64,000 bases of DNA from Rubripirellula sp. (GTDB taxonomy: Bacteria; Planctomycetota; Planctomycetia; Pirellulales; Pirellulaceae), in assembly GCA_012270065.1 (NCBI GenBank), contig JAAXJB010000039.1, forward strand, positions 392,479-456,478, in the 5' to 3' direction. Of this stretch, positions 1-64,000 are shown piece by piece. Position numbers and translations under genes: made by a program. How positions within the stretch are numbered: the stretch's first letter is position 1; each line of letters opens with the position of its first letter. The notes under the pieces were generated by a model. The model made no database searches. It worked only from the letters and a program-made list of their open reading frames with translations, and was not told where the DNA came from.

Positions 1-13
1 CTTCACTGTGGCT

Positions 14-1132
14 TCACTCCTGCTGCAAAGTCGGTCGCGTTCCGGACGACTGACTGCGCCTGTTGGCAAGCACCAACAGCCCCGCAAACGTGAGGGAAAT
101 CCCAAGGGCGAGTGGCCAAGTGACTGGTTCTGAGAACAGTATCACGCCGGCTACTGCCGCCATCGCAACCTGTGAAGCATTGATCAAGTTCACAGCAACA
201 ACGGGTAAAGCCTTCAGTGAAACCGACAACGCAACAAAAGCACTGAAATTCAGGACGCCCGCAGCAGCCATCATCGACCACTGTGACGATGCAACTGCAG
301 AGATGGATTCGAGACCGCTTCCTGCAAGCGTGACGCTCCAAAGGGAAATCGTCCCGACGAGTCCACTAATGAACATTGTGACAGGCGCTGATACCCCCCC
401 CGTCATCGCCTGGCGCATCACGGCTCCAAAAAGAGCATAAGCAGCTCCCGATGCCGCTGCGCATAATGCTCCTACCCACACGGGGTGAGTCGTGGCAGAA
501 GCGTCGGGAGTTTCAGAAGCACTGGGGTGGGAAAGAATGATAACGGCAACGATGATCATCAGCATTGCCACCAGCGTGGGCAAACGCACAGGCTCTGCCA
601 GTAGAATCCGTCCTAGAATCGCCCCACCTACAATCAGAACCCCCAGAGTGATCGGGACAGACGCAGCCAGACCGATCGTTCCCAGCGCAATCTGAAAAGC
701 GGCGTTGCCAACAAACTGACCTATGATGCTCACAACGACGAAACGCGGAATCAAACGATAGCTCGTTACCAAAGCTTCTCCACGTGAAAGCATCCACAGA
801 AGAAATGGCCCCAAGACAATCACTGTTGGTGCTGCTTTCACTGCCGACACAAGAAACGGATCGACTGTTATGCAATGACGCAACGCAATATTTGCCATCG
901 TATAAAGCACCGCAGCCGAAAGCCCCAACAAAACTGCAAATACCCCGCCAACGGGAGGCCGGAGCTCACGCGCCGGTGCTGGTTCATCGTGCAGTTTTTG
1001 CACAGCCAGAGAGGGCTCGGAGTTGAGCCCCGATTCCGCAGTGGATGTAGCCCTATCATCGGCGGAATCATGGGAACGCGAACTACCTGAGGTATTTCGA
1101 GTGCTTTCAATCCGGACCTCAGAGTCATCCAT
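14..1132 (-). CDS. EamA-type (DMT superfamily) transporter, 372 aa
   Basis: Inner-membrane drug/metabolite transporter with the usual architecture of about ten hydrophobic helices in two EamA repeats; the second repeat starts near residue 217 (WVGALCAAASGAAYALFG). The substrate cannot be told from sequence. The first 60 residues are an unusual hydrophilic Ser/Asp/Glu-rich extension ahead of the first helix (GGVFAVLLGLSAAVLYT), presumably cytoplasmic. The frame opens only four codons above this ATG, so the start is well constrained. A run of eight C on the plus strand at 394-401 encodes Gly-Gly near residue 245 and is a slippage-prone spot. The gene is separated from everything else by a long gap on its 5' side, where three 12-bp direct repeats lie. 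Confidence 0.88.
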   Translation of the reverse strand: MDDSEVRIESTRNTSGSSRSHDSADDRATSTAESGLNSEPSLAVQKLHDEPAPARELRPPVGGVFAVLLGLSAAVLYTMANIALRHCITVDPFLVSAVKAAPTVIVLGPFLLWMLSRGEALVTSYRLIPRFVVVSIIGQFVGNAAFQIALGTIGLAASVPITLGVLIVGGAILGRILLAEPVRLPTLVAMLMIIVAVIILSHPSASETPDASATTHPVWVGALCAAASGAAYALFGAVMRQAMTGGVSAPVTMFISGLVGTISLWSVTLAGSGLESISAVASSQWSMMAAAGVLNFSAFVALSVSLKALPVVAVNLINASQVAMAAVAGVILFSEPVTWPLALGISLTFAGLLVLANRRSQSSGTRPTLQQE

Positions 1133-1150
1133 CCAACATCTTCACTTCCG

Positions 1151-1187
1151 CTTACTGCACCGTTTACTGCAATGTTTACTGCACTTT
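1151..1187. repeat. three tandem 12-bp repeats upstream of the EamA gene
   Basis: The octamer TTACTGCA recurs at 1152, 1164 and 1176, exactly 12 bp apart, about 20-55 bp upstream of the EamA start on the minus strand. On that strand each unit reads TGCAGTAAAC or a close variant. The phasing is a little over one helical turn, so a regulator-binding array is possible, but chance slippage is equally compatible. Confidence 0.5.
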
Positions 1188-1958
1188 GATCTTCACGTTT
1201 GACTGATTTCCGATCTGCAGGATTGAGAACACAACCTCCACACCGCGACTGGTATCCACCCCAAATGCCATCCATCCAAACTGTCGTGGATCCAGCGACC
1301 CACGCGACACCGACCCCTGACCGAAAAGTTTACTGGCTAGGCAAATCTCGGTGATTTATGCGACTGCATCGCAGCGGCGGTTTAAACCGGCTCTCGAAAT
1401 CACCCATAAAACCGAATTGCCAGTTTCTACATTCGAATGAATGAAAGATCATTGGAAGCGACTTCATGCTCGCCAACGACCACATTCTGACGACCACCGC
1501 TTTCCAATGCAGGCTCAAACTCTGATCCGGACTTCGCCTAAACATACCGCCACAGGCAAGCCCTGCACAGGACGACCTCGCCCCATTTCCAGATCATACT
1601 CCATCGCCCACCAAGATCTGCCCTGAAAGACGTCGAAGTCATTGAAATGAAATACCACAACGACCTTCCTCTTGGTGGGGATCGTTGAACACATGGTCAA
1701 TGCTTGCCGAATCAGTCGAACGATTCCGTGGCATCGCAGAAGCCACGAAGTTGGAATCCCCTTGCAACTGCACCAGATTTGTTTGCCAGCATTAAGCATG
1801 AATTCCTTTGCGGGGAAATAACTGTTGCAAGCAATCAACCAGATGACGATCGCTTCAGGTTGTTTTTTGAAGATTCAAAATTCAGTCCTTGCAAAGCAGC
1901 CAAAAGACTGCGAGGCTCACGGGGAAGACAACTTCTACGCTTACATGATAGGGGCATC
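1188..1958. other. gene-free stretch before comM
   Basis: About 770 bases without a credible gene. The comM frame happens to stay open back to 1704, but the 85 residues it would add do not resemble the ComM/YifB N-terminus, which begins at the ATG at 1959. The other short open frames here have no recognisable motif or composition. I see no RNA gene or clear terminator. Confidence 0.5.
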
Positions 1959-3500
1959 ATGCTGGCACGATTGAAGACGTTTACGCTATCGGGTATTGAA
2001 GCCAAGCAGGTTGATGTTGAAGTAGACATCTCTCCCGCAGCAATGCCGAAGACCATTTTGGTTGGACTTCCAGACACAGCAGTCAAAGAAAGCACACATC
2101 GCGTCGAACGTGCGATCGTCAACAGTGGCTTCATGAGGCCGCAGGATCGTGTCGTGATAAACCTGGCTCCGGGTGATCTTCCCAAACAAGCATCGTCTTT
2201 TGACCTTCCCGTTGCTTTGGGTGTTCTGGCTGGCAGCGGACAACTGTCTGTGGAACTTCTTGATGACTACGCCATCATCGGGGAACTTGCCTTGGAAGGT
2301 ACAACGCGGCCGGTAAAAGGCGCACTGTCAATCGCGATCGAAGCGGCAAAGAAAAACGACATACAAGGTCTTGTCGTGCCAGTGGCCAACGCCAGCGAAG
2401 CAGCAGTAGTGAGCAATCTGGATGTCATACCAGTCCACAGTCTTTCACAGGCAATCGCTTTCTTCTCTGGTGAACTGGAAGTTACACCTGTGCCGTGTGA
2501 GATCGCCGAGCTGTTCGCGAAATTCAGTCGGTATGAGATAGATTATTCCGACGTGCGGGGTCAGGAATCCGCAAAGAGAGCTTTGACCATTGCGGCCGCG
2601 GGACGGCATAATCTGGCAATGATCGGTCCTCCTGGAAGCGGTAAAACGATGCTGGCCAAACGAATGCCAACCGTGCTCCCACCGCTATCAGCAGTGGAAT
2701 CGATCGAAACAACACGTATCTACAGTGTCTTGGGTCAGCTACCGGTCGATCAACCGCTGATGGCCCGACGTCCTTTTCGAAGTCCACACCACACCATTAG
2801 CGATGCTGGCCTCGTTGGCGGTGGGAGCCAACCTGCACCCGGAGAAATCAGCAAGTCACACAATGGTGTACTCTTCCTTGATGAACTTCCGGAATTCAAT
2901 CGCAAAACACTGGAAGTGATGCGGCAACCTCTTGAAGACGGAACCGTAACCATTTCACGCGCATTGCAATCCACCACCTTCCCAGCTGACTTCATGCTCA
3001 TCGCTGCCGCCAATCCGTGTCCGTGTGGCTACCGGACCGATCCAAGGAGAAGCTGCAACTGCACACCACCACAAGTAGAAAAATACATGTCCAAAATATC
3101 CGGACCACTGCTGGACCGGATTGACATACATCTTGATATTCCGGCTGTTCCATTCCATGAATTGTCCAATCGCACCGCTGAAGGTACCTCCAGTGACTGC
3201 ATGCGAAAAGAAGTCATCACCGCACGTGAGCAGCAATCAGAACGATTCAAACGAAACTCAAACATGTACAACGCCCAAATGAGCAGCCGACAAATTCGGA
3301 CACACTGCCAAATTGATTCAACATGCACGCAAATGTTGCGTCACTGCGTCGAAGAAATGGGATTATCAGCAAGGGCCCATGACAAGATACTGCGCGTTGC
3401 CAGAACCATTGCTGACTTGGATGCACGTGAAAACATTCAAGAACAGGACTTGGCAGAGGCGATCGGATATCGAAGTCTTGATCTTGATTTATGGACATAG
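1959..3500 (+). CDS. comM: YifB/ComM family Mg-chelatase-like AAA+ ATPase
   Basis: ComM is a hexameric AAA+ helicase that promotes branch migration during natural transformation in Vibrio and is widely conserved. From the ATG at 1959 the protein is 513 aa, the usual family length. The N-terminal ChlI-like domain (MLARLKTFTLSGIEAKQVDVE onwards) is followed by Walker A GPPGSGKT near residues 223-230, Walker B VLFLDELPEF near 304, and a C-terminal Mg-chelatase domain with the Cys-rich stretch CPCGYRTDP...CNC seen in this family. An in-frame GTG/ATG farther upstream at 1704 would add 85 unrelated residues and is not favoured; AGGGG just before 1959 may serve as ribosome binding site. No other competence gene lies nearby. 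Confidence 0.92.
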   Translation: MLARLKTFTLSGIEAKQVDVEVDISPAAMPKTILVGLPDTAVKESTHRVERAIVNSGFMRPQDRVVINLAPGDLPKQASSFDLPVALGVLAGSGQLSVELLDDYAIIGELALEGTTRPVKGALSIAIEAAKKNDIQGLVVPVANASEAAVVSNLDVIPVHSLSQAIAFFSGELEVTPVPCEIAELFAKFSRYEIDYSDVRGQESAKRALTIAAAGRHNLAMIGPPGSGKTMLAKRMPTVLPPLSAVESIETTRIYSVLGQLPVDQPLMARRPFRSPHHTISDAGLVGGGSQPAPGEISKSHNGVLFLDELPEFNRKTLEVMRQPLEDGTVTISRALQSTTFPADFMLIAAANPCPCGYRTDPRRSCNCTPPQVEKYMSKISGPLLDRIDIHLDIPAVPFHELSNRTAEGTSSDCMRKEVITAREQQSERFKRNSNMYNAQMSSRQIRTHCQIDSTCTQMLRHCVEEMGLSARAHDKILRVARTIADLDARENIQEQDLAEAIGYRSLDLDLWT

Positions 3501-3665
3501 CAATGATGATTCATTGCCGATTCAATCCCGGGAGAATCAGAAAAATCTCGCTCGGCTCCATGTCAGAAAAAGCAAGAATACCCTGTGTCAAAAACCATCC
3601 GTAACGCGATATTCAAGGCCGCAACGACCACACTGCCAATTTGCCGCAAGGATGCTGCATAAGAC

Positions 3666-5825
3666 TCAAAAATTTTTCGTTACCGAAATGCGTTTGCGTT
3701 CAACATCAATTTCCAGCACTTTGATCCTGACAAGATCGCCTACGGCGACAACTTCATTGGGATCACTGATATAGGAGCTGGAGAGTTGCGAAATGTGAAT
3801 CAGAGCATCTTGATGAACACCAATGTCGCAGAATGCTCCAAAATGCGTGACATTGGTAACGACACCCTCCATTACCAACCCTGGCTTCAAGTCAGTAATA
3901 CTGCTGATCGATTCGTCGAATTGCGCAACCCGAAAATCGCGACGCGGATCGCGCCCCGGCTTTTCAAGCTCTGAAACAATGTCGACGATGGTCGGTAAAC
4001 CAAACTGCCCGTCGACATAGTCTGCTGGTTTCAACTTGCGACTCAGTTCAACATTTCCGACCAACACCCGTGGATCTTCTCCCAGCTTCCTGGCCATACG
4101 GGCCACCACCGGATAACATTCAGGATGCACCGCAGAATTATCCAGTGGCTCTTCGCCGCCGCGGATTCTCAGAAACCCGGCAGCCTGCTGAAATGCCTTG
4201 CTACCAAGCTTTGAAACACTCATCAACTGCTGACGATCCTTGAATTGACCGTGCTGATTTCTGTAAGCCACAATACTTTCCGCAAGCTTTGGCCCAATAC
4301 CAGCTACGTGTGAGAGTAACGGAACACTCGCCATATTCAAATCAACACCAACCGAGTTGACACAGGATTCAACCGTGCGATCCAAACATCGCCGCAGTTT
4401 TGTCTGGTTGACATCGTGCTGATACTGCCCGACACCAATGGATTTGGGATCTGTTTTTACGAGTTCTGACAGCGGATCCTGCAAACGTCTGGCAATGCTG
4501 ATGGCACCACGAATGGTCACATCCAAATCAGGAAACTCTTTGATCGCTACTTCACTGGCTGAATAAATGGATGCACCAGCTTCGCTGACGGTGACCTTGT
4601 CCAGTTTCAAGCCCTCTTTCGCGAGAGTATTCCCAACAAAGACATCAGTCTCCCGGGACGCGGTTCCATTTCCGATTGCAATCAATTCGACGCTGTAAAG
4701 CGAGATGAACTCCAACAGTCGTTTTGCCGCATTTTCCTGATCATCTCGTGGAGGTGTCGGGTAGATGGTAGCGCTATCCAGATACCTGCCAGTTTCATCA
4801 ACCACGGCCATCTTGCAGCCTGTGCGAAATCCGGGATCGATTCCCAGTGTGACACGAGGACCTGCTGGTGCTGCCATCAGCAACTCGTACAGGTTTTTGC
4901 CAAACACCTCAATTGCGTCCGAATCAGCTCGTTCCTTGAGTTGCTGAAGCACCGAAGACTGCGTGGCTGGTTGGACCAGACGCTTGTAACAATCTTCAAC
5001 GGTGGCCACCAATTCGCGATGAAACGGAAAATGTCGATTCCGGAGAAATTCCGATTTCATCCGCACGATTGCCCGAGCATCATTCAATGCAATTCCGATG
5101 CGCAGGAACCCCTCCGTTTCTCCGCGAAGCATCGCGAGCAAACGATGCGACGGAACTTTTTTCACAGCTTCGTGATAGTCAAAATAAAGATCGTATTTCG
5201 CGGCATCGTCTTTCTTGCCCCGCTTCAACTTGGATGTAATTTTGCCACTCGCAAATGCATCTTCAATCATCCAATTTCGCACTGCTCGATTCTCAGACCA
5301 TTGCTCAGCGACAATCGCCAACGCACCTTCCAAAGCGGTGTGGCGATCCGGAATCTTCAATTCCGGGCAAACGAATCGTTTGAGAAGTTCGTCCCGCGAA
5401 GTTTCCAGTGATTTCTGGGCAGCCAGCAGGTCAGCCAACGGCTGAAGCCCCCTTTCCCGGGCCAAGGCAGCCTTTGTTCGCCGCTTGGGCTTGAATGGCA
5501 GATAGAGGAGCTCCAGTTGTCGCAGATCAACACAATTATCAATCAAGCCAAGCAATTCTTCGGACAGCACTCCCTGATCCCGAATGCTTCTTGTGACAGT
5601 TGCTTTTCTTGCTGCCAACGTCTCAGCCTTCTCCACAGCGTCCTCAATCGCTCTGAGCGCCACTTCATCAAGACCGTGCGTTGCTTCCTTGCGGTATCTG
5701 GCGAGAAAAGGAATCGTATTGCCTGCCTCGAGCAAGTCGATTGCTGCCCGAACCTGTTCGGGGGATAACCGCAAATCCGTTGCGATGTTCTGAGCAAGCT
5801 GTTTTCGCTGGCTGGCGTCTGTCAT
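3666..5825 (-). CDS. tex: Tex family RNA-binding transcription accessory protein
   Basis: Tex is a nucleic-acid-binding protein that associates with the transcription machinery. All family parts are visible in 719 aa: the helical Tex N-domain, a YqgF/RNase-H-like fold beginning TLGIDPGFRTGCKMAVVD near residue 323, a helix-hairpin-helix region with VAGIGPKLAESIV near residue 500, and a C-terminal S1 RNA-binding domain (EGVVTNVTHFGAFCDIGV) ending in VERKRISVT. The start MTDASQRKQLAQ fits the family. It lies 17 bases downstream of an orphan M41-like peptidase gene on the same strand, so the two are probably co-transcribed. Confidence 0.95.
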   Translation of the reverse strand: MTDASQRKQLAQNIATDLRLSPEQVRAAIDLLEAGNTIPFLARYRKEATHGLDEVALRAIEDAVEKAETLAARKATVTRSIRDQGVLSEELLGLIDNCVDLRQLELLYLPFKPKRRTKAALARERGLQPLADLLAAQKSLETSRDELLKRFVCPELKIPDRHTALEGALAIVAEQWSENRAVRNWMIEDAFASGKITSKLKRGKKDDAAKYDLYFDYHEAVKKVPSHRLLAMLRGETEGFLRIGIALNDARAIVRMKSEFLRNRHFPFHRELVATVEDCYKRLVQPATQSSVLQQLKERADSDAIEVFGKNLYELLMAAPAGPRVTLGIDPGFRTGCKMAVVDETGRYLDSATIYPTPPRDDQENAAKRLLEFISLYSVELIAIGNGTASRETDVFVGNTLAKEGLKLDKVTVSEAGASIYSASEVAIKEFPDLDVTIRGAISIARRLQDPLSELVKTDPKSIGVGQYQHDVNQTKLRRCLDRTVESCVNSVGVDLNMASVPLLSHVAGIGPKLAESIVAYRNQHGQFKDRQQLMSVSKLGSKAFQQAAGFLRIRGGEEPLDNSAVHPECYPVVARMARKLGEDPRVLVGNVELSRKLKPADYVDGQFGLPTIVDIVSELEKPGRDPRRDFRVAQFDESISSITDLKPGLVMEGVVTNVTHFGAFCDIGVHQDALIHISQLSSSYISDPNEVVAVGDLVRIKVLEIDVERKRISVTKNF

Positions 5826-5842
5826 TCAAATACCACCTTGAA

Positions 5843-6403
5843 TCATGAAGTCTGTTGCATGGCCTGGTCGTAAAAGTGCCGTACTGCCCGGCCACTGATT
5901 GTCTGTTTTTGCAACAGCTCGTCAGCAATCATTTTAACGGCAAGCTCTATTCCGTCGTCTTCCATCAGATGCTCTGTACGGGCAAGCAGGCGCCGGTGCA
6001 ATTTTTCATGCTGCTTTTCACTTCCAGCGCGATCACACAGAAGGCGTCGGATCACACGAAGATCATCCGATGCTGCATGTTCGCATGAGCGACCCATGAA
6101 ATGGGCCTCCGCGACCATGCCGGCAAACAAAATCACTATCTGTTCATCCAACCTGTTCCTTGCATTTGCCGAGCGGCCTTGCTGAAGTTCACAAAGCCCA
6201 AGCCTGTACTGACCCAGCCAGTCATGCCCCGGCGTAATTGTCACTTTCTTGATCTGACAACCAAACGAAAACGCCACAACGGCGTGACCAGCCTCGTGAA
6301 ATGCTGTGGCCGTGGCGCTGTCAACGGCGTCGCTGACCGACTCGCGCGAGCGTTGTTCGGTATTTGCGGCTTCGCTTGTGCGCGTTTCATCACGATTCAT
6401 CAT
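5843..6403 (-). CDS. stand-alone M41-like zinc peptidase domain protein
   Basis: A 186-residue protein carrying the zinc-protease motif HEAGH at residues 36-40, in the context TAFHEAGHAVVAFSFG that is characteristic of the FtsH (M41) peptidase domain. There is no AAA+ domain and no membrane segment, so it resembles the C-terminal half of FtsH alone. The third metal ligand is not certain; an acidic residue in the helix AGMVAEAHFMG or further on is the likely candidate. A Glu/Arg-rich stretch follows. It precedes tex by 17 bases. Such short 'cell division protein FtsH-like' genes occur in Planctomycetota, but I know of no established substrate, so a proteolytic role is inferred only from the motif. 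Confidence 0.75.
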   Translation of the reverse strand: MMNRDETRTSEAANTEQRSRESVSDAVDSATATAFHEAGHAVVAFSFGCQIKKVTITPGHDWLGQYRLGLCELQQGRSANARNRLDEQIVILFAGMVAEAHFMGRSCEHAASDDLRVIRRLLCDRAGSEKQHEKLHRRLLARTEHLMEDDGIELAVKMIADELLQKQTISGRAVRHFYDQAMQQTS

Positions 6404-6475
6404 CCCAACAACCAGTGCGTCTCAAACAAGCGCGTCCCAATCATCACCAAGGAACAAAAGCCACAACAGCCTGAA

Positions 6476-7669
6476 TTATTCTTCATGGACAAAAGGGTCA
6501 CTGAATTTCGGATCATTGATGAAAGTCGAATCTGTCAGAGTCTTCAAGAATTCGGCCAAAGCCACTTTTTCCACCTCAGGCAAGGCCAAGCCATTGGCGG
6601 CGAAATCCTGCAAGCGCGGATCCAGATTGCGGTGTGGTTTCACACTCCAATTGTAATGCTCGATAACCTGATCCAAAGTGCGAAACCGACCATCATGCAT
6701 GTAAGGAGCAGACAACTCAATATTACGTAAGGACGTGGCTTTGAACCGTCCCCAGTCCTCTGAGCGCCCAGACACCAACCCCACACCACCATCAACATCC
6801 TTCAAATCACTATCGATTCCATTGACCAGCGGAGTTGTGAGCTGGAAGAATGCAGATTGTCCGACCGGGCCATCCAAGGTGACCCTATCAGGTAAATGGC
6901 ACTCGGAACATCTCGCCCGTCCAAAGAACTGTTGTTTGCCGTAGTTTTCCTGTTCGGAAAAGTTGGGAAATGGGTCATGCACTGAATCTACCGCGCTGCG
7001 TCCCACATCGTAGCGTGAACGTACCGAAACCATGGACCTGATGAACTGTGCCAAAGCTCGGGCCAGTCTCTGCTCGGTAACTTCAGGCGTTCCAAATGCC
7101 TCCCGAAAAAGCGGTGGGTAAATTGCATCCTTTTGCAGTTGTTTCACCAGCATGACCAAGCTGTGTCCCATTTCCACAGGATCTTCGATGGGCATCAGCA
7201 CCTGATCTTCCAGGGAATTGGCACGCTCATCCCAAAAGAACCTGCCTGACTTGTAAAACCTCAGGTTGACGAGACTCATCGAATTACGTTTCACCTCTTT
7301 TCCCTCAAAGCCGGTGCTGAAACGTCTCTCGTCGGAAAAACCGGTTGACTGGCTATGGCAAGAAGAGCAGGAGACCGATCCATTGGCAGATAAACTACGA
7401 TCATAAAACAGGACGCGACCCAAAGTTGCTCCTGCATCAGTTATCTGATTGCTGGCAGGTGTATTATCATAGAACTTCGCAACTTGCCGGACGTGAATCG
7501 GCAGATCAGTCGTTGCGTAAGAATAAGGGGGCTGGGGCAGTACCAGTCGCCGCTTCGCAACCCTGCCCCCAGCTGATTCAATCACACCTGATTCAATCAC
7601 ACCCTCCTGCGCAGAGGACGAGACCAAACTCAAGCCACACACCAAAAAAGTTAGAACTGGAATCCGCAT
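6476..7669 (-). CDS. dihaem cytochrome c peroxidase (MauG/CCP family)
   Basis: Periplasmic dihaem enzyme of the bacterial CCP/MauG family, which reduces hydrogen peroxide or oxidises protein or small-molecule partners. Counted from the ATG at 7669, which is preceded by GGAGG and opens a signal peptide (MRIPVLTFLVCGLSLVSSSA), the protein has 397 aa with two c-type haem motifs, CSSCH at residues 101-105 and CSECH at 254-258, and the distal segment SAPYMHDGRFRTLDQVIEHY that supplies the axial Met in this family. A longer reading from 7771 would bury the signal peptide behind 34 residues and is unlikely. It is divergent from the SASA esterase gene. MauG-type and CCP-type members cannot be separated by eye. 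Confidence 0.9.
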   Translation of the reverse strand: MRIPVLTFLVCGLSLVSSSAQEGVIESGVIESAGGRVAKRRLVLPQPPYSYATTDLPIHVRQVAKFYDNTPASNQITDAGATLGRVLFYDRSLSANGSVSCSSCHSQSTGFSDERRFSTGFEGKEVKRNSMSLVNLRFYKSGRFFWDERANSLEDQVLMPIEDPVEMGHSLVMLVKQLQKDAIYPPLFREAFGTPEVTEQRLARALAQFIRSMVSVRSRYDVGRSAVDSVHDPFPNFSEQENYGKQQFFGRARCSECHLPDRVTLDGPVGQSAFFQLTTPLVNGIDSDLKDVDGGVGLVSGRSEDWGRFKATSLRNIELSAPYMHDGRFRTLDQVIEHYNWSVKPHRNLDPRLQDFAANGLALPEVEKVALAEFLKTLTDSTFINDPKFSDPFVHEE

Positions 7670-7802
7670 GCCTCCAAGGATAACCTGAAAACGCGGGATT
7701 GTCGAAACATACCTATCCTCTCGGCTCGGCCAGCCATCAAATGCGTCATGATTGACTGTTCCTGCCTTCACGCAACGCCAAAATTCCTCTCACGAACCGA
7801 CG

Positions 7803-8624
7803 ATGATGAAACGCCTTCTCTTACTATCCCTGTTTTTTCTTCTCGGATTACATTCCTCACTGGCACAACAAAACAAGGTTCCAGACGATCCAAAGCAATT
7901 CCATCTATTTCTGCTGGCGGGTCAGTCGAACATGGCCGGTCGTGGAAAAGTCACCGCGGAAGACAAACGGGTATCAAACGGAGTACTCACGCTGAACAGG
8001 AATGGTCAGTGGGTCGACGCCGTCGATCCGATTCATTTTGACAAACCCGGAATCACTGGAGTCGGTTTAGGGAAAACGTTCGCGAAGAACTATGCCGAAG
8101 CTCACCCCGGCGTGACCGTTGGTCTGATCCCGTGTGCAGTTGGTGGGTCTCCGATTGCTGCTTGGGAACCAGGAGGATTTCACCCCTCCACCAAAACCCA
8201 TCCCTACGATGAAGCGACAAAAAGAACACAACACGCAAGGCGGGACGGTACCCTGAAAGGCATTCTGTGGCATCAGGGTGAGTCCGACTGCAAACCTGAT
8301 CTCGCGATGGTTTACGAACAAAAACTGCATCGTCTGATCGCTCGGTTTCGAACTGAATTTCAAAACCCAAACCTGCCTTTTATCGCCGGACAAATGGGGC
8401 AATTCAGAGAAAGGCCCTGGAACGAGGATAAAAACCGTGTTGATTCAGTACACCAAAGTCTGCCCAGAAAAGTCAGATGGACAGCTTTTGTAAACTCAGA
8501 CGGGCTTTCCCATAAAGGTGACAAGATTCACTTCAACAGTGATTCCTATCGAGAACTTGGCAAACGTTACTTCGCCGGTTTTTCAAAGCTGGAGGCGGCA
8601 ACGCAGCAATCAAGCTCACAATAG
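7803..8624 (+). CDS. SASA-domain SGNH esterase (sialate O-acetylesterase-like)
   Basis: Exported carbohydrate esterase that would remove acetyl groups from sugars. The tandem ATGs at 7803/7806 open a typical signal peptide (MMKRLLLLSLFFLLGLHSSLA); an upstream in-frame start at 7752 would put 17 polar residues in front and is disfavoured. The mature part begins with block I FLLAGQSNMAGRG (nucleophile Ser42), contains HQGESD (block III) and ends with DKIHFNSDSYRELG, which carries the Asp/His pair. At 273 aa it matches the DUF303/SASA family common in Planctomycetota polysaccharide-degrading repertoires. Its 3' end overlaps the convergent downstream gene by 9 bases. Confidence 0.88.
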   Translation: MMKRLLLLSLFFLLGLHSSLAQQNKVPDDPKQFHLFLLAGQSNMAGRGKVTAEDKRVSNGVLTLNRNGQWVDAVDPIHFDKPGITGVGLGKTFAKNYAEAHPGVTVGLIPCAVGGSPIAAWEPGGFHPSTKTHPYDEATKRTQHARRDGTLKGILWHQGESDCKPDLAMVYEQKLHRLIARFRTEFQNPNLPFIAGQMGQFRERPWNEDKNRVDSVHQSLPRKVRWTAFVNSDGLSHKGDKIHFNSDSYRELGKRYFAGFSKLEAATQQSSSQ

Positions 8625-9488
8625 AATTTCGAATAGAAACTTCATCGTGAATGCATCGTCGGTTCCGATGGATGCCGGTGCGTTGTCGTTATGCTCAATC
8701 ATGGGCATATCAGTGAAATACATGACGCCAAGAGTCGTCCCGAATTCGATGTCCCTGAAGACTCTTCGTGTTGTGAAATTCGCCTCGAGCGTGGTGACGT
8801 TTTTGGACATCTCAGTTTGGTAGTTGATATCCGTGTCATAGTCGGCGTTCATGTCGTAAAAACCGATCAGCAGATCAAGGTTTGAAGGACGTCCGAGGAA
8901 GCAGCCATCCCATCCAACAAAAGCTTTACCACCCCGGTAATTAGCATCGAGCTCTTCTCGGAGCAGATCCAGATTGTTCAGGGTAGTATCGAAAGTCTGG
9001 TCAAATGCGATGTAACTGAATGCACAGCCTGCGGACAAACCACCAAATCTGGTCACCCAGGTATCTCTTAACGAAACATCGAAACCGTAATTCTCGACCC
9101 CGCTCGTGAGTCGCCATGCCTGACCCGAACTCAAATTGAAGTCAGGCACTCCGCCATCCGGACGTGGCAGATTTTCCCCGGCTCCAATCCCGTTCGCAGT
9201 TGATTCTGCCGTTGCGTAGAAGGCTCGGCTTTCAAAACTGGTTCGCGTGCCCAAAAACCGCCGGACGATCTTCAAGTCGCCATGGTATCCAAACAGATCC
9301 ATGTCATCGCTGATGACCGCATTGCCACTTGGTGTCTCACCCCATGAATATTTCGGTAGCCATGCACCCCAAAGACCCTGGCCCGTGGATACTTCAAGAG
9401 GACGATCGGAAATCGTACTCTGGGCTTTCAAATCGGACATGCCGATGAGGCAGAAAACTAACGCTAGACTTGAAACTGCTCGGCACAT
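8616..9488 (-). CDS. probable outer-membrane beta-barrel protein, unknown function
   Basis: Not a family I can name. From the ATG at 9488 the protein has 290 aa with a signal peptide (MCRAVSSLALVFCLIGMSDLKAQ); a TTG at 9518 is an alternative start. The mature chain is rich in Gly, Asp, Tyr and Phe with alternating short amphipathic strands, for example KAFVGWDGCFLGRPSNLDLLIGF, TTLEANFTTRRVFRDIEFGTT and LGVMYFTDMPM. That pattern is typical of planctomycetal barrel-like surface proteins, but the barrel assignment is an inference from composition. The stop overlaps the esterase stop on the other strand by 9 bases. Confidence 0.7.
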   Translation of the reverse strand: MCRAVSSLALVFCLIGMSDLKAQSTISDRPLEVSTGQGLWGAWLPKYSWGETPSGNAVISDDMDLFGYHGDLKIVRRFLGTRTSFESRAFYATAESTANGIGAGENLPRPDGGVPDFNLSSGQAWRLTSGVENYGFDVSLRDTWVTRFGGLSAGCAFSYIAFDQTFDTTLNNLDLLREELDANYRGGKAFVGWDGCFLGRPSNLDLLIGFYDMNADYDTDINYQTEMSKNVTTLEANFTTRRVFRDIEFGTTLGVMYFTDMPMIEHNDNAPASIGTDDAFTMKFLFEILL

Positions 9489-9799
9489 TCCTTGAAACCA
9501 TCCATACTCAGGCGGCAAACACTTGTTTCTTTATCGTTATTCCTATCGCTCCTCTTCCTCCTTATTAACGAGCGTAGCCGGAGAAAATCACTGATGCCAT
9601 TGATGAGGAAATCAAGTGATTCCGGTTAGGAAAAATAGAGCGATAAGACAAAGCGGGGCAACTGCAATGTGGACAGCAGCTAATGAAGATTAGACATCCA
9701 ATTTGATAGCAATTTGCTGAATCATGTACATCTCTCGCAAGACTCATCGTGAGATGCCAACGCTAACAGTACAAAAGCGTGATTCGACACCCATGTTGC

Positions 9800-10531
9800 C
9801 TATTCTGTTTCCCACACACTCTTTGTGTCGACTGGTTCGGTGCACCGTTCATCCTCATTGCGTGGGCTATTCACATGTGGTGACACCGCTGTCAATTTGA
9901 ATGTTTTTTCTTTCGCAGGCCGCAGAAAGTTTTTAAGCAGAGCAACATCGTGGCATTCCGGATCGAGCCAGACTCCGATTTGAGCATCGCAAATGAATGC
10001 TGGCATACGCTCGGGAACTTTGGCACGCATGGAGTTGGCAGCCGTGGTGATGACGGTGCATGACCGAATTCCAGAGCCATCGACGACTTTCCTGTTTTCT
10101 TCCCATAACCCAGCCATGAATTTTACCTGACCATCAAATGGCTCGATCAGAAATGGCTGCTTCTTTCCATCAGATCTTTTGACCCATTCGTAATAACCAT
10201 CCATTGGAATCAGGCAACGGCGGTTCTGAAACGCATTCTTGAAGCTCGGCTTGGACTCCAAAGTTTCACTCCGAGCATTGATCATTCTGGCACCAATACG
10301 TAGATCATCGGCCCAAGTTGGGATCAAGCCCCATCGATAATTGCCAGTGGTCAGCCCACCAGATTGAACATCGTGATGGATGCATTTGACGTTTTGTGTT
10401 GGCGCAATGTTGAAACGCGGCGTTCCCTTAAAAAGCTGATCACTCCGTCTCGCAAACTCTCGATCCACATGGGAAAAGAGCAGTTGGCCCCAATCAATTT
10501 CAGAAGCTCGCAATGTAAATCGGCCGCACAA
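9800..10531 (-). CDS. yedK: SRAP-domain protein (YedK/HMCES family) lacking the conserved His
   Basis: SRAP proteins protect abasic sites in single-stranded DNA by forming a thiazolidine crosslink through Cys2 once Met1 is removed. The protein starts MCGRF with Cys2, carries the conserved Asn in INARSET (N85) and Glu in DGYYEW (E115), and at 243 aa has the family length. The segment that in YedK/HMCES reads I-H-x-R-M-P reads VPERMP here, so Pro173 stands where the active-site His is expected. The start codon is TTG, supported by a strong ribosome binding site eight bases upstream and by the need for Cys2. It is divergent from trkH across a 467-base structured gap. Confidence 0.92.
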   Translation of the reverse strand: MCGRFTLRASEIDWGQLLFSHVDREFARRSDQLFKGTPRFNIAPTQNVKCIHHDVQSGGLTTGNYRWGLIPTWADDLRIGARMINARSETLESKPSFKNAFQNRRCLIPMDGYYEWVKRSDGKKQPFLIEPFDGQVKFMAGLWEENRKVVDGSGIRSCTVITTAANSMRAKVPERMPAFICDAQIGVWLDPECHDVALLKNFLRPAKEKTFKLTAVSPHVNSPRNEDERCTEPVDTKSVWETE

Positions 10532-10539
10532 CCGTAAAA

Positions 10540-10545
10540 CCTCCC
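10540..10545 (-). promoter_or_regulatory. ribosome binding site deciding the TTG start of the SRAP gene
   Basis: GGGAGG on the minus strand, eight bases before the TTG at 10531-10529. No ATG lies near in this frame, and the Cys must be residue 2 for SRAP chemistry, so site and chemistry agree on the TTG. Confidence 0.75.
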
Positions 10546-10998
10546 AAATCCACCCCGTTTAATCTGTTGCAATTTGCATCTCAGTGCTGACGCAGAATCA
10601 TACACTGCTGGCAGCCTTCGTCACCATGTTATGCGTCTCGCGAGCCTGCCTGCACAACTTCCCAACGAAGATTTTTGAAACAGCGAGCCCTATCTAGAAG
10701 AGTTGGCAAAACGGCGTCAAAGCCGCAAATGAGCCGAAAACGGCAGTAGATAGCGGAGCGGCACCGCCTCCAGTGCCGCCCCGCATGAGGGTAACCAAAG
10801 CCTCCATGGGGAACAGAGGCTGAGATTACCTGCTGCCACAGGGTGCAAAACGGGTGCCAGTTGCATTGATTTTGATGATGTTTTGACGCCTCAGATCGTT
10901 CCAAATCAGTTCGAACATGAAGTGGCGCTTCGAAGGACGCGGGTCACCGGTTAAGCTTGCGGGAACTGTCCTGCCCTTTGACATGAAACGTTTGAGCA
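10546..10998. other. gap between the divergent SRAP and trkH genes
   Basis: No credible protein gene. Besides the three-way junction there are several overlapping GCC/GGC inverted repeats at 10705-10745 and a short TGCAA/TTGCA hairpin at 10844-10865. The segment presumably holds both promoters and the trkH leader. Confidence 0.5.
10742..10837 (+). ncRNA. candidate structured RNA, three-way junction, upstream of trkH
   Basis: Hand folding gives a closed three-way junction. P1 pairs 10742-10748 with 10831-10837 (seven pairs, one G-U). P2 is a hairpin in which 10753-10756 pairs 10781-10784 and 10758-10764 pairs 10773-10779, separated by one mismatch. P3 pairs 10790-10794 with 10826-10830 and, after an internal loop with GAGA on its 3' side, 10799-10804 with 10816-10821. 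P3 abuts P1 directly. The G-U pair exists only if the plus strand is transcribed, that is towards trkH, 160 bases on. GCCG at 10733-10736 can pair with CGGC at 10741-10744 instead, a possible alternative state. I recognise no known riboswitch class; no covariation was tested. Confidence 0.45.
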
Positions 10999-12618
10999 TT
11001 GAATTTTCCACTTTTACTTCGTTTGTTGGGTACGATCTGCCTGCTGATCGGTGGGTCGATGCTTGCAAGTCTTCCATTTGCTTTCCCACTTTTTGCAAGT
11101 CGAACAGACCTGGAACCCAGCAAGTCATTTGAAACGCAGGGTGCAATCGCTCTGATCGAGAGTTTTCTGATTTGCATGGTGACCGGCAGTTTGCTGCGTT
11201 GGATTGGAAGACGACACCGCGGTGGTCAGCTTTTTCAAAAGGAAGCGATGGCAATCGTCGGCCTTAGCTGGGTGATGGCTACAGTCCTGGGTGCCCTGCC
11301 CTATTACCTCAGCGGGACATGCACGAGTGCTGATCAGCCGATCACATTTGTTGAAGCGATGTTTGAATCGCAATCCGGGTTCAGCACCACGGGTGCCACG
11401 GTGCTCACCGACGTAGAGTCACCTGAGTTGGTACCGAACTGCATTCTCTTCTGGCGCTCATGGACACATTTTCTGGGCGGCCTGGGAATTGTCGTTCTGT
11501 TTGTGGCGATTCTGGGTCAAGGTTCTGCGGGCAAAGCAATGATGAGAGCCGAGATGCCCGGCCCAACCAAGGATGGCAGCCTGCCGCGCATGCAGAATAC
11601 AGCCTTGGTATTTGCATCCATTTACGCCACTTTCAACATCTTGCTGACCTTCATTTACAAGTTTGAGGGCATGACAATGTTCGATGCCATGTGTCACGCT
11701 TTTGGCACAATGGCAACGGGCGGATTCAGCACTTACAACTCGAGCTTGGGACAGTTCGACAGCCCGCTGATTGAGTACACCACAATCGTGTTCATGATTC
11801 TGGCTGGTACAAATTTCACATTGCTTTATCTGTTCCTGATCAGACGCCCAGGCGAGCTGTTTCAGAATGTTGAATTCCGAACTTATCTGGGAATTATTGT
11901 TGTTGTCACTTCCGCTGTAATCTTTTTTGGCATGCGGGCGCGCGATGATGGATTTGGATCCCTGGATGCATCAGCCCGCTATGGACTCTTCCAGGTGGTC
12001 TCGATACTGACAACCACTGGATATGGCACCGCTGACTTCAATGGCTGGAATAACTTCGGACGTGGTATTCTGCTGCTTCTGATGTTCGTGGGTGGATGCG
12101 CTGGCAGCACAGGCGGCGGAATGAAGGTGATCCGTCACATTCTGTTTTACAAAATCCTGCGTCTGGAGATCGAGAAGGCCCATCGCCCGCGAGTCGTAAG
12201 ATTGATCCGGATTAGCGGATCCTCAATTGATGACCCAGCGTTACCACATAGCATCATCGTTTACTTTGCGATGATTTTGGCCATCTTTGTCTTTTCGTGG
12301 CTATTGTTGATCACCTTTGAACCCAACGAATCGTGGTCGATACAGAAGCAAACTCCCATGACGGCTTCCGGTTTGGCTGCAACACAACCGGTACCACAAC
12401 AACTCAGAGCAAACGAGGAACTTCTGGATGCCGCCAGCGCAGTGGCGGCAACCCTGAACAACATCGGGCCAGGGCTCGGCGTTGTTGGCCCCACCAATAC
12501 CTATGCTCATTTCAGCCAAGGAGCAAAACTTTTGTTTGTATGGCTGATGATGCTGGGCCGAGTCGAAATTTTCAGCGTATTAGTTCTGTTTTTCCCGAAT
12601 TTCTGGCGCCGGGTATAA
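10999..12618 (+). CDS. trkH: TrkH/KtrB-type potassium uptake channel subunit
   Basis: Membrane subunit of a Trk/Ktr potassium uptake system. In 539 aa the four membrane-pore-membrane repeats are visible with their filter motifs: GFSTTGATV, GGFSTYNS, TTTGYGTADFN and, in the segment after the third pore, GGCAGSTGGGMKVIR. The proposed start is a TTG two codons after an in-frame stop, giving MNFPLLLRLLGTICLLIGG, which matches TrkH N-termini; the next candidate (ATG at 11059-11061) would remove part of helix 1. No trkA gene for the regulatory RCK subunit lies in this window. The long leader contains a candidate structured RNA. Confidence 0.93.
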   Translation: MNFPLLLRLLGTICLLIGGSMLASLPFAFPLFASRTDLEPSKSFETQGAIALIESFLICMVTGSLLRWIGRRHRGGQLFQKEAMAIVGLSWVMATVLGALPYYLSGTCTSADQPITFVEAMFESQSGFSTTGATVLTDVESPELVPNCILFWRSWTHFLGGLGIVVLFVAILGQGSAGKAMMRAEMPGPTKDGSLPRMQNTALVFASIYATFNILLTFIYKFEGMTMFDAMCHAFGTMATGGFSTYNSSLGQFDSPLIEYTTIVFMILAGTNFTLLYLFLIRRPGELFQNVEFRTYLGIIVVVTSAVIFFGMRARDDGFGSLDASARYGLFQVVSILTTTGYGTADFNGWNNFGRGILLLLMFVGGCAGSTGGGMKVIRHILFYKILRLEIEKAHRPRVVRLIRISGSSIDDPALPHSIIVYFAMILAIFVFSWLLLITFEPNESWSIQKQTPMTASGLAATQPVPQQLRANEELLDAASAVAATLNNIGPGLGVVGPTNTYAHFSQGAKLLFVWLMMLGRVEIFSVLVLFFPNFWRRV

Positions 12619-12880
12619 TCAGCCTTTCGGCCTGAGTATTCACGGTGTTCGAACCGTCTCCCTGATTTAAAGCTACATTGTGGGAAATCAAAGAAATGCT
12701 GTCTCAGAACATACCGTTGTGGCCCCCGGGCCTTTCTGGCACAAAACTTTCTTTTTGAGGACAGGAACCAGTACTGCCAACATTCTTTGAATTGGTTTTG
12801 ATGCCAAACTAGCCAACCAAAACAAGCCAACCACTGATTTTCTGATGGTTGTTCAGCAAACAACTCGAGGCACGATACGA

Positions 12881-14380
12881 ATGCGTAATCTTGCAGTACT
12901 CTTCATCGCCTTTTTCTGTTGCATCTCTGGTGCCACAGCATTCGCCCAGGTGATCAAGCGTAATCCAGCAGTGAAAACAGGAGTATTGATTCCTCTTCAT
13001 GAAGACATCAATCCGCTCAGTGGTGCGCTACTCAAGCAGAAATTCCAGCAGGCAATCGATTCCGGAGCGGATGTGATCGTACTCGACATCCACAGCCCGG
13101 GGGGGTTTACCTATGTGACCTTTGAATTGATGGATATGGTGCTCGATGCTAAAGAGGTCGAGACCGTTGCTTTCATCGAAAAAGATGCGATCAGCGGAGC
13201 AGCACTACTTTCACTGGCCTGTGATCGGATCATCATGCTGCCGACCGCCAGAATTGGTGATGCGGGTGAAATCGTGATGGGTGAAGATGGAAGGTTTCGC
13301 TACACGGAAGCCAAAAGCCGAAGTGTCCTGGCACAAAAAGTACGTGACACTGCCGAGGCTCGCGGTCGACCTGTCGCGTTAGCTGAAAAGATGGTTGACA
13401 AGGATCTGGTTGTTTATTCAGCAACCAACCGAAATACGGGAGAGGTTCGGTACCTGTCGAACAAAGATCTGGAGTCTCTTGAAAATCGGGATGAATGGGA
13501 AACAGGGAATCCAGTCCGTGAAGCCGGAAAGGAAATGTTCTTCACTGCAAATGGCAAACGTGCCGTCGAGCTTGGATTCGCTGACGAAGTGATCAACAGT
13601 CGCGATCAGCTCGCCAAAAAACTCGGTGTCCGTGAACCCATGGAAGTGATGGAGCGAACCTGGACTGACACTCTTGTTTTTCTTCTCAATACAGATGTTG
13701 CCGCGTTTTTATTGATCACGATCGGACTGATCACTCTGGTTTTCGAACTTAGCGCCCCAGGGCTCAGTTTTGGCGGACTGACTTCGCTGCTCTGCTTCAG
13801 TCTGTTCTTCTGGAGCCGTTTTCTGGGAGGGACGTCAGGATGGCTGGAAGTTCTCCTGTTTGGCATGGGTCTGATTTTTATCGCGGTGGAGTTCTTTGTG
13901 ATTCCCGGGTTTGGTTTCGCCGGAATTGGTGGAATCATTCTCCTTCTTGTTTCATTAATCATGGCATCCTCACGCGGACTGTTTCCAGAGACACCAGAAG
14001 AAATCAATGGTTTTGGAATCGATGTACTTACCGTGATCGGCGCATTCCTGTGTTTTCTCGTCGCATTGTTTTTTCTGTCCCGCTACATCGGTGATCTTCC
14101 CGGTCTCAGTCGTCTTACCCTCAAGCCCGGAATCGGTGTCTCCTCTTCGGCGGGAAACACATTGCTGGGCGGTCAACCAGACGAACAGACATCACCGTGG
14201 CAACTGGTCAATGTTGGCGATACGGGAACGACCTGTTCACCTTTACGTCCCAGCGGAAAGATTCAGGTGGGAGACCTGATTGTCGATGTTGTCACCGAAG
14301 GTGATTTCATTGATGCCGACAGCAAAGTGTGTGTCATCAATCGACAGGGTGCAAAGATTACCGTTCGCAGGATCTCGTGA
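12881..14380 (+). CDS. NfeD family ClpP-class membrane serine protease
   Basis: Long-form NfeD protein: a periplasmic Clp/crotonase-fold protease domain, a multi-helix membrane segment and a C-terminal soluble OB-fold (NfeD) domain. The preferred ATG at 12881 opens a signal peptide (MRNLAVLFIAFFCCISGATAFAQ); an ATG at 12845 would add 12 polar residues. The protease domain shows IVLDIHSPGG and EKDAISGAALLSLACD, the latter with the likely catalytic Ser. Four to five hydrophobic helices lie at about residues 265-425, and the end (SGKIQVGDLIVDVVTEGDFI...VCVINRQGAKITVRR) is a typical NfeD OB-fold. Family members cleave stomatin-like partners in archaea; no stomatin gene is adjacent here. Confidence 0.9.
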   Translation: MRNLAVLFIAFFCCISGATAFAQVIKRNPAVKTGVLIPLHEDINPLSGALLKQKFQQAIDSGADVIVLDIHSPGGFTYVTFELMDMVLDAKEVETVAFIEKDAISGAALLSLACDRIIMLPTARIGDAGEIVMGEDGRFRYTEAKSRSVLAQKVRDTAEARGRPVALAEKMVDKDLVVYSATNRNTGEVRYLSNKDLESLENRDEWETGNPVREAGKEMFFTANGKRAVELGFADEVINSRDQLAKKLGVREPMEVMERTWTDTLVFLLNTDVAAFLLITIGLITLVFELSAPGLSFGGLTSLLCFSLFFWSRFLGGTSGWLEVLLFGMGLIFIAVEFFVIPGFGFAGIGGIILLLVSLIMASSRGLFPETPEEINGFGIDVLTVIGAFLCFLVALFFLSRYIGDLPGLSRLTLKPGIGVSSSAGNTLLGGQPDEQTSPWQLVNVGDTGTTCSPLRPSGKIQVGDLIVDVVTEGDFIDADSKVCVINRQGAKITVRRIS

Positions 14381-14398
14381 TTTCAGCAAAGCAGTCCG

Positions 14399-14869
14399 TC
14401 ACGTTTCCTGACGGTTCTGTCTGTCTACCTGTTCGTTCAAGACGCATAAGTCATAGATGATGCCAAACCCGAACAAGCCGGCAGTGATTAGATAGAGCAA
14501 TCCAGTACCGATCTTTCCAAGATAGAATCGGTGAACACCGAAGACACCGAGCAACACCAGAAGTACCCAGGCAAGGGTATGGTCGTATGGCCCCCTGAAG
14601 GACCGACTTTCGATTTCCTCTGACATCGCAGGAATCAGAAACAAGTCGATGATCCAGCCAACCAGAAATAATCCGCCGGTGAAAAACCAGATCGCACCAG
14701 TCACTGGTTTGCCGAAATAAAAGCGGTGCAAACCACTGAAACCGACCAGCCAAAACAGATACCCGATCAAACGCGGATGACTCAATGCTGTCTCCTTTTG
14801 GATTTCACAGTGGCGTTCGTCGGACTCATTGAAACTGGACTCATTGCCGCTGGAATCAGGTGGCATCAT
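14399..14869 (-). CDS. TM2-domain membrane protein
   Basis: Small inner-membrane protein with two successive TM2-type hairpins: RLIGYLFWLVGFSGLHRFYFGKP and AWVLLVLLGVFGVHRFYLGKI, each a helix followed by G-x-HRFYxGK and a second helix. The physiological role of TM2 proteins in bacteria is unknown. The frame remains open to 15088, but the N-terminal residues so added are low-quality sequence overlapping the dnaE2 promoter; the ATGs at 14869/14866, giving MMPPDSSGNESS and 157 residues, are the more reasonable start. It converges with the nfeD-like gene and is divergent from dnaE2. Confidence 0.8.
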   Translation of the reverse strand: MMPPDSSGNESSFNESDERHCEIQKETALSHPRLIGYLFWLVGFSGLHRFYFGKPVTGAIWFFTGGLFLVGWIIDLFLIPAMSEEIESRSFRGPYDHTLAWVLLVLLGVFGVHRFYLGKIGTGLLYLITAGLFGFGIIYDLCVLNEQVDRQNRQET

Positions 14870-15067
14870 CGTTGCACAGACCTGTGGCTCAAAGAGCACT
14901 TTCAACCGATTGAGTCTTATTTTCCAGCAACACGACAGTAGAGATTCTTCTGCAAGCAGGGTTTCCGGGGACGGAAAAGAAAAAATCTCATTGCGGGGTG
15001 AGAACCGGGACGATAAGGTATACAAATTTACACCATTCTGTCCCTGCCAATTCTCAGCACGCCGCCC

Positions 15068-18000
15068 ATGCAGTACGTCGAATTGCATTGCAAAAGCAAC
15101 TTCTCGTTTCTTACCGCCGCCTCACATCCAGATGAATTGGTAGAACGGGCATCCGAACTGGGCTACCGGGGTCTTGCTCTGACCGACGAATCCTCGGTAG
15201 CTGGCGTAGTTCGTGGATACGCAGCCGCCAAAGATCTGGACATGCAATACATCATCGGAACAGAGATTCATCTGACCGATGCCCCTTCCATGGTTTTGTG
15301 GGCAACCGACCGCGCTTCCTATGGCCAAATGTGTCGCCTGATCTCTCGTGGACGCATGAGAACAGACAAAGGAAACTGCCAACTCGCATGGCAGGACGTT
15401 GTCGAGTTCAGCAGTGGTTTGCTCGCAGGGCTAATACCACCTGAAAATGAAAGTCAGCTGCGGGACAGTAGATCAAAACCCCTGAGCCGTTTTCTTCGAA
15501 CTGAATTCCGCGAAGTGTTCCACGACAGTGGTTACCTGTTCTGCGAAGTCCATCGTGGTGTTGATGACCAGGCACACTTGCAGCGTCTGCAGAAGCTTTC
15601 AATCGGCAATGACGTGCCACTGGTCGCGGGAGGAAACGTTCACTATCACACAGCTGAGCGGATGCTGATGCATGACTGCATCTCCGCAATCCAGACTGGA
15701 ACCAGTATCAACAAGGTCCATGAAAAACGTTTCCGAAACGGTCAGAGGCACCTCCGCACGCTCGCAGAAATTGCAGACCTGTACAAGGATGTCCCCGAAG
15801 CTGTCGAACGAACGGTTGAAATCGCAGACCGCTGTCAATTCAGGCTATCCGAGCTTCGCTATGAATACCCTGAGGAAATTGCCCCAGCAGGCATGTCTTT
15901 GATCGAACACTTGAAACGCTTGACATGGGAAGGTGCAACAGCAAGATGGCCTGCAGGTGTGCCTGAAAAAATAATTGCTCTGCTACGACACGAAATAACC
16001 ATCATTCAGGAACTGGGTTATGAAGCCTATTTCCTCACCGTCTGGGACATGGTCCGCTTCGCACGCGAACGCAATATTCTATGTCAGGGTCGCGGCTCTG
16101 CTGCAAACTCTGCAGTCTGTTATTGCCTTGGCATTACCAATGTTGACCCAAGTCAATCTGACCTGCTCTTCGAACGCTTCATTAGTCGCGAGCGTGACGA
16201 AGCACCCGACATTGACGTCGACTTTGAGCACCAAAGACGTGAAGAAGTACTGCAGTACCTGTATGAAAAATACGGCCGGGATCGTGCAGGTTTAACTGCA
16301 ACAGTCACCACCTATCGAACCAAAAGTGCAATCCGTGACGTCGGAAAAGCACTTGAAATATCGGCAGACACAGTTGATTCCATCGCAAAGTTGAGTGGCG
16401 GAAGCGCCACTTTTCTGGAACGCTGCAAGGAAGGTGGACTGGATCCGGAATCAGAACTGGGGCAACGTTTCGTCTATCTGGTAACAACGCTCACTGGTTT
16501 TCCCAGGCACTTGTCCCAGCATGTTGGTGGAATGGTCATCACCGCCGGCAACCTGTGTGAATTGTGCCCCATTGAAAACGCCGCAATGGAAGATCGCACG
16601 GTCATTCAGTGGAATAAAGATGATCTGGATGAACTTGGAATTCTGAAAGTCGATGTCCTGGCATTAGGCATGCTTTCAGCCCTGCACCGATGCTTCGACC
16701 TTGTTGCACAACATCATGGTCAAAAACTGTCGCTTGGCACCATACCTCAAGATGACCAAGCAACCTACGACATGATCTGTAAAGCTGACACAGTCGGTGT
16801 TTTCCAGATTGAAAGCCGGGCACAAATGAGCATGTTGCCAAGATTACAACCACGCTGCTATTACGATTTGGTTGTTGAGGTAGCGATCGTGCGTCCCGGT
16901 CCCATACAAGGCAACATGGTGCACCCATATTTGAAAGCGCGCAAAAACCCGGAATCCGTTGTCTACCCCAATGATGCCATTCGAAGTGTGCTGGAAAAAA
17001 CACTTGGAGTACCCATTTTTCAAGAGCAGGCGATGCGGTTGGCGGTCGTGGCGGCGGGTTTCACACCGGGCGAAGCTGACCAACTGCGCCGAGCGATGGC
17101 CGCATGGCGACGCCCCGGATTGATCGACCGTTTTCGGATCAAACTTCTGGAGGGCATGAGAGAAAAAAACTTTTCGCCCAGCTTCGCTGAACACGTATTC
17201 AATCAAATCCGTGGTTTTGGAGAATACGGATTCCCGGAATCCCATGCTGCCAGCTTTGCTTTACTGGTCTATGCATCGTGCTACCTGAAATGTCACTATC
17301 CAGACGCCTTCTGCGTTTCCCTGCTCAACAGCCAACCCATGGGCTTCTACGCGCCAGCCCAATTGATTGCCGATGCACAAAAACATGGAGTGAAAATCCG
17401 CGGTGTAGACGTCAATCTCAGTGACTGGGATTCAACACTGGAGCCCAATTACAAATCTGAGTCTGATCCGACATCCAGACATTCAAAAGCCATTCGTCTT
17501 GGACTCTCTACCATCCGTGGACTTTCTTCCAGCGTCGCGCTGCAAATCATCGAAGAGCGGGAAGCACGAGGGACCTACCACAGCATGGAAGACTTGATTC
17601 GCAGAACAAGTCTTGGAAAAACAGCTCTTGCAACACTCGCTGATGCAGATGCATTTGAGTCACTTCACATCGACCGTCGCGCTGCGATCTGGCATTCATT
17701 GGGGCAAAGTCACGGCCCAAACCAACATCCCCTGTTTGATGAACTGAAGGAGATGGAACCAACCCCAAAAACCCTGATCCCCATGAGTCCGGTGGAAGAG
17801 GTTCATGCAGATTACAGTTCAACAGGACTCAGCTTGAAAGCTCACCCGATTTCATTTGTCCGTGACGAACTGGCAGCGCAACGGTGTGTGACAGCACAGG
17901 ACCTCGGCAACCTGCGGGATGGACGACACGTTCGAGTAGCAGGACTGATCCTGTTGAGACAGAAACCTTCCACAGCAAAAGGAATCGTATTTGCGACGAT

Positions 18001-18205
18001 GGAGGATGAGACAGGGTCAATCAATCTGGTCATCTTCAATGCGGTTTGGGAACGCTTCTTCCGAATTGCCCGAACCAGCAACGCATGGCTGGTCGATGGA
18101 AAACTGGAAAACCGAGAAGGCGTCATTCATGTTGTCGCAGGACGAATTACAGACCTGAGCGAAGAAGTATCAGGCCTATCCGTTTCATCCAGAGATTTCC
18201 ACTGA
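15068..18205 (+). CDS. dnaE2: error-prone DNA polymerase III alpha subunit DnaE2 (ImuC)
   Basis: C-family translesion polymerase of the DnaE2/ImuC group. The N-terminal PHP domain begins YVELHCKSNFSFLTAASHP, the DnaE2-specific variant of the DnaE1 LHVHS motif. The polymerase core has GRGSAANSAVCYCLGIT and the metal-binding PDIDVDFEHQRREE near residue 380, later VEVAIVRPGPIQGNMVHPYL and GFPESHAASFALLVYASCYLKCH. A C-terminal OB-fold with MEDETGSINLVIF ends the 1045-aa protein, normal for the group. It is usually encoded with imuA/imuB, which are absent nearby. An imperfect inverted repeat at 15017-15034 lies 33 bases before the ATG and could be a damage-response operator, but I cannot match it to a known LexA box. 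Confidence 0.95.
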   Translation: MQYVELHCKSNFSFLTAASHPDELVERASELGYRGLALTDESSVAGVVRGYAAAKDLDMQYIIGTEIHLTDAPSMVLWATDRASYGQMCRLISRGRMRTDKGNCQLAWQDVVEFSSGLLAGLIPPENESQLRDSRSKPLSRFLRTEFREVFHDSGYLFCEVHRGVDDQAHLQRLQKLSIGNDVPLVAGGNVHYHTAERMLMHDCISAIQTGTSINKVHEKRFRNGQRHLRTLAEIADLYKDVPEAVERTVEIADRCQFRLSELRYEYPEEIAPAGMSLIEHLKRLTWEGATARWPAGVPEKIIALLRHEITIIQELGYEAYFLTVWDMVRFARERNILCQGRGSAANSAVCYCLGITNVDPSQSDLLFERFISRERDEAPDIDVDFEHQRREEVLQYLYEKYGRDRAGLTATVTTYRTKSAIRDVGKALEISADTVDSIAKLSGGSATFLERCKEGGLDPESELGQRFVYLVTTLTGFPRHLSQHVGGMVITAGNLCELCPIENAAMEDRTVIQWNKDDLDELGILKVDVLALGMLSALHRCFDLVAQHHGQKLSLGTIPQDDQATYDMICKADTVGVFQIESRAQMSMLPRLQPRCYYDLVVEVAIVRPGPIQGNMVHPYLKARKNPESVVYPNDAIRSVLEKTLGVPIFQEQAMRLAVVAAGFTPGEADQLRRAMAAWRRPGLIDRFRIKLLEGMREKNFSPSFAEHVFNQIRGFGEYGFPESHAASFALLVYASCYLKCHYPDAFCVSLLNSQPMGFYAPAQLIADAQKHGVKIRGVDVNLSDWDSTLEPNYKSESDPTSRHSKAIRLGLSTIRGLSSSVALQIIEEREARGTYHSMEDLIRRTSLGKTALATLADADAFESLHIDRRAAIWHSLGQSHGPNQHPLFDELKEMEPTPKTLIPMSPVEEVHADYSSTGLSLKAHPISFVRDELAAQRCVTAQDLGNLRDGRHVRVAGLILLRQKPSTAKGIVFATMEDETGSINLVIFNAVWERFFRIARTSNAWLVDGKLENREGVIHVVAGRITDLSEEVSGLSVSSRDFH

Positions 18206-18211
18206 AGAATT

Positions 18212-18976
18212 CTAGAGCACACTCTCAGCAACCAGACGCCGACGCATCGGCTGTACCGTTTTCATTTGCCACTGACCCCTGCCATGACTGTCAATGTTGT
18301 AATCCATGAACATCTGAATGGTCAGTTTGCTCTCACCTGTCGGGTCCACCCAGATGACCTCAGCATGATCTTTGCCGAACTCGAAATAGACACGAATCGG
18401 TCTATCCAATACCCATTCTGCATCCACACCACGCTGCTTCAACTCGCGATTGACCATGTCATCCTTGAATGTCACCAGAGACTCTGTGATACGCTGGTCA
18501 GACAGGTAATGCTCCGACAAATTCATATCAGTTGGCAGTCGGTTGTACCATTCTTTCTGCAGCTCCATGGCATGCTCATCATGGCCCAGAGCAACGAGCT
18601 TCATGTACTGCTCCGCAAACTCCTCGGCCTGCCGGCTCAACGTGGTACGTTTCATCATGTTGACTGTATATCCACACGATCCGAAAGCCACACCCATCAA
18701 CATTCCGATGGCTGCAATCCGGGTTCCCGCAGGTCGTGGGCCGTCATATTTCCGTAGCGCAATCAGTCCACATGCAAACGCCGCAAGTGGCAGGAACAGC
18801 AACGGCTTGAACAGAATGCTCAAACAACTTGCCGCGCCCAATGCAAAACAGATAAACCCTGAAACACGCAGGGGTGGCACGCCTTCTTCAAAATCGAATT
18901 CGTTCCCTGAGGTCATCCCGGGGATCAACTGTTCGTCGCGTTCGTCTGTCATTTCGTCATCATCTTGAAGAAACAC
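18212..18976 (-). CDS. conserved membrane protein of unknown function
   Basis: A 254-residue protein with an acidic N-terminus (DDDEMTDERDEQ), two to three hydrophobic helices at about residues 38-110 separated by a short RKYDGPRPAGTR loop, and a soluble C-terminal domain of about 140 residues with no motif I recognise (VYFEFGKDHAEVIWVDPTGESKLTIQMFMDYN). The front resembles DUF4190-like helical pairs found in planctomycetal proteins. The start is uncertain between GTG 18976 and ATG 18952. It converges on dnaE2 with a six-base gap. Confidence 0.7.
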   Translation of the reverse strand: MFLQDDDEMTDERDEQLIPGMTSGNEFDFEEGVPPLRVSGFICFALGAASCLSILFKPLLFLPLAAFACGLIALRKYDGPRPAGTRIAAIGMLMGVAFGSCGYTVNMMKRTTLSRQAEEFAEQYMKLVALGHDEHAMELQKEWYNRLPTDMNLSEHYLSDQRITESLVTFKDDMVNRELKQRGVDAEWVLDRPIRVYFEFGKDHAEVIWVDPTGESKLTIQMFMDYNIDSHGRGQWQMKTVQPMRRRLVAESVL

Positions 18977-19334
18977 ATCTAGAACCTGCGTTCTGGTCCG
19001 TCAGACCGGTTCAAGATTCAGTAAGTTTTGCCGAAAAACCGTTCCCACTCAGCCAGTTTTTGGACACGAGACCCTTCTCTGGGCCTTGAATGGCTGATCG
19101 TGATCGCAAAACCTCAATTGACCAGTTTTCAACCCGTCAGTTCCGCAACCCTTTCCCGCATCCAGTTTCAAACCATCGGTTTTCAGAAATTGAAACGCGT
19201 TTCAGCGGGAAAAGAGCCTCAAAACGTAAGAGCAGATGGGTTTTTACGCAATCTGACCTCACCTTGTTTTAAAAAAATGGTGAAGTTAGCCGGTAAATAG
19301 AGAAATAGCTCTGACACCGGCCCCAGAACCGACT
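18977..19334. other. gap between the unknown membrane protein and lpxB
   Basis: No credible gene. Short open frames lack motifs. A TTTTAAAAAAA tract lies at about 19266-19276; I see no clear stem beside it. Confidence 0.4.
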
Positions 19335-20549
19335 TCAGGCAACCCGACGTCGCTCACCCGAATGAATTCCATGCAACTTCTGTGTGTCCATTGGATCAGC
19401 TACCTGTGACTGCAAAAACAGTGCAGCCCGCCGTGAGGCACCTTCCTGAGCGTATCGACCACGTAAATCATCCAGACTTTCCAGCAGGCTGTGAAAGTAA
19501 AAATGGTCATTCAACATCGCATGAATTGAGTGCGTCAGAAAATCGACAGCAGGCTCAGGCTTTCCTACCGAAATCATCTCCGGAAATACTTTCCGGTCAC
19601 TCATCAAATTCGGTAGTGTAATGCTCTTCAGACGAAGCAGATGCTTACCAACGCCATGCAGAAGCCGACCAACTCGGTAAATGACTGCTGCCGGTGTACG
19701 GCGTGCCATCAGTTCAAGGCTGACACTGCCACTGACCATCATCGCACAGCGAGCGGCCTCAATCACTTCGCTGGTTCGACCAACGAAAAACTCGATGGGC
19801 AAGTCGCGATCCTGATCGGTCATTTCGTCGCGACACCACAGACATTGGCGATCGCGATAGGCTGCCACCAGAAAACGCACCCGCGGGTTGGTGCGACTGA
19901 GGCGTCGCATCGATTCCAGCATCAAAGGCCAGTTGCGTTGCACCTCATGATCCCGCGACCCCGGAAGCACTGCCACAAGATGCTCACCACCCGCCTGGAT
20001 CCCTCTGAACCGGTCCAGCAATTGCCGATCCAGAACATGGGTATTCACAGCATCAAAGAATGGATGCCCAACGAAAGTGGTAGGAATTCCATGCTTCTGG
20101 TAGTAGTTCTGTTCGACGGGTAGCACGGCCAGAACGTGATCTACGGTCCGCTTCATTTTTTTAATTCGCCAACCACCCCAAGCCCAAAGTTGGGGTGGGC
20201 AGTAGTAATGAACAGGAATCCCATATTTCTTGGCTCGCTTGGCGATGTGCCAATTGAAGCCAGGGAAATCAACCAACACCACAGCATCGACATTACCTTG
20301 CCGAAAAATGTCCTCTGCTTCATCTGCAAATCTGAAAAACTGCCTTAACTTGGGCAGAACTTCGATCAAACCAACGACAGCATGTTCAGTCAAATCGCGA
20401 TCAAGTCGACAGCCGGCCTCTCGCATCGACTGACCACCAAATCCGCGAATCTGGACCGTTGAATCCAATGCCAGAATCTCCGAGATCAACCGAGCAGCGT
20501 GCTGATCGCCGCTTGGTTCTCCCACGGAAAAAAATATGTTTGCTGACAT
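19335..20549 (-). CDS. lpxB: lipid-A-disaccharide synthase
   Basis: GT19 glycosyltransferase that joins UDP-2,3-diacylglucosamine and lipid X into the lipid A disaccharide at the inner membrane. The 404-aa protein starts MSANIFFSVGEPSGDQHAA, the standard LpxB N-terminus, and has VVLVDFPGFNWHIAKRAK, YYCPPQLWAWGGWRIKKMK, FVGHPFFDAV, VLPGSRDHEVQRNWP and the donor-site region AMMVSGSVSLELMARRTPAAVIYRVG. The frame stays open 33 codons upstream, but that sequence has no family similarity. The gene supports an outer membrane with lipid A. No other lpx gene is in the window. Confidence 0.94.
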   Translation of the reverse strand: MSANIFFSVGEPSGDQHAARLISEILALDSTVQIRGFGGQSMREAGCRLDRDLTEHAVVGLIEVLPKLRQFFRFADEAEDIFRQGNVDAVVLVDFPGFNWHIAKRAKKYGIPVHYYCPPQLWAWGGWRIKKMKRTVDHVLAVLPVEQNYYQKHGIPTTFVGHPFFDAVNTHVLDRQLLDRFRGIQAGGEHLVAVLPGSRDHEVQRNWPLMLESMRRLSRTNPRVRFLVAAYRDRQCLWCRDEMTDQDRDLPIEFFVGRTSEVIEAARCAMMVSGSVSLELMARRTPAAVIYRVGRLLHGVGKHLLRLKSITLPNLMSDRKVFPEMISVGKPEPAVDFLTHSIHAMLNDHFYFHSLLESLDDLRGRYAQEGASRRAALFLQSQVADPMDTQKLHGIHSGERRRVA

Positions 20550-20937
20550 TTTGAAATCCTGGATTTCCGTGCAATCTGCCTCTCCCGTAGGCTTTCTTCC
20601 GTGGTGGAAGAATCGATTTTCACAGTGATCGGGTGAGATCATGATCAAACGCTCAGGGAAAAATTCCTCTTCAGAACGTTTAGAAAAACCACAGGCTGAG
20701 TGTCAATGTTGATTCGATGCTAGCAAGTGCCTGAAACAGTGCGTTCGCTGTTCAATGGTCGAAGTATGGGAAGACACTTGAATGTGATGATGCACTACTT
20801 TTCTCTAAGCTCAGTATTCCTGCCAAAGTCCAGCAGAAGGACGCTTTACCAGAAACGCATGACTGGGACCGTCTCCAACGCATAAGTAGTACGAACAGGA
20901 TGATGTTCCGCCGAAAAACGGAAAGTAAATGAAGCGC
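20550..20937. other. gap between lpxB and the terminator of the Cys-rich gene
   Basis: About 390 bases with no credible gene and no strong hairpin; it should hold the lpxB promoter. Confidence 0.4.
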
Positions 20938-20977
20938 AAAAAAAACGACCCGTCGAGACAATGCTCGACGGGTCGTT
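20938..20977 (-). terminator. strong intrinsic terminator after the Cys-rich protein gene
   Basis: On the minus strand a perfect 14-bp stem (arms 20964-20977 and 20944-20957, loop of six bases at 20958-20963; core CTCGACGGGTCG) is followed by eight T (20945-20938). It lies 47 bases after the stop of the Cys-rich gene and is oriented for it. Confidence 0.88.
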
Positions 20978-21023
20978 GATAGGTCACGTCTGAAAGGTTT
21001 TCAGAACATTTCCGTTAGGCAAT

Positions 21024-21329
21024 TCAGCGTACGAAAACTGCGCTGGCCTGAACGACGCGACGCTTGCTAGCTGCGCTAGCACTTGGGTCAACAACTGGTG
21101 CTGGCATTGGAGCGGCAGTTGCACCTGACTCGCAGCCACAAGCTGGCTCGCAACCGCAAGCTGGCTCTTCGCAACCACAAGCTGGCTCGTCACATCCAGT
21201 GTCACAACACTCGGCGGAGCTTCCACAGCCCTTCACGCCAAGCATACGATCTAAAAGGTCAAACCCGAAACTCTGGCTGCACAGAGTACAACCAAGAACG
21301 AGTGCCATTGTCATTATTGTCCGCTTCAT
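21024..21329 (-). CDS. small secreted Cys-rich repeat protein
   Basis: A 101-residue protein with a signal peptide (MKRTIMTMALVLGCTLCSQSFG), then a Cys-rich centre with about fourteen Cys and the repeated unit CG-CE-(E)PA (positions roughly 45-70), and an Ala/Pro/Ser-rich tail ending RRVVQASAVFVR. The frame is open farther upstream, but the ATG at 21329 gives the signal peptide and has AGGGAGA in front. Similar MKR...FGFDLLDRMLG...CGC proteins are common in Planctomycetota; none that I know has a proven function. Metal binding, disulphide-rich structure, or a cell-wall role (planctomycete proteinaceous walls are Cys-rich) are all possible. A strong terminator follows. Confidence 0.8.
   Translation of the reverse strand: MKRTIMTMALVLGCTLCSQSFGFDLLDRMLGVKGCGSSAECCDTGCDEPACGCEEPACGCEPACGCESGATAAPMPAPVVDPSASAASKRRVVQASAVFVR
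21133..21189 (-). repeat. three-fold 18-bp repeat coding the PACGCE units
   Basis: Near-identical copies at 21133-21150, 21151-21168 and 21172-21189 (core AAGCTGGCTC on the plus strand) encode the repeated Pro-Ala-Cys-Gly-Cys-Glu segment of the Cys-rich protein. The near identity at DNA level suggests recent duplication. Confidence 0.75.
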
Positions 21330-21444
21330 TGGAGCTATGTCTCCCTTAATCTCAACTTGGCGGTTAAGTGTCGGTATGTCGTCACCGCATTTGGCGTGTT
21401 TCCACTCTTGCTGCGAAAAAAGCCTTCCATTGAGGTGCATTCGA

Positions 21445-21542
21445 TGGACGAAGTCGCCGTCGAGCACACCTCGGGTTTGCTCCGACAAACACAAACGGGT
21501 CGGGTGCGGACACCCGGCCCGCCGACTTCGTTCAGTTTGTCG
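21445..21542 (+). ncRNA. candidate cloverleaf-like structured RNA
   Basis: Hand folding gives a four-way junction. P1 pairs 21445-21456 with 21523-21534 (12 pairs, one G-U). P2 pairs 21460-21464 with 21470-21474 (one U-G, five-base loop). P3 pairs 21475-21479 with 21486-21490 (six-base loop). P4 pairs 21496-21506 with 21511-21521 (11 pairs, one U-G, CGGA tetraloop). All three wobble pairs are G-U only on the plus strand and would be A-C on the minus strand. Bases 21483-21490 are also perfectly complementary to 21535-21542, giving an alternative eight-pair helix or pseudoknot. It is not a tRNA: arm sizes and loops do not fit. On the minus strand it would lie in the leader of the Cys-rich gene. 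Confidence 0.45.
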
Positions 21543-21602
21543 TTCTCGCTGCCGGCAACGGTTAGGTCGCCGCAGAATCACTCGTAATTGGTAACGCCAT
21601 GT

Positions 21603-21627
21603 GATCCTGACATCCCATGTCAGGATC
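21603..21627. repeat. perfect 11-bp inverted repeat, 3-base loop
   Basis: GATCCTGACAT, CCC, ATGTCAGGATC. It is fully symmetric, has no T-run on either side, and lies 70 bases beyond the cloverleaf candidate. It could be an operator, a processing hairpin or part of the same transcript. Confidence 0.6.
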
Positions 21628-22062
21628 CCTGGGTCTATCACAAGAAGTTGAATTTGGCCTTGAGGCCGAAACCCATTTCATTTGCGATCTGTATCCGTAT
21701 CGACGCTGAGAGGTCTGTGAATCAGTGTTCCATGGGATTTTCGCGCTGTTGGAAAGCTTTGCCGATTAGGGGTTTTTTGCGGTTTTTCTCGAGGAATAGC
21801 GTTCCTCTGCTCCTGCGCGTGGCGTATTTGCTCCAATCGGTATAAAATCAAGCGTGCTGTCAGGTTCGCGTGTGATGCACGCACAAGGTGCATTGCCGGG
21901 ACCGAGTCCAGGTGAGTAGGCGAGTACCCGGCTGTGCGTGAGCACCCGGACGCGGGCGACTGCTGATACAGCATCCCACGTACCTTGCAGGAAACATGCC
22001 ACATTCGCTTTGAACCCACCATTTGGAATCTCCGGCCATCATCCCCTTGGTAAATCCCAACC

Positions 22063-22431
22063 TTGCCAACCGAGCCAACCGTTGTCGATTTGACTGCCCT
22101 GCCGGGTGTCCCCTGCCCTTGCGGCATTGCTAGGCGGGCTTTTGCCGATCAGGATGAGTTCCCGGGTACAGTACACCTGACTGAAATCAGCACGGATGCA
22201 CGAGAGCACTATCACAAGGAGCACACTGAAATTTACGTCATCTTGGCGTGCCAACCCGATGCAGCCATCGTGTTGGACGGACGGAAGATTCCTGTCTCAC
22301 CGCACCATGCCATTCTGATTCCGCCAGGAGTACGACACCGCGCGGTGGGAAAAATGACAGTATTGATCTTGTGTACACCAAATTTCGACCCAACAGATGA
22401 ACATTTCGACGCTTCACCTGTACCTGATTAG
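22063..22431 (+). CDS. cupin-fold protein
   Basis: A 122-residue single-domain cupin. Motif 1 is visible as HYHKEHTEIYVILACQPDAAIVLDGR, with the His/His/Glu metal ligands, and motif 2 as HHAILIPPGVRHRAVG with the last His ligand. The substrate is unknown; such proteins range from isomerases to dioxygenases and sensors. The start is a TTG at 22063 (an in-frame stop lies four codons before it and no ATG precedes motif 1). It stands alone, downstream of the large non-coding stretch and 70 bases before the beta-propeller gene. Confidence 0.8.
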   Translation: MPTEPTVVDLTALPGVPCPCGIARRAFADQDEFPGTVHLTEISTDAREHYHKEHTEIYVILACQPDAAIVLDGRKIPVSPHHAILIPPGVRHRAVGKMTVLILCTPNFDPTDEHFDASPVPD

Positions 22432-22501
22432 CCGGCTGGTAAAACGATGCCCGGCTGCAACTTGACACTGCATGATTAGCCGCGCGTATTAGAGAATCCA
22501 A

Positions 22502-23362
22502 ATGCGTTTCCGTTTCGACCTCATGAGCCGTTGCCTCACATTTGCGATATTTGCTTTTGCCTGCAGTGTGACACCTGCAGCCGCTGCTCACTGGCCATGC
22601 TGGCGTGGCCCCACACTTGATGGTCAAGCCCAAGCATCAGAACTTCCCGAGGACTGGGATCCCGCCGGCGACGAAGGCAGCAATGCGCTCTGGATGAGGG
22701 AAGATATCGGTGGGCCTTGCACACCAATTGCCATGAAGGGCCGGATTTACACGATTCAACGCTCCATGCCGTCAACGGAACGTGAAGGAGAGAAGGTAGT
22801 CTGTCTCGATGCTGCCACCGGCAAGACTCTGTGGGAGAACGCATACAACGTATGGCTATCCGATGTCCCTGCTGAACGCATCGGTTGGAGCAGTGTTGTG
22901 GGTGACCCGGAGACGGGCAATGTCTGCGCCTTGGGAGCGTGTGATATTTTTCAATTCATGAATGGCGAAACACTGTGGAGCATCCCGCTACATGAACAAT
23001 TTGGCATGCTCACTACATACGGTGGGCGAACAAACTTTCCGATCATCCATGAAAACCTTGTGATCATCAGCGGCATCATCATCAATTGGGGAGACGCTGC
23101 GAAACTGAATCACCGATTGATCGCAATCGATAAGAAAACCGGTGAGGTGATCTGGTTCAATGGAACCCGGGATCTTCCATTTGACACCACCTATTCAGCC
23201 CCAAGTTTGGTAACGATTGACGGCCAGAGACACGTGATCATGGGTGCCGGCGATGGCGCCATCCGGGGTTTCCAGCCCAGGCCTACAGGGAAACGCGAAA
23301 GTTGCAGAGTTGTACCTCGACAACGTCGAGGTAACACCGAATGCTTAGGAGCCATGATTTAA
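22502..23362 (+). CDS. PQQ-like beta-propeller protein, C-terminally truncated
   Basis: Exported protein with a signal peptide (LTFAIFAFACSVTPAAAAHWP) and the planctomycetal PQQ-like start WPCWRGPTLDGQA, followed by propeller blades (KVVCLDAATGKTLWE, LIAIDKKTGEVIWFNGTRD, GQRHVIMGAGDGAIRGFQPR). Up to about residue 262 it matches the family; the expected continuation TGKxxW and the remaining blades are missing and the last 22 residues (starting PTGKRESCRVV) look like read-through in a wrong frame. In the +1 frame the same DNA reads GNAKVAELYLDNVEVTPNA and then stop, which resembles a natural C-terminus. A deletion with frame loss is the likely cause, so the product may be non-functional. Confidence 0.75.
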   Translation: MRFRFDLMSRCLTFAIFAFACSVTPAAAAHWPCWRGPTLDGQAQASELPEDWDPAGDEGSNALWMREDIGGPCTPIAMKGRIYTIQRSMPSTEREGEKVVCLDAATGKTLWENAYNVWLSDVPAERIGWSSVVGDPETGNVCALGACDIFQFMNGETLWSIPLHEQFGMLTTYGGRTNFPIIHENLVIISGIIINWGDAAKLNHRLIAIDKKTGEVIWFNGTRDLPFDTTYSAPSLVTIDGQRHVIMGAGDGAIRGFQPRPTGKRESCRVVPRQRRGNTECLGAMI

Positions 23363-23381
23363 AACAACAACAAATTGACTA

Positions 23382-23409
23382 TCAGGGCACGACACAGGTC
23401 GTAGCCTGA
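23382..23409 (+). terminator. possible stem-loop between the two beta-propeller genes
   Basis: TCAGG and ACGAC in the left arm pair with GTCGT and CCTGA in the right arm around a two-by-two internal loop and an ACAG loop. There is no U-run, so termination is doubtful. Confidence 0.3.
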
Positions 23410-23465
23410 TTCGATACTTCTGAATTCTATCTGACCAGAGAACCTCCAAAAATCACTAGTGAGTC

Positions 23466-25634
23466 ATGCGTAACAACGAAATTTCCGCTTGGACCTTATT
23501 GGTTGCATCTGTCCTGCTCGGCAGCGTCACAATGCTTTCCCTGAGCGGCTGCAAGCCACCTGCCCCGACCAATGTCGACATCTCGACGGGCGAATACGTT
23601 GCCAGCAATACAACAGCAAGCAATACAAGTACCAGCAGCAACGTGACCACATCATCCTCCGAAGCTGTGGAAACCCCGTTTACCGCGGATAACGCGACAA
23701 CGGAACCAGCTGAAAATGAGGTCGAACAGGAGGTTACTGACCAGGCAGACACTGTGCTTTCAGCCGGTGGTGACTGGCCTCAGTGGGGCGGAACGCGCGA
23801 ACGAAACAACACGCCCGGCGTAAAGAATCTCCCGCTCGACTGGAACATTGGGAAGTTTGACCGACGCACCGGCGACTGGGACGACGCGAAAGCAAAAAAC
23901 ATCCGCTGGTTTTCCAACCTCGGTAGCCAAACCTACGGAAATCCCGTCATTGCTGGTGGTCAAGTTTATGTGGGAACAAACAACGGTGCAGGCCACCTCA
24001 AGCGGTTCCCATCGAAAGTTGACTTGGGATGCCTGCTTGCATTTGATGAGGAAAGTGGTGAATTCAAGTGGCAGCACAGCAGTGAGAAGCTTAGTACGGG
24101 CCGCGTTCATGACTGGCCGCTTCAGGGTGTTTGCTGCTCACCTCTGGTGGAAGGTAACCGACTCTGGTTTGTGACCAGCCGTGGTGAAGTTCGTTGCCTC
24201 GACACCGAAGGCTTTTATGACGACGAAGATGATGGTCCGGTGAAAAACGAAATGGTGTCTTTGGCTGCCATCATGGACACAGCCCCCCCTGCTGATGGAG
24301 CAGAGAATGAACCATCGAAGTTTGAGCTGACCTTAGCTGGTCTTGCTGAGGGTAAGCTGACCGATGCCGCCAAAGCGGCGTTAGCAGCTTCCGGAGCAGA
24401 GGTCGAAGGCGATGTAACAATTGAAACGGTAACCGAAGGAAAAGCCTGGACGGCAAAAGGTAAATTCAATGGAGTTGAGCGTGAGCTCACGATCAAACAG
24501 ATCGGACCCCGCATCAAATTCTTCAAGAAGCTCGGCACTTCGGACAAACGAGATGCAGATGTGATCTGGATTTACAACATGATGGGGCCGGACATGGGAA
24601 TCAGCCAACACAACATGTGCTCCTGCAGTGTGACCAGCTACGGCGATCTTCTCTTCGTCAACACCGGGAATGGTCTGGACGAGTCACACTACAACCTGCC
24701 AGCTCCTGATGCCCCCAGCTTCATTTGCATGAACAAGAATACGGGTGAAGTGTTATGGACCAACGGCGCTCCTGCCAAGAATATCCTCCACGGTCAGTGG
24801 TCAAGTCCAACCGTTGGCGTTTTTGACGGTATCCCGCAGGCATTATTCGCTGGTGGCGACGGAATTCTGTACAGCTTCAGAGCAGATGAAGGCAAAGACG
24901 GCAAACCCGAGTTGCTATGGCAATTTGATTGCAATCCAAAGGAAAGCAAATGGATTCTTGGTGGCGAGGGCACTCGCAATAATCTGATTGCCACACCTGT
25001 TGTTTATGACGGACTTGTATACATCGCGGTGGGTCAGGATCCCGAGCATGGGGAAGGAGAAGGTCATCTTTGGTGCATCAACCCGAACATGCGAGGTGAC
25101 ATTTCACCAACGCTTGCGATGAAGATTGGTGATGATGGCAAGCGAGTTCCCATTCCCCATCGCAGAATTCAAGCTGTTGAGCCAGAGAATGGTGAAGAAG
25201 AAGTCGACAACCCGAATTCAGGTGTTGTCTGGCACTACAGCATGCTGGACAACAACAGCGACGGTGAAATCGACTTTGAGGAAGAAATGCACCGATCCAT
25301 CGGAACCTGTGCCATCAAAGATGATGTTCTTTATGTCGCTGACTTTTCCGGCCTCGTTCATTGTCTCGACGCGAAAGGCACGGAAGATGGCGAGCCCATT
25401 GTCCACTTTACGTATGACATGCTCGCCCAGAGTTGGGGAAGTCCATTGATTGCCGATGGCCACGTCTTCATCGGTGATGAAGATGGCGACGTTGCGATTT
25501 TTGAATTTGGCAAAGACAATGTTGAGCCAATCGATGAAATCAATATGGGTAGCAGTGTCTACAGTACCCCCGTAGGTGCAAATGACTCCCTGTTCATCAG
25601 CACCAAAGACAAGCTGTTTTCAATCGGAAAGTGA
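23466..25634 (+). CDS. lipoprotein-type PQQ-like beta-propeller protein, 722 aa
   Basis: The N-terminus (LLGSVTMLSLSGCKPP) is a lipoprotein signal with lipobox LSGC, followed by a Thr/Ser/Asn-rich linker and the family start DWPQWGGTRERNNTPG. Blade motifs include VYVGTNNG, LLAFDEESGEFKWQHSS, VTSRGEVRCLDTEG, FICMNKNTGEVLWTNGAP, LLWQFDCNP and LHCLDAKG. Between blades, at about residues 265-350, sits an extra Ala/Glu-rich domain (KFELTLAGLAEGKLTDAAKAAL...), and near residue 595 an EF-hand-like DNNSDGEIDFEEE calcium loop. Related proteins are widespread in Planctomycetota and lack a proven cofactor or substrate. It lies about 100 bases after the truncated relative and may have been duplicated from a shared ancestor. 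Confidence 0.88.
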   Translation: MRNNEISAWTLLVASVLLGSVTMLSLSGCKPPAPTNVDISTGEYVASNTTASNTSTSSNVTTSSSEAVETPFTADNATTEPAENEVEQEVTDQADTVLSAGGDWPQWGGTRERNNTPGVKNLPLDWNIGKFDRRTGDWDDAKAKNIRWFSNLGSQTYGNPVIAGGQVYVGTNNGAGHLKRFPSKVDLGCLLAFDEESGEFKWQHSSEKLSTGRVHDWPLQGVCCSPLVEGNRLWFVTSRGEVRCLDTEGFYDDEDDGPVKNEMVSLAAIMDTAPPADGAENEPSKFELTLAGLAEGKLTDAAKAALAASGAEVEGDVTIETVTEGKAWTAKGKFNGVERELTIKQIGPRIKFFKKLGTSDKRDADVIWIYNMMGPDMGISQHNMCSCSVTSYGDLLFVNTGNGLDESHYNLPAPDAPSFICMNKNTGEVLWTNGAPAKNILHGQWSSPTVGVFDGIPQALFAGGDGILYSFRADEGKDGKPELLWQFDCNPKESKWILGGEGTRNNLIATPVVYDGLVYIAVGQDPEHGEGEGHLWCINPNMRGDISPTLAMKIGDDGKRVPIPHRRIQAVEPENGEEEVDNPNSGVVWHYSMLDNNSDGEIDFEEEMHRSIGTCAIKDDVLYVADFSGLVHCLDAKGTEDGEPIVHFTYDMLAQSWGSPLIADGHVFIGDEDGDVAIFEFGKDNVEPIDEINMGSSVYSTPVGANDSLFISTKDKLFSIGK

Positions 25635-25670
25635 AGGCTGAAGTAAACCCCAACAATCTTTGTTCGACCA

Positions 25671-25708
25671 ACAAACCTCTGGAAATCAATAAGCGACCAG
25701 AGGTTTGT
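25671..25708. repeat. perfect 12-bp inverted repeat with 14-base spacer
   Basis: ACAAACCTCTGG at 25671-25682 and CCAGAGGTTTGT at 25697-25708. It lies between the lipoprotein gene and the receiver gene, 23 bases before the latter's ATG. There is no T-run; a terminator without U-tract, a translation-control hairpin or an operator are possible. Confidence 0.6.
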
Positions 25709-25730
25709 CCAGATCCATATAGAACCCATC

Positions 25731-26114
25731 ATGTCAAAAACTCTCTTGGACTGCGGTAATTGTGGTCCCGATTTTCATGCCATCAGGCAAATGGTTTCGA
25801 GTCACTTCGGAGCGTCTGTTGTGCAGTCGCACGGTGTCGAAGACACGCTGGAGACACTCCGAAACCAACCGGTCGATCTGGTGACTGTAAACCGGAAACT
25901 GGATCGCGATTACAGTGACGGCCTCGATGTGGCGGTGGCAATCAAGTCAGATCCCGAATTGAGTTCAGTTCCTGTCATGTTGGTAACCAATTACGAAGAG
26001 CATCAGGAAACAGCCATGGCTGCCGGATGCGTCAGAGGCTTCGGAAAACTTGCCTTGAAAGATGCCGAGACCAGAGAACTTCTGAAACCTTTTTTGGGAT
26101 CAAAGGTGGATTGA
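25731..26114 (+). CDS. CheY-like receiver domain without the phospho-acceptor Asp
   Basis: A stand-alone 127-residue receiver fold: strand 3 DLVTVNRKLD, strand 4 VPVMLVTNYEE with the conserved Thr86, and the Lys of strand 5 in GFGKLAL (K106). At the phospho-Asp position of strand 3 there is Asn54, and the strand 1 acidic pair is replaced (LLDCGNCGPD). Aspartyl phosphorylation as in normal response regulators is therefore unlikely; this looks like a pseudo-receiver that signals by binding or by a different cue. No kinase gene is adjacent. An inverted repeat sits just upstream. Confidence 0.82.
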   Translation: MSKTLLDCGNCGPDFHAIRQMVSSHFGASVVQSHGVEDTLETLRNQPVDLVTVNRKLDRDYSDGLDVAVAIKSDPELSSVPVMLVTNYEEHQETAMAAGCVRGFGKLALKDAETRELLKPFLGSKVD

Positions 26115-26264
26115 GCCCGCTGATTCACCCATCCGAAAATCGCACGTAAAATTCTCCAATGAGATTTCCGGAGTACGCGTGCTTCCAAGAGTGGATGGGT
26201 GCTGCCCTTCTCTTGAAGCTAAAGCAGGATACGATGATGTCTTACCCAAGCACAGAAAGATTCG

Positions 26265-26675
26265 ATGAACGGTAAGTATCGCAAACTTCTCGCAGCCAAG
26301 ATCCACAGGGCCACAGTCACAGCAGCGGACGTTGACTATGAAGGAAGCGTGACGATTCCGCCTGAGCTGCTCGAAGCGGCGTGTATCCACCCCTACGAGT
26401 CGATTCATGTATGGAACACGACACGAGGTACTCGGCTGGAAACCTATGCCATTGCAGGCCTGAAAGGGTCCAACGACATCTGCGCCAACGGAGCCGCCGC
26501 TCACCTGATCCGACCGGGTGATCGGGTAATACTGGCAGCTTACACAATGGTAGCCGAGGAAGATGTCTCATCGCACCGGCCAAATCTGATCTTTGTCAAT
26601 GAAGCAAATCGAATCGTTCGTTCTGGACCAGAAGTACCAGGGCCGCAGCGTCGCAACGCTACGAAAGGCTTGTGA
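26265..26675 (+). CDS. panD: aspartate 1-decarboxylase
   Basis: Pyruvoyl enzyme that makes beta-alanine from L-aspartate for pantothenate and CoA synthesis. Family motifs are intact: KIHRATVTAADVDYEGSVTIPPELL, with self-cleavage expected between Gly27 and Ser28, then WNTTRGTRLETYAI, the conserved NGAAAHLIRPGDRVILAAY and PNLIFVNEANRI. The length of 136 aa is normal. The stop overlaps the GTG start of the next gene by four bases (GTGA), so the two are probably translated together. Confidence 0.95.
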   Translation: MNGKYRKLLAAKIHRATVTAADVDYEGSVTIPPELLEAACIHPYESIHVWNTTRGTRLETYAIAGLKGSNDICANGAAAHLIRPGDRVILAAYTMVAEEDVSSHRPNLIFVNEANRIVRSGPEVPGPQRRNATKGL

Positions 26676-27217
26676 ATCACGTGCAAGGATTCGGAATCGT
26701 CATCGTTGCCATCCTGATTGGCTTGGTCGCTGGATGCCTGTTGGGGACACAACCCAGCGTGAATGGCCAATTGGGCAAACAGCTCGAGCATCCTCTTCAG
26801 GCTTCGCTGATCTCGTTTGCAAGCGGGACTGCCATCATCCTCATACTCTCGTTGTTGACGAGTACTTTTCCACCGACGTTTACGTCTTCTCCACGAGATT
26901 TCCCGTGGTGGATATGGTGCGGAGGAGCAATCGGTGTCGTTCTGGTAACCACTTCCCTGATTCTGGTGCCCCGGGTCGGCTCGCTTCCGTGGTTTGCTGC
27001 CGTCATGACCGGACAGACCATCGCTGCACTGCTATTGGATCATTTCGGATTATTGGGTAATCCACGGGCGGAAGCATCGCCGCTGAGACTACTGGGGACC
27101 GGATTGCTGATTGCCGGAGTACTGGTCATTGTCCAAGCGAAACGTGCGGAACATGCTCGAGATGTCGAATTAGCCAAGCCAAAATCGGGAGAATCGGATA
27201 CCAACCCACCAATATGA
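26672..27217 (+). CDS. DMT-type transporter half, YdcZ (DUF606) family
   Basis: A 181-residue membrane protein with five hydrophobic helices: GIVIVAILIGLVAGCLLG, ASLISFASGTAIILILSLL, WIWCGGAIGVVLVTTSLILV, FAAVMTGQTIAALLLDHFGLLG and LLGTGLLIAGVLVIVQA. The sequence pattern around PSVNGQLGKQLEHPLQASLISFASG is the DUF606/YdcZ signature. Family members act as five-helix half-transporters of unknown substrate. The GTG start overlaps the panD stop, suggesting coupled expression, but a link to beta-alanine is not established. Confidence 0.85.
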   Translation: MNHVQGFGIVIVAILIGLVAGCLLGTQPSVNGQLGKQLEHPLQASLISFASGTAIILILSLLTSTFPPTFTSSPRDFPWWIWCGGAIGVVLVTTSLILVPRVGSLPWFAAVMTGQTIAALLLDHFGLLGNPRAEASPLRLLGTGLLIAGVLVIVQAKRAEHARDVELAKPKSGESDTNPPI

Positions 27218-27364
27218 CCAAAATAGCCTCCCCCAGCCCCAAACAGGCTGATTCGGCCAAATATTGGCAATCTTTCGGCCTAAGAGACCCCAAAAGCAAG
27301 GAATCCTAGAGGATCCGCACAATCCACGGTTGAGGCAAATTTTAACCGTGCCTATTGTAGTGAG

Positions 27365-27889
27365 GTGAATGCAGCCATGAGTTCAGCCCCCCCCGAGATG
27401 AAATACCGTCAAATCGACAGAATCACCTCCCTTGAGCCCGGAAAACGGCTCACGGCGGAGAGGACGTTACGCGCGGAAGAGGAGTATCTGAAGGATCATT
27501 TCCCGAGATTTCCGGTGATGCCAGGGGTAATGATGCTCGAGGCACTTCATCAGGCGGCCGTCTGGTTGGTGAGAAGCGATGACGAATTTCAGACACCTTT
27601 GGTATTGCTTCGAGAGACACGAAGCGTCAAATTCGGCGACTTTCTTGCACCAGGCGAGACCTTGCAAATCACAGTGGACATGGTCAAGCAGGCCGGAATG
27701 AAAACCACAGTGAAAGCATCCGCAACCAAACAGGGGCGGGTAACCGTCTCGGCAAGATTAATACTGGAACGCTGCTGGACAGGCGACCCCGAGCATTTCG
27801 GCACTGATGCGAAGGTTTTGGAATCCACCAAACAGCAGTTTCAGCAACTTACAAAACAACTTACAGGACACGTCGCCCCGAGCGACTGA
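27365..27889 (+). CDS. fabZ: FabZ-like 3-hydroxyacyl-ACP dehydratase
   Basis: Hotdog-fold dehydratase. The catalytic block KDHFPRFPVMPGVMMLEALHQAA has the His (H45 counted from GTG 27365) and, 14 residues later, the Glu (E59) of active FabZ enzymes. At 174 aa it is slightly longer than housekeeping FabZ, with a Gln/Lys/Thr-rich tail. The start is GTG 27365 or ATG 27377. A run of eight C at 27387-27394 follows either start within ten codons, so slippage there would switch the frame. It opens a module with an ACP, a second hotdog protein and a ketosynthase in the same direction. Confidence 0.88.
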   Translation: MNAAMSSAPPEMKYRQIDRITSLEPGKRLTAERTLRAEEEYLKDHFPRFPVMPGVMMLEALHQAAVWLVRSDDEFQTPLVLLRETRSVKFGDFLAPGETLQITVDMVKQAGMKTTVKASATKQGRVTVSARLILERCWTGDPEHFGTDAKVLESTKQQFQQLTKQLTGHVAPSD

Positions 27890-27942
27890 ATCCAACCACT
27901 CACTAACCTCAAATAACGACACGTTCGCAAAAGGAATCACTG

Positions 27943-28338
27943 ATGGGCCTTTCCCAAGACGAGATTTTCGCAAAGGTACAGGAAGCTCTGGTCGAAGCTC
28001 TGGGTGTTGATGATGATGAAGTCAGTCGCGAAGCCACTCTGGTAGGCGATCTCGGAGCTGAATCCATCGACTTCCTTGATATTGTCTTCAAACTTGAAAA
28101 GTCATTCGAAATCAACATTGAGCGCACTGAGTTGGCACCGGAAGACATTCTGACTGATAGTCAATACGTTCAGGATGGCGTTGTTACCGAAGCGGGAATG
28201 GCAGAACTCAAAAGTCGCATGCCATGGGCAAACATGAGTGAATTCGAGCAAAACCCCCGCGTTCAGGATTTCGGTAATCTGCTCACCGTGGGCGATCTCT
28301 GCAGTTATGTTGGCAGTAAAATCGGTAGCGACGCTTGA
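27943..28338 (+). CDS. acyl carrier protein with an internal insertion
   Basis: ACP of 131 aa instead of the usual 75-85. The phosphopantetheine site is Ser41 in GDLGAESIDFLDIVFKLEKSFEI, which is otherwise canonical, with an acidic helix II. After helix II, where a normal ACP runs directly into helix III and IV, there are about 45 extra residues (roughly 62-113, with Trp-containing segment RMPWANMSEFEQ) before LLTVGDLCSYV, the usual helix IV. The neighbours (FabZ-like, hotdog, KAS II) indicate that this ACP serves a dedicated module rather than bulk fatty-acid synthesis. Confidence 0.9.
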   Translation: MGLSQDEIFAKVQEALVEALGVDDDEVSREATLVGDLGAESIDFLDIVFKLEKSFEINIERTELAPEDILTDSQYVQDGVVTEAGMAELKSRMPWANMSEFEQNPRVQDFGNLLTVGDLCSYVGSKIGSDA

Positions 28339-28424
28339 ACAGGTCAATATGGGTTCTCGCTTGGCATTTCGGATGAAGAAAAACCAAAAGCGACTTCCGA
28401 ATTTCTTGAGGTGATTGATAACCG

Positions 28425-28931
28425 ATGCGTTGGTTTTGGATTGATCGATTCACCGAATTCGTGAGCGGAAGTCACGCCCGCGGATACAAGAATGTGACTC
28501 TTTCCGAAGAGGCACTCGATGATTACTGCCCTGGCTACCCAATGTTGCCACCAACGTTGATCATTGAGGGCATGGCCCAGATGGGAGGAATACTTGTTTC
28601 TGAGAACTTCCATTTCGAGAAGCACGTCGTTCTGGCAAAAGTTGGTAAAGCGAAGTTCCACCGACCTGCGAGAAACGGTGATCAACTTTCGCTGGCAGTT
28701 GACTTGGATGCTGTTCAGGACACGGGTGCGACGGTCACATGCCTTAGCCATTGCGGAGATCAACTTCAGGCTGAAATCGATTTGATGTTTGCATTTCTGG
28801 AAGATGGTCGATTCACGGATGGACCACTTTTCAATCCTGGCATGCTCAGAGATATGCTTCGGATGATGAACTTCTTCCATGTTGCAGTGGATTCTGATGG
28901 AAACCCTGTCCCGGAATACACAAACATCTAG
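28425..28931 (+). CDS. FabZ-family hotdog protein with Tyr at the catalytic His position
   Basis: A 168-residue hotdog protein. The active-site helix region YCPGYPMLPPTLIIEGMAQMGG aligns with the FabZ block HFPGFPVMPGVLIIEAMAQ; Glu48 is kept but the His is Tyr34. The strand region VVLAKVGKAKFHRPARNGDQL matches FabZ too. The C-terminal 40 residues (FNPGMLRDMLRMMNFFHV) are an added helical segment. Without the His it may bind acyl-ACP without dehydrating it, perhaps as a partner of the first FabZ or as a thioesterase/isomerase-like enzyme; this is inference. The ketosynthase gene follows 63 bases later. Confidence 0.8.
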   Translation: MRWFWIDRFTEFVSGSHARGYKNVTLSEEALDDYCPGYPMLPPTLIIEGMAQMGGILVSENFHFEKHVVLAKVGKAKFHRPARNGDQLSLAVDLDAVQDTGATVTCLSHCGDQLQAEIDLMFAFLEDGRFTDGPLFNPGMLRDMLRMMNFFHVAVDSDGNPVPEYTNI

Positions 28932-28994
28932 TTGCCAGTTTCACAGCGTTGGGTCATTGCCCACCGCTTTCCCCATGCCAAGAAAGCTCATCTG

Positions 28995-30278
28995 ATGCGT
29001 CGCCGTGTAGTCGTCACCGGAATCGGAATGGTCAATCCCATGGGCCATGACCCTGAAACCGTCTGGTCAGGTTTGAAAGAGGGGCAAAGTGGTGTGGCCA
29101 AAACTACGCTCTTTGATGCCAGTGGCTTCCCCACAAAAATCAGCGCCGAAGTCAAGAATTGGGATATCACCGATGCGGGAGAATCAGCGGAGGAATGGAA
29201 AGACCGAGGCAGGCACACCAAGTTTGCTGCCGGTGCGGCAAAACAGGCCATTGCAGACAGTGGTGTCCTTGATTCAATCGAAGACCCAGTACGCTTCGGT
29301 ATATATCTCGGCAGCGGGGAAGGCAATCAGGATTTCCGAACCTTCAGCCACATGATGGCTGCCGCCCTGGCAGAGGGTGAATACGATGCATCGAAGTTCA
29401 TCAGTTCTGGGATCGAACTGCTAAACCCGGCAAAAGAGCTTGAGCAGGAACCCAACATGCCGGCCGCACATCTGGCAACGATGTTCAATGCCCAAGGGCC
29501 GAACCTGAATTGTCTCACGGCATGCGCAGCCAGCAGTCAGGCTGTCGGGGAAGCAACTGAAATCATTCGTCGTGGCGACGCAGACATCATGCTGGCGGGT
29601 GGAACGCACAGCATGATTCATCCCTTTGGCGTAACTGGTTTCAATTTACTGACAGCGCTCAGTGAAAGTAATGATGAGCCAACGAAAGCGAGCCGGCCGT
29701 TCGACCGGCTTCGCAATGGATTTGTTCTTGGTGAAGGATCTGCCATGGTCATTCTCGAAGAACTCGAATCAGCCAAGGCCCGCGGAGCAAATATTTACGG
29801 CGAAATCGCCGGGTATGGTACAACCGCTGACGCCTACCGCATCACTGACATTCCCCCCGATGGACATGGTGGTATTGCAGCAATGCGAATGTCGATTGCT
29901 GATGCCGGTTTGCAACCCTCCGATATTCAATATGTCAATGCGCACGGAACAAGTACAACGGTGAACGACAAAGTTGAATCCAAGGCGTGTCGTGACGTTT
30001 TTGGTGAACACGCTGCCAATATTCCTGTCAGTAGCACGAAGAGCATGATGGGACACTTGATTGCAGCCGCAGGAGTCACAGAAATGATCGTCTGTCTATT
30101 GGCAATGCGGGACTCTGTACTTCCTCCAACAATCAATTACGAAAACCCCGATCCTGATTGTGATCTTGATTACGTACCCAATCAGGCACGAGAAGCGAAA
30201 ATACAATACGCACTTAATAACAGCTTTGGTTTCGGTGGGCAGAATGTCACCCTCTGCTTGAGTCGGCATACCGACTGA
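28995..30278 (+). CDS. fabF: beta-ketoacyl-ACP synthase II-type ketosynthase
   Basis: Condensing enzyme that extends acyl-ACP with malonyl-ACP. From ATG 28995 (MRRRVVVTGIGMVNPMG) it has 427 aa. The Cys-His-His triad is intact: Cys177 in LTACAASSQA, His317 in NAHGTSTTVNDKVE and His354 in MMGHLIAAAG. The terminal NNSFGFGGQNVTLCL is standard. A TTG at 28932 would add 21 unrelated residues. It closes the FabZ-ACP-hotdog-KAS module; as no FabD, FabG or FabH is present here, the module relies on enzymes encoded elsewhere. Confidence 0.92.
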   Translation: MRRRVVVTGIGMVNPMGHDPETVWSGLKEGQSGVAKTTLFDASGFPTKISAEVKNWDITDAGESAEEWKDRGRHTKFAAGAAKQAIADSGVLDSIEDPVRFGIYLGSGEGNQDFRTFSHMMAAALAEGEYDASKFISSGIELLNPAKELEQEPNMPAAHLATMFNAQGPNLNCLTACAASSQAVGEATEIIRRGDADIMLAGGTHSMIHPFGVTGFNLLTALSESNDEPTKASRPFDRLRNGFVLGEGSAMVILEELESAKARGANIYGEIAGYGTTADAYRITDIPPDGHGGIAAMRMSIADAGLQPSDIQYVNAHGTSTTVNDKVESKACRDVFGEHAANIPVSSTKSMMGHLIAAAGVTEMIVCLLAMRDSVLPPTINYENPDPDCDLDYVPNQAREAKIQYALNNSFGFGGQNVTLCLSRHTD

Positions 30279-30314
30279 GCGAAAAGCACGTGTGAATGAC
30301 CTCAGGAATGTGCC

Positions 30315-30716
30315 ATGAACCAATTCACTGATGCAGAACTTGGTGCCTTTCTGGACGAAGCACTTTCACCCTCACGCTGTTCGCAACTTGAACATGAACT
30401 GCGCAGCAACGCAACTCTGAGGCAACGCCTCATTGAAGTCCGTGGAAAGGAATCAGCAGGACTTCATACCTTGGGTGCAATCTGGAGAAGAAATCGACTC
30501 TCCTGCCCTGATCGCTCCGAGCTGGGAAAATTTGTTCTGGGAACATTGGAAGACGGACAGCGACAATACATTCAGTTTCATCTTCAGGAAATTGGATGCC
30601 GATACTGCCAGGCAAATCTGGCAGACATTGACTCAAGTACCAAAACACCTGACCAGACGACAACAAGGCGCAGTCGATATTTCCAAACCAGCGTTGGTTA
30701 TCTGAAAAAAGCTTGA
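30315..30716 (+). CDS. small conserved planctomycetal protein with anti-sigma-like Zn ligands
   Basis: A 133-residue soluble protein. The first half (FTDAELGAFLDEALSPSRCSQLEHELRSNATLRQRLIEV) reads like the N-terminal helices of anti-sigma factors. The second half contains LSCPDRSELGKFVLGTLEDGQRQYIQFHLQEIGCRYCQANLAD, where the H...C-x2-C cluster resembles the zinc site of zf-HC2 anti-sigma domains but with five rather than three residues between His and the first Cys. There is no membrane helix and no sigma factor gene next to it. AGGA lies nine bases before the ATG. Confidence 0.72.
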   Translation: MNQFTDAELGAFLDEALSPSRCSQLEHELRSNATLRQRLIEVRGKESAGLHTLGAIWRRNRLSCPDRSELGKFVLGTLEDGQRQYIQFHLQEIGCRYCQANLADIDSSTKTPDQTTTRRSRYFQTSVGYLKKA

Positions 30717-30730
30717 ACCCGCTGTCGATA

Positions 30731-31054
30731 TCACTTGGCACGATGAAGTAGTTTTTCGAGCCGATCAAGCGTCACAACCATATCGTTCCACTCGGTCACA
30801 ACCTCCATCGTTGGCAGTGAAACTGAGTCATCGCGATCAAAGCCACGCTCGCTGATTGATACCCGTTGAGAAAGAACCGCCACGGCATTGGGACCGGTGT
30901 TTTCCATTTTGAAATCACTCGTATCTGGCATCTCTCCTTCCGTTGGCAACACCTGTTGCATTGCCCGATGAACGGCCCACAAAGCAGCTTTACGGCTGTT
31001 GTCCGCTTGAACAACCGTTCGCATCGTACCGGACTGAACGTAATACTTGGACAT
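30731..31054 (-). CDS. conserved hypothetical protein, 107 aa
   Basis: Soluble protein starting MSKYYVQSGTMRTVVQADNSRKAALWAVHRAMQQVL. The first 35 residues look like a small alpha/beta module; the rest is acidic with a helix at the end (VTEWNDMVVTLDRLEKLLH). GGGAG is placed nine bases before the ATG, which supports translation. I do not recognise a characterised family. It converges with the anti-sigma-like gene across 14 bases. Confidence 0.65.
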   Translation of the reverse strand: MSKYYVQSGTMRTVVQADNSRKAALWAVHRAMQQVLPTEGEMPDTSDFKMENTGPNAVAVLSQRVSISERGFDRDDSVSLPTMEVVTEWNDMVVTLDRLEKLLHRAK

Positions 31055-31331
31055 ACGATTATCTCCCGTTTAAAATCATGATCTGGAACCGCAGTTTTGC
31101 ACAACATGTTGGCGGGACTCCAAAAGTTCGCCCGCCACAACTGTGGTATCGCTGCCAACATGACACGTCTGGTCATCAGTTCGATAAAAACCAAGATAAA
31201 CGTCAAACAACAGCATCTCAGTGCTGCCCAAAGCCTGTTTGCATTCATTTTCCCAAGCCTGAATACCTGCTCATATCACCGGTAAGTCTGCTGATGGATG
31301 CAAGCCAAACTCCAACCAGTCAAAGTCACGC

Positions 31332-32666
31332 ATGAAGTTGATTCACCATGGTGCACACGAGGGTGTCACGGGCTCCTGCCACGAATTGAATTGGGGTGAT
31401 CGTCATGGGCTGCTGGTTGATTGTGGAATATTCCAGGGTGATGAGGCAAAAAAACACCCAACGCCGGAAATCAACTTTGCATTGACCAAGATTGAAAGCA
31501 TGTTACTCACGCATGTTCATATCGATCACGCCGGTCGTATTCCGTACCTGCTTGCTGCCGGTTTCAAACACCCCATCTACTGCAGCCATCCAACAGCAGA
31601 GTTGCTGCCTTTGGTGATGGAAGATGCCCTGAAAATCGGGTTCACGCGGTCTCGCAACCTGATCGGTAAGTTCCTGCGACAGGTGAAAAGTCTGTTACAA
31701 CCTCTGGACTATGACACTTGGCACAACATCACCGGTGGCGCCTCACTGCGACTGCGTCCGGCGGGTCATGTATTGGGCTCGTCAATTTTTGAGGTACGGT
31801 TACCTGATGGAAAAACTGTAGTATTTTCCGGTGATATCGGAACGGGTAAAGATCCTCTCCTGCGTCCGCCAACGAGCCCGCCCAATGCGGATCTGCTTGT
31901 ACTTGAAAGCACTTATGGTGACAAAAACCACGACAGTCCCGAAAATCGCCAATTGGCTTTGGAGCAGGTCCTGAGACGAACTCTGGAGGACCGGGGAGTC
32001 ACGATCATTCCAGCCTTCAGTCTCGGACGTACACAGGCCATTCTCTATGAGATGAACGGAATTTTTGAGCGAATTCAGAAACAAAGCGGACGTTCATTAT
32101 TGAAACAGGTCGATGTGATTGTCGACTCACCACTGGCATCAAGATTCACTGAACTCTATAAGAGCATGAATTCGTATTGGGGCCGGGAATCACAGCAACT
32201 GATGCTGACAGACGATCAACCTCTGGTTTTTGAAAACTTGACCACTGTTGGCAGCCATCAAGAGCACAAGGAGACACTCGCGTACATTGCAGAAAAAAAG
32301 TTACCGGCAATCGTGATTGCGGGAAGTGGAATGTGTACGGGTGGTCGAGTGTTAAACTATCTGAAACGGTTTCTCAATGAAGCGACAACCGACATTATCT
32401 TTGCCGGCCATCAGGCCAATGGTACCCCAGGGCACTTTCTCTGCCGAGGATGTGACTGGGTCCGTTTGAACGGGAAAAAATACGAAGTGGCAGCAAAAGT
32501 CCACAGAATGCATGGCTACTCTGCTCACGCTGATCAGACCGATCTGATTGATTTTGTGCAGAACATGGAAACACGACCCAAGCAAATTCGACTGGTGCAT
32601 GGTAATTACCAGCCAAAACTGATCCTTGCGGAAAAACTGACGGACCTTGGATACGAGATCGTCTAG
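31332..32666 (+). CDS. MBL-fold beta-CASP metallo-hydrolase (RNA-processing type)
   Basis: Zinc-dependent nuclease-like hydrolase of the metallo-beta-lactamase/beta-CASP group related to bacterial YsxH-type proteins and eukaryotic CPSF-73. Motif 2 LLTHVHIDHAGR (HxHxDH), motif 3 RLRPAGHVLGSSIFEV, motif 4 VVFSGDIGTGKDPLL and the beta-CASP segment VIIPAFSLGRTQAILYEMN are intact, as are IVIAGSGMCTGGRVLNYLKRF (motif B region) and the C-terminal RMHGYSAHADQTDL (motif C). 444 aa is normal. The probable substrate is RNA, but a DNA role cannot be excluded. It is not in an obvious operon. Confidence 0.92.
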   Translation: MKLIHHGAHEGVTGSCHELNWGDRHGLLVDCGIFQGDEAKKHPTPEINFALTKIESMLLTHVHIDHAGRIPYLLAAGFKHPIYCSHPTAELLPLVMEDALKIGFTRSRNLIGKFLRQVKSLLQPLDYDTWHNITGGASLRLRPAGHVLGSSIFEVRLPDGKTVVFSGDIGTGKDPLLRPPTSPPNADLLVLESTYGDKNHDSPENRQLALEQVLRRTLEDRGVTIIPAFSLGRTQAILYEMNGIFERIQKQSGRSLLKQVDVIVDSPLASRFTELYKSMNSYWGRESQQLMLTDDQPLVFENLTTVGSHQEHKETLAYIAEKKLPAIVIAGSGMCTGGRVLNYLKRFLNEATTDIIFAGHQANGTPGHFLCRGCDWVRLNGKKYEVAAKVHRMHGYSAHADQTDLIDFVQNMETRPKQIRLVHGNYQPKLILAEKLTDLGYEIV

Positions 32667-32726
32667 TAACCCAACGCTGCATGTACCGTTGCAAGTAGAT
32701 TTCCCGAGCAGCATGATTCAAACAAG

Positions 32727-34061
32727 GTGATTGCCGCCGGAATACATTTACCCAACGCAGCATTCATTTCAAACAGCCCAAAAACAACGAGAAAGTCATT
32801 GTCCAGCGACAATCATTACGAAGTGGTCATTATTGGAGGAGGATTAGCAGGACTTTCGTGTGCGGTGCGGTTGGCAGAAGCTGGCGTTCAAGCCAAGCTC
32901 CTTGAAGCAACAGATCGTGTCGGTGGGCGAGTGAGATCCGATGTTGTAAACGGTTTCACGTTGGATGCAGGCTTTCAGGTTCTGCTGACAGGCTATCCGA
33001 GCTGCCAAAGACTCTTGGACTACACCAAGCTTCACTTGCGTTACTTCGAACCCGGAGCAATGCTGAGACACGGAGGACACTTCACGGAACTTGCTGACCC
33101 GTGGCGAAATCCAGCGAAAGCATGGTCAACGGCAATGAGCCCCATTGGTTCATTGAAAGATAAGTTTTTGATATGGCGTCTCCGCAGCAAAACCTGCCGG
33201 GGTACTTTGCCGGAACTTTACTCGCGACCTCAAAAGACGACTGAACAATATCTGCGAGACTTTGGATTTTCCGAACAGATCATCAACCAGTTCTTTCGGC
33301 CGTTCATTGGGGGTGTTTTTCTCGATGAAAGTCTCTCTGTTTCAAGTCGAATGCTTGAGTTCGTTTTCAGAATGTTCTCGTCTGGTGGTATTGCCATCCC
33401 AGCAGACGGCATGGCAGCGATTCCCCGACAGTTGGTAGAAAAGTTGCCTTCAGGGTCGGTAAATTTGCAGACCTCGGCGGTCAAACTGGAAGGAAATCGC
33501 ATTCTGCTGGCCAATGGTACCTCTTTGACAGGGGAACACATCGTGATCGCCACGGAGAGTAACGCTGCCGCACGGTTACTTGAACGTCCACAGATTCAGA
33601 CAGATTGGAATCAAACCACGACTCTTTACTACTCTGCCCCAAAGTGCAAAGAGGGTTATAAGAATCTGATCCTTCGCGGCGATGAGACAAAAGTCATTCA
33701 GACTGCAACTGTCATCAGCAATGTAGCAAAAGAATACGCTCCACCAGAAAAATCGCTGATCTCTGTATCGCTTGCTCCAGAAAAACAACCAACTTGCGAT
33801 GAAACAAACAGCCTTGTAAAGCAACAGCTTACGGACTGGTTCGGTGACCAGGTCAATCAATGGGAATTGATTCAGACTTACCAGATCCCGTTCGGCCTGC
33901 CAAAACTGGATCTTGCTTCAATCCTGCGATCCCCGGAAGTTGATGATCTCAAAAGCACCTACATTTGTGGTGACCATCTCCAGACACCGAGCATCGAAGG
34001 CGCCATGGACAGCGGGCTGAGAGCTGCAGAGGCGATCATTAGCCGACGTGCAACTACCTGA
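32727..34061 (+). CDS. FAD-dependent amine-oxidase-like oxidoreductase
   Basis: Flavoprotein of the amine oxidase / phytoene desaturase / protoporphyrinogen oxidase superfamily. The N-terminal dinucleotide-binding motif YEVVIIGGGLAGLSCAVRLAEAG is followed by ATDRVGGRVRSD (the GGR motif) and a C-terminal FAD-contacting segment STYICGDHLQTPSIEGAMDSGLRAAEAI. The substrate cannot be read from sequence. The start is uncertain: GTG 32727 gives 25 extra polar residues, TTG 32799 starts close to the FAD motif. The 3' end overlaps the convergent TPR-like gene by eight bases. Confidence 0.88.
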   Translation: MIAAGIHLPNAAFISNSPKTTRKSLSSDNHYEVVIIGGGLAGLSCAVRLAEAGVQAKLLEATDRVGGRVRSDVVNGFTLDAGFQVLLTGYPSCQRLLDYTKLHLRYFEPGAMLRHGGHFTELADPWRNPAKAWSTAMSPIGSLKDKFLIWRLRSKTCRGTLPELYSRPQKTTEQYLRDFGFSEQIINQFFRPFIGGVFLDESLSVSSRMLEFVFRMFSSGGIAIPADGMAAIPRQLVEKLPSGSVNLQTSAVKLEGNRILLANGTSLTGEHIVIATESNAAARLLERPQIQTDWNQTTTLYYSAPKCKEGYKNLILRGDETKVIQTATVISNVAKEYAPPEKSLISVSLAPEKQPTCDETNSLVKQQLTDWFGDQVNQWELIQTYQIPFGLPKLDLASILRSPEVDDLKSTYICGDHLQTPSIEGAMDSGLRAAEAIISRRATT

Positions 34062-35964
34062 CCAACTGCAGCAGATTTTTCCAGCCGATTCGCCTGTCCG
34101 GTTTCATATCCAATTCTGCTGCGCCTGCTGACTTGGGCAATGCATCCTGATTTGCATTTGCGACCGTATGATTCCCTTCATTGCTCGGCTTATTGGTATC
34201 GATCCGAACGGTTGCCGAATCTGATTGCACCTGCCCATGCTCAGTAGACAAACCGTCTTCAGTATGTTTCGCAAGCGAGTTGAGACTCTCGTAGCCTCGC
34301 CGTGTTGGCCTGATTTCGAAACTACGTTGCAGTGATAAACGGGCTTGTGACACTAAACCCTGCTTGGAGAGTACCATCCCCAAGGCAAAATGTGGCTCAT
34401 AGTCATCTGGACATACCTCGATCGCCGCTCGCAGCAACATGACGGCGATTGCATTGCTGAAAGCTGGATCACCATCTGTGCTCTCCGATTCCGCCGTGCC
34501 AAGCATCATCAGTGCCTTGCTTGCCTCGGGAATACCTTTCGAAGCTTTCACCAATTCCATGCGGGCGTAAGTCATGTAGCAGAAAGCAGCCTTGTGGGCT
34601 GAAATTCCATCGAGGGGACCTCCTTTCAGCACAGCCGTACTGTGACCCGATATTGCCTGCCGGATCTGTTGACTGGACATCGAATCCGCCCCGTTGCAGA
34701 AGTCATAGGACTCTCGCATGGCAGCCAACGCTGTCTGGAATGAATGCTTGCAGGTGTCTGTCTGTTCTGCGGCATCCAAAGCGGTCACGCACAAACGGAA
34801 TGCATTCATTGCAGCTTCTCCTGAAGCAGCCATGTTTCCATTTTCCGCCGTCTGCTTGGCCTGCTGCAGACTCAACTGTGTCAGTTCCCATAGCTCTGCA
34901 GCTCTCTGCAGCGGATCAACAGAAACAGTTTTGCCACCCTCAATCAATCCCGGCGAATCACAAACGGCTGCAATCGGATCTTCTGAAGTGCGGCTTGAAG
35001 CCTGACTTGTTGCAGGGAATACCAGATCTTCTGTAGGTGAATGTGGACCTGCATGACTCTGAACTTGAGGTTGCTCCGAGTCAGTCATTGGCTCGTCCTG
35101 GACGCTCGTAGCCTGAAAGTCTCGAAATAGCAGTGCGACGGCAGTAAAGTCAGGTGGACCTTGAGTTGCGTGGTTTGCAGTCTCACCTGCCAAGGCGTTC
35201 GGGTCGTTGGAAGCATCCGGCAACTCAAACGTGGATTTTTCAGCAGGATCAATCGCGTCAGCAGCAACCAAATCACAGACAGCTTCAAGTGTGGGCTGAT
35301 CATCCTCCTCAATCGCAGCATCAGGTCCTTCCGATTCGACGAGGCAAGGCAATCCATCTGCCGGAATTGGATCCGCTGCCACCACTCTGGGACGACTCTT
35401 CTCGTTCCCCGCATGCTTGGTATTAATGTTGTTTCTTGATCGGTGTGGTTGCAACCGAGTCACAGACGGTGCGCTTTCAATCTGTAAATCCTCGAAGCGA
35501 TCGCCATCGGAAACATGCTCGGTTTGCGATGCATTCTTTGAATCATTACCGGCTGCATCACGCGCTGAGTTGGAGTATCCCGGAAAATCGGAATGCAGCG
35601 TATTTGCTGATGTAGATGTGCTTTCTCGAAAATGAATGGCTGCTTCACGATCAGAAGATTTGCCATCCTGACTCGGCTTATGTGAAGCGGCGTCTGACTT
35701 TGAATTTTCGAACGTCTGATCGCTTTGCGTCTCAGACAGAGGATTCCGGTTCACCGGGCCTTGCATTACGGGAGGCACAGAATGAACTATCGGTGATGCA
35801 GCTGAACTGGAGCCTGCCTCTGCATTGAGCTCAACATCACCAGATTTCGCCCAGCCACCTTGCAGGAAACTACCAAGCTGGTGTGATGTTTTCGGTTCAC
35901 TGGCAACGGAGAAATTACAACAGACGAGTGCGGCTGCAACGATTGCTTTTCGAAATCCAGTCAT
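34054..35964 (-). CDS. exported TPR-like protein with long low-complexity N-terminal half
   Basis: A 636-residue protein with a signal peptide (MTGFRKAIVAAALVCCNFSVAS). Residues of about 30-345 are Ser/Asp/Gln/Pro-rich and likely disordered. From about 350 there is an alpha-helical part (LQRAAELWELTQLSLQQAKQTAENGNMAAS...), and residues 500-565 contain TPR-like units (NAIAVMLLRAAIEVCPDDYEPHFALGMVLSKQGLVSQARLSLQRSFEIRPTRRG). It ends in a second polar segment. A periplasmic scaffold is plausible; no specific function is claimed. Confidence 0.75.
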   Translation of the reverse strand: MTGFRKAIVAAALVCCNFSVASEPKTSHQLGSFLQGGWAKSGDVELNAEAGSSSAASPIVHSVPPVMQGPVNRNPLSETQSDQTFENSKSDAASHKPSQDGKSSDREAAIHFRESTSTSANTLHSDFPGYSNSARDAAGNDSKNASQTEHVSDGDRFEDLQIESAPSVTRLQPHRSRNNINTKHAGNEKSRPRVVAADPIPADGLPCLVESEGPDAAIEEDDQPTLEAVCDLVAADAIDPAEKSTFELPDASNDPNALAGETANHATQGPPDFTAVALLFRDFQATSVQDEPMTDSEQPQVQSHAGPHSPTEDLVFPATSQASSRTSEDPIAAVCDSPGLIEGGKTVSVDPLQRAAELWELTQLSLQQAKQTAENGNMAASGEAAMNAFRLCVTALDAAEQTDTCKHSFQTALAAMRESYDFCNGADSMSSQQIRQAISGHSTAVLKGGPLDGISAHKAAFCYMTYARMELVKASKGIPEASKALMMLGTAESESTDGDPAFSNAIAVMLLRAAIEVCPDDYEPHFALGMVLSKQGLVSQARLSLQRSFEIRPTRRGYESLNSLAKHTEDGLSTEHGQVQSDSATVRIDTNKPSNEGNHTVANANQDALPKSAGAAELDMKPDRRIGWKNLLQLVR

Positions 35965-36348
35965 GCTCTAGCACTCATCCGTGAGATTCATCGCATTGAA
36001 GATGGGTCATTTCACTGCATCCATGCAATGGGTCCCATCTTTCGGTCAATCGACCATGACTGTATTCGTGGCACAGGCTTTACACCAATCACCGATGGAA
36101 TGTCGGTCGCAGCCCCGGAACCAAAGCAATCATTGCAATGAAAGACAAAAACGTCCTCAACCGGACATCCGTCATTTCCTACCCAAACGCAACATTTTGA
36201 AACGTGCCTTCCAGCGACACTCAAAAGGGATTTCATTCTGTTTGACAGCAGGTGAATGTTTGGACAACACCGTGAAGACGAAGCACAATCGCGTTGATTC
36301 AAGTGGAAACATGTTTGTGCTGCCATGAAGCCCAACCAAATCTGGTGC
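35965..36348. other. gap between the TPR-like gene and the ThuA-DUF1080 gene
   Basis: About 380 bases. Short overlapping frames exist but none has a motif. I see no clear terminator or RNA gene; it should hold the promoter of the TPR-like gene. Confidence 0.4.
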
Positions 36349-37863
36349 CTACTGGAGTTCGCGAATGCGTATATCCCGCCAGCGAACCTCAAACGGACCT
36401 GTATCACGTTTGATTCCATGCACCTGCAAACCGATGAATCCCTTCCTACTTGATTCAGTATCACGAATATCTGCGATCGGTTTTCCATTCACCCAAGTTT
36501 GAATCCGATCTCCATAAGCACGAATCACAAAGCGATTCCATTCCCCATTCTGATAGGCATCCTTGACTGGTTGGGGCTTGGTAATCCAACCTCTTCCGGT
36601 TCCCTCACTGTAGATATAACCACTTTCTCCTGGCGAATTCTCAATCTCCACCTGGGGGCCATGCACGCGACCATTTTTGAAGTCTGTTTTGCTGAGCGAG
36701 CGTATTTGAACACCACTATTCAGACCGGGATCATCCTTGACCTCAAATGTCAATTCAAAGTTCTCATACTCCCGGTTAGTACACATGAACGAGTTAGGAC
36801 TTCCTTGCGCCGTCTTTCCGACAATCGTTCCATTCTCCACCCGATACGTTGCAGTACCATTCTTTTGCGACCAGCCACTGAAGTCACTCCCGTTGAACAG
36901 CCTCTTCCATCCCTTCCCCATGACATCAGGAATCGCGGTGAGTTCAGCAGGAACAACACCAGCAGGGTCACGAACGGCAGGCTGATCACTCGTGAGCGTT
37001 TCTCCTGTAACTTCAGGTTGTGTAACGGTGCCAGTTGCCGCCCATTCAGTTCCTCGCTGCAAGGTGAACTGGAATGCCAACCCTTGCATTGCCTGGTCAT
37101 CGTGACCAAGCGTTGTATGAAAGACCCGTCCCTCTCCAAACTGAATTGTCATCAGAAGTGGCTCGTGTTCACCGGTTCCACCGGTTGCCGGGGCACTGAA
37201 TCCGGTTGCCAGAACGTGCATATTCTCTGCCGGTCCTCGCAGCTTTCCATACAATTCATCGGCTGTCTGCATGAACGTCGACGGAAGACCTTTGGTGATA
37301 GGATGGTCAGAGTCTCTCACCACGACCAGGAATGGCACGCGTTTACCATGCGTTCCCCCTCTTCCGGGACTGAGGTCACGAGTGAAGCGTTTCTCACCAT
37401 CTTTCCAACGGACATAAGGTCCATCTTTCTCAGAACGACCTCCCCAGCCACCAAGTCCAATCATCCTGTTGTAGGCACGCCACTGCGGGAAGGAATTGTC
37501 CGCTGCGTGGACGCTGACAAATCCGCCTCCACCGGACACAAACGCCTCAAATGCTCTTTGCGTTTCATCATTCCAGAGCTGTCCGTTGTAATTTGACACG
37601 ACAACGTCATACTTCGAAAAATCAGGGTTGAAATCATCGAGGCTTTCACCCTTCGCGGGCGAGGTCAAAACATCAACATCAAATCTTCCACATCCTTCCA
37701 ACGTCTGCTGGATAAGTGGTGTTGTTACGCGCCAGTTGTGATTGTTTTGTCCATCAATCAACAACGCCATGATTTTGCCGTCCTGCTCGGCTTGCAGTTG
37801 CGTGATTAGCAGGGAGGATGTGGTCAGAACCAGAAACAGCGAGATTCGAAAAAATGCAAACAT
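36349..37863 (-). CDS. ThuA-domain and DUF1080 (3-keto-disaccharide hydrolase) fusion
   Basis: Exported 504-residue two-domain protein. After the signal peptide (MFAFFRISLFLVLTTSSLLITQLQA) comes a ThuA-like domain at about 28-260 (MALLIDGQNNHNWRVTTP, FVSGGGGFVSVHAADNSFP, GRVFHTTLGHDD), a class-I-amidotransferase-like fold. The second half, about 310-504, is DUF1080, recently linked to 3-keto-glucoside hydrolysis: GWKRLFNGSDFSGW, ENFELTFEVKDDPGLNSGVQIRS, WNRFVIRAYGDRIQTWVNGKPIAD, GFIGLQVHG. The combination is typical of Planctomycetota and fits oxidative breakdown of disaccharides or glycosides in the periplasm. Confidence 0.92.
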   Translation of the reverse strand: MFAFFRISLFLVLTTSSLLITQLQAEQDGKIMALLIDGQNNHNWRVTTPLIQQTLEGCGRFDVDVLTSPAKGESLDDFNPDFSKYDVVVSNYNGQLWNDETQRAFEAFVSGGGGFVSVHAADNSFPQWRAYNRMIGLGGWGGRSEKDGPYVRWKDGEKRFTRDLSPGRGGTHGKRVPFLVVVRDSDHPITKGLPSTFMQTADELYGKLRGPAENMHVLATGFSAPATGGTGEHEPLLMTIQFGEGRVFHTTLGHDDQAMQGLAFQFTLQRGTEWAATGTVTQPEVTGETLTSDQPAVRDPAGVVPAELTAIPDVMGKGWKRLFNGSDFSGWSQKNGTATYRVENGTIVGKTAQGSPNSFMCTNREYENFELTFEVKDDPGLNSGVQIRSLSKTDFKNGRVHGPQVEIENSPGESGYIYSEGTGRGWITKPQPVKDAYQNGEWNRFVIRAYGDRIQTWVNGKPIADIRDTESSRKGFIGLQVHGIKRDTGPFEVRWRDIRIRELQ

Positions 37864-38103
37864 GCTTGTTTTTTGTTGATATGAGCGATGAAGCTCAAAG
37901 GAGGTAGATTTAGCGACACATCAAAAAGTCGCTATGCAGGGGTTATTCTACCATTTTCATGAACGTCCGCTGATACACAAAAACACCCGATGATTGCATT
38001 GAATCAGATTTGAACACTCCACTTGATCTGCTATTTCTTCTTTGCAGCGGTTCTAAAAGCACGTCCTGCCTCTTAACATGGTGGGCTCTCAAAGGAGCAA
38101 AAA

Positions 38104-39108
38104 ATGTCAGAGTTTTTACGTGGATCTTTCCCCGCAACTCGTATGCGACGGGTGCGACGGCATGACTGGTCACGGCGACTTGTTTCGGAAACCAATCTCA
38201 ATACGAATGACTTGATTTGGCCACTTTTCGTTTTCGACGGTCAAGGACGGCAAGCCGTGGAGAGTTTGCCCGGTGTTGACCGCCTCGGTGAAGACGAAAT
38301 ATGCCGCGAAGCAGTTCGAGCATGTGACCTGGGAATCCCAGCACTCGCAGTTTTTCCAGCCACCGACCCATCTCTGAAAACCGAAGATGCAGCCGAAGCC
38401 GTCAATCCAGACAATCTTGTCTGCCGGACGGTTCGACGAATCAAGCAAGAAGTGGGTGACCGCATCGGGATCATATGTGATGTGGCGCTGGATCCGTACA
38501 GCAGCCATGGCCAAGACGGAATTGTTCGGAACGGTGACGTTGCAAATGACGAAACTCTGACCGTGCTCTGCCAACAGTCACTGGTACAAGCTGAAGCCGG
38601 ATGTGACATCATTGCTCCCAGTGACATGATGGATGGACGCGTCGGTGCAATTCGATCAGCCTTGGATGGCGGCAATTTCACTCATGTACAAATCATGTCC
38701 TATGCTGCCAAATACGCCAGCTCATTTTATGGTCCGTTTCGTGATGCGGTCGGTTCATCAAGCAATCTTGGTGGAGCGAGTAAGAAAACCTACCAGCAAG
38801 CTCCCTCTCAAACGAACGAAGCTCTGCATGAGGTTGCACTTGATCTGAACGAGGGTGCTGACAGCGTGATGGTCAAACCGGGGATGCCTTATCTTGATAT
38901 CGTGCAACGGGTCAAGCAGACATTCGCTGTCCCTACCTTTGCCTACCAAGTCAGTGGGGAATACGCGATGCTATCAGCGGCAGCCCAAAACGGCTGGCTG
39001 GATCGTCGACAGACTGTTCTCGAAAGCCTGCTTGCCTTCAAACGTGCTGGAGCAGACGGGATTCTCACGTATTTCGCCGCTGATGTTGCCAAATGGCTCA
39101 ACGAATGA
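38104..39108 (+). CDS. hemB: delta-aminolevulinic acid dehydratase (porphobilinogen synthase)
   Basis: Condenses two 5-aminolevulinate molecules to porphobilinogen in tetrapyrrole synthesis. The two active-site lysines are visible in SYAAKYASSFYGPF (near residue 203) and SVMVKPGMPYLD (near 257). The metal site reads CDVALDPYSSHGQDG, the Asp-rich variant of magnesium-dependent enzymes rather than the Cys-rich zinc type. The length, 334 aa, is normal. AAGGAG six bases before the ATG is a good ribosome binding site. A methyltransferase gene follows after nine bases, so the two are likely co-transcribed. Confidence 0.96.
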   Translation: MSEFLRGSFPATRMRRVRRHDWSRRLVSETNLNTNDLIWPLFVFDGQGRQAVESLPGVDRLGEDEICREAVRACDLGIPALAVFPATDPSLKTEDAAEAVNPDNLVCRTVRRIKQEVGDRIGIICDVALDPYSSHGQDGIVRNGDVANDETLTVLCQQSLVQAEAGCDIIAPSDMMDGRVGAIRSALDGGNFTHVQIMSYAAKYASSFYGPFRDAVGSSSNLGGASKKTYQQAPSQTNEALHEVALDLNEGADSVMVKPGMPYLDIVQRVKQTFAVPTFAYQVSGEYAMLSAAAQNGWLDRRQTVLESLLAFKRAGADGILTYFAADVAKWLNE

Positions 39109-39117
39109 ACAGACACG

Positions 39118-39834
39118 ATGAACAACACCAATGACGTGAACAATCCATTGTGGGACGGTGAATCGCTGGATTCACTTGCAAAGCTCGCATCAGCACGCTT
39201 TGAATGGCATTGGGAAGATACAGCTATCGCCGGCGAAATGCGGAGATTGGCAGTTGCATCCGATCCCGAAGGGATGCTGATCGATGCATGTGAACGCCAA
39301 GATGCTGGTGAAGAGGGTGTAATCGATCCGTTCTGGGCCACAACTTGGCGAGCAGCCTCGGGACTTGACCACTACCTCAACAATCTTGTCCTGCAGGATC
39401 TTCAAGTGCTGGAACTCGGCTGCGGAACCGGCCATGCAGGTCTGGCCGCAGCATGCCGTGGGGCTCACGTTGTCTTCACTGATGGTGTCACCGATCCATT
39501 GATTCTTGTAAAAATGAGCATCTGGCAACTGCGAAACCAATGTCAGGTGCGTCAACTGAGATTCGGAATCGACCAGCTTGACGGTCAACAGTTTCCGCTG
39601 ATTCTTGGAAGTGATATTACCTATCTGAGAAACCTTTGGCCTGAATTGAATCGCTGTTTGCATGACCATTTATGCGCAGGCGGGCAGATTCTGCTGAGTG
39701 ATCCTTATCGGATCATTGCCAATGAATTTCGTGAATGGATTCAGAATCATGGCTGGGTCTATCAGGAACACAAAATCGACATGCAGGACGATCCCACTCA
39801 TCCAATTCGGGTGATGCAGTTGACTAAGAACTGA
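39118..39834 (+). CDS. class I SAM-dependent methyltransferase (METTL/methyltransf_16-like)
   Basis: A 238-residue methyltransferase. The SAM-binding motif I is LQVLELGCGTGHAGLAAA; the phrase FWATTWRAASGLDHYL before it and LILGSDITYLRNLWPELNRCLHDHL after it match the lysine/protein methyltransferase 16 group (GSDxxY as the post-motif). The acceptor is probably a protein, not certain. It starts nine bases after hemB and is therefore likely to share its transcript; the functional link is unclear. Confidence 0.85.
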   Translation: MNNTNDVNNPLWDGESLDSLAKLASARFEWHWEDTAIAGEMRRLAVASDPEGMLIDACERQDAGEEGVIDPFWATTWRAASGLDHYLNNLVLQDLQVLELGCGTGHAGLAAACRGAHVVFTDGVTDPLILVKMSIWQLRNQCQVRQLRFGIDQLDGQQFPLILGSDITYLRNLWPELNRCLHDHLCAGGQILLSDPYRIIANEFREWIQNHGWVYQEHKIDMQDDPTHPIRVMQLTKN

Positions 39835-39861
39835 TTCAGCCAACGGAAAAGACTGGTAGGA

Positions 39862-40314
39862 TCAAGTGGACACTTGCGATCGAATGGACTCGAAGGCGTT
39901 TAAATCCGGTTCATGCTGCAGTAGTAAAACAGCCCCGATTTCGTAGCAACGGCTATTGATACGCCGTGCACGCGCTACTCTCACCTGTACCCAAAAGGTA
40001 GGAAGGACAATCCGTATCTCTTCCTCGGGATAAATTTCACAAGGAGAAAGAAATCCGGCTCCCTTGCGCGAGAAATCACGGGTGTAGATACCCAGAGGAT
40101 CTGTAGTTCTGGGCCTGATTGGGATGCTTTTCTCGAACCACATGATTCCCGCAGTACGTATTTTTATCCTCTGATTATGACGTTGATCATCGGCAAATAC
40201 CGCTGGCCTGCCCGTGTCTTCAAAAAAACCCGACCATGCCTCTGGAATCTGTACGTTCCAACTGATGGATTGGAGCAATTGCTCTAGCTTTGCTTGATAA
40301 TCGACTGCCAACAT
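39862..40314 (-). CDS. PilZ-like domain protein
   Basis: A 150-residue soluble protein. DDQRHNQRIKIRTAG carries an Arg-rich segment like the RxxxR c-di-GMP contact, and IYTRDFSRKGAGFLSPCEI matches the D-x-S-x-x-G motif of PilZ domains, followed by barrel strands (EEIRIVLPTFWVQVRVARARRI). It would be a c-di-GMP receptor. Its start overlaps the stop of the HD-GYP gene by about 30 bases, so degradation and sensing of the same second messenger are probably co-expressed. The RxxxR spacing is not perfect, so binding is an inference. Confidence 0.75.
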   Translation of the reverse strand: MLAVDYQAKLEQLLQSISWNVQIPEAWSGFFEDTGRPAVFADDQRHNQRIKIRTAGIMWFEKSIPIRPRTTDPLGIYTRDFSRKGAGFLSPCEIYPEEEIRIVLPTFWVQVRVARARRINSRCYEIGAVLLLQHEPDLNAFESIRSQVST

Positions 40315-41231
40315 CGAAACAACTCCGGTTCAAATGCTTTTCCAACCTCACGGTTCATGATGTCCAGTGCCTTCTGCCGCGGCAGGGACTTCCGATAAGG
40401 TCGATTACTCGTCAAAGCCTCATAGACGTCCACCACTGAACAGATTTTTGCCCAGGGATGGATTTCGTCTTCAGTGCAACCCACTGGGTAACCTTTGCCA
40501 TCCAGTCTTTCATGATGCTGATAGGTCATCATCAGTTGGCCTTCAACGAGATCATCACGGTGCGCCAGTTTTTTGAAGCCCAATGTCGGATGCATGCGAA
40601 CTTCACGAAATTCCAACTCGGTAAGTCTGTCAGGTTTACGCAGTAGATCATCCCTCACATCGAGTTTTCCCAGATCGTGAAGTAGTCCACCGGCAGTGAT
40701 ATCCTCTACATCTTCATCTGAAAAACCCAACTCAGTCGCCAGCATGCCGCAGTAGAACGCCACGTTGGCAGAGTGAGTAAACGTTGCGTAATCGTGATGC
40801 AACACCCTCAGCATGTCTTTCACTGCAAATTGATCGTTGGTCAAAATCTCGGTTGTGAGTGTGCCAAGCTGGCTTGCAGCATTGACCGTTTTATCAATGT
40901 CGTCTTCAGAAAAAGACTCCTGAAGAATCTGACGAACGACTTCCGTCACAGCCTGTGTACGAACACCCAGCGGGACTTCGTTCCCATCACTCGCCGTCGC
41001 AATCTCTCGTAAATAATTCCGATAGACTGCTTGAGACTTTCTCGCTATGTACAAATGCTCGACACCACGGCCGCGCAAACGTTCCAAGTCCTTCGCGGTC
41101 AGCGGATAATCTCCGCCACGGTAGAGAACAAATTCCTCGCAATCTGCCTCTGCTTGATACAAATCAACCCCAATATGCGAGCTCGGCATCAGGGTGGCGA
41201 TTCGGACGGGAATGAAGTCAAGGCAACTCAT
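40284..41231 (-). CDS. HD-GYP domain phosphodiesterase
   Basis: Probable c-di-GMP phosphodiesterase of 315 aa. The HD-GYP domain has ATFTHSANVAFYC (His153), GGLLHDLGKLDV (His185, Asp186, Lys189), the second-sphere HHERLDGKGYP (His239-His240 and GYP at 247-249) and the ending WAKICSVVDVYEALTSNRPYRK. The first 125 residues form an uncharacterised N-terminal domain common ahead of planctomycetal HD-GYP modules (EFVLYRGGDYPLTAKDLERLRGRGVEHLYI). No receiver domain is present. The 3' end overlaps the PilZ-like gene. Confidence 0.92.
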   Translation of the reverse strand: MSCLDFIPVRIATLMPSSHIGVDLYQAEADCEEFVLYRGGDYPLTAKDLERLRGRGVEHLYIARKSQAVYRNYLREIATASDGNEVPLGVRTQAVTEVVRQILQESFSEDDIDKTVNAASQLGTLTTEILTNDQFAVKDMLRVLHHDYATFTHSANVAFYCGMLATELGFSDEDVEDITAGGLLHDLGKLDVRDDLLRKPDRLTELEFREVRMHPTLGFKKLAHRDDLVEGQLMMTYQHHERLDGKGYPVGCTEDEIHPWAKICSVVDVYEALTSNRPYRKSLPRQKALDIMNREVGKAFEPELFRCWQSIIKQS

Positions 41232-41456
41232 CGATTTTGCATGACTCTCCAGGAAACAGACTTCTACTATCAGAGTCTAGGACAGCACATGAGGGGGGTG
41301 CCAAAGTTACCGCAACCGAATCACTCCGTTCCGATTGTTGTCGAGCGCATAATCGTCAAAATCGATCTACACGTATGGAGTTCCGGAAGCAGAAAGATCC
41401 CCGCACCTTCCCAGTCGCCAAAACGACTTGTGCGGACCTTCGTCAAAAAACGGAAG

Positions 41457-44400
41457 CTAGTCCAGTTTGAATTCGGTTGGCAATTCGTATTTTCCTGCCG
41501 CCGATTCACGGGTCGTGATCAGTATCTCCTTGACACCCTCTTTAGCAGCATCATCGACCACAACCCAAATCAGAGCCTGCTTTTCATCATTGGCCCCAGT
41601 CGCTGTTTTATCTGGATTCGCTCTTCTGACCAGTTCGGTAAGTACCTGCCGCAGTGGAACATTCGCTTGCTTGAAATCCCGCACCTGTTGATTCTGGGTA
41701 ATCCCCATCAACTGCAAATCACCTCCAATGATGCGGATTTTCGGCATTTTGGAACCACTGGGTAAATCCCTCTCGAACGCAGTCACAATATTGTCCACGG
41801 CGAATTCAAGTGATTCCTGATCGAAGGTGACTGACATTTTCCGATTCAGCATCTCTTCAACCGTCAGGGTCTTTGCCACTTTCGGGGCTCCTGCTGCAAC
41901 GGCTCCACCCTCTGGGGTATTCAATGCAAGAACGGTTGCCAAGGTGACTTGCGGCACTGCTTGTGCGGGGACATAGACGTTTGCAACGGCCATGTCATCA
42001 GATACGCCATAACGCACACGCTGCGCAACAAAACCAACCATTGAACGCAGTCGGTTCGCGAGTAAACGCCACGACGCATCAGGTACCGAATTGACGATGA
42101 AGTCGTCGGCCCATCCGGTCCAGCTACCAATTCTTTCCTGAAGCTTCCGCACCAATGCAGCAGCACTTGTCCCACCACTCGCTGACATTCTTGTCTCAGC
42201 GAACATTTGCTCTGCACCAAAATCGACGGTAAGCACGAAAGCCGCTACATCGGGCTGCAACGTTGTCTTCAATGGGTCCACAAATCCCGGTAACGAACTT
42301 GCCAGCATTTCACGCCCATCAGCAAAGAGAAAATTCGGGCTCGCGAACAAAACCACCAGATCAGCATCTCTGCTGTTGGCATTCCAAAGTGCCTGTGAGT
42401 TTCTCGGCAGCAAAATACCGGACCCCTCCATTTCGGCGACTTCACCGATTCGTTCGACCGAACCAATTGCGAAACGAGTTACAGGATCTTCGCCTTTTCC
42501 CTGCAAGTAGAATGCGTCAGCACCAAGTGCGTCACCAGCATAAATGGTAACGCCATCAGCTGTACGTGAGGCTGCCACATCCCACTTTTCAATCAGCTCA
42601 CTGGCTGAAACTGGGGCCTTCAACTGGATCGCCAGTGACACTTCGGGCCAACCCTCTTTCCCAGGATGCAGCGTCAAACCACAGTTCGCGATATCCTCCA
42701 ATGGCACCTTGGCTCGTTCAGCAACAACCGCAAGAAGATTGTCCAATTCTGGCGAAAACGCTTCAATTACCTGATCACCGATGCTGCTTTCCAGAATGGA
42801 TGCCAAGTTGAACGTTGCCACAACTGCCGGGCCTGGTGGCAGATACTCGAGTAATGGATTTTCTTTGTCGGCAGCATACGGTGACACATACAGCAACTGA
42901 TCATCCTCGACCAGCTGATAGCCATCTGTTGCGCTACCCTTCTTTGCTTTTCCTTTCGTTCGCCCACCATCCTCTCGTTCATCATCATCGTCATCATCAC
43001 GATTTGAAACACGGGGAATGACTGCTGGTCTCGGTGGACGCACTTTTTCTGCTGTCGTTTCTTCTTCCGGGCTCGATGGCACCAGCAATCCGATCATCAG
43101 CAACAGGATCGCAACACACATTGCGCCGAGTACGAATGGAGCCTTTGATCTTTTCTTGCGCCTTGCACGGCGTGCGGGAGGGTTCTCTTCACTGGCAACA
43201 GGTGGTGGACTCGGCGGCACGGCCGTCTGGGACTGGACTGCCACTGACTTACCCTTGGCCTGCTTCTCAGCGACAACAACCGATCCTTTACCTTTGTCCA
43301 AGTCAGCGTTCTTAACGGAGACAGCAGGCCCACCAGACTCAACTCGATCATCTTCCGTGTTGATCTCAGCTGCCGATACATTCGCCACCCCAATGCCACT
43401 CGGGGGTCGAGGCTGGGATTTTGCCGGCGTTTCTCCTACAGGACCTTGATTGGATTTACCTCGTTCATGCGCTGACGGCTTGTCGGACAAAGTTGATTTT
43501 GTCTCTGTGACAACGGGAACGCTTTCAACTGGATTTTCTGTTTGGCCCGTGTCCACAGAAGTGGTCTTTGCCGAGACCAGTGGCAAAATCGTAGTCAAAG
43601 CGTTGGATAACTGCTTGGCTTCGGCAAACCGTGAAGCTGGAGCCTTGGCCAGTGCAAAAGCAAGAACGCGGTACAAAGGGTCCCCGCTTTCCCCCTTTTT
43701 CACTGCCTCAGTCAGTTCAGGAGGCGTTACTTTGGCATGAGCTTGAACAAGCTGGTCGGTAGAATCGCCGTCAACAGGGAATCTTCCGCTGGCCAAACGG
43801 AACAAAAGGCATCCAAGAGCATAAATGTCTGTTGCCGCGGTACACTCTTGTCCCGAATTACTGAATTCGGGTGCGGCATAGAAGCCAATTTCCTCCTGTC
43901 CGTCAAACCAGCCGGTTGGTTGCTTCACCATTCCCGCTGGCGGCCCGGAAGGATCTCGCAACAGTATCGTCCGGCCATCTTTCCCCATCCAAACCTGCTC
44001 CGCCCTGACAGCTCCATGAACGAGCGGCCTTTCGTGCATGGCTGCCAGTGCATCTGCGAGGCAAATACCCAATTCACAAACTTGACGAGGACTGAGCTGC
44101 ACTCCATCGGCCAAAAGACCAGAGAGAGAGCGTCCCTCAGGCAACTCCGTGAACACAAGTGTCCATGCCTGCTGCGTCTCATTATCAAAATGTTGCAGGT
44201 GACCGTCTTCCACTTCCTGGTGCGCCGTAAGCCATTGCTCCCGACCGCCTGACAGCTGGTCCGCTGCAACGCGGAACAACACGCCCACACGCTGATCGTC
44301 GAGACGAGACACCGGGATCCAGCGACGAAGTGGATCCGGACCTGCCTGCGCCCGGACGAGATAATTTCCTGATCTGATTTCCCGGGGCGGATCGGAAAGC

Positions 44401-44588
44401 AATGCTTGAGCCTGAAAATCCGTCAAAACCCCCCGTTGGACCAGAAAACCAGCCAGCTCACCACTGTCACTCGGTGGAGTCCCTGCATTTGCATTGGCAT
44501 AGTCAGCAGCAAGCCCCTTGCAACCGGTTGCATCCGCAACACCTGACTTGACCAGCCCTTTCCAGAATTCGCCCAATGCGATTGACAT
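41457..44588 (-). CDS. membrane-anchored serine/threonine pseudokinase, 1043 aa
   Basis: Residues 1-75 are the helical module typical of planctomycetal kinases (GELAGFLVQRGVLTDFQAQALL). Residues of about 75-340 follow the Ser/Thr kinase fold (ICLADALAAMHERPLVHG, then AAPEFSNS, ATDIYALGCLLFRLASGRFPVDG), but HRDLKPxN is HGAVRAEQV near residue 191, DFG is RDPSG, and no beta-3 Lys is evident, so catalysis is unlikely. A Pro/Ser/Lys-rich linker leads to one transmembrane helix near residues 480-505 (APFVLGAMCVAILLLMIGLLV). The remaining 540 residues lie outside; the last part (SVTFDQESLEFAVDNIV..., NVPLRQVLTELVRRAN) resembles STN/secretin N-domain-like folds. It reads as a receptor or scaffold. 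Confidence 0.85.
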   Translation of the reverse strand: MSIALGEFWKGLVKSGVADATGCKGLAADYANANAGTPPSDSGELAGFLVQRGVLTDFQAQALLSDPPREIRSGNYLVRAQAGPDPLRRWIPVSRLDDQRVGVLFRVAADQLSGGREQWLTAHQEVEDGHLQHFDNETQQAWTLVFTELPEGRSLSGLLADGVQLSPRQVCELGICLADALAAMHERPLVHGAVRAEQVWMGKDGRTILLRDPSGPPAGMVKQPTGWFDGQEEIGFYAAPEFSNSGQECTAATDIYALGCLLFRLASGRFPVDGDSTDQLVQAHAKVTPPELTEAVKKGESGDPLYRVLAFALAKAPASRFAEAKQLSNALTTILPLVSAKTTSVDTGQTENPVESVPVVTETKSTLSDKPSAHERGKSNQGPVGETPAKSQPRPPSGIGVANVSAAEINTEDDRVESGGPAVSVKNADLDKGKGSVVVAEKQAKGKSVAVQSQTAVPPSPPPVASEENPPARRARRKKRSKAPFVLGAMCVAILLLMIGLLVPSSPEEETTAEKVRPPRPAVIPRVSNRDDDDDDEREDGGRTKGKAKKGSATDGYQLVEDDQLLYVSPYAADKENPLLEYLPPGPAVVATFNLASILESSIGDQVIEAFSPELDNLLAVVAERAKVPLEDIANCGLTLHPGKEGWPEVSLAIQLKAPVSASELIEKWDVAASRTADGVTIYAGDALGADAFYLQGKGEDPVTRFAIGSVERIGEVAEMEGSGILLPRNSQALWNANSRDADLVVLFASPNFLFADGREMLASSLPGFVDPLKTTLQPDVAAFVLTVDFGAEQMFAETRMSASGGTSAAALVRKLQERIGSWTGWADDFIVNSVPDASWRLLANRLRSMVGFVAQRVRYGVSDDMAVANVYVPAQAVPQVTLATVLALNTPEGGAVAAGAPKVAKTLTVEEMLNRKMSVTFDQESLEFAVDNIVTAFERDLPSGSKMPKIRIIGGDLQLMGITQNQQVRDFKQANVPLRQVLTELVRRANPDKTATGANDEKQALIWVVVDDAAKEGVKEILITTRESAAGKYELPTEFKLD

Positions 44589-45008
44589 AAGAGTAATTTA
44601 ATCCAACTAGGTTTCTCGGGTGTCACGCAACACCCTTCATTCTACGTCATGATCCAGCTTTCGCCGACCTCATCCCGAAAGCGAGCGACAACTTCATCTC
44701 CAGCGATCGAAATGGGGGGGGGGTAGAACCAGGTCACGCATGGATACGACCAAACGGCATCTTTGAGGAGATGTGTGACCGCACTACACTTGTCATAGTG
44801 CGAACCTGCCAGCGACACTCTGCTTAGCGAATTACGATACTTCAGCCAGAAAAATGTGGGTGCTGCACACTACCGCAAGCACTGAAAAGCCCATTTCTTC
44901 GCAGTACAGTTTCTTGAATCGCTGTCCCACGGGAAACAACCAACCCACAAGGTCGCTCTCATGGTAACCAGCACAACCGGTTTTAGCTGAATATTCGAAA
45001 CCAATCGG
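44589..45008. other. gap upstream of glgA with a G10 tract
   Basis: 420 bases between divergent genes. A run of ten G occurs at 44714-44723, and a GCACTA/TAGTGC hairpin at 44781-44801. No open frame has a motif. It must hold the promoters of the pseudokinase and of the glycogen genes. Confidence 0.45.
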
Positions 45009-46544
45009 ATGCTCACGTCTCGAAAGATAAGAGCAACAAAAGTGAACATTGTCTACCTAACGACCGAAGCTGTTCCCTTTGCTAAAACGGGTGGATTGGC
45101 TGATGTGTGCGGCACTCTTCCTTCACGAGTCGCAGCATTGGGTCATCGCGCGGCAATCATCATGCCAGCATTCCGTAGCGTCTATCAAAGCCATGCCGGA
45201 GTCGAGCCAACTGACATCAGTTTTGCCATCCCGATGAGTCCCAGAAAACTTGTCGGCTGCCGACTTCTGCGGGGACGACTTCCCAGCGCACACCACGTGC
45301 CGGTCTGGTTCATCGATCAACCCCAGTATTTTGATCGAGATTCACTCTATGGAACAGCAACGGGAGACTACCCGGACAATGCAGAACGATTTGCATTTTT
45401 CTGTCGAGCCGCGATTCAGGCGATGCAGCGAATCGGCTGGAACTTTGACATCGTCCATTGCAATGATTGGCAAACTGGTCCGATACCCTCGCTGCTCGCG
45501 GCTGACAGAGATCTATCTCCTGCCTTGGAAAACCACGCGACATTCATGACGGTTCATAACCTGGCCTATCAGGGCAACTTTGCCAAATCCGCATTCGAGT
45601 GGCTGGGACTCGATTGGAGCCATTTCAATCAGAATGAATTCGAGTTTTACGACCGCGTGAATTTTCTCAAAGCCGGGATCGCGGCAGCGGACACGATCAC
45701 GACCGTCAGTCCCAGATACGCAAAAGAAATTCAAACTGCCGAACATGGTTGTGGGTTGGAAGCCGTTCTGGAAAATGTTGCTGACCGGGTATCAGGAATC
45801 ACGAACGGAATTGACCAGAGCATCTGGAATCCAGAAACCGACACCAAGCTGGTAGCCAATTACGACGTAAAAACGTGGCAAGAGGGGAAGCTGGCAAATA
45901 AAAAGGCTTTGCAACAGCAATTCGGTCTTGAGCAAAGCGATGACGTTCCAATGATCGGTCTGGTGGGAAGGTTAGCCGAGCAAAAAGGCTGGGATCTCAT
46001 ATTGCCTGTCTTGCACTGGCACCTTCGTGAAAATCGTCCCACGCAGTGGATCGTACTAGGGAGTGGAGACGCTCACTACGAGCGTCAACTACGTGAACTC
46101 AACGAGGCACACCCAAATCGATTTGCGTTGCATGTCGGATTCAATGACATGCTCGCACACCGAATTGAGGCGGGTTCTGACATTTTCCTGATGCCAAGCC
46201 ACTATGAACCCTGCGGACTCAACCAGCTGTACAGCATTCGTTATGGAACAGTCCCGATCGTGACTCCAACCGGAGGATTGGCCGATACCGTCACTGACTG
46301 TGATGAACAATCACTCGCCAACAGAACAGCCACAGGGTTTCACCTTCACACCGTGACCGCGCAGGGGCTTGACGACGCGATCGGCAGAGCCCTGTATCTG
46401 CGCTACCACCAACCGAGATTGTGGGCACAGATCATTGACACAGGAATGTGCCAAGATTGGTCATGGAAGAAAAGTGCGATGGAATACGAATCCCTCTATG
46501 CGAAAACACTAGCCCTTAAGTCCGCTGCAAAGCGAACTGAATAA
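45009..46544 (+). CDS. glgA: glycogen synthase
   Basis: GT5 enzyme that transfers glucose from ADP-glucose to alpha-1,4-glucan. Family motifs: YLTTEAVPFAKTGGLADVCGTLP (the KxGGL ADP-glucose motif), HCNDWQTG, THNLAYQGNF-like VHNLAYQGNFAKSAFEWLG, TVSPRYAKEIQ, NGIDQSIWNP, GLVGRLAEQKGWDL, and the C-terminal FLMPSHYEPCGLNQLYSIRYGTVPIVTPTGGLADTV. The protein is 511 aa from ATG 45009; GTG 45045, which gives MNIVYLTTE, is an equally good or better start. It begins a same-direction series with a GalT-family gene and a GH57 gene. Confidence 0.95.
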   Translation: MLTSRKIRATKVNIVYLTTEAVPFAKTGGLADVCGTLPSRVAALGHRAAIIMPAFRSVYQSHAGVEPTDISFAIPMSPRKLVGCRLLRGRLPSAHHVPVWFIDQPQYFDRDSLYGTATGDYPDNAERFAFFCRAAIQAMQRIGWNFDIVHCNDWQTGPIPSLLAADRDLSPALENHATFMTVHNLAYQGNFAKSAFEWLGLDWSHFNQNEFEFYDRVNFLKAGIAAADTITTVSPRYAKEIQTAEHGCGLEAVLENVADRVSGITNGIDQSIWNPETDTKLVANYDVKTWQEGKLANKKALQQQFGLEQSDDVPMIGLVGRLAEQKGWDLILPVLHWHLRENRPTQWIVLGSGDAHYERQLRELNEAHPNRFALHVGFNDMLAHRIEAGSDIFLMPSHYEPCGLNQLYSIRYGTVPIVTPTGGLADTVTDCDEQSLANRTATGFHLHTVTAQGLDDAIGRALYLRYHQPRLWAQIIDTGMCQDWSWKKSAMEYESLYAKTLALKSAAKRTE

Positions 46545-46599
46545 CGCTTGCTGTAAAAGCTCGGCTAATTCCTGCTTCTCACTCTGAGAATGCCGTGAA

Positions 46600-47874
46600 A
46601 TGGGTTACTATTTCGGCACACAGGAGAGAGCATCACGAGTGAACGACACGGTGGTCGGCTCAAAATCTGCGGAGCGCCCCATGATCGAGGCAGCAAGTCC
46701 AAAGCCTACAGAAGACCTCGCCGGACATCCGTCATGCCAGCCTGGCGAATCGCGATTTGACCCGGTCACCGGGACTTGGACCCTGTTTGCTCCCCACCGC
46801 TCCCAACGCCCTGATGAATTCGTGGAAACCCGGGAACGGGTTCACAGCCAGCTTGAATGCCCGTTCTGCCCAGGAAATGAAAACACAACACCGGCGGCAG
46901 TCTGGATCGGTCATTGCGATGACGTACCAATCTTGAATCCTTCAGGGCCACAGAAAGAGCGGCTGCCATCGGACGATCAAGCTCAAGAGAATTGGACTGT
47001 CCGTGTTGTTCCCAATAAATTTCCGGCAGTCAGCAGTGAACGGCCGTCGGAAGAAAAAATCGGGGGTGATAAGAATCGGGGAGCAGTCAATGCAATTACG
47101 GAGCATACAACGCCAGATTCAAATCTGTTTCAACGGCGTTGTGTTTCCGGTGGCCATGAGGTGATCATTGAATCCCGCAATCATGTCCAATCACTTACCG
47201 AGCTGGATGTTGCCGAAGCCGCTCTTGTTTTCAAGGCTTACCGTGATCGCCTGTTGTACTGGCGGGATGTACCAGGGATAGCCTACATGAGCATCTTCAA
47301 AAACGTTGGCAGTAGAGCGGGAGCCTCATTGCGGCATTCGCACAGCCAACTCATCGCTACCGACCGTGTTCCTCCGATGGTATCGACGGTAGCAGAACGT
47401 CTCTCAAATCATCACCTGACCCAAGGCAGCTGTCTTGGCTGCGACCTGGTCCGAGCCGAATTGAAGTCACAGTCAAGAATCATTTGGCGTGATGGCAGAG
47501 TCGTTGCGTTTTGCCCATTTTCAAGTCATCTTCCATTCCTCGTCCGAGTTACGACATTGGAACATCAGCCCTGCTACGAGGATCTGTCGGACTCGGACAT
47601 CGAATCAGTTTCACGGCTGGTGAGACGGGTTGTTTCATGGATCGAAAAAGCGCTCCCGGAAACTGCCTATAACTTCTGCCTTCACACCCGCCCACCAGGC
47701 TGTAAGGATCCCGCAGATGCCTATCACTGGACGATTGACATCTTTCCCCGGATTACGCAAATGGCAGGTTTCGAATTTGGTAGTCAGTGCATGATCAATC
47801 CAGTGCTTCCTGAACATGCGGCAAGCAGACTGCGAAAGTTTGCACGAGCAGAAGACCCCCGTCGGGTTCTATGA
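46600..47874 (+). CDS. GalT-family nucleotidyltransferase, possibly ADP-glucose phosphorylase
   Basis: HIT-superfamily hexose-1-phosphate nucleotidyltransferase of the GalT type. It shows RFDPVTGTWTLFAPHRSQRPDEF, the zinc pair CPFCPGNE, GGHEVIIESRNH, the active-site block GASLRHSHSQLIA with His-Ser-His-Ser-Gln, a second Cys pair CLGCDL, and the C-terminal TAYNFCLHTRPPG...YHWTIDIFPR. The HSHSQ form, rather than the HPHGQ of Leloir GalT, is what I recall for the ADP-glucose phosphorylase branch. With glgA 55 bases upstream, an ADP-glucose/glucose-1-phosphate role is more likely than galactose metabolism. Starts at 46600, 46639 (GTG) and 46681 are possible; the first 40 residues are poorly conserved. 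Confidence 0.82.
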   Translation: MGYYFGTQERASRVNDTVVGSKSAERPMIEAASPKPTEDLAGHPSCQPGESRFDPVTGTWTLFAPHRSQRPDEFVETRERVHSQLECPFCPGNENTTPAAVWIGHCDDVPILNPSGPQKERLPSDDQAQENWTVRVVPNKFPAVSSERPSEEKIGGDKNRGAVNAITEHTTPDSNLFQRRCVSGGHEVIIESRNHVQSLTELDVAEAALVFKAYRDRLLYWRDVPGIAYMSIFKNVGSRAGASLRHSHSQLIATDRVPPMVSTVAERLSNHHLTQGSCLGCDLVRAELKSQSRIIWRDGRVVAFCPFSSHLPFLVRVTTLEHQPCYEDLSDSDIESVSRLVRRVVSWIEKALPETAYNFCLHTRPPGCKDPADAYHWTIDIFPRITQMAGFEFGSQCMINPVLPEHAASRLRKFARAEDPRRVL

Positions 47875-48034
47875 GGCCCCGAATGCTCCGGTGAAACCAC
47901 AGTACCTCTTCGTAGTGGAGGAAACTGCTGCAACGCCACACAAGTCAATGATGTCCAGCTTGCCTTCGCACATTTCAAGATCGTACAAATCAAATGAACT
48001 TTGATTGCCCTCGGACCCGATAGTTAAGTCAGGT

Positions 48035-48069
48035 CAAGTCTGGCGTCTGCGTAAGACAAACCGGACTTG
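48035..48069 (+). other. nested hairpin before the GH57 gene
   Basis: CAAGTC pairs with GACTTG and encloses a smaller GTCT/AGAC stem. There is no T-run. It could be a leader hairpin for the GH57 gene; weak evidence. Confidence 0.25.
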
Positions 48070-48141
48070 TCGATCGTATGTCGCTTGAACATTGCAGCTT
48101 GTGAGATTGACCCAAGGCACTCACAAAATCGGCATTCGGCA

Positions 48142-50373
48142 ATGACTCGCAAGGTCATACAATCAAAGGTTGTACCTACTCAACGACTCAAAATGACGCC
48201 AAAGAACATGAAGTCGCACGCAACACTCTGCCTGGTTCTGCACAACCACCAGCCCATTGGAAATTTCGATGGGGTCTTTGAGCAGGCTTACCAAGATAGT
48301 TATTTGCCATTCCTGGACGTCTTTGAGCCCTACGAATCACTGCAGATATCTCTGCACACATCAGGCCCGCTGATGCTCTGGTTAGCTGAGCAGCATCCCG
48401 AGTATCTGGATCGAATCCGAATGTTGGTGGATGCAGGTCGGATCGAAATCATTGGCGGACCACAATATGAACCAATTCTGACCATGCTTCCATCACGGGA
48501 CCGGATCGGGCAGATTCAAGCGTACAGTGCATGGCTGGAAAGAAATCTGGGTGCTGCACCAACAGGCATGTGGATGCCAGAACGAGTCTGGGAATCATGC
48601 CTTGCCAAAGACATTGTCGATTCTGGAATCAAATATACGGTTCTGGATGATTTTCATTTCCGGGCCGCAGGTCTGGAAGATGACCAACTGACGAGCTATT
48701 ACCTGACCGAAGACGACGGCCGCATTCTGAAAATTTTTCCGGGGTCCGAGCATCTTCGATACACCATTCCTTTCCAACCAGCCCAGCAGACAATTGATCA
48801 TTGTCGCCAGATCGCAGACAAGTCCCCCGGAGCGATCCTCACCTTTGGAGATGACGGTGAAAAGTTTGGCACTTGGCCTGACACCAAATCACACGTGTAT
48901 GAGGATGGCTGGCTGCGCTCGTTTTTTGATGCTCTCGTTGAAAATGCAGAATGGCTTCATACCAAGACCCTGGGACACGCTCTGCGACAGGCAGAACCCG
49001 CCGGAAAGGTTTACCTGCCGGACTGCAGTTACCGTGAGATGACAGAGTGGGCATTACCAGTGGAGGCCCAGACACGATTTGATGATGTAATCCATGCCAT
49101 GGAGAGTCATCAGCGTTGGAGAGATCTCAAGTCGTTTGTGCGTGGTGGCTATTGGCGGAACTTCAAGACAAAGTACGATGAAACCAATGAAATGTATGCT
49201 CGCATGATGCATGTAAGCAGACGACTTCTTGATGCTGAGGAAGCCGGTGCCGATGCTGGTGAATTATCAGTCATCAGAGATCACCTTTATCGTGGACAAT
49301 GCAATTGCCCTTACTGGCATGGCGCGTTTGGTGGAATCTACCTTCCCCACCTGCGAAACGCAATTTTCAATCACCTGATCGAAGCCGATACACGACTCGA
49401 CAACGTCATGAATCCTGGACCGACAGGAGTTCAAGCGACGGCTGAGGACTACAACTTCGATGGTCTACAGGAGGTGAAACTGAGCAACAACCGACTCTGT
49501 GTCTGGGTAGCTCCGGCGCGCGGAGGCAGAATTTATGAGTTTGACGTCCGCACGATCCGACACAACCTGCTGGCCACCCTGCAGCGCCGTCCTGAAAACT
49601 ATCATCAGAAAGTGCTCAAAGGTCCCAGCAAGGACAGTGAAGAAGTATCGAGCATCCATGATCGCATCGTCTTCAAACAGGAAAACCTCGATCAGCACCT
49701 GCATTACGACAAGTTTCCGCGAAAGAGCCTGATGGATCATTTCTATGATGTTGATGCGACTCTGGAGACTGTGTCCAGTGGGGAAACAATGGAACGCGGG
49801 GACTTTGTTGACCTGCCTTATGAAACCAAACTGCGACGGGGATCCGATCGAGTACAGGTGCAAATGCGACGTGATGGAAACGCGTGGGGCATACCACTGA
49901 CCATCACCAAAGCAGTGACGATGTTTGCGGACAGCAATCGCATTCTGCTCACGTACCTGCTCGAGAATCTGCCACCGGAAAAAACACTGCACTTCGGAAT
50001 TGAAATGAACTTTGCAGGTTTACCAGCGGGTGCGGATGATCGATATTTCAGTGACATCGAAGGTAAGCAACTAGGGCAACTCGGAACAAAGCTTGATTTG
50101 TCGGAGGTTCTTGGCTTGAGCCTTTCAGACCGATGGCTGGGCATCGATGTCTCTCTTGAAATCGACCGCCCCAGTGGAATCTGGGCCTACCCTGTTGAAA
50201 CGGTGAGCCAGAGTGAAGCCGGGTTCGAACTGGTCCACCAAAGTGTATGCGTTCAACCCCACTGGCTTGTTCATGGAGATGCAGATGGCCGGTGGTCCGT
50301 CGAAATTGAAATGACAACAGCGTGTGAGGAACAGACAGAAACGCTTTCCGAAGAACAAGTCATCCGTTTGTAA
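48142..50373 (+). CDS. GH57 alpha-glucan glycosyltransferase/amylase
   Basis: GH57 enzyme resembling 4-alpha-glucanotransferases of the Thermococcus type, with added DUF1925/1926 domains. The barrel starts CLVLHNHQPIGNFDGVFEQAY; the nucleophile Glu is in GGPQYEPIL (E110 from ATG 48142) and the acid/base Asp in LTFGDDGEKFG (D237/D238). RGQCNCPYWHGAFGGIYLPHLRNAIF is the conserved DUF1925 part, and the C-terminal 250 residues are a beta-sandwich. The frame opens at 48067; ATG 48142, 48193 and 48208 are possible starts, and the last two begin nearest the homology. The neighbours glgA and the GalT-like gene place it in glycogen or maltodextrin remodelling. Confidence 0.9.
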   Translation: MTRKVIQSKVVPTQRLKMTPKNMKSHATLCLVLHNHQPIGNFDGVFEQAYQDSYLPFLDVFEPYESLQISLHTSGPLMLWLAEQHPEYLDRIRMLVDAGRIEIIGGPQYEPILTMLPSRDRIGQIQAYSAWLERNLGAAPTGMWMPERVWESCLAKDIVDSGIKYTVLDDFHFRAAGLEDDQLTSYYLTEDDGRILKIFPGSEHLRYTIPFQPAQQTIDHCRQIADKSPGAILTFGDDGEKFGTWPDTKSHVYEDGWLRSFFDALVENAEWLHTKTLGHALRQAEPAGKVYLPDCSYREMTEWALPVEAQTRFDDVIHAMESHQRWRDLKSFVRGGYWRNFKTKYDETNEMYARMMHVSRRLLDAEEAGADAGELSVIRDHLYRGQCNCPYWHGAFGGIYLPHLRNAIFNHLIEADTRLDNVMNPGPTGVQATAEDYNFDGLQEVKLSNNRLCVWVAPARGGRIYEFDVRTIRHNLLATLQRRPENYHQKVLKGPSKDSEEVSSIHDRIVFKQENLDQHLHYDKFPRKSLMDHFYDVDATLETVSSGETMERGDFVDLPYETKLRRGSDRVQVQMRRDGNAWGIPLTITKAVTMFADSNRILLTYLLENLPPEKTLHFGIEMNFAGLPAGADDRYFSDIEGKQLGQLGTKLDLSEVLGLSLSDRWLGIDVSLEIDRPSGIWAYPVETVSQSEAGFELVHQSVCVQPHWLVHGDADGRWSVEIEMTTACEEQTETLSEEQVIRL

Positions 50374-50443
50374 CACATCCTACAAACACTCAAACTCTCA
50401 CGATGACGCCGCGATAAATTTTCAGTCTCTTACGCGATCTGGA

Positions 50444-51169
50444 TCAGGCAAGACGTTTTGGAACGGGGAACTCAAGCACGAATTTTGTACCTCGCCCCAC
50501 CTCGCTCTGAACACTGATCCGGCCACCATGGGCCTCAATGATTTTTCTTGCTGTAGGCAAGCCCAGTCCGGAGCCACCATCCTTAGTGCTGTAAAACGGC
50601 TCGAACATGTGCAACACAGTGTTGTCATCAACGCCGCTTCCCGTATCAATCAGGTCCAAGGCAACACTTTTGCGAGTGGTGTAGGTCCGAACCATCAATT
50701 GCCCCCCCGATCCCATGGACTCCAGTGCATTCTTGACCAGATTCATCAAAGCTGCCTGCAAGGAATCACTGTGCAGCAGAATCGCCGGCAGATCTGGATC
50801 AAGATACTTTTCGACACCGATCCCATCAGCATCAGCCTGCGCTTGGTAAGCACGCAAAACCATCTGGATCTGATCATTCAAACTACCCGGAAGCAAATCG
50901 ATATCGCGAAGGCGGGTGTACTTGAGAAAATCGCGTAGAAGTCCCTCCATTCGTTCACACTGGCTTCTGACGATGTCAACCCGTTCCAGTGAACGCCGAC
51001 TGCCAGGCGAATCCAATTCCACGAGATCTTCACTGAGCAAATCAATGTTCATGTGATTCACCGTCAACGGATTCTTGATCTAGTGGGCAAGAGATCCAGC
51101 CAATTCCGCCAATTCTTCATACCGGGCCCGCATGGGATCAATTTCGGTATCGTTTTCGACACTGGACAT
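50444..51169 (-). pseudogene. sensor histidine kinase interrupted by an amber codon after the phospho-acceptor His
   Basis: From ATG 51169 the frame encodes MSSVENDTEIDP..., then ELAGSLAH and a TAG at 51082-51080, then IKNPLTVNHMNIDLLSEDL and a complete HATPase domain (LMNLVKNALESMG, LIDTGSGV, FEPFYSTKDGGSGLGLPTARKI, GGRISVQSEVGRGTKF) to 50444. In HisKA kinases this position reads L-A-H-E-I-K-N-P-L, so a Glu codon GAG has become TAG, one base change, exactly after the His. Downstream reinitiation (TTG 51067 or ATG 51052) would give a kinase without the His. Alternatives are read-through or a sequencing error. Without the stop the protein would be 241 aa, with no sensor domain. Confidence 0.8.
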
Positions 51170-51626
51170 GGGGACTCGCTGACAGAGATTACAGAGAACG
51201 CTTCACTGAATTGTAGCGACCAAAGTGTCCGTGGAAATGATGCCCGTGGTTGGCTTTCTGGGATGACAAACTGCCTGAAATCGCTTCAATGCCCTCGTCC
51301 CCATCCCGCAAGCTGTGGCCAACGTCTCCACACCGAGAGGAAAGCCTGATCTCCAAACCCTTTTTACGGAAAAAACCCGACTGGCCCAATCTGACCGGGG
51401 TCTTTCTTTACACGTTCCATGGACGTTTTGGAAATGACTCCAAGGGAGTTTATCTGCGTGATTTCAACAATTTCAGGTTTGTTGACGCACAGGGGATGGC
51501 AGACCAGACGTCAAGCCTGACCGAAACGCCATGGTTTTGTTTGACGACGCCACCTTGTCGAGACACCTGATCGAACCGTAATCTGAGGCCTGCTGACTAC
51601 TTCTTTCCCAACCCCGCCAAACCGCC
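51170..51626. other. gap between the interrupted kinase and dapL
   Basis: About 450 bases. Short overlapping frames on both strands lack motifs. No strong stem or tRNA was seen. It should hold both promoters. Confidence 0.4.
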
Positions 51627-52889
51627 ATGTCCACCGCCAGCCAAGACAAATCGACGAGCTCCGATCCGTACTTCCAGTCTCTCTTCGCCGAGCGAATTGG
51701 TGGAGCGAATTACGGGAAAGACACCGAAATCTACAAGTTCGAAAAAATCAAGCGAGCTAAACGTAAAGCGCTCACCGATCATCCCGACCGCGAACTCCTT
51801 GATTTTGGCATCGGAGAAAATGACTCAATGGCAGACCAAGCCATTCGGGACGTGATGTCACAGGAGATCAACCAGCCAGAAAACCGTGGTTACGCTGACA
51901 ACGGTGTTTCCGAATTCAAACAGGCTGCAGCACGTTTCATGAAACGCCGTTTTGATGTGCAGCTTGATCCAGAAACTCAGATCAACCACTGCATTGGCAG
52001 CAAACCTGCTTACGCAATGCTTCCCGCATGCTTCATCAATCCCGGTGACATCACTCTCATCACAGTGCCGGGATATCCCGTCGCAGCAACCCACACTCGC
52101 TATTACGGTGGCGAAGTATTCAATCTGCCACTTCTGGCGGAAAACAACTTCATGCCTGATTTGGATTCAGTTCCTGATGATATTTATCAAAGAACCAAGA
52201 TCCTCGTACTTAATTATCCCAACTCACCTACAGGAAGAACGGCAACGGCTGATTTTTACGCCAAAGTAGTTGCTCTGGCAAAAGAAAAACAATTCGTAGT
52301 CGTGCAGGACGCTGCTCACATCATGCTGACATTCGATGGAGAACCACTCAGTTTCCTTCAAACACCGGGTGCGATGGACGTGGGTGTTGAAGTTCATTCA
52401 ATGAGCAAAGGATACGACATGATCGGCTGGCGGATGGGATTTGTTTGTGGCCATCCCCGAATCGTTTCTGCATTTGCCGACGTCAAAGATAACAGCGACA
52501 GTGGCCAGTTCATTGCCACCCAAAAGGCAGCAGCGGCAGCATTGGACAATGACGCAATTCCTGATCAGGTCAACCTGAAGTATCGTCGACGCCTGGAAAA
52601 ACTCGTCAGCACACTCAACGAATGTGGATTTGAGTGTGAACTTCCAGGAGGCACCTATTTCCTGTATGCAAAATCACCGGTCGGTACCCAATCAGGCAAT
52701 TCATTTGCAGCCGCAGAAGATGCTACCCGCTATCTCATCGAAGAACATGGCATCGTGACCGTTCCGTGGGACAATGCCGGCGCGTACCTGAGATTCAGCG
52801 TCACCTACGTTGCCGAGACGGAAGCCGATGAAGACGCCTTGATGGCAGAAACGAAACGTCGGCTCGGTGACGCTGGGCTAAGCTGGTAA
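51627..52889 (+). CDS. dapL: LL-diaminopimelate aminotransferase
   Basis: Fold-type I PLP aminotransferase that makes LL-diaminopimelate directly from tetrahydrodipicolinate, for lysine and, where present, peptidoglycan. It has LLDFGIGENDSMADQAIRDVM, the N-terminal signature of this group, ENRGYADNGVSEFKQA, LNYPNSPTGRTA, QDAAHIMLTFDG and the PLP lysine in HSMSKGYDMIGWRMGF (Lys261). The end PWDNAGAYLRFSVTY is typical. Length 420 aa. Other class I aminotransferases share the fold, but the N-terminal signature favours DapL. Confidence 0.88.
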   Translation: MSTASQDKSTSSDPYFQSLFAERIGGANYGKDTEIYKFEKIKRAKRKALTDHPDRELLDFGIGENDSMADQAIRDVMSQEINQPENRGYADNGVSEFKQAAARFMKRRFDVQLDPETQINHCIGSKPAYAMLPACFINPGDITLITVPGYPVAATHTRYYGGEVFNLPLLAENNFMPDLDSVPDDIYQRTKILVLNYPNSPTGRTATADFYAKVVALAKEKQFVVVQDAAHIMLTFDGEPLSFLQTPGAMDVGVEVHSMSKGYDMIGWRMGFVCGHPRIVSAFADVKDNSDSGQFIATQKAAAAALDNDAIPDQVNLKYRRRLEKLVSTLNECGFECELPGGTYFLYAKSPVGTQSGNSFAAAEDATRYLIEEHGIVTVPWDNAGAYLRFSVTYVAETEADEDALMAETKRRLGDAGLSW

Positions 52890-53014
52890 TCATCAAACAA
52901 AATCGACACTCATAAGTGTCATCATCGTCTCCTGAACTTGCTGCTTGGGCACCAAGCAGAACGATACTTCTGGCGCATTAAAAACAGTAATCTGCAGCCG
53001 TCATTGTAGTTACG

Positions 53015-53047
53015 AAAAAAGCCGCTCATGTCCATGAGCGGCTTTTT
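53015..53047. terminator. bidirectional intrinsic terminator between dapL and rpsT
   Basis: GCCGCTCATG at 53021-53030 and CATGAGCGGC at 53033-53042 form a perfect ten-base stem, flanked by A6 on the left and T5 on the right, so it can terminate transcription in both directions for these convergent genes. Confidence 0.85.
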
Positions 53048-53071
53048 GCGATTTATGTCGATTGAGTGAAT

Positions 53072-53335
53072 TCAACTAACACTTTTCAGCATGGCAACCA
53101 AGCGACTCTTGGTGCGAGCAGCTGCGTTTCGATGGATCAGATTTTTGCTCGCCGCCTGATCAATTTTCTTTTGGGCAACGATGTATTCCGATTGGGCCAG
53201 ATCTTTATTGCCAGCAGCGACTGCTTCTTTCACTTTGCGGATTTGTGTCCGCATGTTGCTCTTTCCGGCTCGGTTGTGCATCCGACGCTTATCATTCTGC
53301 CGAAGTCGTTTCTTGGCGCTGGCTGTATTTGGCAT
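53072..53335 (-). CDS. rpsT: 30S ribosomal protein S20
   Basis: Small-subunit protein binding the 5' domain of 16S rRNA. The 87-residue product starts [26 protein letters not shown] and is Lys/Arg-rich with helical segments, ending [12 protein letters not shown]. Family residues N-x-A-x-KR-R-x-N at the start are intact. It is a single-gene unit facing a bidirectional terminator. Confidence 0.96.
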
Positions 53336-53961
53336 GATTTCAAAGAAAACGCGTTTAACGCGTCAAAGTGGGGATTTGGGGACGTATCAATTCTTTGGGC
53401 CGCGTAGTATGGCAACCTATCAAGCATCTGTCCAGAACGCTCGCTAGTTTAATTTCGAATTGAGCTGGAAAGGGTCGTTTTGCACGTAATATGCCAAAAT
53501 ATGCCACTTCCTTTCAGTAGGCGAGCTACTCCGACTTATCTTCACAGATGGGGCTCCCTATCAATCTGCCGGTAGTCCCGCAAAAGCAAAAATTCGGTCA
53601 GAAAGGTCGAAAATGGCTCCCAACGATACCGAGAACAATAGCCGTGCCATTGGGCTGCTGTGGATCTGCGATCTCGCCGTGGAGCCTGGAATCTTATTAC
53701 GCAAGATCGCTGTGGAGCGGAAAACCGCTGACACCGGATTGAAAGCAATCATGCCTGCCATGATTGCATCGCCTGATTTCCATGCTCCCGCTGTTTGAGC
53801 CCCCACCTGTATGGCATGGCACGGCTTTACGGATCATCCACCCAATCTGTCCCGTTTAGGAGGTGGAGAGCGGATCTGACAATGGCTTCGCAGTCACTGA
53901 GCCAATGTTGTTCAATTCCTTGAAACAGCCATCTGGCGAGACTCCTTGTGCCAAGGACACA
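53336..53961. other. gap between rpsT and cobA-hemD
   Basis: About 620 bases. Short open frames on both strands show no motif. A perfect AGGAGGTG is at 53857-53864 but no ATG follows within normal spacing; the next ATG, at 53882, opens a short reading frame of about 13 codons in another frame. I see no cobalamin-riboswitch hallmark. Confidence 0.45.
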
Positions 53962-55467
53962 ATGGTAGCCATGAATGGTGCCGTTTACCTAATCGGAGCA
54001 GGCCCCGGGGATCCCGGCCTGCTGACAATCCGAGGAGCTGAATTATTAGCGAAGGCCGATGTCGTCCTTTACGACGGACTGAGCAATTCTGACCTTCTCC
54101 TGCACGCCCCCCAAGCAGAACACATCTGTGTTGGGAAACATGGACAATCGCGCATTTGGAAACAGAGTGAAATCATTCAAGAAATCCTGCATCATGCAAT
54201 GTCGGGCAGAATCGTGGCCCGGCTCAAAGGGGGCGACCCCGCCGTCTTTGCTCGAACCGCTGAAGAAGTCGAAGCAGTGAGATCTGCAGGCTTACAATTT
54301 GAAATTGTGCCGGGAATCACCGCCGCATTGGCTGCTGGCTCATTTGCTGGAATTCCGATCACCCATCGTGGACTCGCCTCGGCTGTTGCCTTGGTAACTG
54401 GACATGAAGAACCATCCAAATCCCAATCCGCTTTGGACTGGAATGCACTGGCAAAGTTCCCGGGAACCTTGGTTATCTACATGGGAGTCACGACAGCCGA
54501 ATCGTGGACTCAAGCGCTCCTTCAAGCTGGAAAAGCGGCTGATACCCCAGCAGCCCTGATAAGGCGTTGCAGTCTTCCTGATCAACAAACCATTCACTGC
54601 CGGCTAGATGAGATTGCCGGTCACCTGACACCGGCAAGCCGGTTTCGGCCGCCCGTGATTGTGATTCTTGGTGAAGTAACCCAACTGGCAACAACCATGA
54701 ACTGGATTCAGGATCGCCCACTTATCGGCCGGACAGTTCTCGTTACACGTCCCGAGGAACAAGCTGAAGCTCTGGCCAAACCACTGCGAGACTTAGGTGC
54801 TCGAGTGCTCAAGCAACCGGCCATTGCGATTGAACCACCGCAAGATTGGCAACCAGTCGACTCGGCTATTGCCAAGTTGAGCGAATATGACCTGCTCATT
54901 TTCTGCAGTCACAATGGAGTTCAGTTTTTCCTCAACCGACTCGAAACGCGCGGTGGCGATATGCGAGCGTTGGCAGGACTGGAAATTGGCTGCATCGGAA
55001 AAAAAACTGCTGCTGCACTTGAACAATTTCACCTGCATTGTGATTTAATGCCAGACACATTCCATGCGGAAGCAATGGCGAGTCTGATTGGTCCACGAGT
55101 AAATGGAAAACGCATCATCGTGATCCGTGCGAGTCGTGGGAATGACCAACTTGCAATGCAGTTGGCGGCACTGGGGGGTAATGTGACGCAAGTGATTGCG
55201 TATCAACACAGCGATGTGACTATGTGCGATACAAGCATCAACGAAGCCGTATCAAATGGCGAAGTTGACTGGATCACTGTCACAAGCAGTGCCACCGCTG
55301 AAAGTTTGCACCGCATGTTTCCCGACTCAATGAATTCCATGAAAATTGCCAGTCTCAGTCCTATCACCTCCAGAAAACTCAAAGAACTTGGCTACCCGAT
55401 TCAGGCAGAAGCAAGTCCCTTCACGATCGAGGCATTAGTCGAAGCATTAGTGAAAGCAGAACAATGA
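53962..55467 (+). CDS. cobA-hemD: uroporphyrinogen-III C-methyltransferase / uroporphyrinogen-III synthase fusion
   Basis: Bifunctional tetrapyrrole enzyme. The N-terminal part is SUMT (VYLIGAGPGDPGLLTIRGAELLAKADVVLYDGL, RLKGGDPAVFARTAEEVE, PGITAALAAGSFAGIPITHRG, GTLVIYMGV), which methylates uroporphyrinogen III to precorrin-2. The C-terminal part, after about residue 255, is HemD (TVLVTRPEEQAEALAKPLRDLGARVLKQPAI, FCSHNGVQFFLNRL, WITVTSSATAESL), which closes hydroxymethylbilane to uroporphyrinogen III. The join places consecutive steps on one chain. The best starts are ATG 53962 or 53971; the longer GTG reading from 53863 adds residues with no homology. The AhpD-like gene overlaps its stop by four bases. 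Confidence 0.93.
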   Translation: MVAMNGAVYLIGAGPGDPGLLTIRGAELLAKADVVLYDGLSNSDLLLHAPQAEHICVGKHGQSRIWKQSEIIQEILHHAMSGRIVARLKGGDPAVFARTAEEVEAVRSAGLQFEIVPGITAALAAGSFAGIPITHRGLASAVALVTGHEEPSKSQSALDWNALAKFPGTLVIYMGVTTAESWTQALLQAGKAADTPAALIRRCSLPDQQTIHCRLDEIAGHLTPASRFRPPVIVILGEVTQLATTMNWIQDRPLIGRTVLVTRPEEQAEALAKPLRDLGARVLKQPAIAIEPPQDWQPVDSAIAKLSEYDLLIFCSHNGVQFFLNRLETRGGDMRALAGLEIGCIGKKTAAALEQFHLHCDLMPDTFHAEAMASLIGPRVNGKRIIVIRASRGNDQLAMQLAALGGNVTQVIAYQHSDVTMCDTSINEAVSNGEVDWITVTSSATAESLHRMFPDSMNSMKIASLSPITSRKLKELGYPIQAEASPFTIEALVEALVKAEQ

Positions 55468-55781
55468 TTCCAAAACGTTATCAAAAGATGCATCAATCAC
55501 ATCCCGAATTGATGGAGGCATATGAATCCTTTGGAAAAGCAGCCAAGGACGCAGGGCCGCTATCCGCAAGAGAAATTGCATTGGTAAAATTAGCCATCTC
55601 ACTGGGTGCGGGCCTGGAAGGTGCTTCTCATTCCCACTGCCGCAAAGCATTGGAAGCAGGCTGCCAACCTGAAGATTTGACACATGTCTCCATTCTCACC
55701 GCCCCCACACTCGGGTTTCCATCCATGATGCGATCAAAATCCTGGGTAGAAGCTGTCATACCGGATCCAAATAACGACTGA
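55464..55781 (+). CDS. carboxymuconolactone decarboxylase / AhpD-like family protein
   Basis: A 105-residue all-helical protein of the CMD/AhpD superfamily. AAKDAGPLSAREIALVKLAISLGAGLEGASHSHCRKALEAGCQPEDLTHV covers the family core, but the AhpD CxxC redox pair is reduced to a single Cys (SHSHC), so a thiol-disulphide role is doubtful. The start ATG overlaps the stop of the CobA-HemD gene (ATGA), pointing to translational coupling; mobA follows seven bases after its stop, so the three genes form an operon. Confidence 0.83.
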   Translation: MIPKRYQKMHQSHPELMEAYESFGKAAKDAGPLSAREIALVKLAISLGAGLEGASHSHCRKALEAGCQPEDLTHVSILTAPTLGFPSMMRSKSWVEAVIPDPNND

Positions 55782-55788
55782 ACCCATC

Positions 55789-56337
55789 ATGGCTACTGTT
55801 TTGGGTGTCGTCCTCTGTGGCGGAGCTTCTTCCCGGATGGGACGTGACAAGGCAAAAATCGAACTTGCCAGTGGAATGAACTTCCTCGAGCACGCTGTGG
55901 AAAGATTGAAACCGGTCTGTGATGAAGTCTGCCTTGCTGGAAGATCCCACTGGAATGACAGCCTCGTCGCATTACCTGACCCGACTCCAAATCGCGGACC
56001 AATTTTCGGTGTCCTCGAAGCAATCCGGTATGCGATGCAACGGCATCACGCATGCCTGATTACACCCGTCGATATGCCGCATCTCACTTGTCACGACCTG
56101 CAAAAACTCGTGTCTGGCTGGCAAACCGACGATCGGCTCACCTACGCAGTCAGTCAGCCAGATCAAAAAGTGCAGCCACTAGTTGGGGTTTACCCCATTC
56201 ATCTCCATGACTCCATTTCACAACACGCAACATTCGACGCAAGTCTTACTCGTTGGATCAAAAGTCAACCTGCAACGGTAATCGCTTTGGAAGAATCACA
56301 TTGCCAGAACATCAATCATCCTGAGGATCTGCCCTGA
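55789..56337 (+). CDS. mobA: molybdenum cofactor guanylyltransferase
   Basis: Transfers GMP to molybdopterin to make the guanine dinucleotide cofactor. The nucleotide-binding loop VVLCGGASSRMGRDKAKIEL is textbook, followed by ITPVDMPHL (Asp for metal and GTP) and QKVQPLVGVYP. The length, 182 aa, is normal. It is the last gene of the cobA-hemD operon; moeA, the molybdate inserting step, lies about 2.7 kb on, beyond the Tad cluster. Confidence 0.92.
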   Translation: MATVLGVVLCGGASSRMGRDKAKIELASGMNFLEHAVERLKPVCDEVCLAGRSHWNDSLVALPDPTPNRGPIFGVLEAIRYAMQRHHACLITPVDMPHLTCHDLQKLVSGWQTDDRLTYAVSQPDQKVQPLVGVYPIHLHDSISQHATFDASLTRWIKSQPATVIALEESHCQNINHPEDLP

Positions 56338-56365
56338 CAAAACGTTGTCACCCTGAATCTCACTG

Positions 56366-56782
56366 TCAATGCTCTCGCCGCATACAAGTCTCAGCAACAA
56401 TCTCACTTGGAGCAAAGCTGAAGTATCCCGGCAACCAGCTGATACTATTGATCCCCACGCTCACACGTACAGTGACTTCGGAACCTGGCTCGGCTGACTC
56501 GAGATTCGTTGGATCGGTCACAATCACCGATTCCTCGATTCCTTGAACGAGAAGTTCATCTTGGATTATTTGAGTCACCTCACCTAGACTTCCCATTGGT
56601 CTTACGGCGACACGTGCGCCCTCACGTGTCGCATGAGTTATCGTCTGCTTCACAAGCATCAAACGGCTAATTTCAATCAGCCCGAATGTGAAGAGAATCA
56701 TCACAGGAGCAATCACTGCAAACTCGACAGCAGAACTGCCTCGCCTTGCAGTCAAAACGCGTTGGTAAATTGCTTTTTTCAT
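56366..56782 (-). CDS. TadE-like pseudopilin
   Basis: A 138-residue protein with an N-terminal type IV-like/TadE segment: short basic head, then RRGSSAVEFAVIAPVMILFTFGLIEISRLMLV, where E-F-A-V at the start of the helix is the TadE signature, followed by a periplasmic domain with AVRPMGSLGEV and a C-terminal Cys. TadE is an accessory of tight-adherence (Flp) pili. It is the third gene of a cluster with a TadG-like and an unknown secreted protein; no pilin or secretion ATPase gene is in the window. Confidence 0.88.
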   Translation of the reverse strand: MKKAIYQRVLTARRGSSAVEFAVIAPVMILFTFGLIEISRLMLVKQTITHATREGARVAVRPMGSLGEVTQIIQDELLVQGIEESVIVTDPTNLESAEPGSEVTVRVSVGINSISWLPGYFSFAPSEIVAETCMRREH

Positions 56783-56818
56783 GACAGTGTTTCCCAGATG
56801 AATTGATACTTCTTTTCG

Positions 56819-57985
56819 CTATTCAACCAGCATGACTGGCGTCAATAAATGACTTGAGTGGTTCTGTCCTGACCAATCAACTTTGATCCCTCGACCAACC
56901 ACCGTCGCCGGCTGCACAATGACCCTCTTCTGACTTTTCTTTCCTGTTAACTTGACGTCAAGAATTCGAACCCCTTCAAACTTTACAATTGTGAAGACTG
57001 AATTATTGCCCTGGCCAGAGACTTCTGTGAATATTGGCACGATCCGCGTCTTTCCAATCAAACTGGCCAGCTCATCTTTGATACCTGCACTGATCCCGGT
57101 ATCTCCATTGAGATGCAACTCACCATGTTCATCAAATACCAATGGCTTTCCCAGATCCACAAAGTCCTGACGGGAGATTCCATGAAGGATCTGACGAGCC
57201 AGATCGTTTGTACTGTTGTTTGAATCCCCAATATCCACTGTTCCGCGATTACCTGGTGCCCCAGTGCCTTTTGGATACAGGTTGGTCTCAAAAATACCAT
57301 CACTCCCCGCGACAACTTCGCCATTTTCCATCATGTAGTCATCTACGGTGCTGCCAGCTACAGCAGCCTCCCAACTATCAAGGTCCAAGGCGAGTGGCAG
57401 GATCCCGCGGGTCTCATGAACCGTAGGCGGCTCGAAAAAACCTGCGACGGAGCTGAACATCGCTGCTATGGCAGTCGTTTTCAATTCCTGACTTTCACGG
57501 CCTGTCAACGCTGCGTAGAACAGTGGTAATTCAGTATTTGTGCCGTTGTCTCTTCGCAGGGTAATCCGGACTGCTTGTGCCTCACTGACATTCGCCAGAC
57601 TCCATCCGGTAACTGGATCATATTTTCCCAGTTCGACATCCGCTTGTGTTACCAAGGGTGTGATTTCACCTACATGATTGTTGGCAGCAACATGATTCGC
57701 TGCGTCCGCTACAAGTAAAGGTAAATTATTACCCAACTCAGCACTTTCTGCGCGTTGCGCAAATATCTCCCAGCAACCCGCCATGGCTGCAGCATCTGCC
57801 GATCGCCGTAATTCTGTTTCGGCCACATGGATGTAACCAAGGTCAATTGTGATTGCCATCAGAGTTGCGAGGGTAACCATAAGGAATACACCCAGGACAG
57901 CGGCTGCTCCACGATGCAAGTGCTTCCCCGGAAAGCGCTTCACCGGACTATCCAATGAACCGCGTGCTTTATCTTCATTCGTCAT
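56819..57985 (-). CDS. TadG-like (putative Flp pilus assembly) protein
   Basis: A 388-residue protein. The start at 57985 has GGAG eight bases upstream. After a basic region, RGAAAVLGVFLMVTLATLMAITIDLGYIHVAETELRRSADAAAMAGCW is the TadG-type helix and the post-helix segment of the 'Tad' domain; the rest is a predominantly beta periplasmic region. An ATG at 58030 overlaps the preceding stop and would add 15 residues that spoil the N-terminus. TadG-like proteins help anchor or assemble Flp pili. It precedes tadE-like by 36 bases. Confidence 0.87.
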   Translation of the reverse strand: MTNEDKARGSLDSPVKRFPGKHLHRGAAAVLGVFLMVTLATLMAITIDLGYIHVAETELRRSADAAAMAGCWEIFAQRAESAELGNNLPLLVADAANHVAANNHVGEITPLVTQADVELGKYDPVTGWSLANVSEAQAVRITLRRDNGTNTELPLFYAALTGRESQELKTTAIAAMFSSVAGFFEPPTVHETRGILPLALDLDSWEAAVAGSTVDDYMMENGEVVAGSDGIFETNLYPKGTGAPGNRGTVDIGDSNNSTNDLARQILHGISRQDFVDLGKPLVFDEHGELHLNGDTGISAGIKDELASLIGKTRIVPIFTEVSGQGNNSVFTIVKFEGVRILDVKLTGKKSQKRVIVQPATVVGRGIKVDWSGQNHSSHLLTPVMLVE

Positions 57986-57993
57986 TGCTGTAT

Positions 57994-57997
57994 CTCC
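57994..57997 (-). promoter_or_regulatory. ribosome binding site deciding the TadG-like start
   Basis: GGAG on the minus strand, eight bases before the ATG at 57985-57983. It favours this start over the ATG at 58030, which sits in a TAATG overlap with the preceding gene. Confidence 0.65.
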
Positions 57998-58029
57998 AGG
58001 CAGACAAGGAAACTTGTAGCAGAAGTCCA

Positions 58030-58692
58030 TTAGAAATTTTCAAGTTCAAGGTTCTGGTTTTCAGCAAGAACCTCAACACGACCATCTGTGTAAAAGCGTC
58101 TCACAGCTTTGAGAGTGACACGGGAGACGCGGTTCTTACCGAAACCAATATCAACATTCTCAATACTCTGCTGATAACGGTAATTCGCAAGATTCACGCT
58201 GTTTCCGGGAATCATTCGCACCAGGTATCCTGCCCCACCAAAGTTTCCCCAATCGCGACCGTAACCATCGCGAACCGCGTACCACGTACTTTGGTTGATT
58301 ACTGCCATGACGCTTGTCCAGCGGATGCAATCGTCGTCGGTGGTCAGATTCTTTCGCGTCGCACTGCGCGTCTCGTCCACGGCGCGGTCTTCCATCAGTG
58401 CCGCAACATGGAAACCGCCGCTCGAATAATCATCAGCCGCGTGATAATTCATTTGCAGCTGAAAATAACTGTCGTCCAACAGATGGTTGGGCGACATGAA
58501 GAAAGTGATCTGTGGAGAATTGTTGGTTGCATCGGGTTCATTCACCACGAGCTCCCAATCCTCTTCGATCTTGTAGACCGATGGCTCTCCAGCAAAAGCC
58601 ATCTGGGCTATCGGGCTTCCAAAGAGCCCAAGCGTTAACCCAAGAAGTGCCAAAATCGGCTTGCGCAGCAAGGCGCCACTACGATGCAACAT
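58030..58692 (-). CDS. exported protein of unknown function in the Tad cluster
   Basis: A 220-residue protein with a signal peptide (ALLGLTLGLFGSPIAQMAFA) and a beta-rich mature part (EDWELVVNEPDATNNSPQITFFMSP, YFQLQMNYHAADDYSSGGFHVAALM, TWYAVRDGYGRDWGNFGGAGYLVRM, RVEVLAENQNLELENF). The pattern with a Trp-Glu-Leu-Val-Val start resembles lectin or laminin-G-like sandwiches; I cannot name a family. It is the first gene of the Tad cluster and its stop overlaps an ATG of the next frame. Confidence 0.75.
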   Translation of the reverse strand: MLHRSGALLRKPILALLGLTLGLFGSPIAQMAFAGEPSVYKIEEDWELVVNEPDATNNSPQITFFMSPNHLLDDSYFQLQMNYHAADDYSSGGFHVAALMEDRAVDETRSATRKNLTTDDDCIRWTSVMAVINQSTWYAVRDGYGRDWGNFGGAGYLVRMIPGNSVNLANYRYQQSIENVDIGFGKNRVSRVTLKAVRRFYTDGRVEVLAENQNLELENF

Positions 58693-58759
58693 CGTTACGC
58701 TCCCAAACTAGAGTGACTCAAGGTCAATCCTTCAATTCAACCGTTCGGCGGTCTGGCGA

Positions 58760-58775
58760 TCCGTCAATTGACGGA
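58760..58775. promoter_or_regulatory. 16-bp perfect palindrome upstream of the Tad cluster
   Basis: TCCGTCAATTGACGGA, about 70 bases upstream of the first Tad-cluster start on the minus strand, in the 357-base gap that also precedes moeA. It could bind a dimeric regulator. The rest of the gap (58693-59049) holds no credible gene. Confidence 0.45.
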
Positions 58776-59049
58776 CCCATGACTTTGCGTCCCACACTTA
58801 CGTGTGGTTTGCCTTTATCGTGGAGAATAAAGTGGAGAGCGGAAGAAGATGAAAAAGTTGACTTGCCAATGGAAACCTTATGCCAACTGTTCCCAACAGG
58901 CGGCTACTTTACAGGTCAATTGTCGTACGTGTTTGATAATGACTCTCAGCTATATGCAATTTGACGGTTGTAACGATTAGTCGAATTACTTAAGTTTCGC
59001 GGCGCAAAGACCCGTTTAAACGCCATCCCATCGAAGTAAAACGCCAAAA

Positions 59050-60240
59050 ATGAAATTCAAACTTCCTAATGAAGCCTTAATCTCTCTTTCACATGAATTG
59101 CAGCCTGTTTCAACCGAAGCGCTCGAAACAAACCACCAAGGCAGAATTCTGGCGGGTACAGTCACCGCCGATCGTGATAGCCCAGCGGCGGATGTTTCGG
59201 CTATGGATGGTTACGCAATTCGCATGACTCAAGTGCAGCCCGAGGCATCCCTGCCTGTCATGGGTGAATCAGCTGCGGGTTCGCCAGCTCCGGAGATGCC
59301 ATCCCATGGAGTATTGCGTATTTTCACGGGAGCGATCGTTCCTCAGGGATGTGATGCCGTCATCAAACGTGAAGATACCGAAGAATTGGGCTCGGAAATC
59401 CGGCTCAAGTTGTCTCCCGCTGAAATATCCGAGGGCCAACATATTCGCCGAGCTGGCGAAAATGCCACGAAAGGCTCAACCGTCCTCAAACCCGGCATCG
59501 AGATCAACGGTGCCCATAAAGCTACCATGGCTAACTTTGGATGCTCAACAGTTGCTGCGTTCCGGCCTGTTCGAGTCACCATCCTGACAACAGGAAACGA
59601 AGTTGGGACCTTTCAGCAGGAAGCTCCCATGCCATGGCAACTCAGGGACAGTAACCGTGAATCAATCGCAACTCTCCTTGCTGCACGCAACTGGATCTCG
59701 ATCGTCTCAGTCGAACACTGCATCGATGACCGAAACCAACTGCATGACACACTGGCTGACCGTCTGAAGACGTCAGATGCCATCCTGATGACAGGCGGGG
59801 TATCCATGGGAGACTACGACTATGTTCCCGATGTAATAAGAGACCTCGGTGGCAAGGTGGTTTTTCATGGTCTCCCAATCCGCCCAGGCAAACCTGTCCT
59901 CGGTGCCGCAACCAATGACGGAAAGCTACTTTTGGGGCTACCGGGAAATCCAGTCAGTGCCACCATTGGCTGCCAACGCCTGGGCATTCCTCTACTTGCC
60001 TGCATGGCAGGAAAAAGCGATTGGCTACCCAAAGCACCAGTAGTACAACTTGCAAACAGTGGAAACAAATCCATACCGTTAACTTGGCTGCGATTGGCAA
60101 AGCTGGTTGACAATGGAGTGGCTGAACCTGTCATCACGCAAGGCTCGGGAGACCTGGTGTCACTTGGTAACAGCGACGGATTTGTAGAGGTTCCACCCCA
60201 ACAGAGTGGAGAAGGTCCCTGGCCATTTTATGCCTGGTAA
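59050..60240 (+). CDS. moeA: molybdopterin molybdotransferase
   Basis: Inserts molybdate into adenylated molybdopterin. In 396 aa the domain order is standard: SPAADVSAMDGYAI near residue 55, GIVPQGCDAVIKRED-like TGAIVPQGCDAVIKREDTEE, HIRRAGEN, the MoaB/Mog-like domain with VTILTTGNEV and LMTGGVSMGDYDYV, the RPGKPVLGA and GLPGNPVSATIGC segment, and a C-terminal beta-barrel. The ATG at 59050 is the only good start. It is divergent from the Tad cluster; mobA is about 2.7 kb away. Confidence 0.94.
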   Translation: MKFKLPNEALISLSHELQPVSTEALETNHQGRILAGTVTADRDSPAADVSAMDGYAIRMTQVQPEASLPVMGESAAGSPAPEMPSHGVLRIFTGAIVPQGCDAVIKREDTEELGSEIRLKLSPAEISEGQHIRRAGENATKGSTVLKPGIEINGAHKATMANFGCSTVAAFRPVRVTILTTGNEVGTFQQEAPMPWQLRDSNRESIATLLAARNWISIVSVEHCIDDRNQLHDTLADRLKTSDAILMTGGVSMGDYDYVPDVIRDLGGKVVFHGLPIRPGKPVLGAATNDGKLLLGLPGNPVSATIGCQRLGIPLLACMAGKSDWLPKAPVVQLANSGNKSIPLTWLRLAKLVDNGVAEPVITQGSGDLVSLGNSDGFVEVPPQQSGEGPWPFYAW

Positions 60241-60439
60241 AAAGAGCATCTGCGGGAAATGAACCGTGAAAACAGCATGACTCGCCTTGATGCCAGAAAG
60301 CGAAGTGTAAGCTCAGCTTCATACTTGGGATCCAAGTCCGGATGGTGCCAAACCATTTGAGAAACACCCCGAATTTTCAAAATCACCATGATCTTCATTG
60401 CTTGCCATCTCAATCTTTGAACGTTTCAACCAACAGGCT

Positions 60440-60997
60440 ATGACACAGGAACCCACCAATCCCTATCAGCCAGTCGCCTCGTTAACTGATGAAAATGAGC
60501 ACGGCAAATCCGAGATACAGTTCCAACTGACACGGCGTATCCTTCGAACGGGTGAATCGAGGTACGTGATCTATGCGTCTTCAAACCGCCGGCTCATCGC
60601 CTCGCTGGCAATCATTACTCTGAGTACCATTTTGTTCATCGCAGCTCTGCCCTACGGCATTCATACGTTCATCACGTCGATGATTATTACGTTAGTGGGC
60701 GCAGCGTTTGTATACTCAGCGTTGTTGTACCGATCCAGAATTGAGGCTCGCCAAAACCTGATCCAATACGGAATGGTTGATGGCGCGACCTGTACAGTCT
60801 CCATGTCCGCTGGCCAATTCACGTTCACGACACCTGCAGGAAAATTTCATTGGCCTGCAAGCGACTTGAGAATCTACAGAATTCCCAAAGGCCACCTGCT
60901 GTTGCCACGTGAGCGAGTTTTCCTGATGATTCCAAAAGCAAACGACTCGACACGTGCAGAATACAAACAATTGATCAAAGCCATCAAAAGCCATTGA
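60440..60997 (+). CDS. membrane protein with YcxB-like C-terminal part
   Basis: From ATG 60440 (MTQEPTNPYQPVASL, the NPYxP start common in planctomycetal membrane proteins) it has 185 aa. Two hydrophobic helices at about residues 55-100 (LIASLAIITLSTILFIAALPYG, FITSMIITLVGAAFVYSALLY) are followed by a soluble segment that reads like YcxB domains: FTFTTPAGKFHWPASDLRIYRIPKGHLLLPRERVFLMIPK. The function is unknown. A start at 60398 is possible but adds 14 atypical residues. It converges with the DUF1501 gene. Confidence 0.75.
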   Translation: MTQEPTNPYQPVASLTDENEHGKSEIQFQLTRRILRTGESRYVIYASSNRRLIASLAIITLSTILFIAALPYGIHTFITSMIITLVGAAFVYSALLYRSRIEARQNLIQYGMVDGATCTVSMSAGQFTFTTPAGKFHWPASDLRIYRIPKGHLLLPRERVFLMIPKANDSTRAEYKQLIKAIKSH

Positions 60998-61054
60998 GAA
61001 TCGATGACAAGCACAACCCACGGTGCGGGTTCGATCAGCAACCGAATACCGGCA

Positions 61055-62446
61055 TCAGGCCAGAATATCAGTGGCTACGTTGCCATGTACATCTGTCAGA
61101 CGAAAATCACGGCCTGCATACCGGTACGTCAATTGCTCATGATCAAGTCCCATTAGATGCAGGATGGTTGCGTGCCAGTCATGGATGTGGCACTTGTTCT
61201 CGACGGCTTCATAACCGTGCTCATCGGTTGCTCCATAGCTATAGCCACCCTTCACACCTCCACCAGCCATCCATGTGGTATAGCCTTTGTTGTTGTGATT
61301 TCGGCCATCTCCGCCCTGTGCCGCTGGTGTCCGTCCGAATTCTCCACCCCAAATCACCAAAGTGTCTTTCAACAAGCCACGTTGTTTCAAGTCTCGCAGA
61401 AGTCCTGCGATGGGCAAATCGCAAGCCTCAGCGCGGGCTTTATGATCTGTTGTCAGATTTACATGCTGGTCCCAATTTCCATGGGTGACCTCCACGAACC
61501 GAACCCCCGCTTCGACAAAACGTCGGGCCAGCAGGCACTGTTTACCGAAATTGGAAGTCGCTGTCTCATTGATTCCATACATGCTGAGTGTCTTTTCGCT
61601 CTCGCCCGACGTATCCATCAGTTCGGGCATGGCGTCCTGCATCCGAAATGCCAATTCATATGATTCAATCACTCCCTCTACACCGGGATGATACTGGTCG
61701 CGTTGCAACTTACCCCGATTCAATGACTGAATGTAATCCAACTGCCTTCGTTGCTGTTTATCGGAGAGCTTTGGATTTTTGATATCCGGAACCGATTCAC
61801 CACCGCCATCTCTGGAAAAGCGTGGAATGCTGCGTCCGCTTCGTCCCACCTTTGTCCCACCATAAATGGCTGGCAAAAATGAACTACCATAATTTCGCGC
61901 CGTTCCGGATGGAGGACTCAGTGATACAAAACCAGGCAAGCTGTCGTTCTCTGTTCCGAGACCATAAAGTGTCCACGCACCCAACGATGGTCGAATGAAC
62001 TGCGCCGTTCCTGTATGCATCTGCGTCAAGGCGCCGGGATGCACTGGCTGATCACATTGCATAGAGCGGATCAGGCAGAGATCGTCGGCTTGTTTTGCGA
62101 CCTCTGGAAATACATCCGAAATCCACAATCCGCTGTCACCTCGTTGGCGAAATTGCCACGGTGACTTGAGCAAGGAACCACCATACTTACCGCGTTTGCC
62201 ATGGTCCCTGGCCAACTGTGGCTTGTAGTCGAAGGTATCAACATGAGAGGGTCCTCCCTGCATGCACAGAAAAATCACCCGTTTGGCTCGCGGGGCAAAG
62301 TGCGGTGATTTTGGTGCGAGCGGATTCAGATCAGACGCTTTCGAGTTTCCAACGCCTTGTGCCGCCGCACGATTAGCGAGGCCTGCAAACGCAAGATACC
62401 CAAATCCAGCAGACACAGATTTTAGAACATTTCGACGAGAATGCAT
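61055..62446 (-). CDS. DUF1501 (sulfatase-like fold) exported protein
   Basis: A 463-residue protein with a Tat-type signal (SRRNVLKSVSAGFGYLAFAGLA). The DUF1501 core is clear: AKRVIFLCMQGGPSHVDTFDYKP, LCLIRSMQCDQPVHPGALTQMHTG, RFVEVTHGNWDQHVNL, LVIWGGEFGRTPAAQGGDGRNHNNKGYTTWMAGGGVKGG and the ending WHATILHLMGLDHEQLTYRYAGRDFRLTDV. The fold is that of alkaline-phosphatase/sulfatase superfamily enzymes but the substrate is unknown. It follows the DUF1553 gene by 57 bases; the pair is a hallmark of Planctomycetota. Confidence 0.94.
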   Translation of the reverse strand: MHSRRNVLKSVSAGFGYLAFAGLANRAAAQGVGNSKASDLNPLAPKSPHFAPRAKRVIFLCMQGGPSHVDTFDYKPQLARDHGKRGKYGGSLLKSPWQFRQRGDSGLWISDVFPEVAKQADDLCLIRSMQCDQPVHPGALTQMHTGTAQFIRPSLGAWTLYGLGTENDSLPGFVSLSPPSGTARNYGSSFLPAIYGGTKVGRSGRSIPRFSRDGGGESVPDIKNPKLSDKQQRRQLDYIQSLNRGKLQRDQYHPGVEGVIESYELAFRMQDAMPELMDTSGESEKTLSMYGINETATSNFGKQCLLARRFVEAGVRFVEVTHGNWDQHVNLTTDHKARAEACDLPIAGLLRDLKQRGLLKDTLVIWGGEFGRTPAAQGGDGRNHNNKGYTTWMAGGGVKGGYSYGATDEHGYEAVENKCHIHDWHATILHLMGLDHEQLTYRYAGRDFRLTDVHGNVATDILA

Positions 62447-62503
62447 GAGAATGAGTCCATTGTATTTTGAGGCAGGACTCCGTTGAGAGTCCTCAAAGAA
62501 GCA

Positions 62504-64000
62504 TCAGTCGATATAACGAAATTCGGCAGATGCAAACAAACTCTGACACAAGACCGACAAAGTGGAACTAGTCATCGAACGTGTCTGCCCTCCGTACGAT
62601 CGGACAAGACTTTCGGTTGCGCGACGCTCACCGGATGTGGGTGGACGTCCATAGGCAAGCACAAACATCAAGTTGATTTGATCATTAACACTTCCGCTAC
62701 TACTTTTTATGCGATCTGCAAAGCCATTGCTTTGCCTGATCACAAATGGGTTGTTCATCATGTACAACGCCTGATTGGCAGTATTGGATGCCTCACGCAC
62801 GCCAGTGACTGTATTGGCATCAGCGAAATCAAAAACATCCAAGGACCTTGGCGTTTGATCGCGAACAATTGGTAGATAAACACTTCGATACTTGGCATTT
62901 TCCATGTCCAGACTGCCACCAACCTTTGCGCTTGCTTCACGCACTGCAGACTCGATCATGGCTCTTTGACCGGCTGTCGCTCGACTGAGCATGGATCGAC
63001 CAGCTGCCTGACCTGCTGGGAGATTTTCACGACCGCGTTGAAAGCCGCTCCTCGATCGTGAGTTTGGCTGGCTTGAGCCCGGCAGACGTCCTCTCCCCGC
63101 CATTCCGGGCCGTCCAGTCCCGTTGCGAATATCATTGGATCGACTGATTCCCCGGGTACCCGCAGCTGATCGATTGTCACGCTGCAAGGCATCCATCACA
63201 TTTTTTCTTGCCAGCTCCGCGATCTGTCTTGCTTTCTCGCGTGGATCTCCCAACGCCCCATCGCGAACTCGCACATACCCTGCCTTCGCGACCTCCGAAC
63301 CTCGCGGGCGCTCTAAATCAATTTCCCCACTGATACTCAGCATTGCATCCCGAATTGCTTCTGCATCAAGTCGCCTGGGGTTTGCTCGCCAAAGCAGAGC
63401 ATTGTCCGGATCGTACTCGTGGTGATGAGCATCGTACGCTGTACTCATTCGATAGACCCGTGAGCTTGCAATCTGACGGATCAAGCTTTTGACCGACCAG
63501 CCAGACTCCATGAACTCCACAGCCAAGTAATCCAACAGTTCTGGATGACTTGGCGACTGGCCAGTAACACCGAAATTCTCGGTTGAGGTAACGATGCCCT
63601 GCCCTATCATGTGCTGCCAGATACGATTCACCATCACTCTGGCAGTCAACGGATTCTCATCACTGCCCAACCAGTTAGCAAACTCAAGCCGTCCACTGGA
63701 CCCATCTTCAATTGAAACGGATTCGGAACATAGGACCTGAGGGAAACCGCGGGAAACCATCTGAGCCGGTTGATCAATTTCGCCGCGAACCAGAAGTCTT
63801 ACATTGAATGGTTCACCTTTCTCCTGAACGCCCATGCAATAGCTGTGCGGATTTCCATTTTCATCGACCACTGCGAGCTTGGTGGACAATTCAGATAATC
63901 GGTTCGCGGTCCGCAAACGATTGCGAGTGGCCTCCTGAGCGTCAATTTTTCCGGTTGCCCGATCACGTCGCGACTGTGACGCCTCGGCCATCGTCGTCGT
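62504..64000 (-). CDS. DUF1553 domain protein, 5' end outside the window
   Basis: The C-terminal 498 residues of a planctomycetal PSD1/DUF1549-DUF1553 protein; the frame is open to the window edge, so the N-terminal cytochrome-like and DUF1549 parts are missing here. DUF1553 motifs are present: RLEFANWLGSDENPLTARVMVNRIWQHMIGQGIV, NFGVTGQSPSHPELLDYLAVEFMESGWSVKSLIRQIASSRVYRMS, LLWRANPRRLDAEAIRDAMLSISGEID. A low-complexity Arg/Gly/Ser-rich stretch, with RGISRSNDIRNGTGRPG and similar, lies near the middle before the conserved end SVYLPIVRDQTPRSLDVFDFADA. It is the upstream partner of the DUF1501 gene. Confidence 0.92.
   Translation of the reverse strand, partial: TTTMAEASQSRRDRATGKIDAQEATRNRLRTANRLSELSTKLAVVDENGNPHSYCMGVQEKGEPFNVRLLVRGEIDQPAQMVSRGFPQVLCSESVSIEDGSSGRLEFANWLGSDENPLTARVMVNRIWQHMIGQGIVTSTENFGVTGQSPSHPELLDYLAVEFMESGWSVKSLIRQIASSRVYRMSTAYDAHHHEYDPDNALLWRANPRRLDAEAIRDAMLSISGEIDLERPRGSEVAKAGYVRVRDGALGDPREKARQIAELARKNVMDALQRDNRSAAGTRGISRSNDIRNGTGRPGMAGRGRLPGSSQPNSRSRSGFQRGRENLPAGQAAGRSMLSRATAGQRAMIESAVREASAKVGGSLDMENAKYRSVYLPIVRDQTPRSLDVFDFADANTVTGVREASNTANQALYMMNNPFVIRQSNGFADRIKSSSGSVNDQINLMFVLAYGRPPTSGERRATESLVRSYGGQTRSMTSSTLSVLCQSLFASAEFRYID

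Follow-up and report, generated by a model that had tools for sequence, protein, structure and literature searches.

The 733-nt region at positions 21330–22062 of the window (the whole 64,000-nt stretch of Rubripirellula sp. DNA that was analysed) holds a structured RNA, whose helices H1, H2 and H3 covary beyond shuffled columns. Its core is conserved in part of the Pirellulaceae, with one copy per genome. To judge from the sequences of the homologues, the RNA is most likely made from the minus strand, and we consider it likely that it acts in cis, as a regulatory 5′ leader on the mRNA of a Cys-rich secreted protein. This leader (21330–21690, minus strand) would be about 350–360 nt long, with its 5′ end placed provisionally; it has a low folding energy and would enclose H1 to H3, two further hairpins (P4 and P5) and a small hairpin at the ribosome-binding site.

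Helices of the core and a candidate kissing contact

The region lies between the minus-strand Cys-rich gene (21024–21329) and a plus-strand cupin ORF (22063–22431). Within it, the initial annotation had proposed a structured RNA at 21445–21542, drawn as a plus-strand cloverleaf. As to the presence of a structured RNA it was right: the complementary stretches lie where it had placed them, homologues exist, their helices covary, and both strands of the segment fold below all 200 shuffled controls, at −52.1 kcal/mol for the plus strand (z = −4.88, 0/200 shuffles as low) and −45.8 kcal/mol for the minus strand (z = −3.04, 0/200). For the 733-nt region, z was −3.62 on the plus versus −2.28 on the minus strand. 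The minus strand of 21327–21690, corresponding to the leader, reached −139 kcal/mol (z = −4.54, none of 100 shuffles as low).

Covariation in H1 to H3 was counted on 52 homologues, left from 76 loci after redundancy was removed at 93% identity; the wobble counts for H1 to H3 and the competing-helix counts used the same set. Read on the minus strand, 84.7% of the alignment cells were paired and 26 of the 34 pairs varied on both sides. H1 (21432–21472, minus strand, CGACTTCGT) is a hairpin whose stem has 8 + 7 pairs and whose loop has 9 nt; nine of its 15 pairs showed two-sided change and 88.9% of cells were paired. H2 (21484–21541, minus strand) is a 7-pair helix joining 21535–21541 with 21484–21490, with two-sided change at six of its seven pairs and 80.2% of cells paired; it encloses H3. 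The pairing of 21483–21490 with 21535–21542, which had been suggested as a switch or pseudoknot, is this covarying helix. H3 (21495–21522, minus strand) is a 12-pair hairpin, with two-sided change at 11 of 12 pairs and 81.6% of cells paired. Altogether 256 two-sided cells were found versus a shuffled mean of 78.8 (0/500 shuffles as high, and at most 69 when the helices were slid along the alignment); the homologues being related, covariation and wobble cells are not independent of each other.

Among 20 homologues of the genus, the three-helix model paired 93.2% of cells and counted 38 two-sided ones, versus 82.3% and 14 for a minimum-energy fold like that of the initial annotation. The cloverleaf was kept only in part. 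Its 11-pair hairpin is H3 and covaries, but of the two energy-model hairpins inside it one is paired in just 65.4% of the cells and the other in 44.1%. The complementarity of its 12-pair closing helix is present, but nine of the 12 pairs never vary among the 20 genus homologues, and only 4 of the 52 minus-strand homologues have it, as an ordinary helix, in their minimum-energy fold. As a conserved fold the cloverleaf was rejected on the two poorly paired hairpins and these 4/52 minimum-energy folds.

A kissing contact is the better reading of this closing helix. Once H1 and H2 have formed, the long helix is possible in that form only, and H1 forms in 52/52 homologues when both kissing strands are kept free. 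By complementarity, the H1 loop bases ACTTCGT (21448–21454, minus strand) would probably form about seven pairs with the strand ACGAAGT (21525–21531, minus strand), which lies between H2 and H3 and is likewise enclosed by H2. The five inner pairs are kept in 76/76 loci; one end pair shows one compensatory change, in a single locus (L096), and five A-C cells. Pairs so nearly invariant are weak evidence for the contact.

Upstream of the core, the further stems that had been predicted in 21600–21960 include P4 (21603–21627, minus strand), a hairpin whose loop carries GGA; this was seen in 68 of 76 loci. For P4, 105 two-sided cells were counted versus a shuffled mean of 25.5 and maximum of 49, on 44 distinct sequences among the 62 usable of 76 loci. 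P5 (21653–21670, minus strand) is a small hairpin with a changing stem, seen by eye in the alignments.

Distribution, gene linkage and strand

At the DNA level, a search of 40 relatives recovered every one of the 22 genomes of the genus, that of the window included, and a single genome outside it, weakly (G030, E = 0.008). A covariance model of the 114-nt core (21432–21545) hit each of the 22 genus genomes exactly once, on which ground a repeat or mobile element was rejected. Among 241 family genomes it matched 76, in 13 of 68 genera. A second, minus-strand model matched 104 of the 241, in 14 of 68 genera. In an order-wide sample the core model matched 31/346 genomes, two of them outside the family (G370 and G462), weakly and with no adjoining Cys-rich gene; in a phylum-wide sample the minus-strand model matched 2/392, both family members. 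Searches over more than 40 genomes were run with stricter filters, so the absence from other genera may be divergence. Named strains that carry the RNA include Rhodopirellula europaea, R. rubra, R. solitaria and Stieleria sedimenti.

A search by sequence pattern returned 116 stretches; among the 80 listed, 19 scored above 30 bits with the core model, all with planctomycete names. The best scores of the remaining listed stretches were 26.7 bits (Achromobacter) and 24.9 bits (Sphingobium). These and the other matches below 30 bits were attributed to chance, since complementary 7-mers are what the pattern selects for. In one of the 104 genomes (G126) an additional, weaker match had no Cys-rich gene (L257) and was counted as false; it was taken out, together with L267 and L268, before gene linkage was counted over 104 loci.

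In 102 of these 104 loci, a Cys-rich start codon with its ribosome-binding site follows H1 on the same strand at 67–102 nt (median 80); the exceptions are L113 and L239 (contig end). Among 28 family loci that had no part in model building, the Cys-rich gene was next in 27 and a contig edge in one. A tblastn search of 60 fetched loci found the Cys-rich gene in 59 and the cupin in 49. In genus g58 the cupin was missing from 8/8 fetched loci and the Cys-rich match was kept in 7/8. A terminator scan of 21300–22100 found no terminator-like site, and a run of five T between H1 and the Cys-rich gene was present in only 3 of 102 loci. The RNA thus stands on the same strand as one gene, at a short fixed distance and with no terminator found, as a cis-regulatory leader would.

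The same counts bear on a free-standing, trans-acting minus-strand RNA that lies upstream of the Cys-rich gene by position only, akin to the independent RNA implied by the initial annotation. Strong conservation in single copy would suit such an RNA, and so would the gap of 67–102 nt before the start codon, but the missing terminator, the scarcity of T runs and the linkage kept in 102/104 loci make it unlikely.

The linked gene in the window (21024–21329, minus strand, from the ORF list) encodes a 101-aa Cys-rich secreted repeat protein, MKRTIMTMALVLGC...FDLLDRMLG...EPACGCE repeats. By eye, such proteins have a signal-peptide-like start and a GFDLLDRMLG-like motif, followed by Cys-rich repeats; past residue 22 the median Cys content is 18%. 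No match was found in Pfam or NCBIfam.

Wobble pairs bear on the strand. The initial annotation had argued for plus-strand transcription from three G-U pairs; this fits the window sequence, but across homologues the balance reverses. Read on the minus strand, H1 to H3 contain 184 G-U versus 76 A-C cells, and, counted per position and genus, 84 cases with G-U only versus 33 with A-C only (binomial p = 2.7e-6, the cases being not fully independent). For P4, with both kinds of pair allowed, the figures were 76 versus 12 cells (68 versus 11 without duplicates) and 27 versus 1 per position and genus. H3 was more stable on the plus strand in only 20/76 homologues (in L066 it scored −18.8 on the minus versus −8.5 on the plus strand), and the 114-nt core was lower in energy on the plus strand in 33/76. 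P4 and H3 were given the most weight because they are the most variable.

An RNA made from the plus strand, either free or as a remote leader for the cupin gene, would agree with the better folding of the window's own copy on that strand relative to shuffles. H1 alone was more stable there in 52/76 homologues, the kissing pairs read on the plus strand gave 46 G-U versus 6 A-C cells, and RNAalifold on 22 genus sequences leaned slightly the same way (−126.8 plus versus −124.2 minus) without separating the strands. Set against this are the wobble balance in H2, H3, outer H1 and P4, the 11 of 60 loci with no cupin alongside, and a probable cupin promoter between the element and the cupin gene; we regard a plus-strand RNA as very unlikely.

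For the minus-strand leader, an ungapped conserved block at 21687–21774 (minus strand) is the probable promoter and regulator site. Its conserved patches were seen in 46 non-redundant loci (similarity score at least 20 plus a redundancy filter, which dropped most g58 and g23 loci; two rows, L100 and L101, are anchored at another place). A 15-base unconserved spacer precedes CGATA; in the window, 157 nt separate this motif from the core, which follows it. DNA-bound promoter elements show such ungapped conserved patches with an unconserved spacer; because the block resembles them, transcription is placed as starting near 21685 and would be driven from the block. By eye, CAAAGC and CCAAC/CCAAGC at 21739–21768 resemble a pair of direct half-sites of the kind that a dimeric regulator would use.

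On the plus strand, outside the leader, GTGGCG, 16 bases and TATAAA at 21819–21846 probably serve as the promoter of the cupin gene; the −10-like pattern was found by script in 39 of 76 loci and the −35-like part by eye. A sigma-70 consensus promoter scan gave no site on either strand and misses both 21687–21774 and 21819–21846. Further along the plus strand, a PQQ/BamB-like ORF (22502–23362) has 286 aa, and the open frame of its relative in L121 runs to 773 codons. Of this relative, only residues 23–289 are matched in the window, plus 729–773 in another frame; the shorter ORF is either a truncated gene or an assembly error.

Ribosome-binding site and candidate effectors

About 80 nt past H1, the sequence places the ribosome-binding site in a small GGAG/CTCC hairpin (21331–21344, minus strand) right before the start codon. 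Its stem has 4–5 pairs in 74 of 102 loci, three in 21 and fewer in seven, counts for which no control was run. As we picture it, the RNA folds P4 with its GGA loop, then the compact H2-H3-H1 domain, both shown by covariation; the kissing contact would probably join the H1 loop and the H2–H3 linker strand, and the leader would most likely govern how translation of the Cys-rich mRNA, and of this mRNA alone, is initiated, or how stable it is.

Among possible effectors, a CsrA-type protein is the most concrete. A dimer would bind the P4 loop and the GGAG of the ribosome site, a pair of sites that known leaders also combine as a loop site with a ribosome-site GGA, according to the available part of PMC7652899. 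The GGA of the 68/76 loci is apical in P4, and a triplet control on this loop gave GGA in 59 loci versus a median of 3 for triplets, the next being GAT (35) and TGG (30), which both overlap GGA. The GGA loop was also recovered in another 28 loci (the same script found 20, looser loop limits seven and inspection by eye one), and CsrA-family (PF02599) matches number 5–12 per genome in 7/7 genomes (G000 and six relatives). However, GGA is not enriched over the whole leader (7.5 versus 8.1 expected), and roughly 300 nt separate P4 from the ribosome site. By the binding preferences given in the available part of PMC7652899, the common P4 loops of 5 or 7 nt differ from the ANGGAN hexaloop, the A is in many loops one base too far from GGA, and the P4 stems are longer than most selected CsrA ligands. 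Control by CsrA is thus a possible, though doubtful, version of the leader.

A second version, a riboswitch in which a small ligand (a metal, redox or sulfur compound) alters access to the ribosome site, appears rather unlikely. It would account for the near-invariant unpaired bases of the compact H1-H3 domain and for the competing helix of the initial annotation lying within about 4.8 kcal/mol on average. Riboswitches usually occur in several gene contexts per genome, but this RNA has one; the competing helix is rarely the minimum-energy form (the 4/52 above), no terminator was found, and the Cys-rich product is the sole clue to a ligand.

Tentatively, and with considerable doubt, the leader might represent a new pseudoknotted family in part of the Pirellulaceae, in which the kissing-tied three-helix domain and the GGA-loop hairpin jointly gate the translation of a Cys-rich protein, exported or of the envelope, in answer to a dedicated CsrA-family member or a redox or metal ligand. 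According to the available part of PMC8567305, Cys-rich (YTV-domain) proteins are present in planctomycete cell-wall preparations. If the idea were true, the unusual planctomycete surface would be under RNA-level control. The leader itself would make CsrA function directly testable in a lineage with many CsrA genes.

Comparison with known RNAs

Rfam 15 (4227 families) gave no match at the locus at gathering score, and below it only E = 2.3 and 4.3. No tRNA or tmRNA was found in the window. The earlier statement that the RNA is none of tRNA, RNase P RNA and tmRNA therefore stands, no model matching at the locus. RNase P RNA, tmRNA and 6S RNA are likewise single-copy, conserved and structured, and were rejected one by one: RNase P RNA was found elsewhere in 7/7 genomes; tmRNA exceeded its cut-off elsewhere in 6/7, the window's genome giving only a match below cut-off, for which our guess is an assembly gap; and the Rfam 6S model matched 0/7 genomes (G000 and six relatives) and 5/14 control genomes. 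A CsrB-type sponge was rejected on the 7.5 versus 8.1 GGA per leader. Elsewhere in the window, a c-di-GMP-I-GGC riboswitch aptamer (RF03167, 66.4 bits) lies at 58743–58822 on the minus strand, about 50 nt upstream of a 220-aa ORF (58030–58692), which is followed by a 403-aa ORF (56819–58030).

The RNA is thus absent from Rfam 15 and, on present sequence evidence, probably belongs to a kind already known, the regulatory mRNA leader. The literature searched, part of it in excerpt, held no description of it, with only the Rhodopirellula-1 candidate motif possibly related by name. In the table of PMC2864571, this motif is listed for Planctomycetes with a cis-regulatory "y", and also for Proteobacteria, with no Rfam accession; the comparison is by table entry only.

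Riboswitches and pseudoknotted cis-regulatory leaders likewise precede a single gene and have several helices in a compact domain, along with unpaired bases that are conserved, but the RNA here matches no Rfam family and has one locus per genome. The CsrA/RsmA-regulated leaders of glgC, pslA and ymdA, as described in the available part of PMC7652899, resemble it in having a long 5′ leader, an upstream GGA hairpin loop and a ribosome-site GGA in a weak hairpin, and CsrA genes are present here. It differs from these leaders in loop size and A position, which are off the CsrA consensus, and in the large covarying kissing domain that lies between the two candidate CsrA sites.
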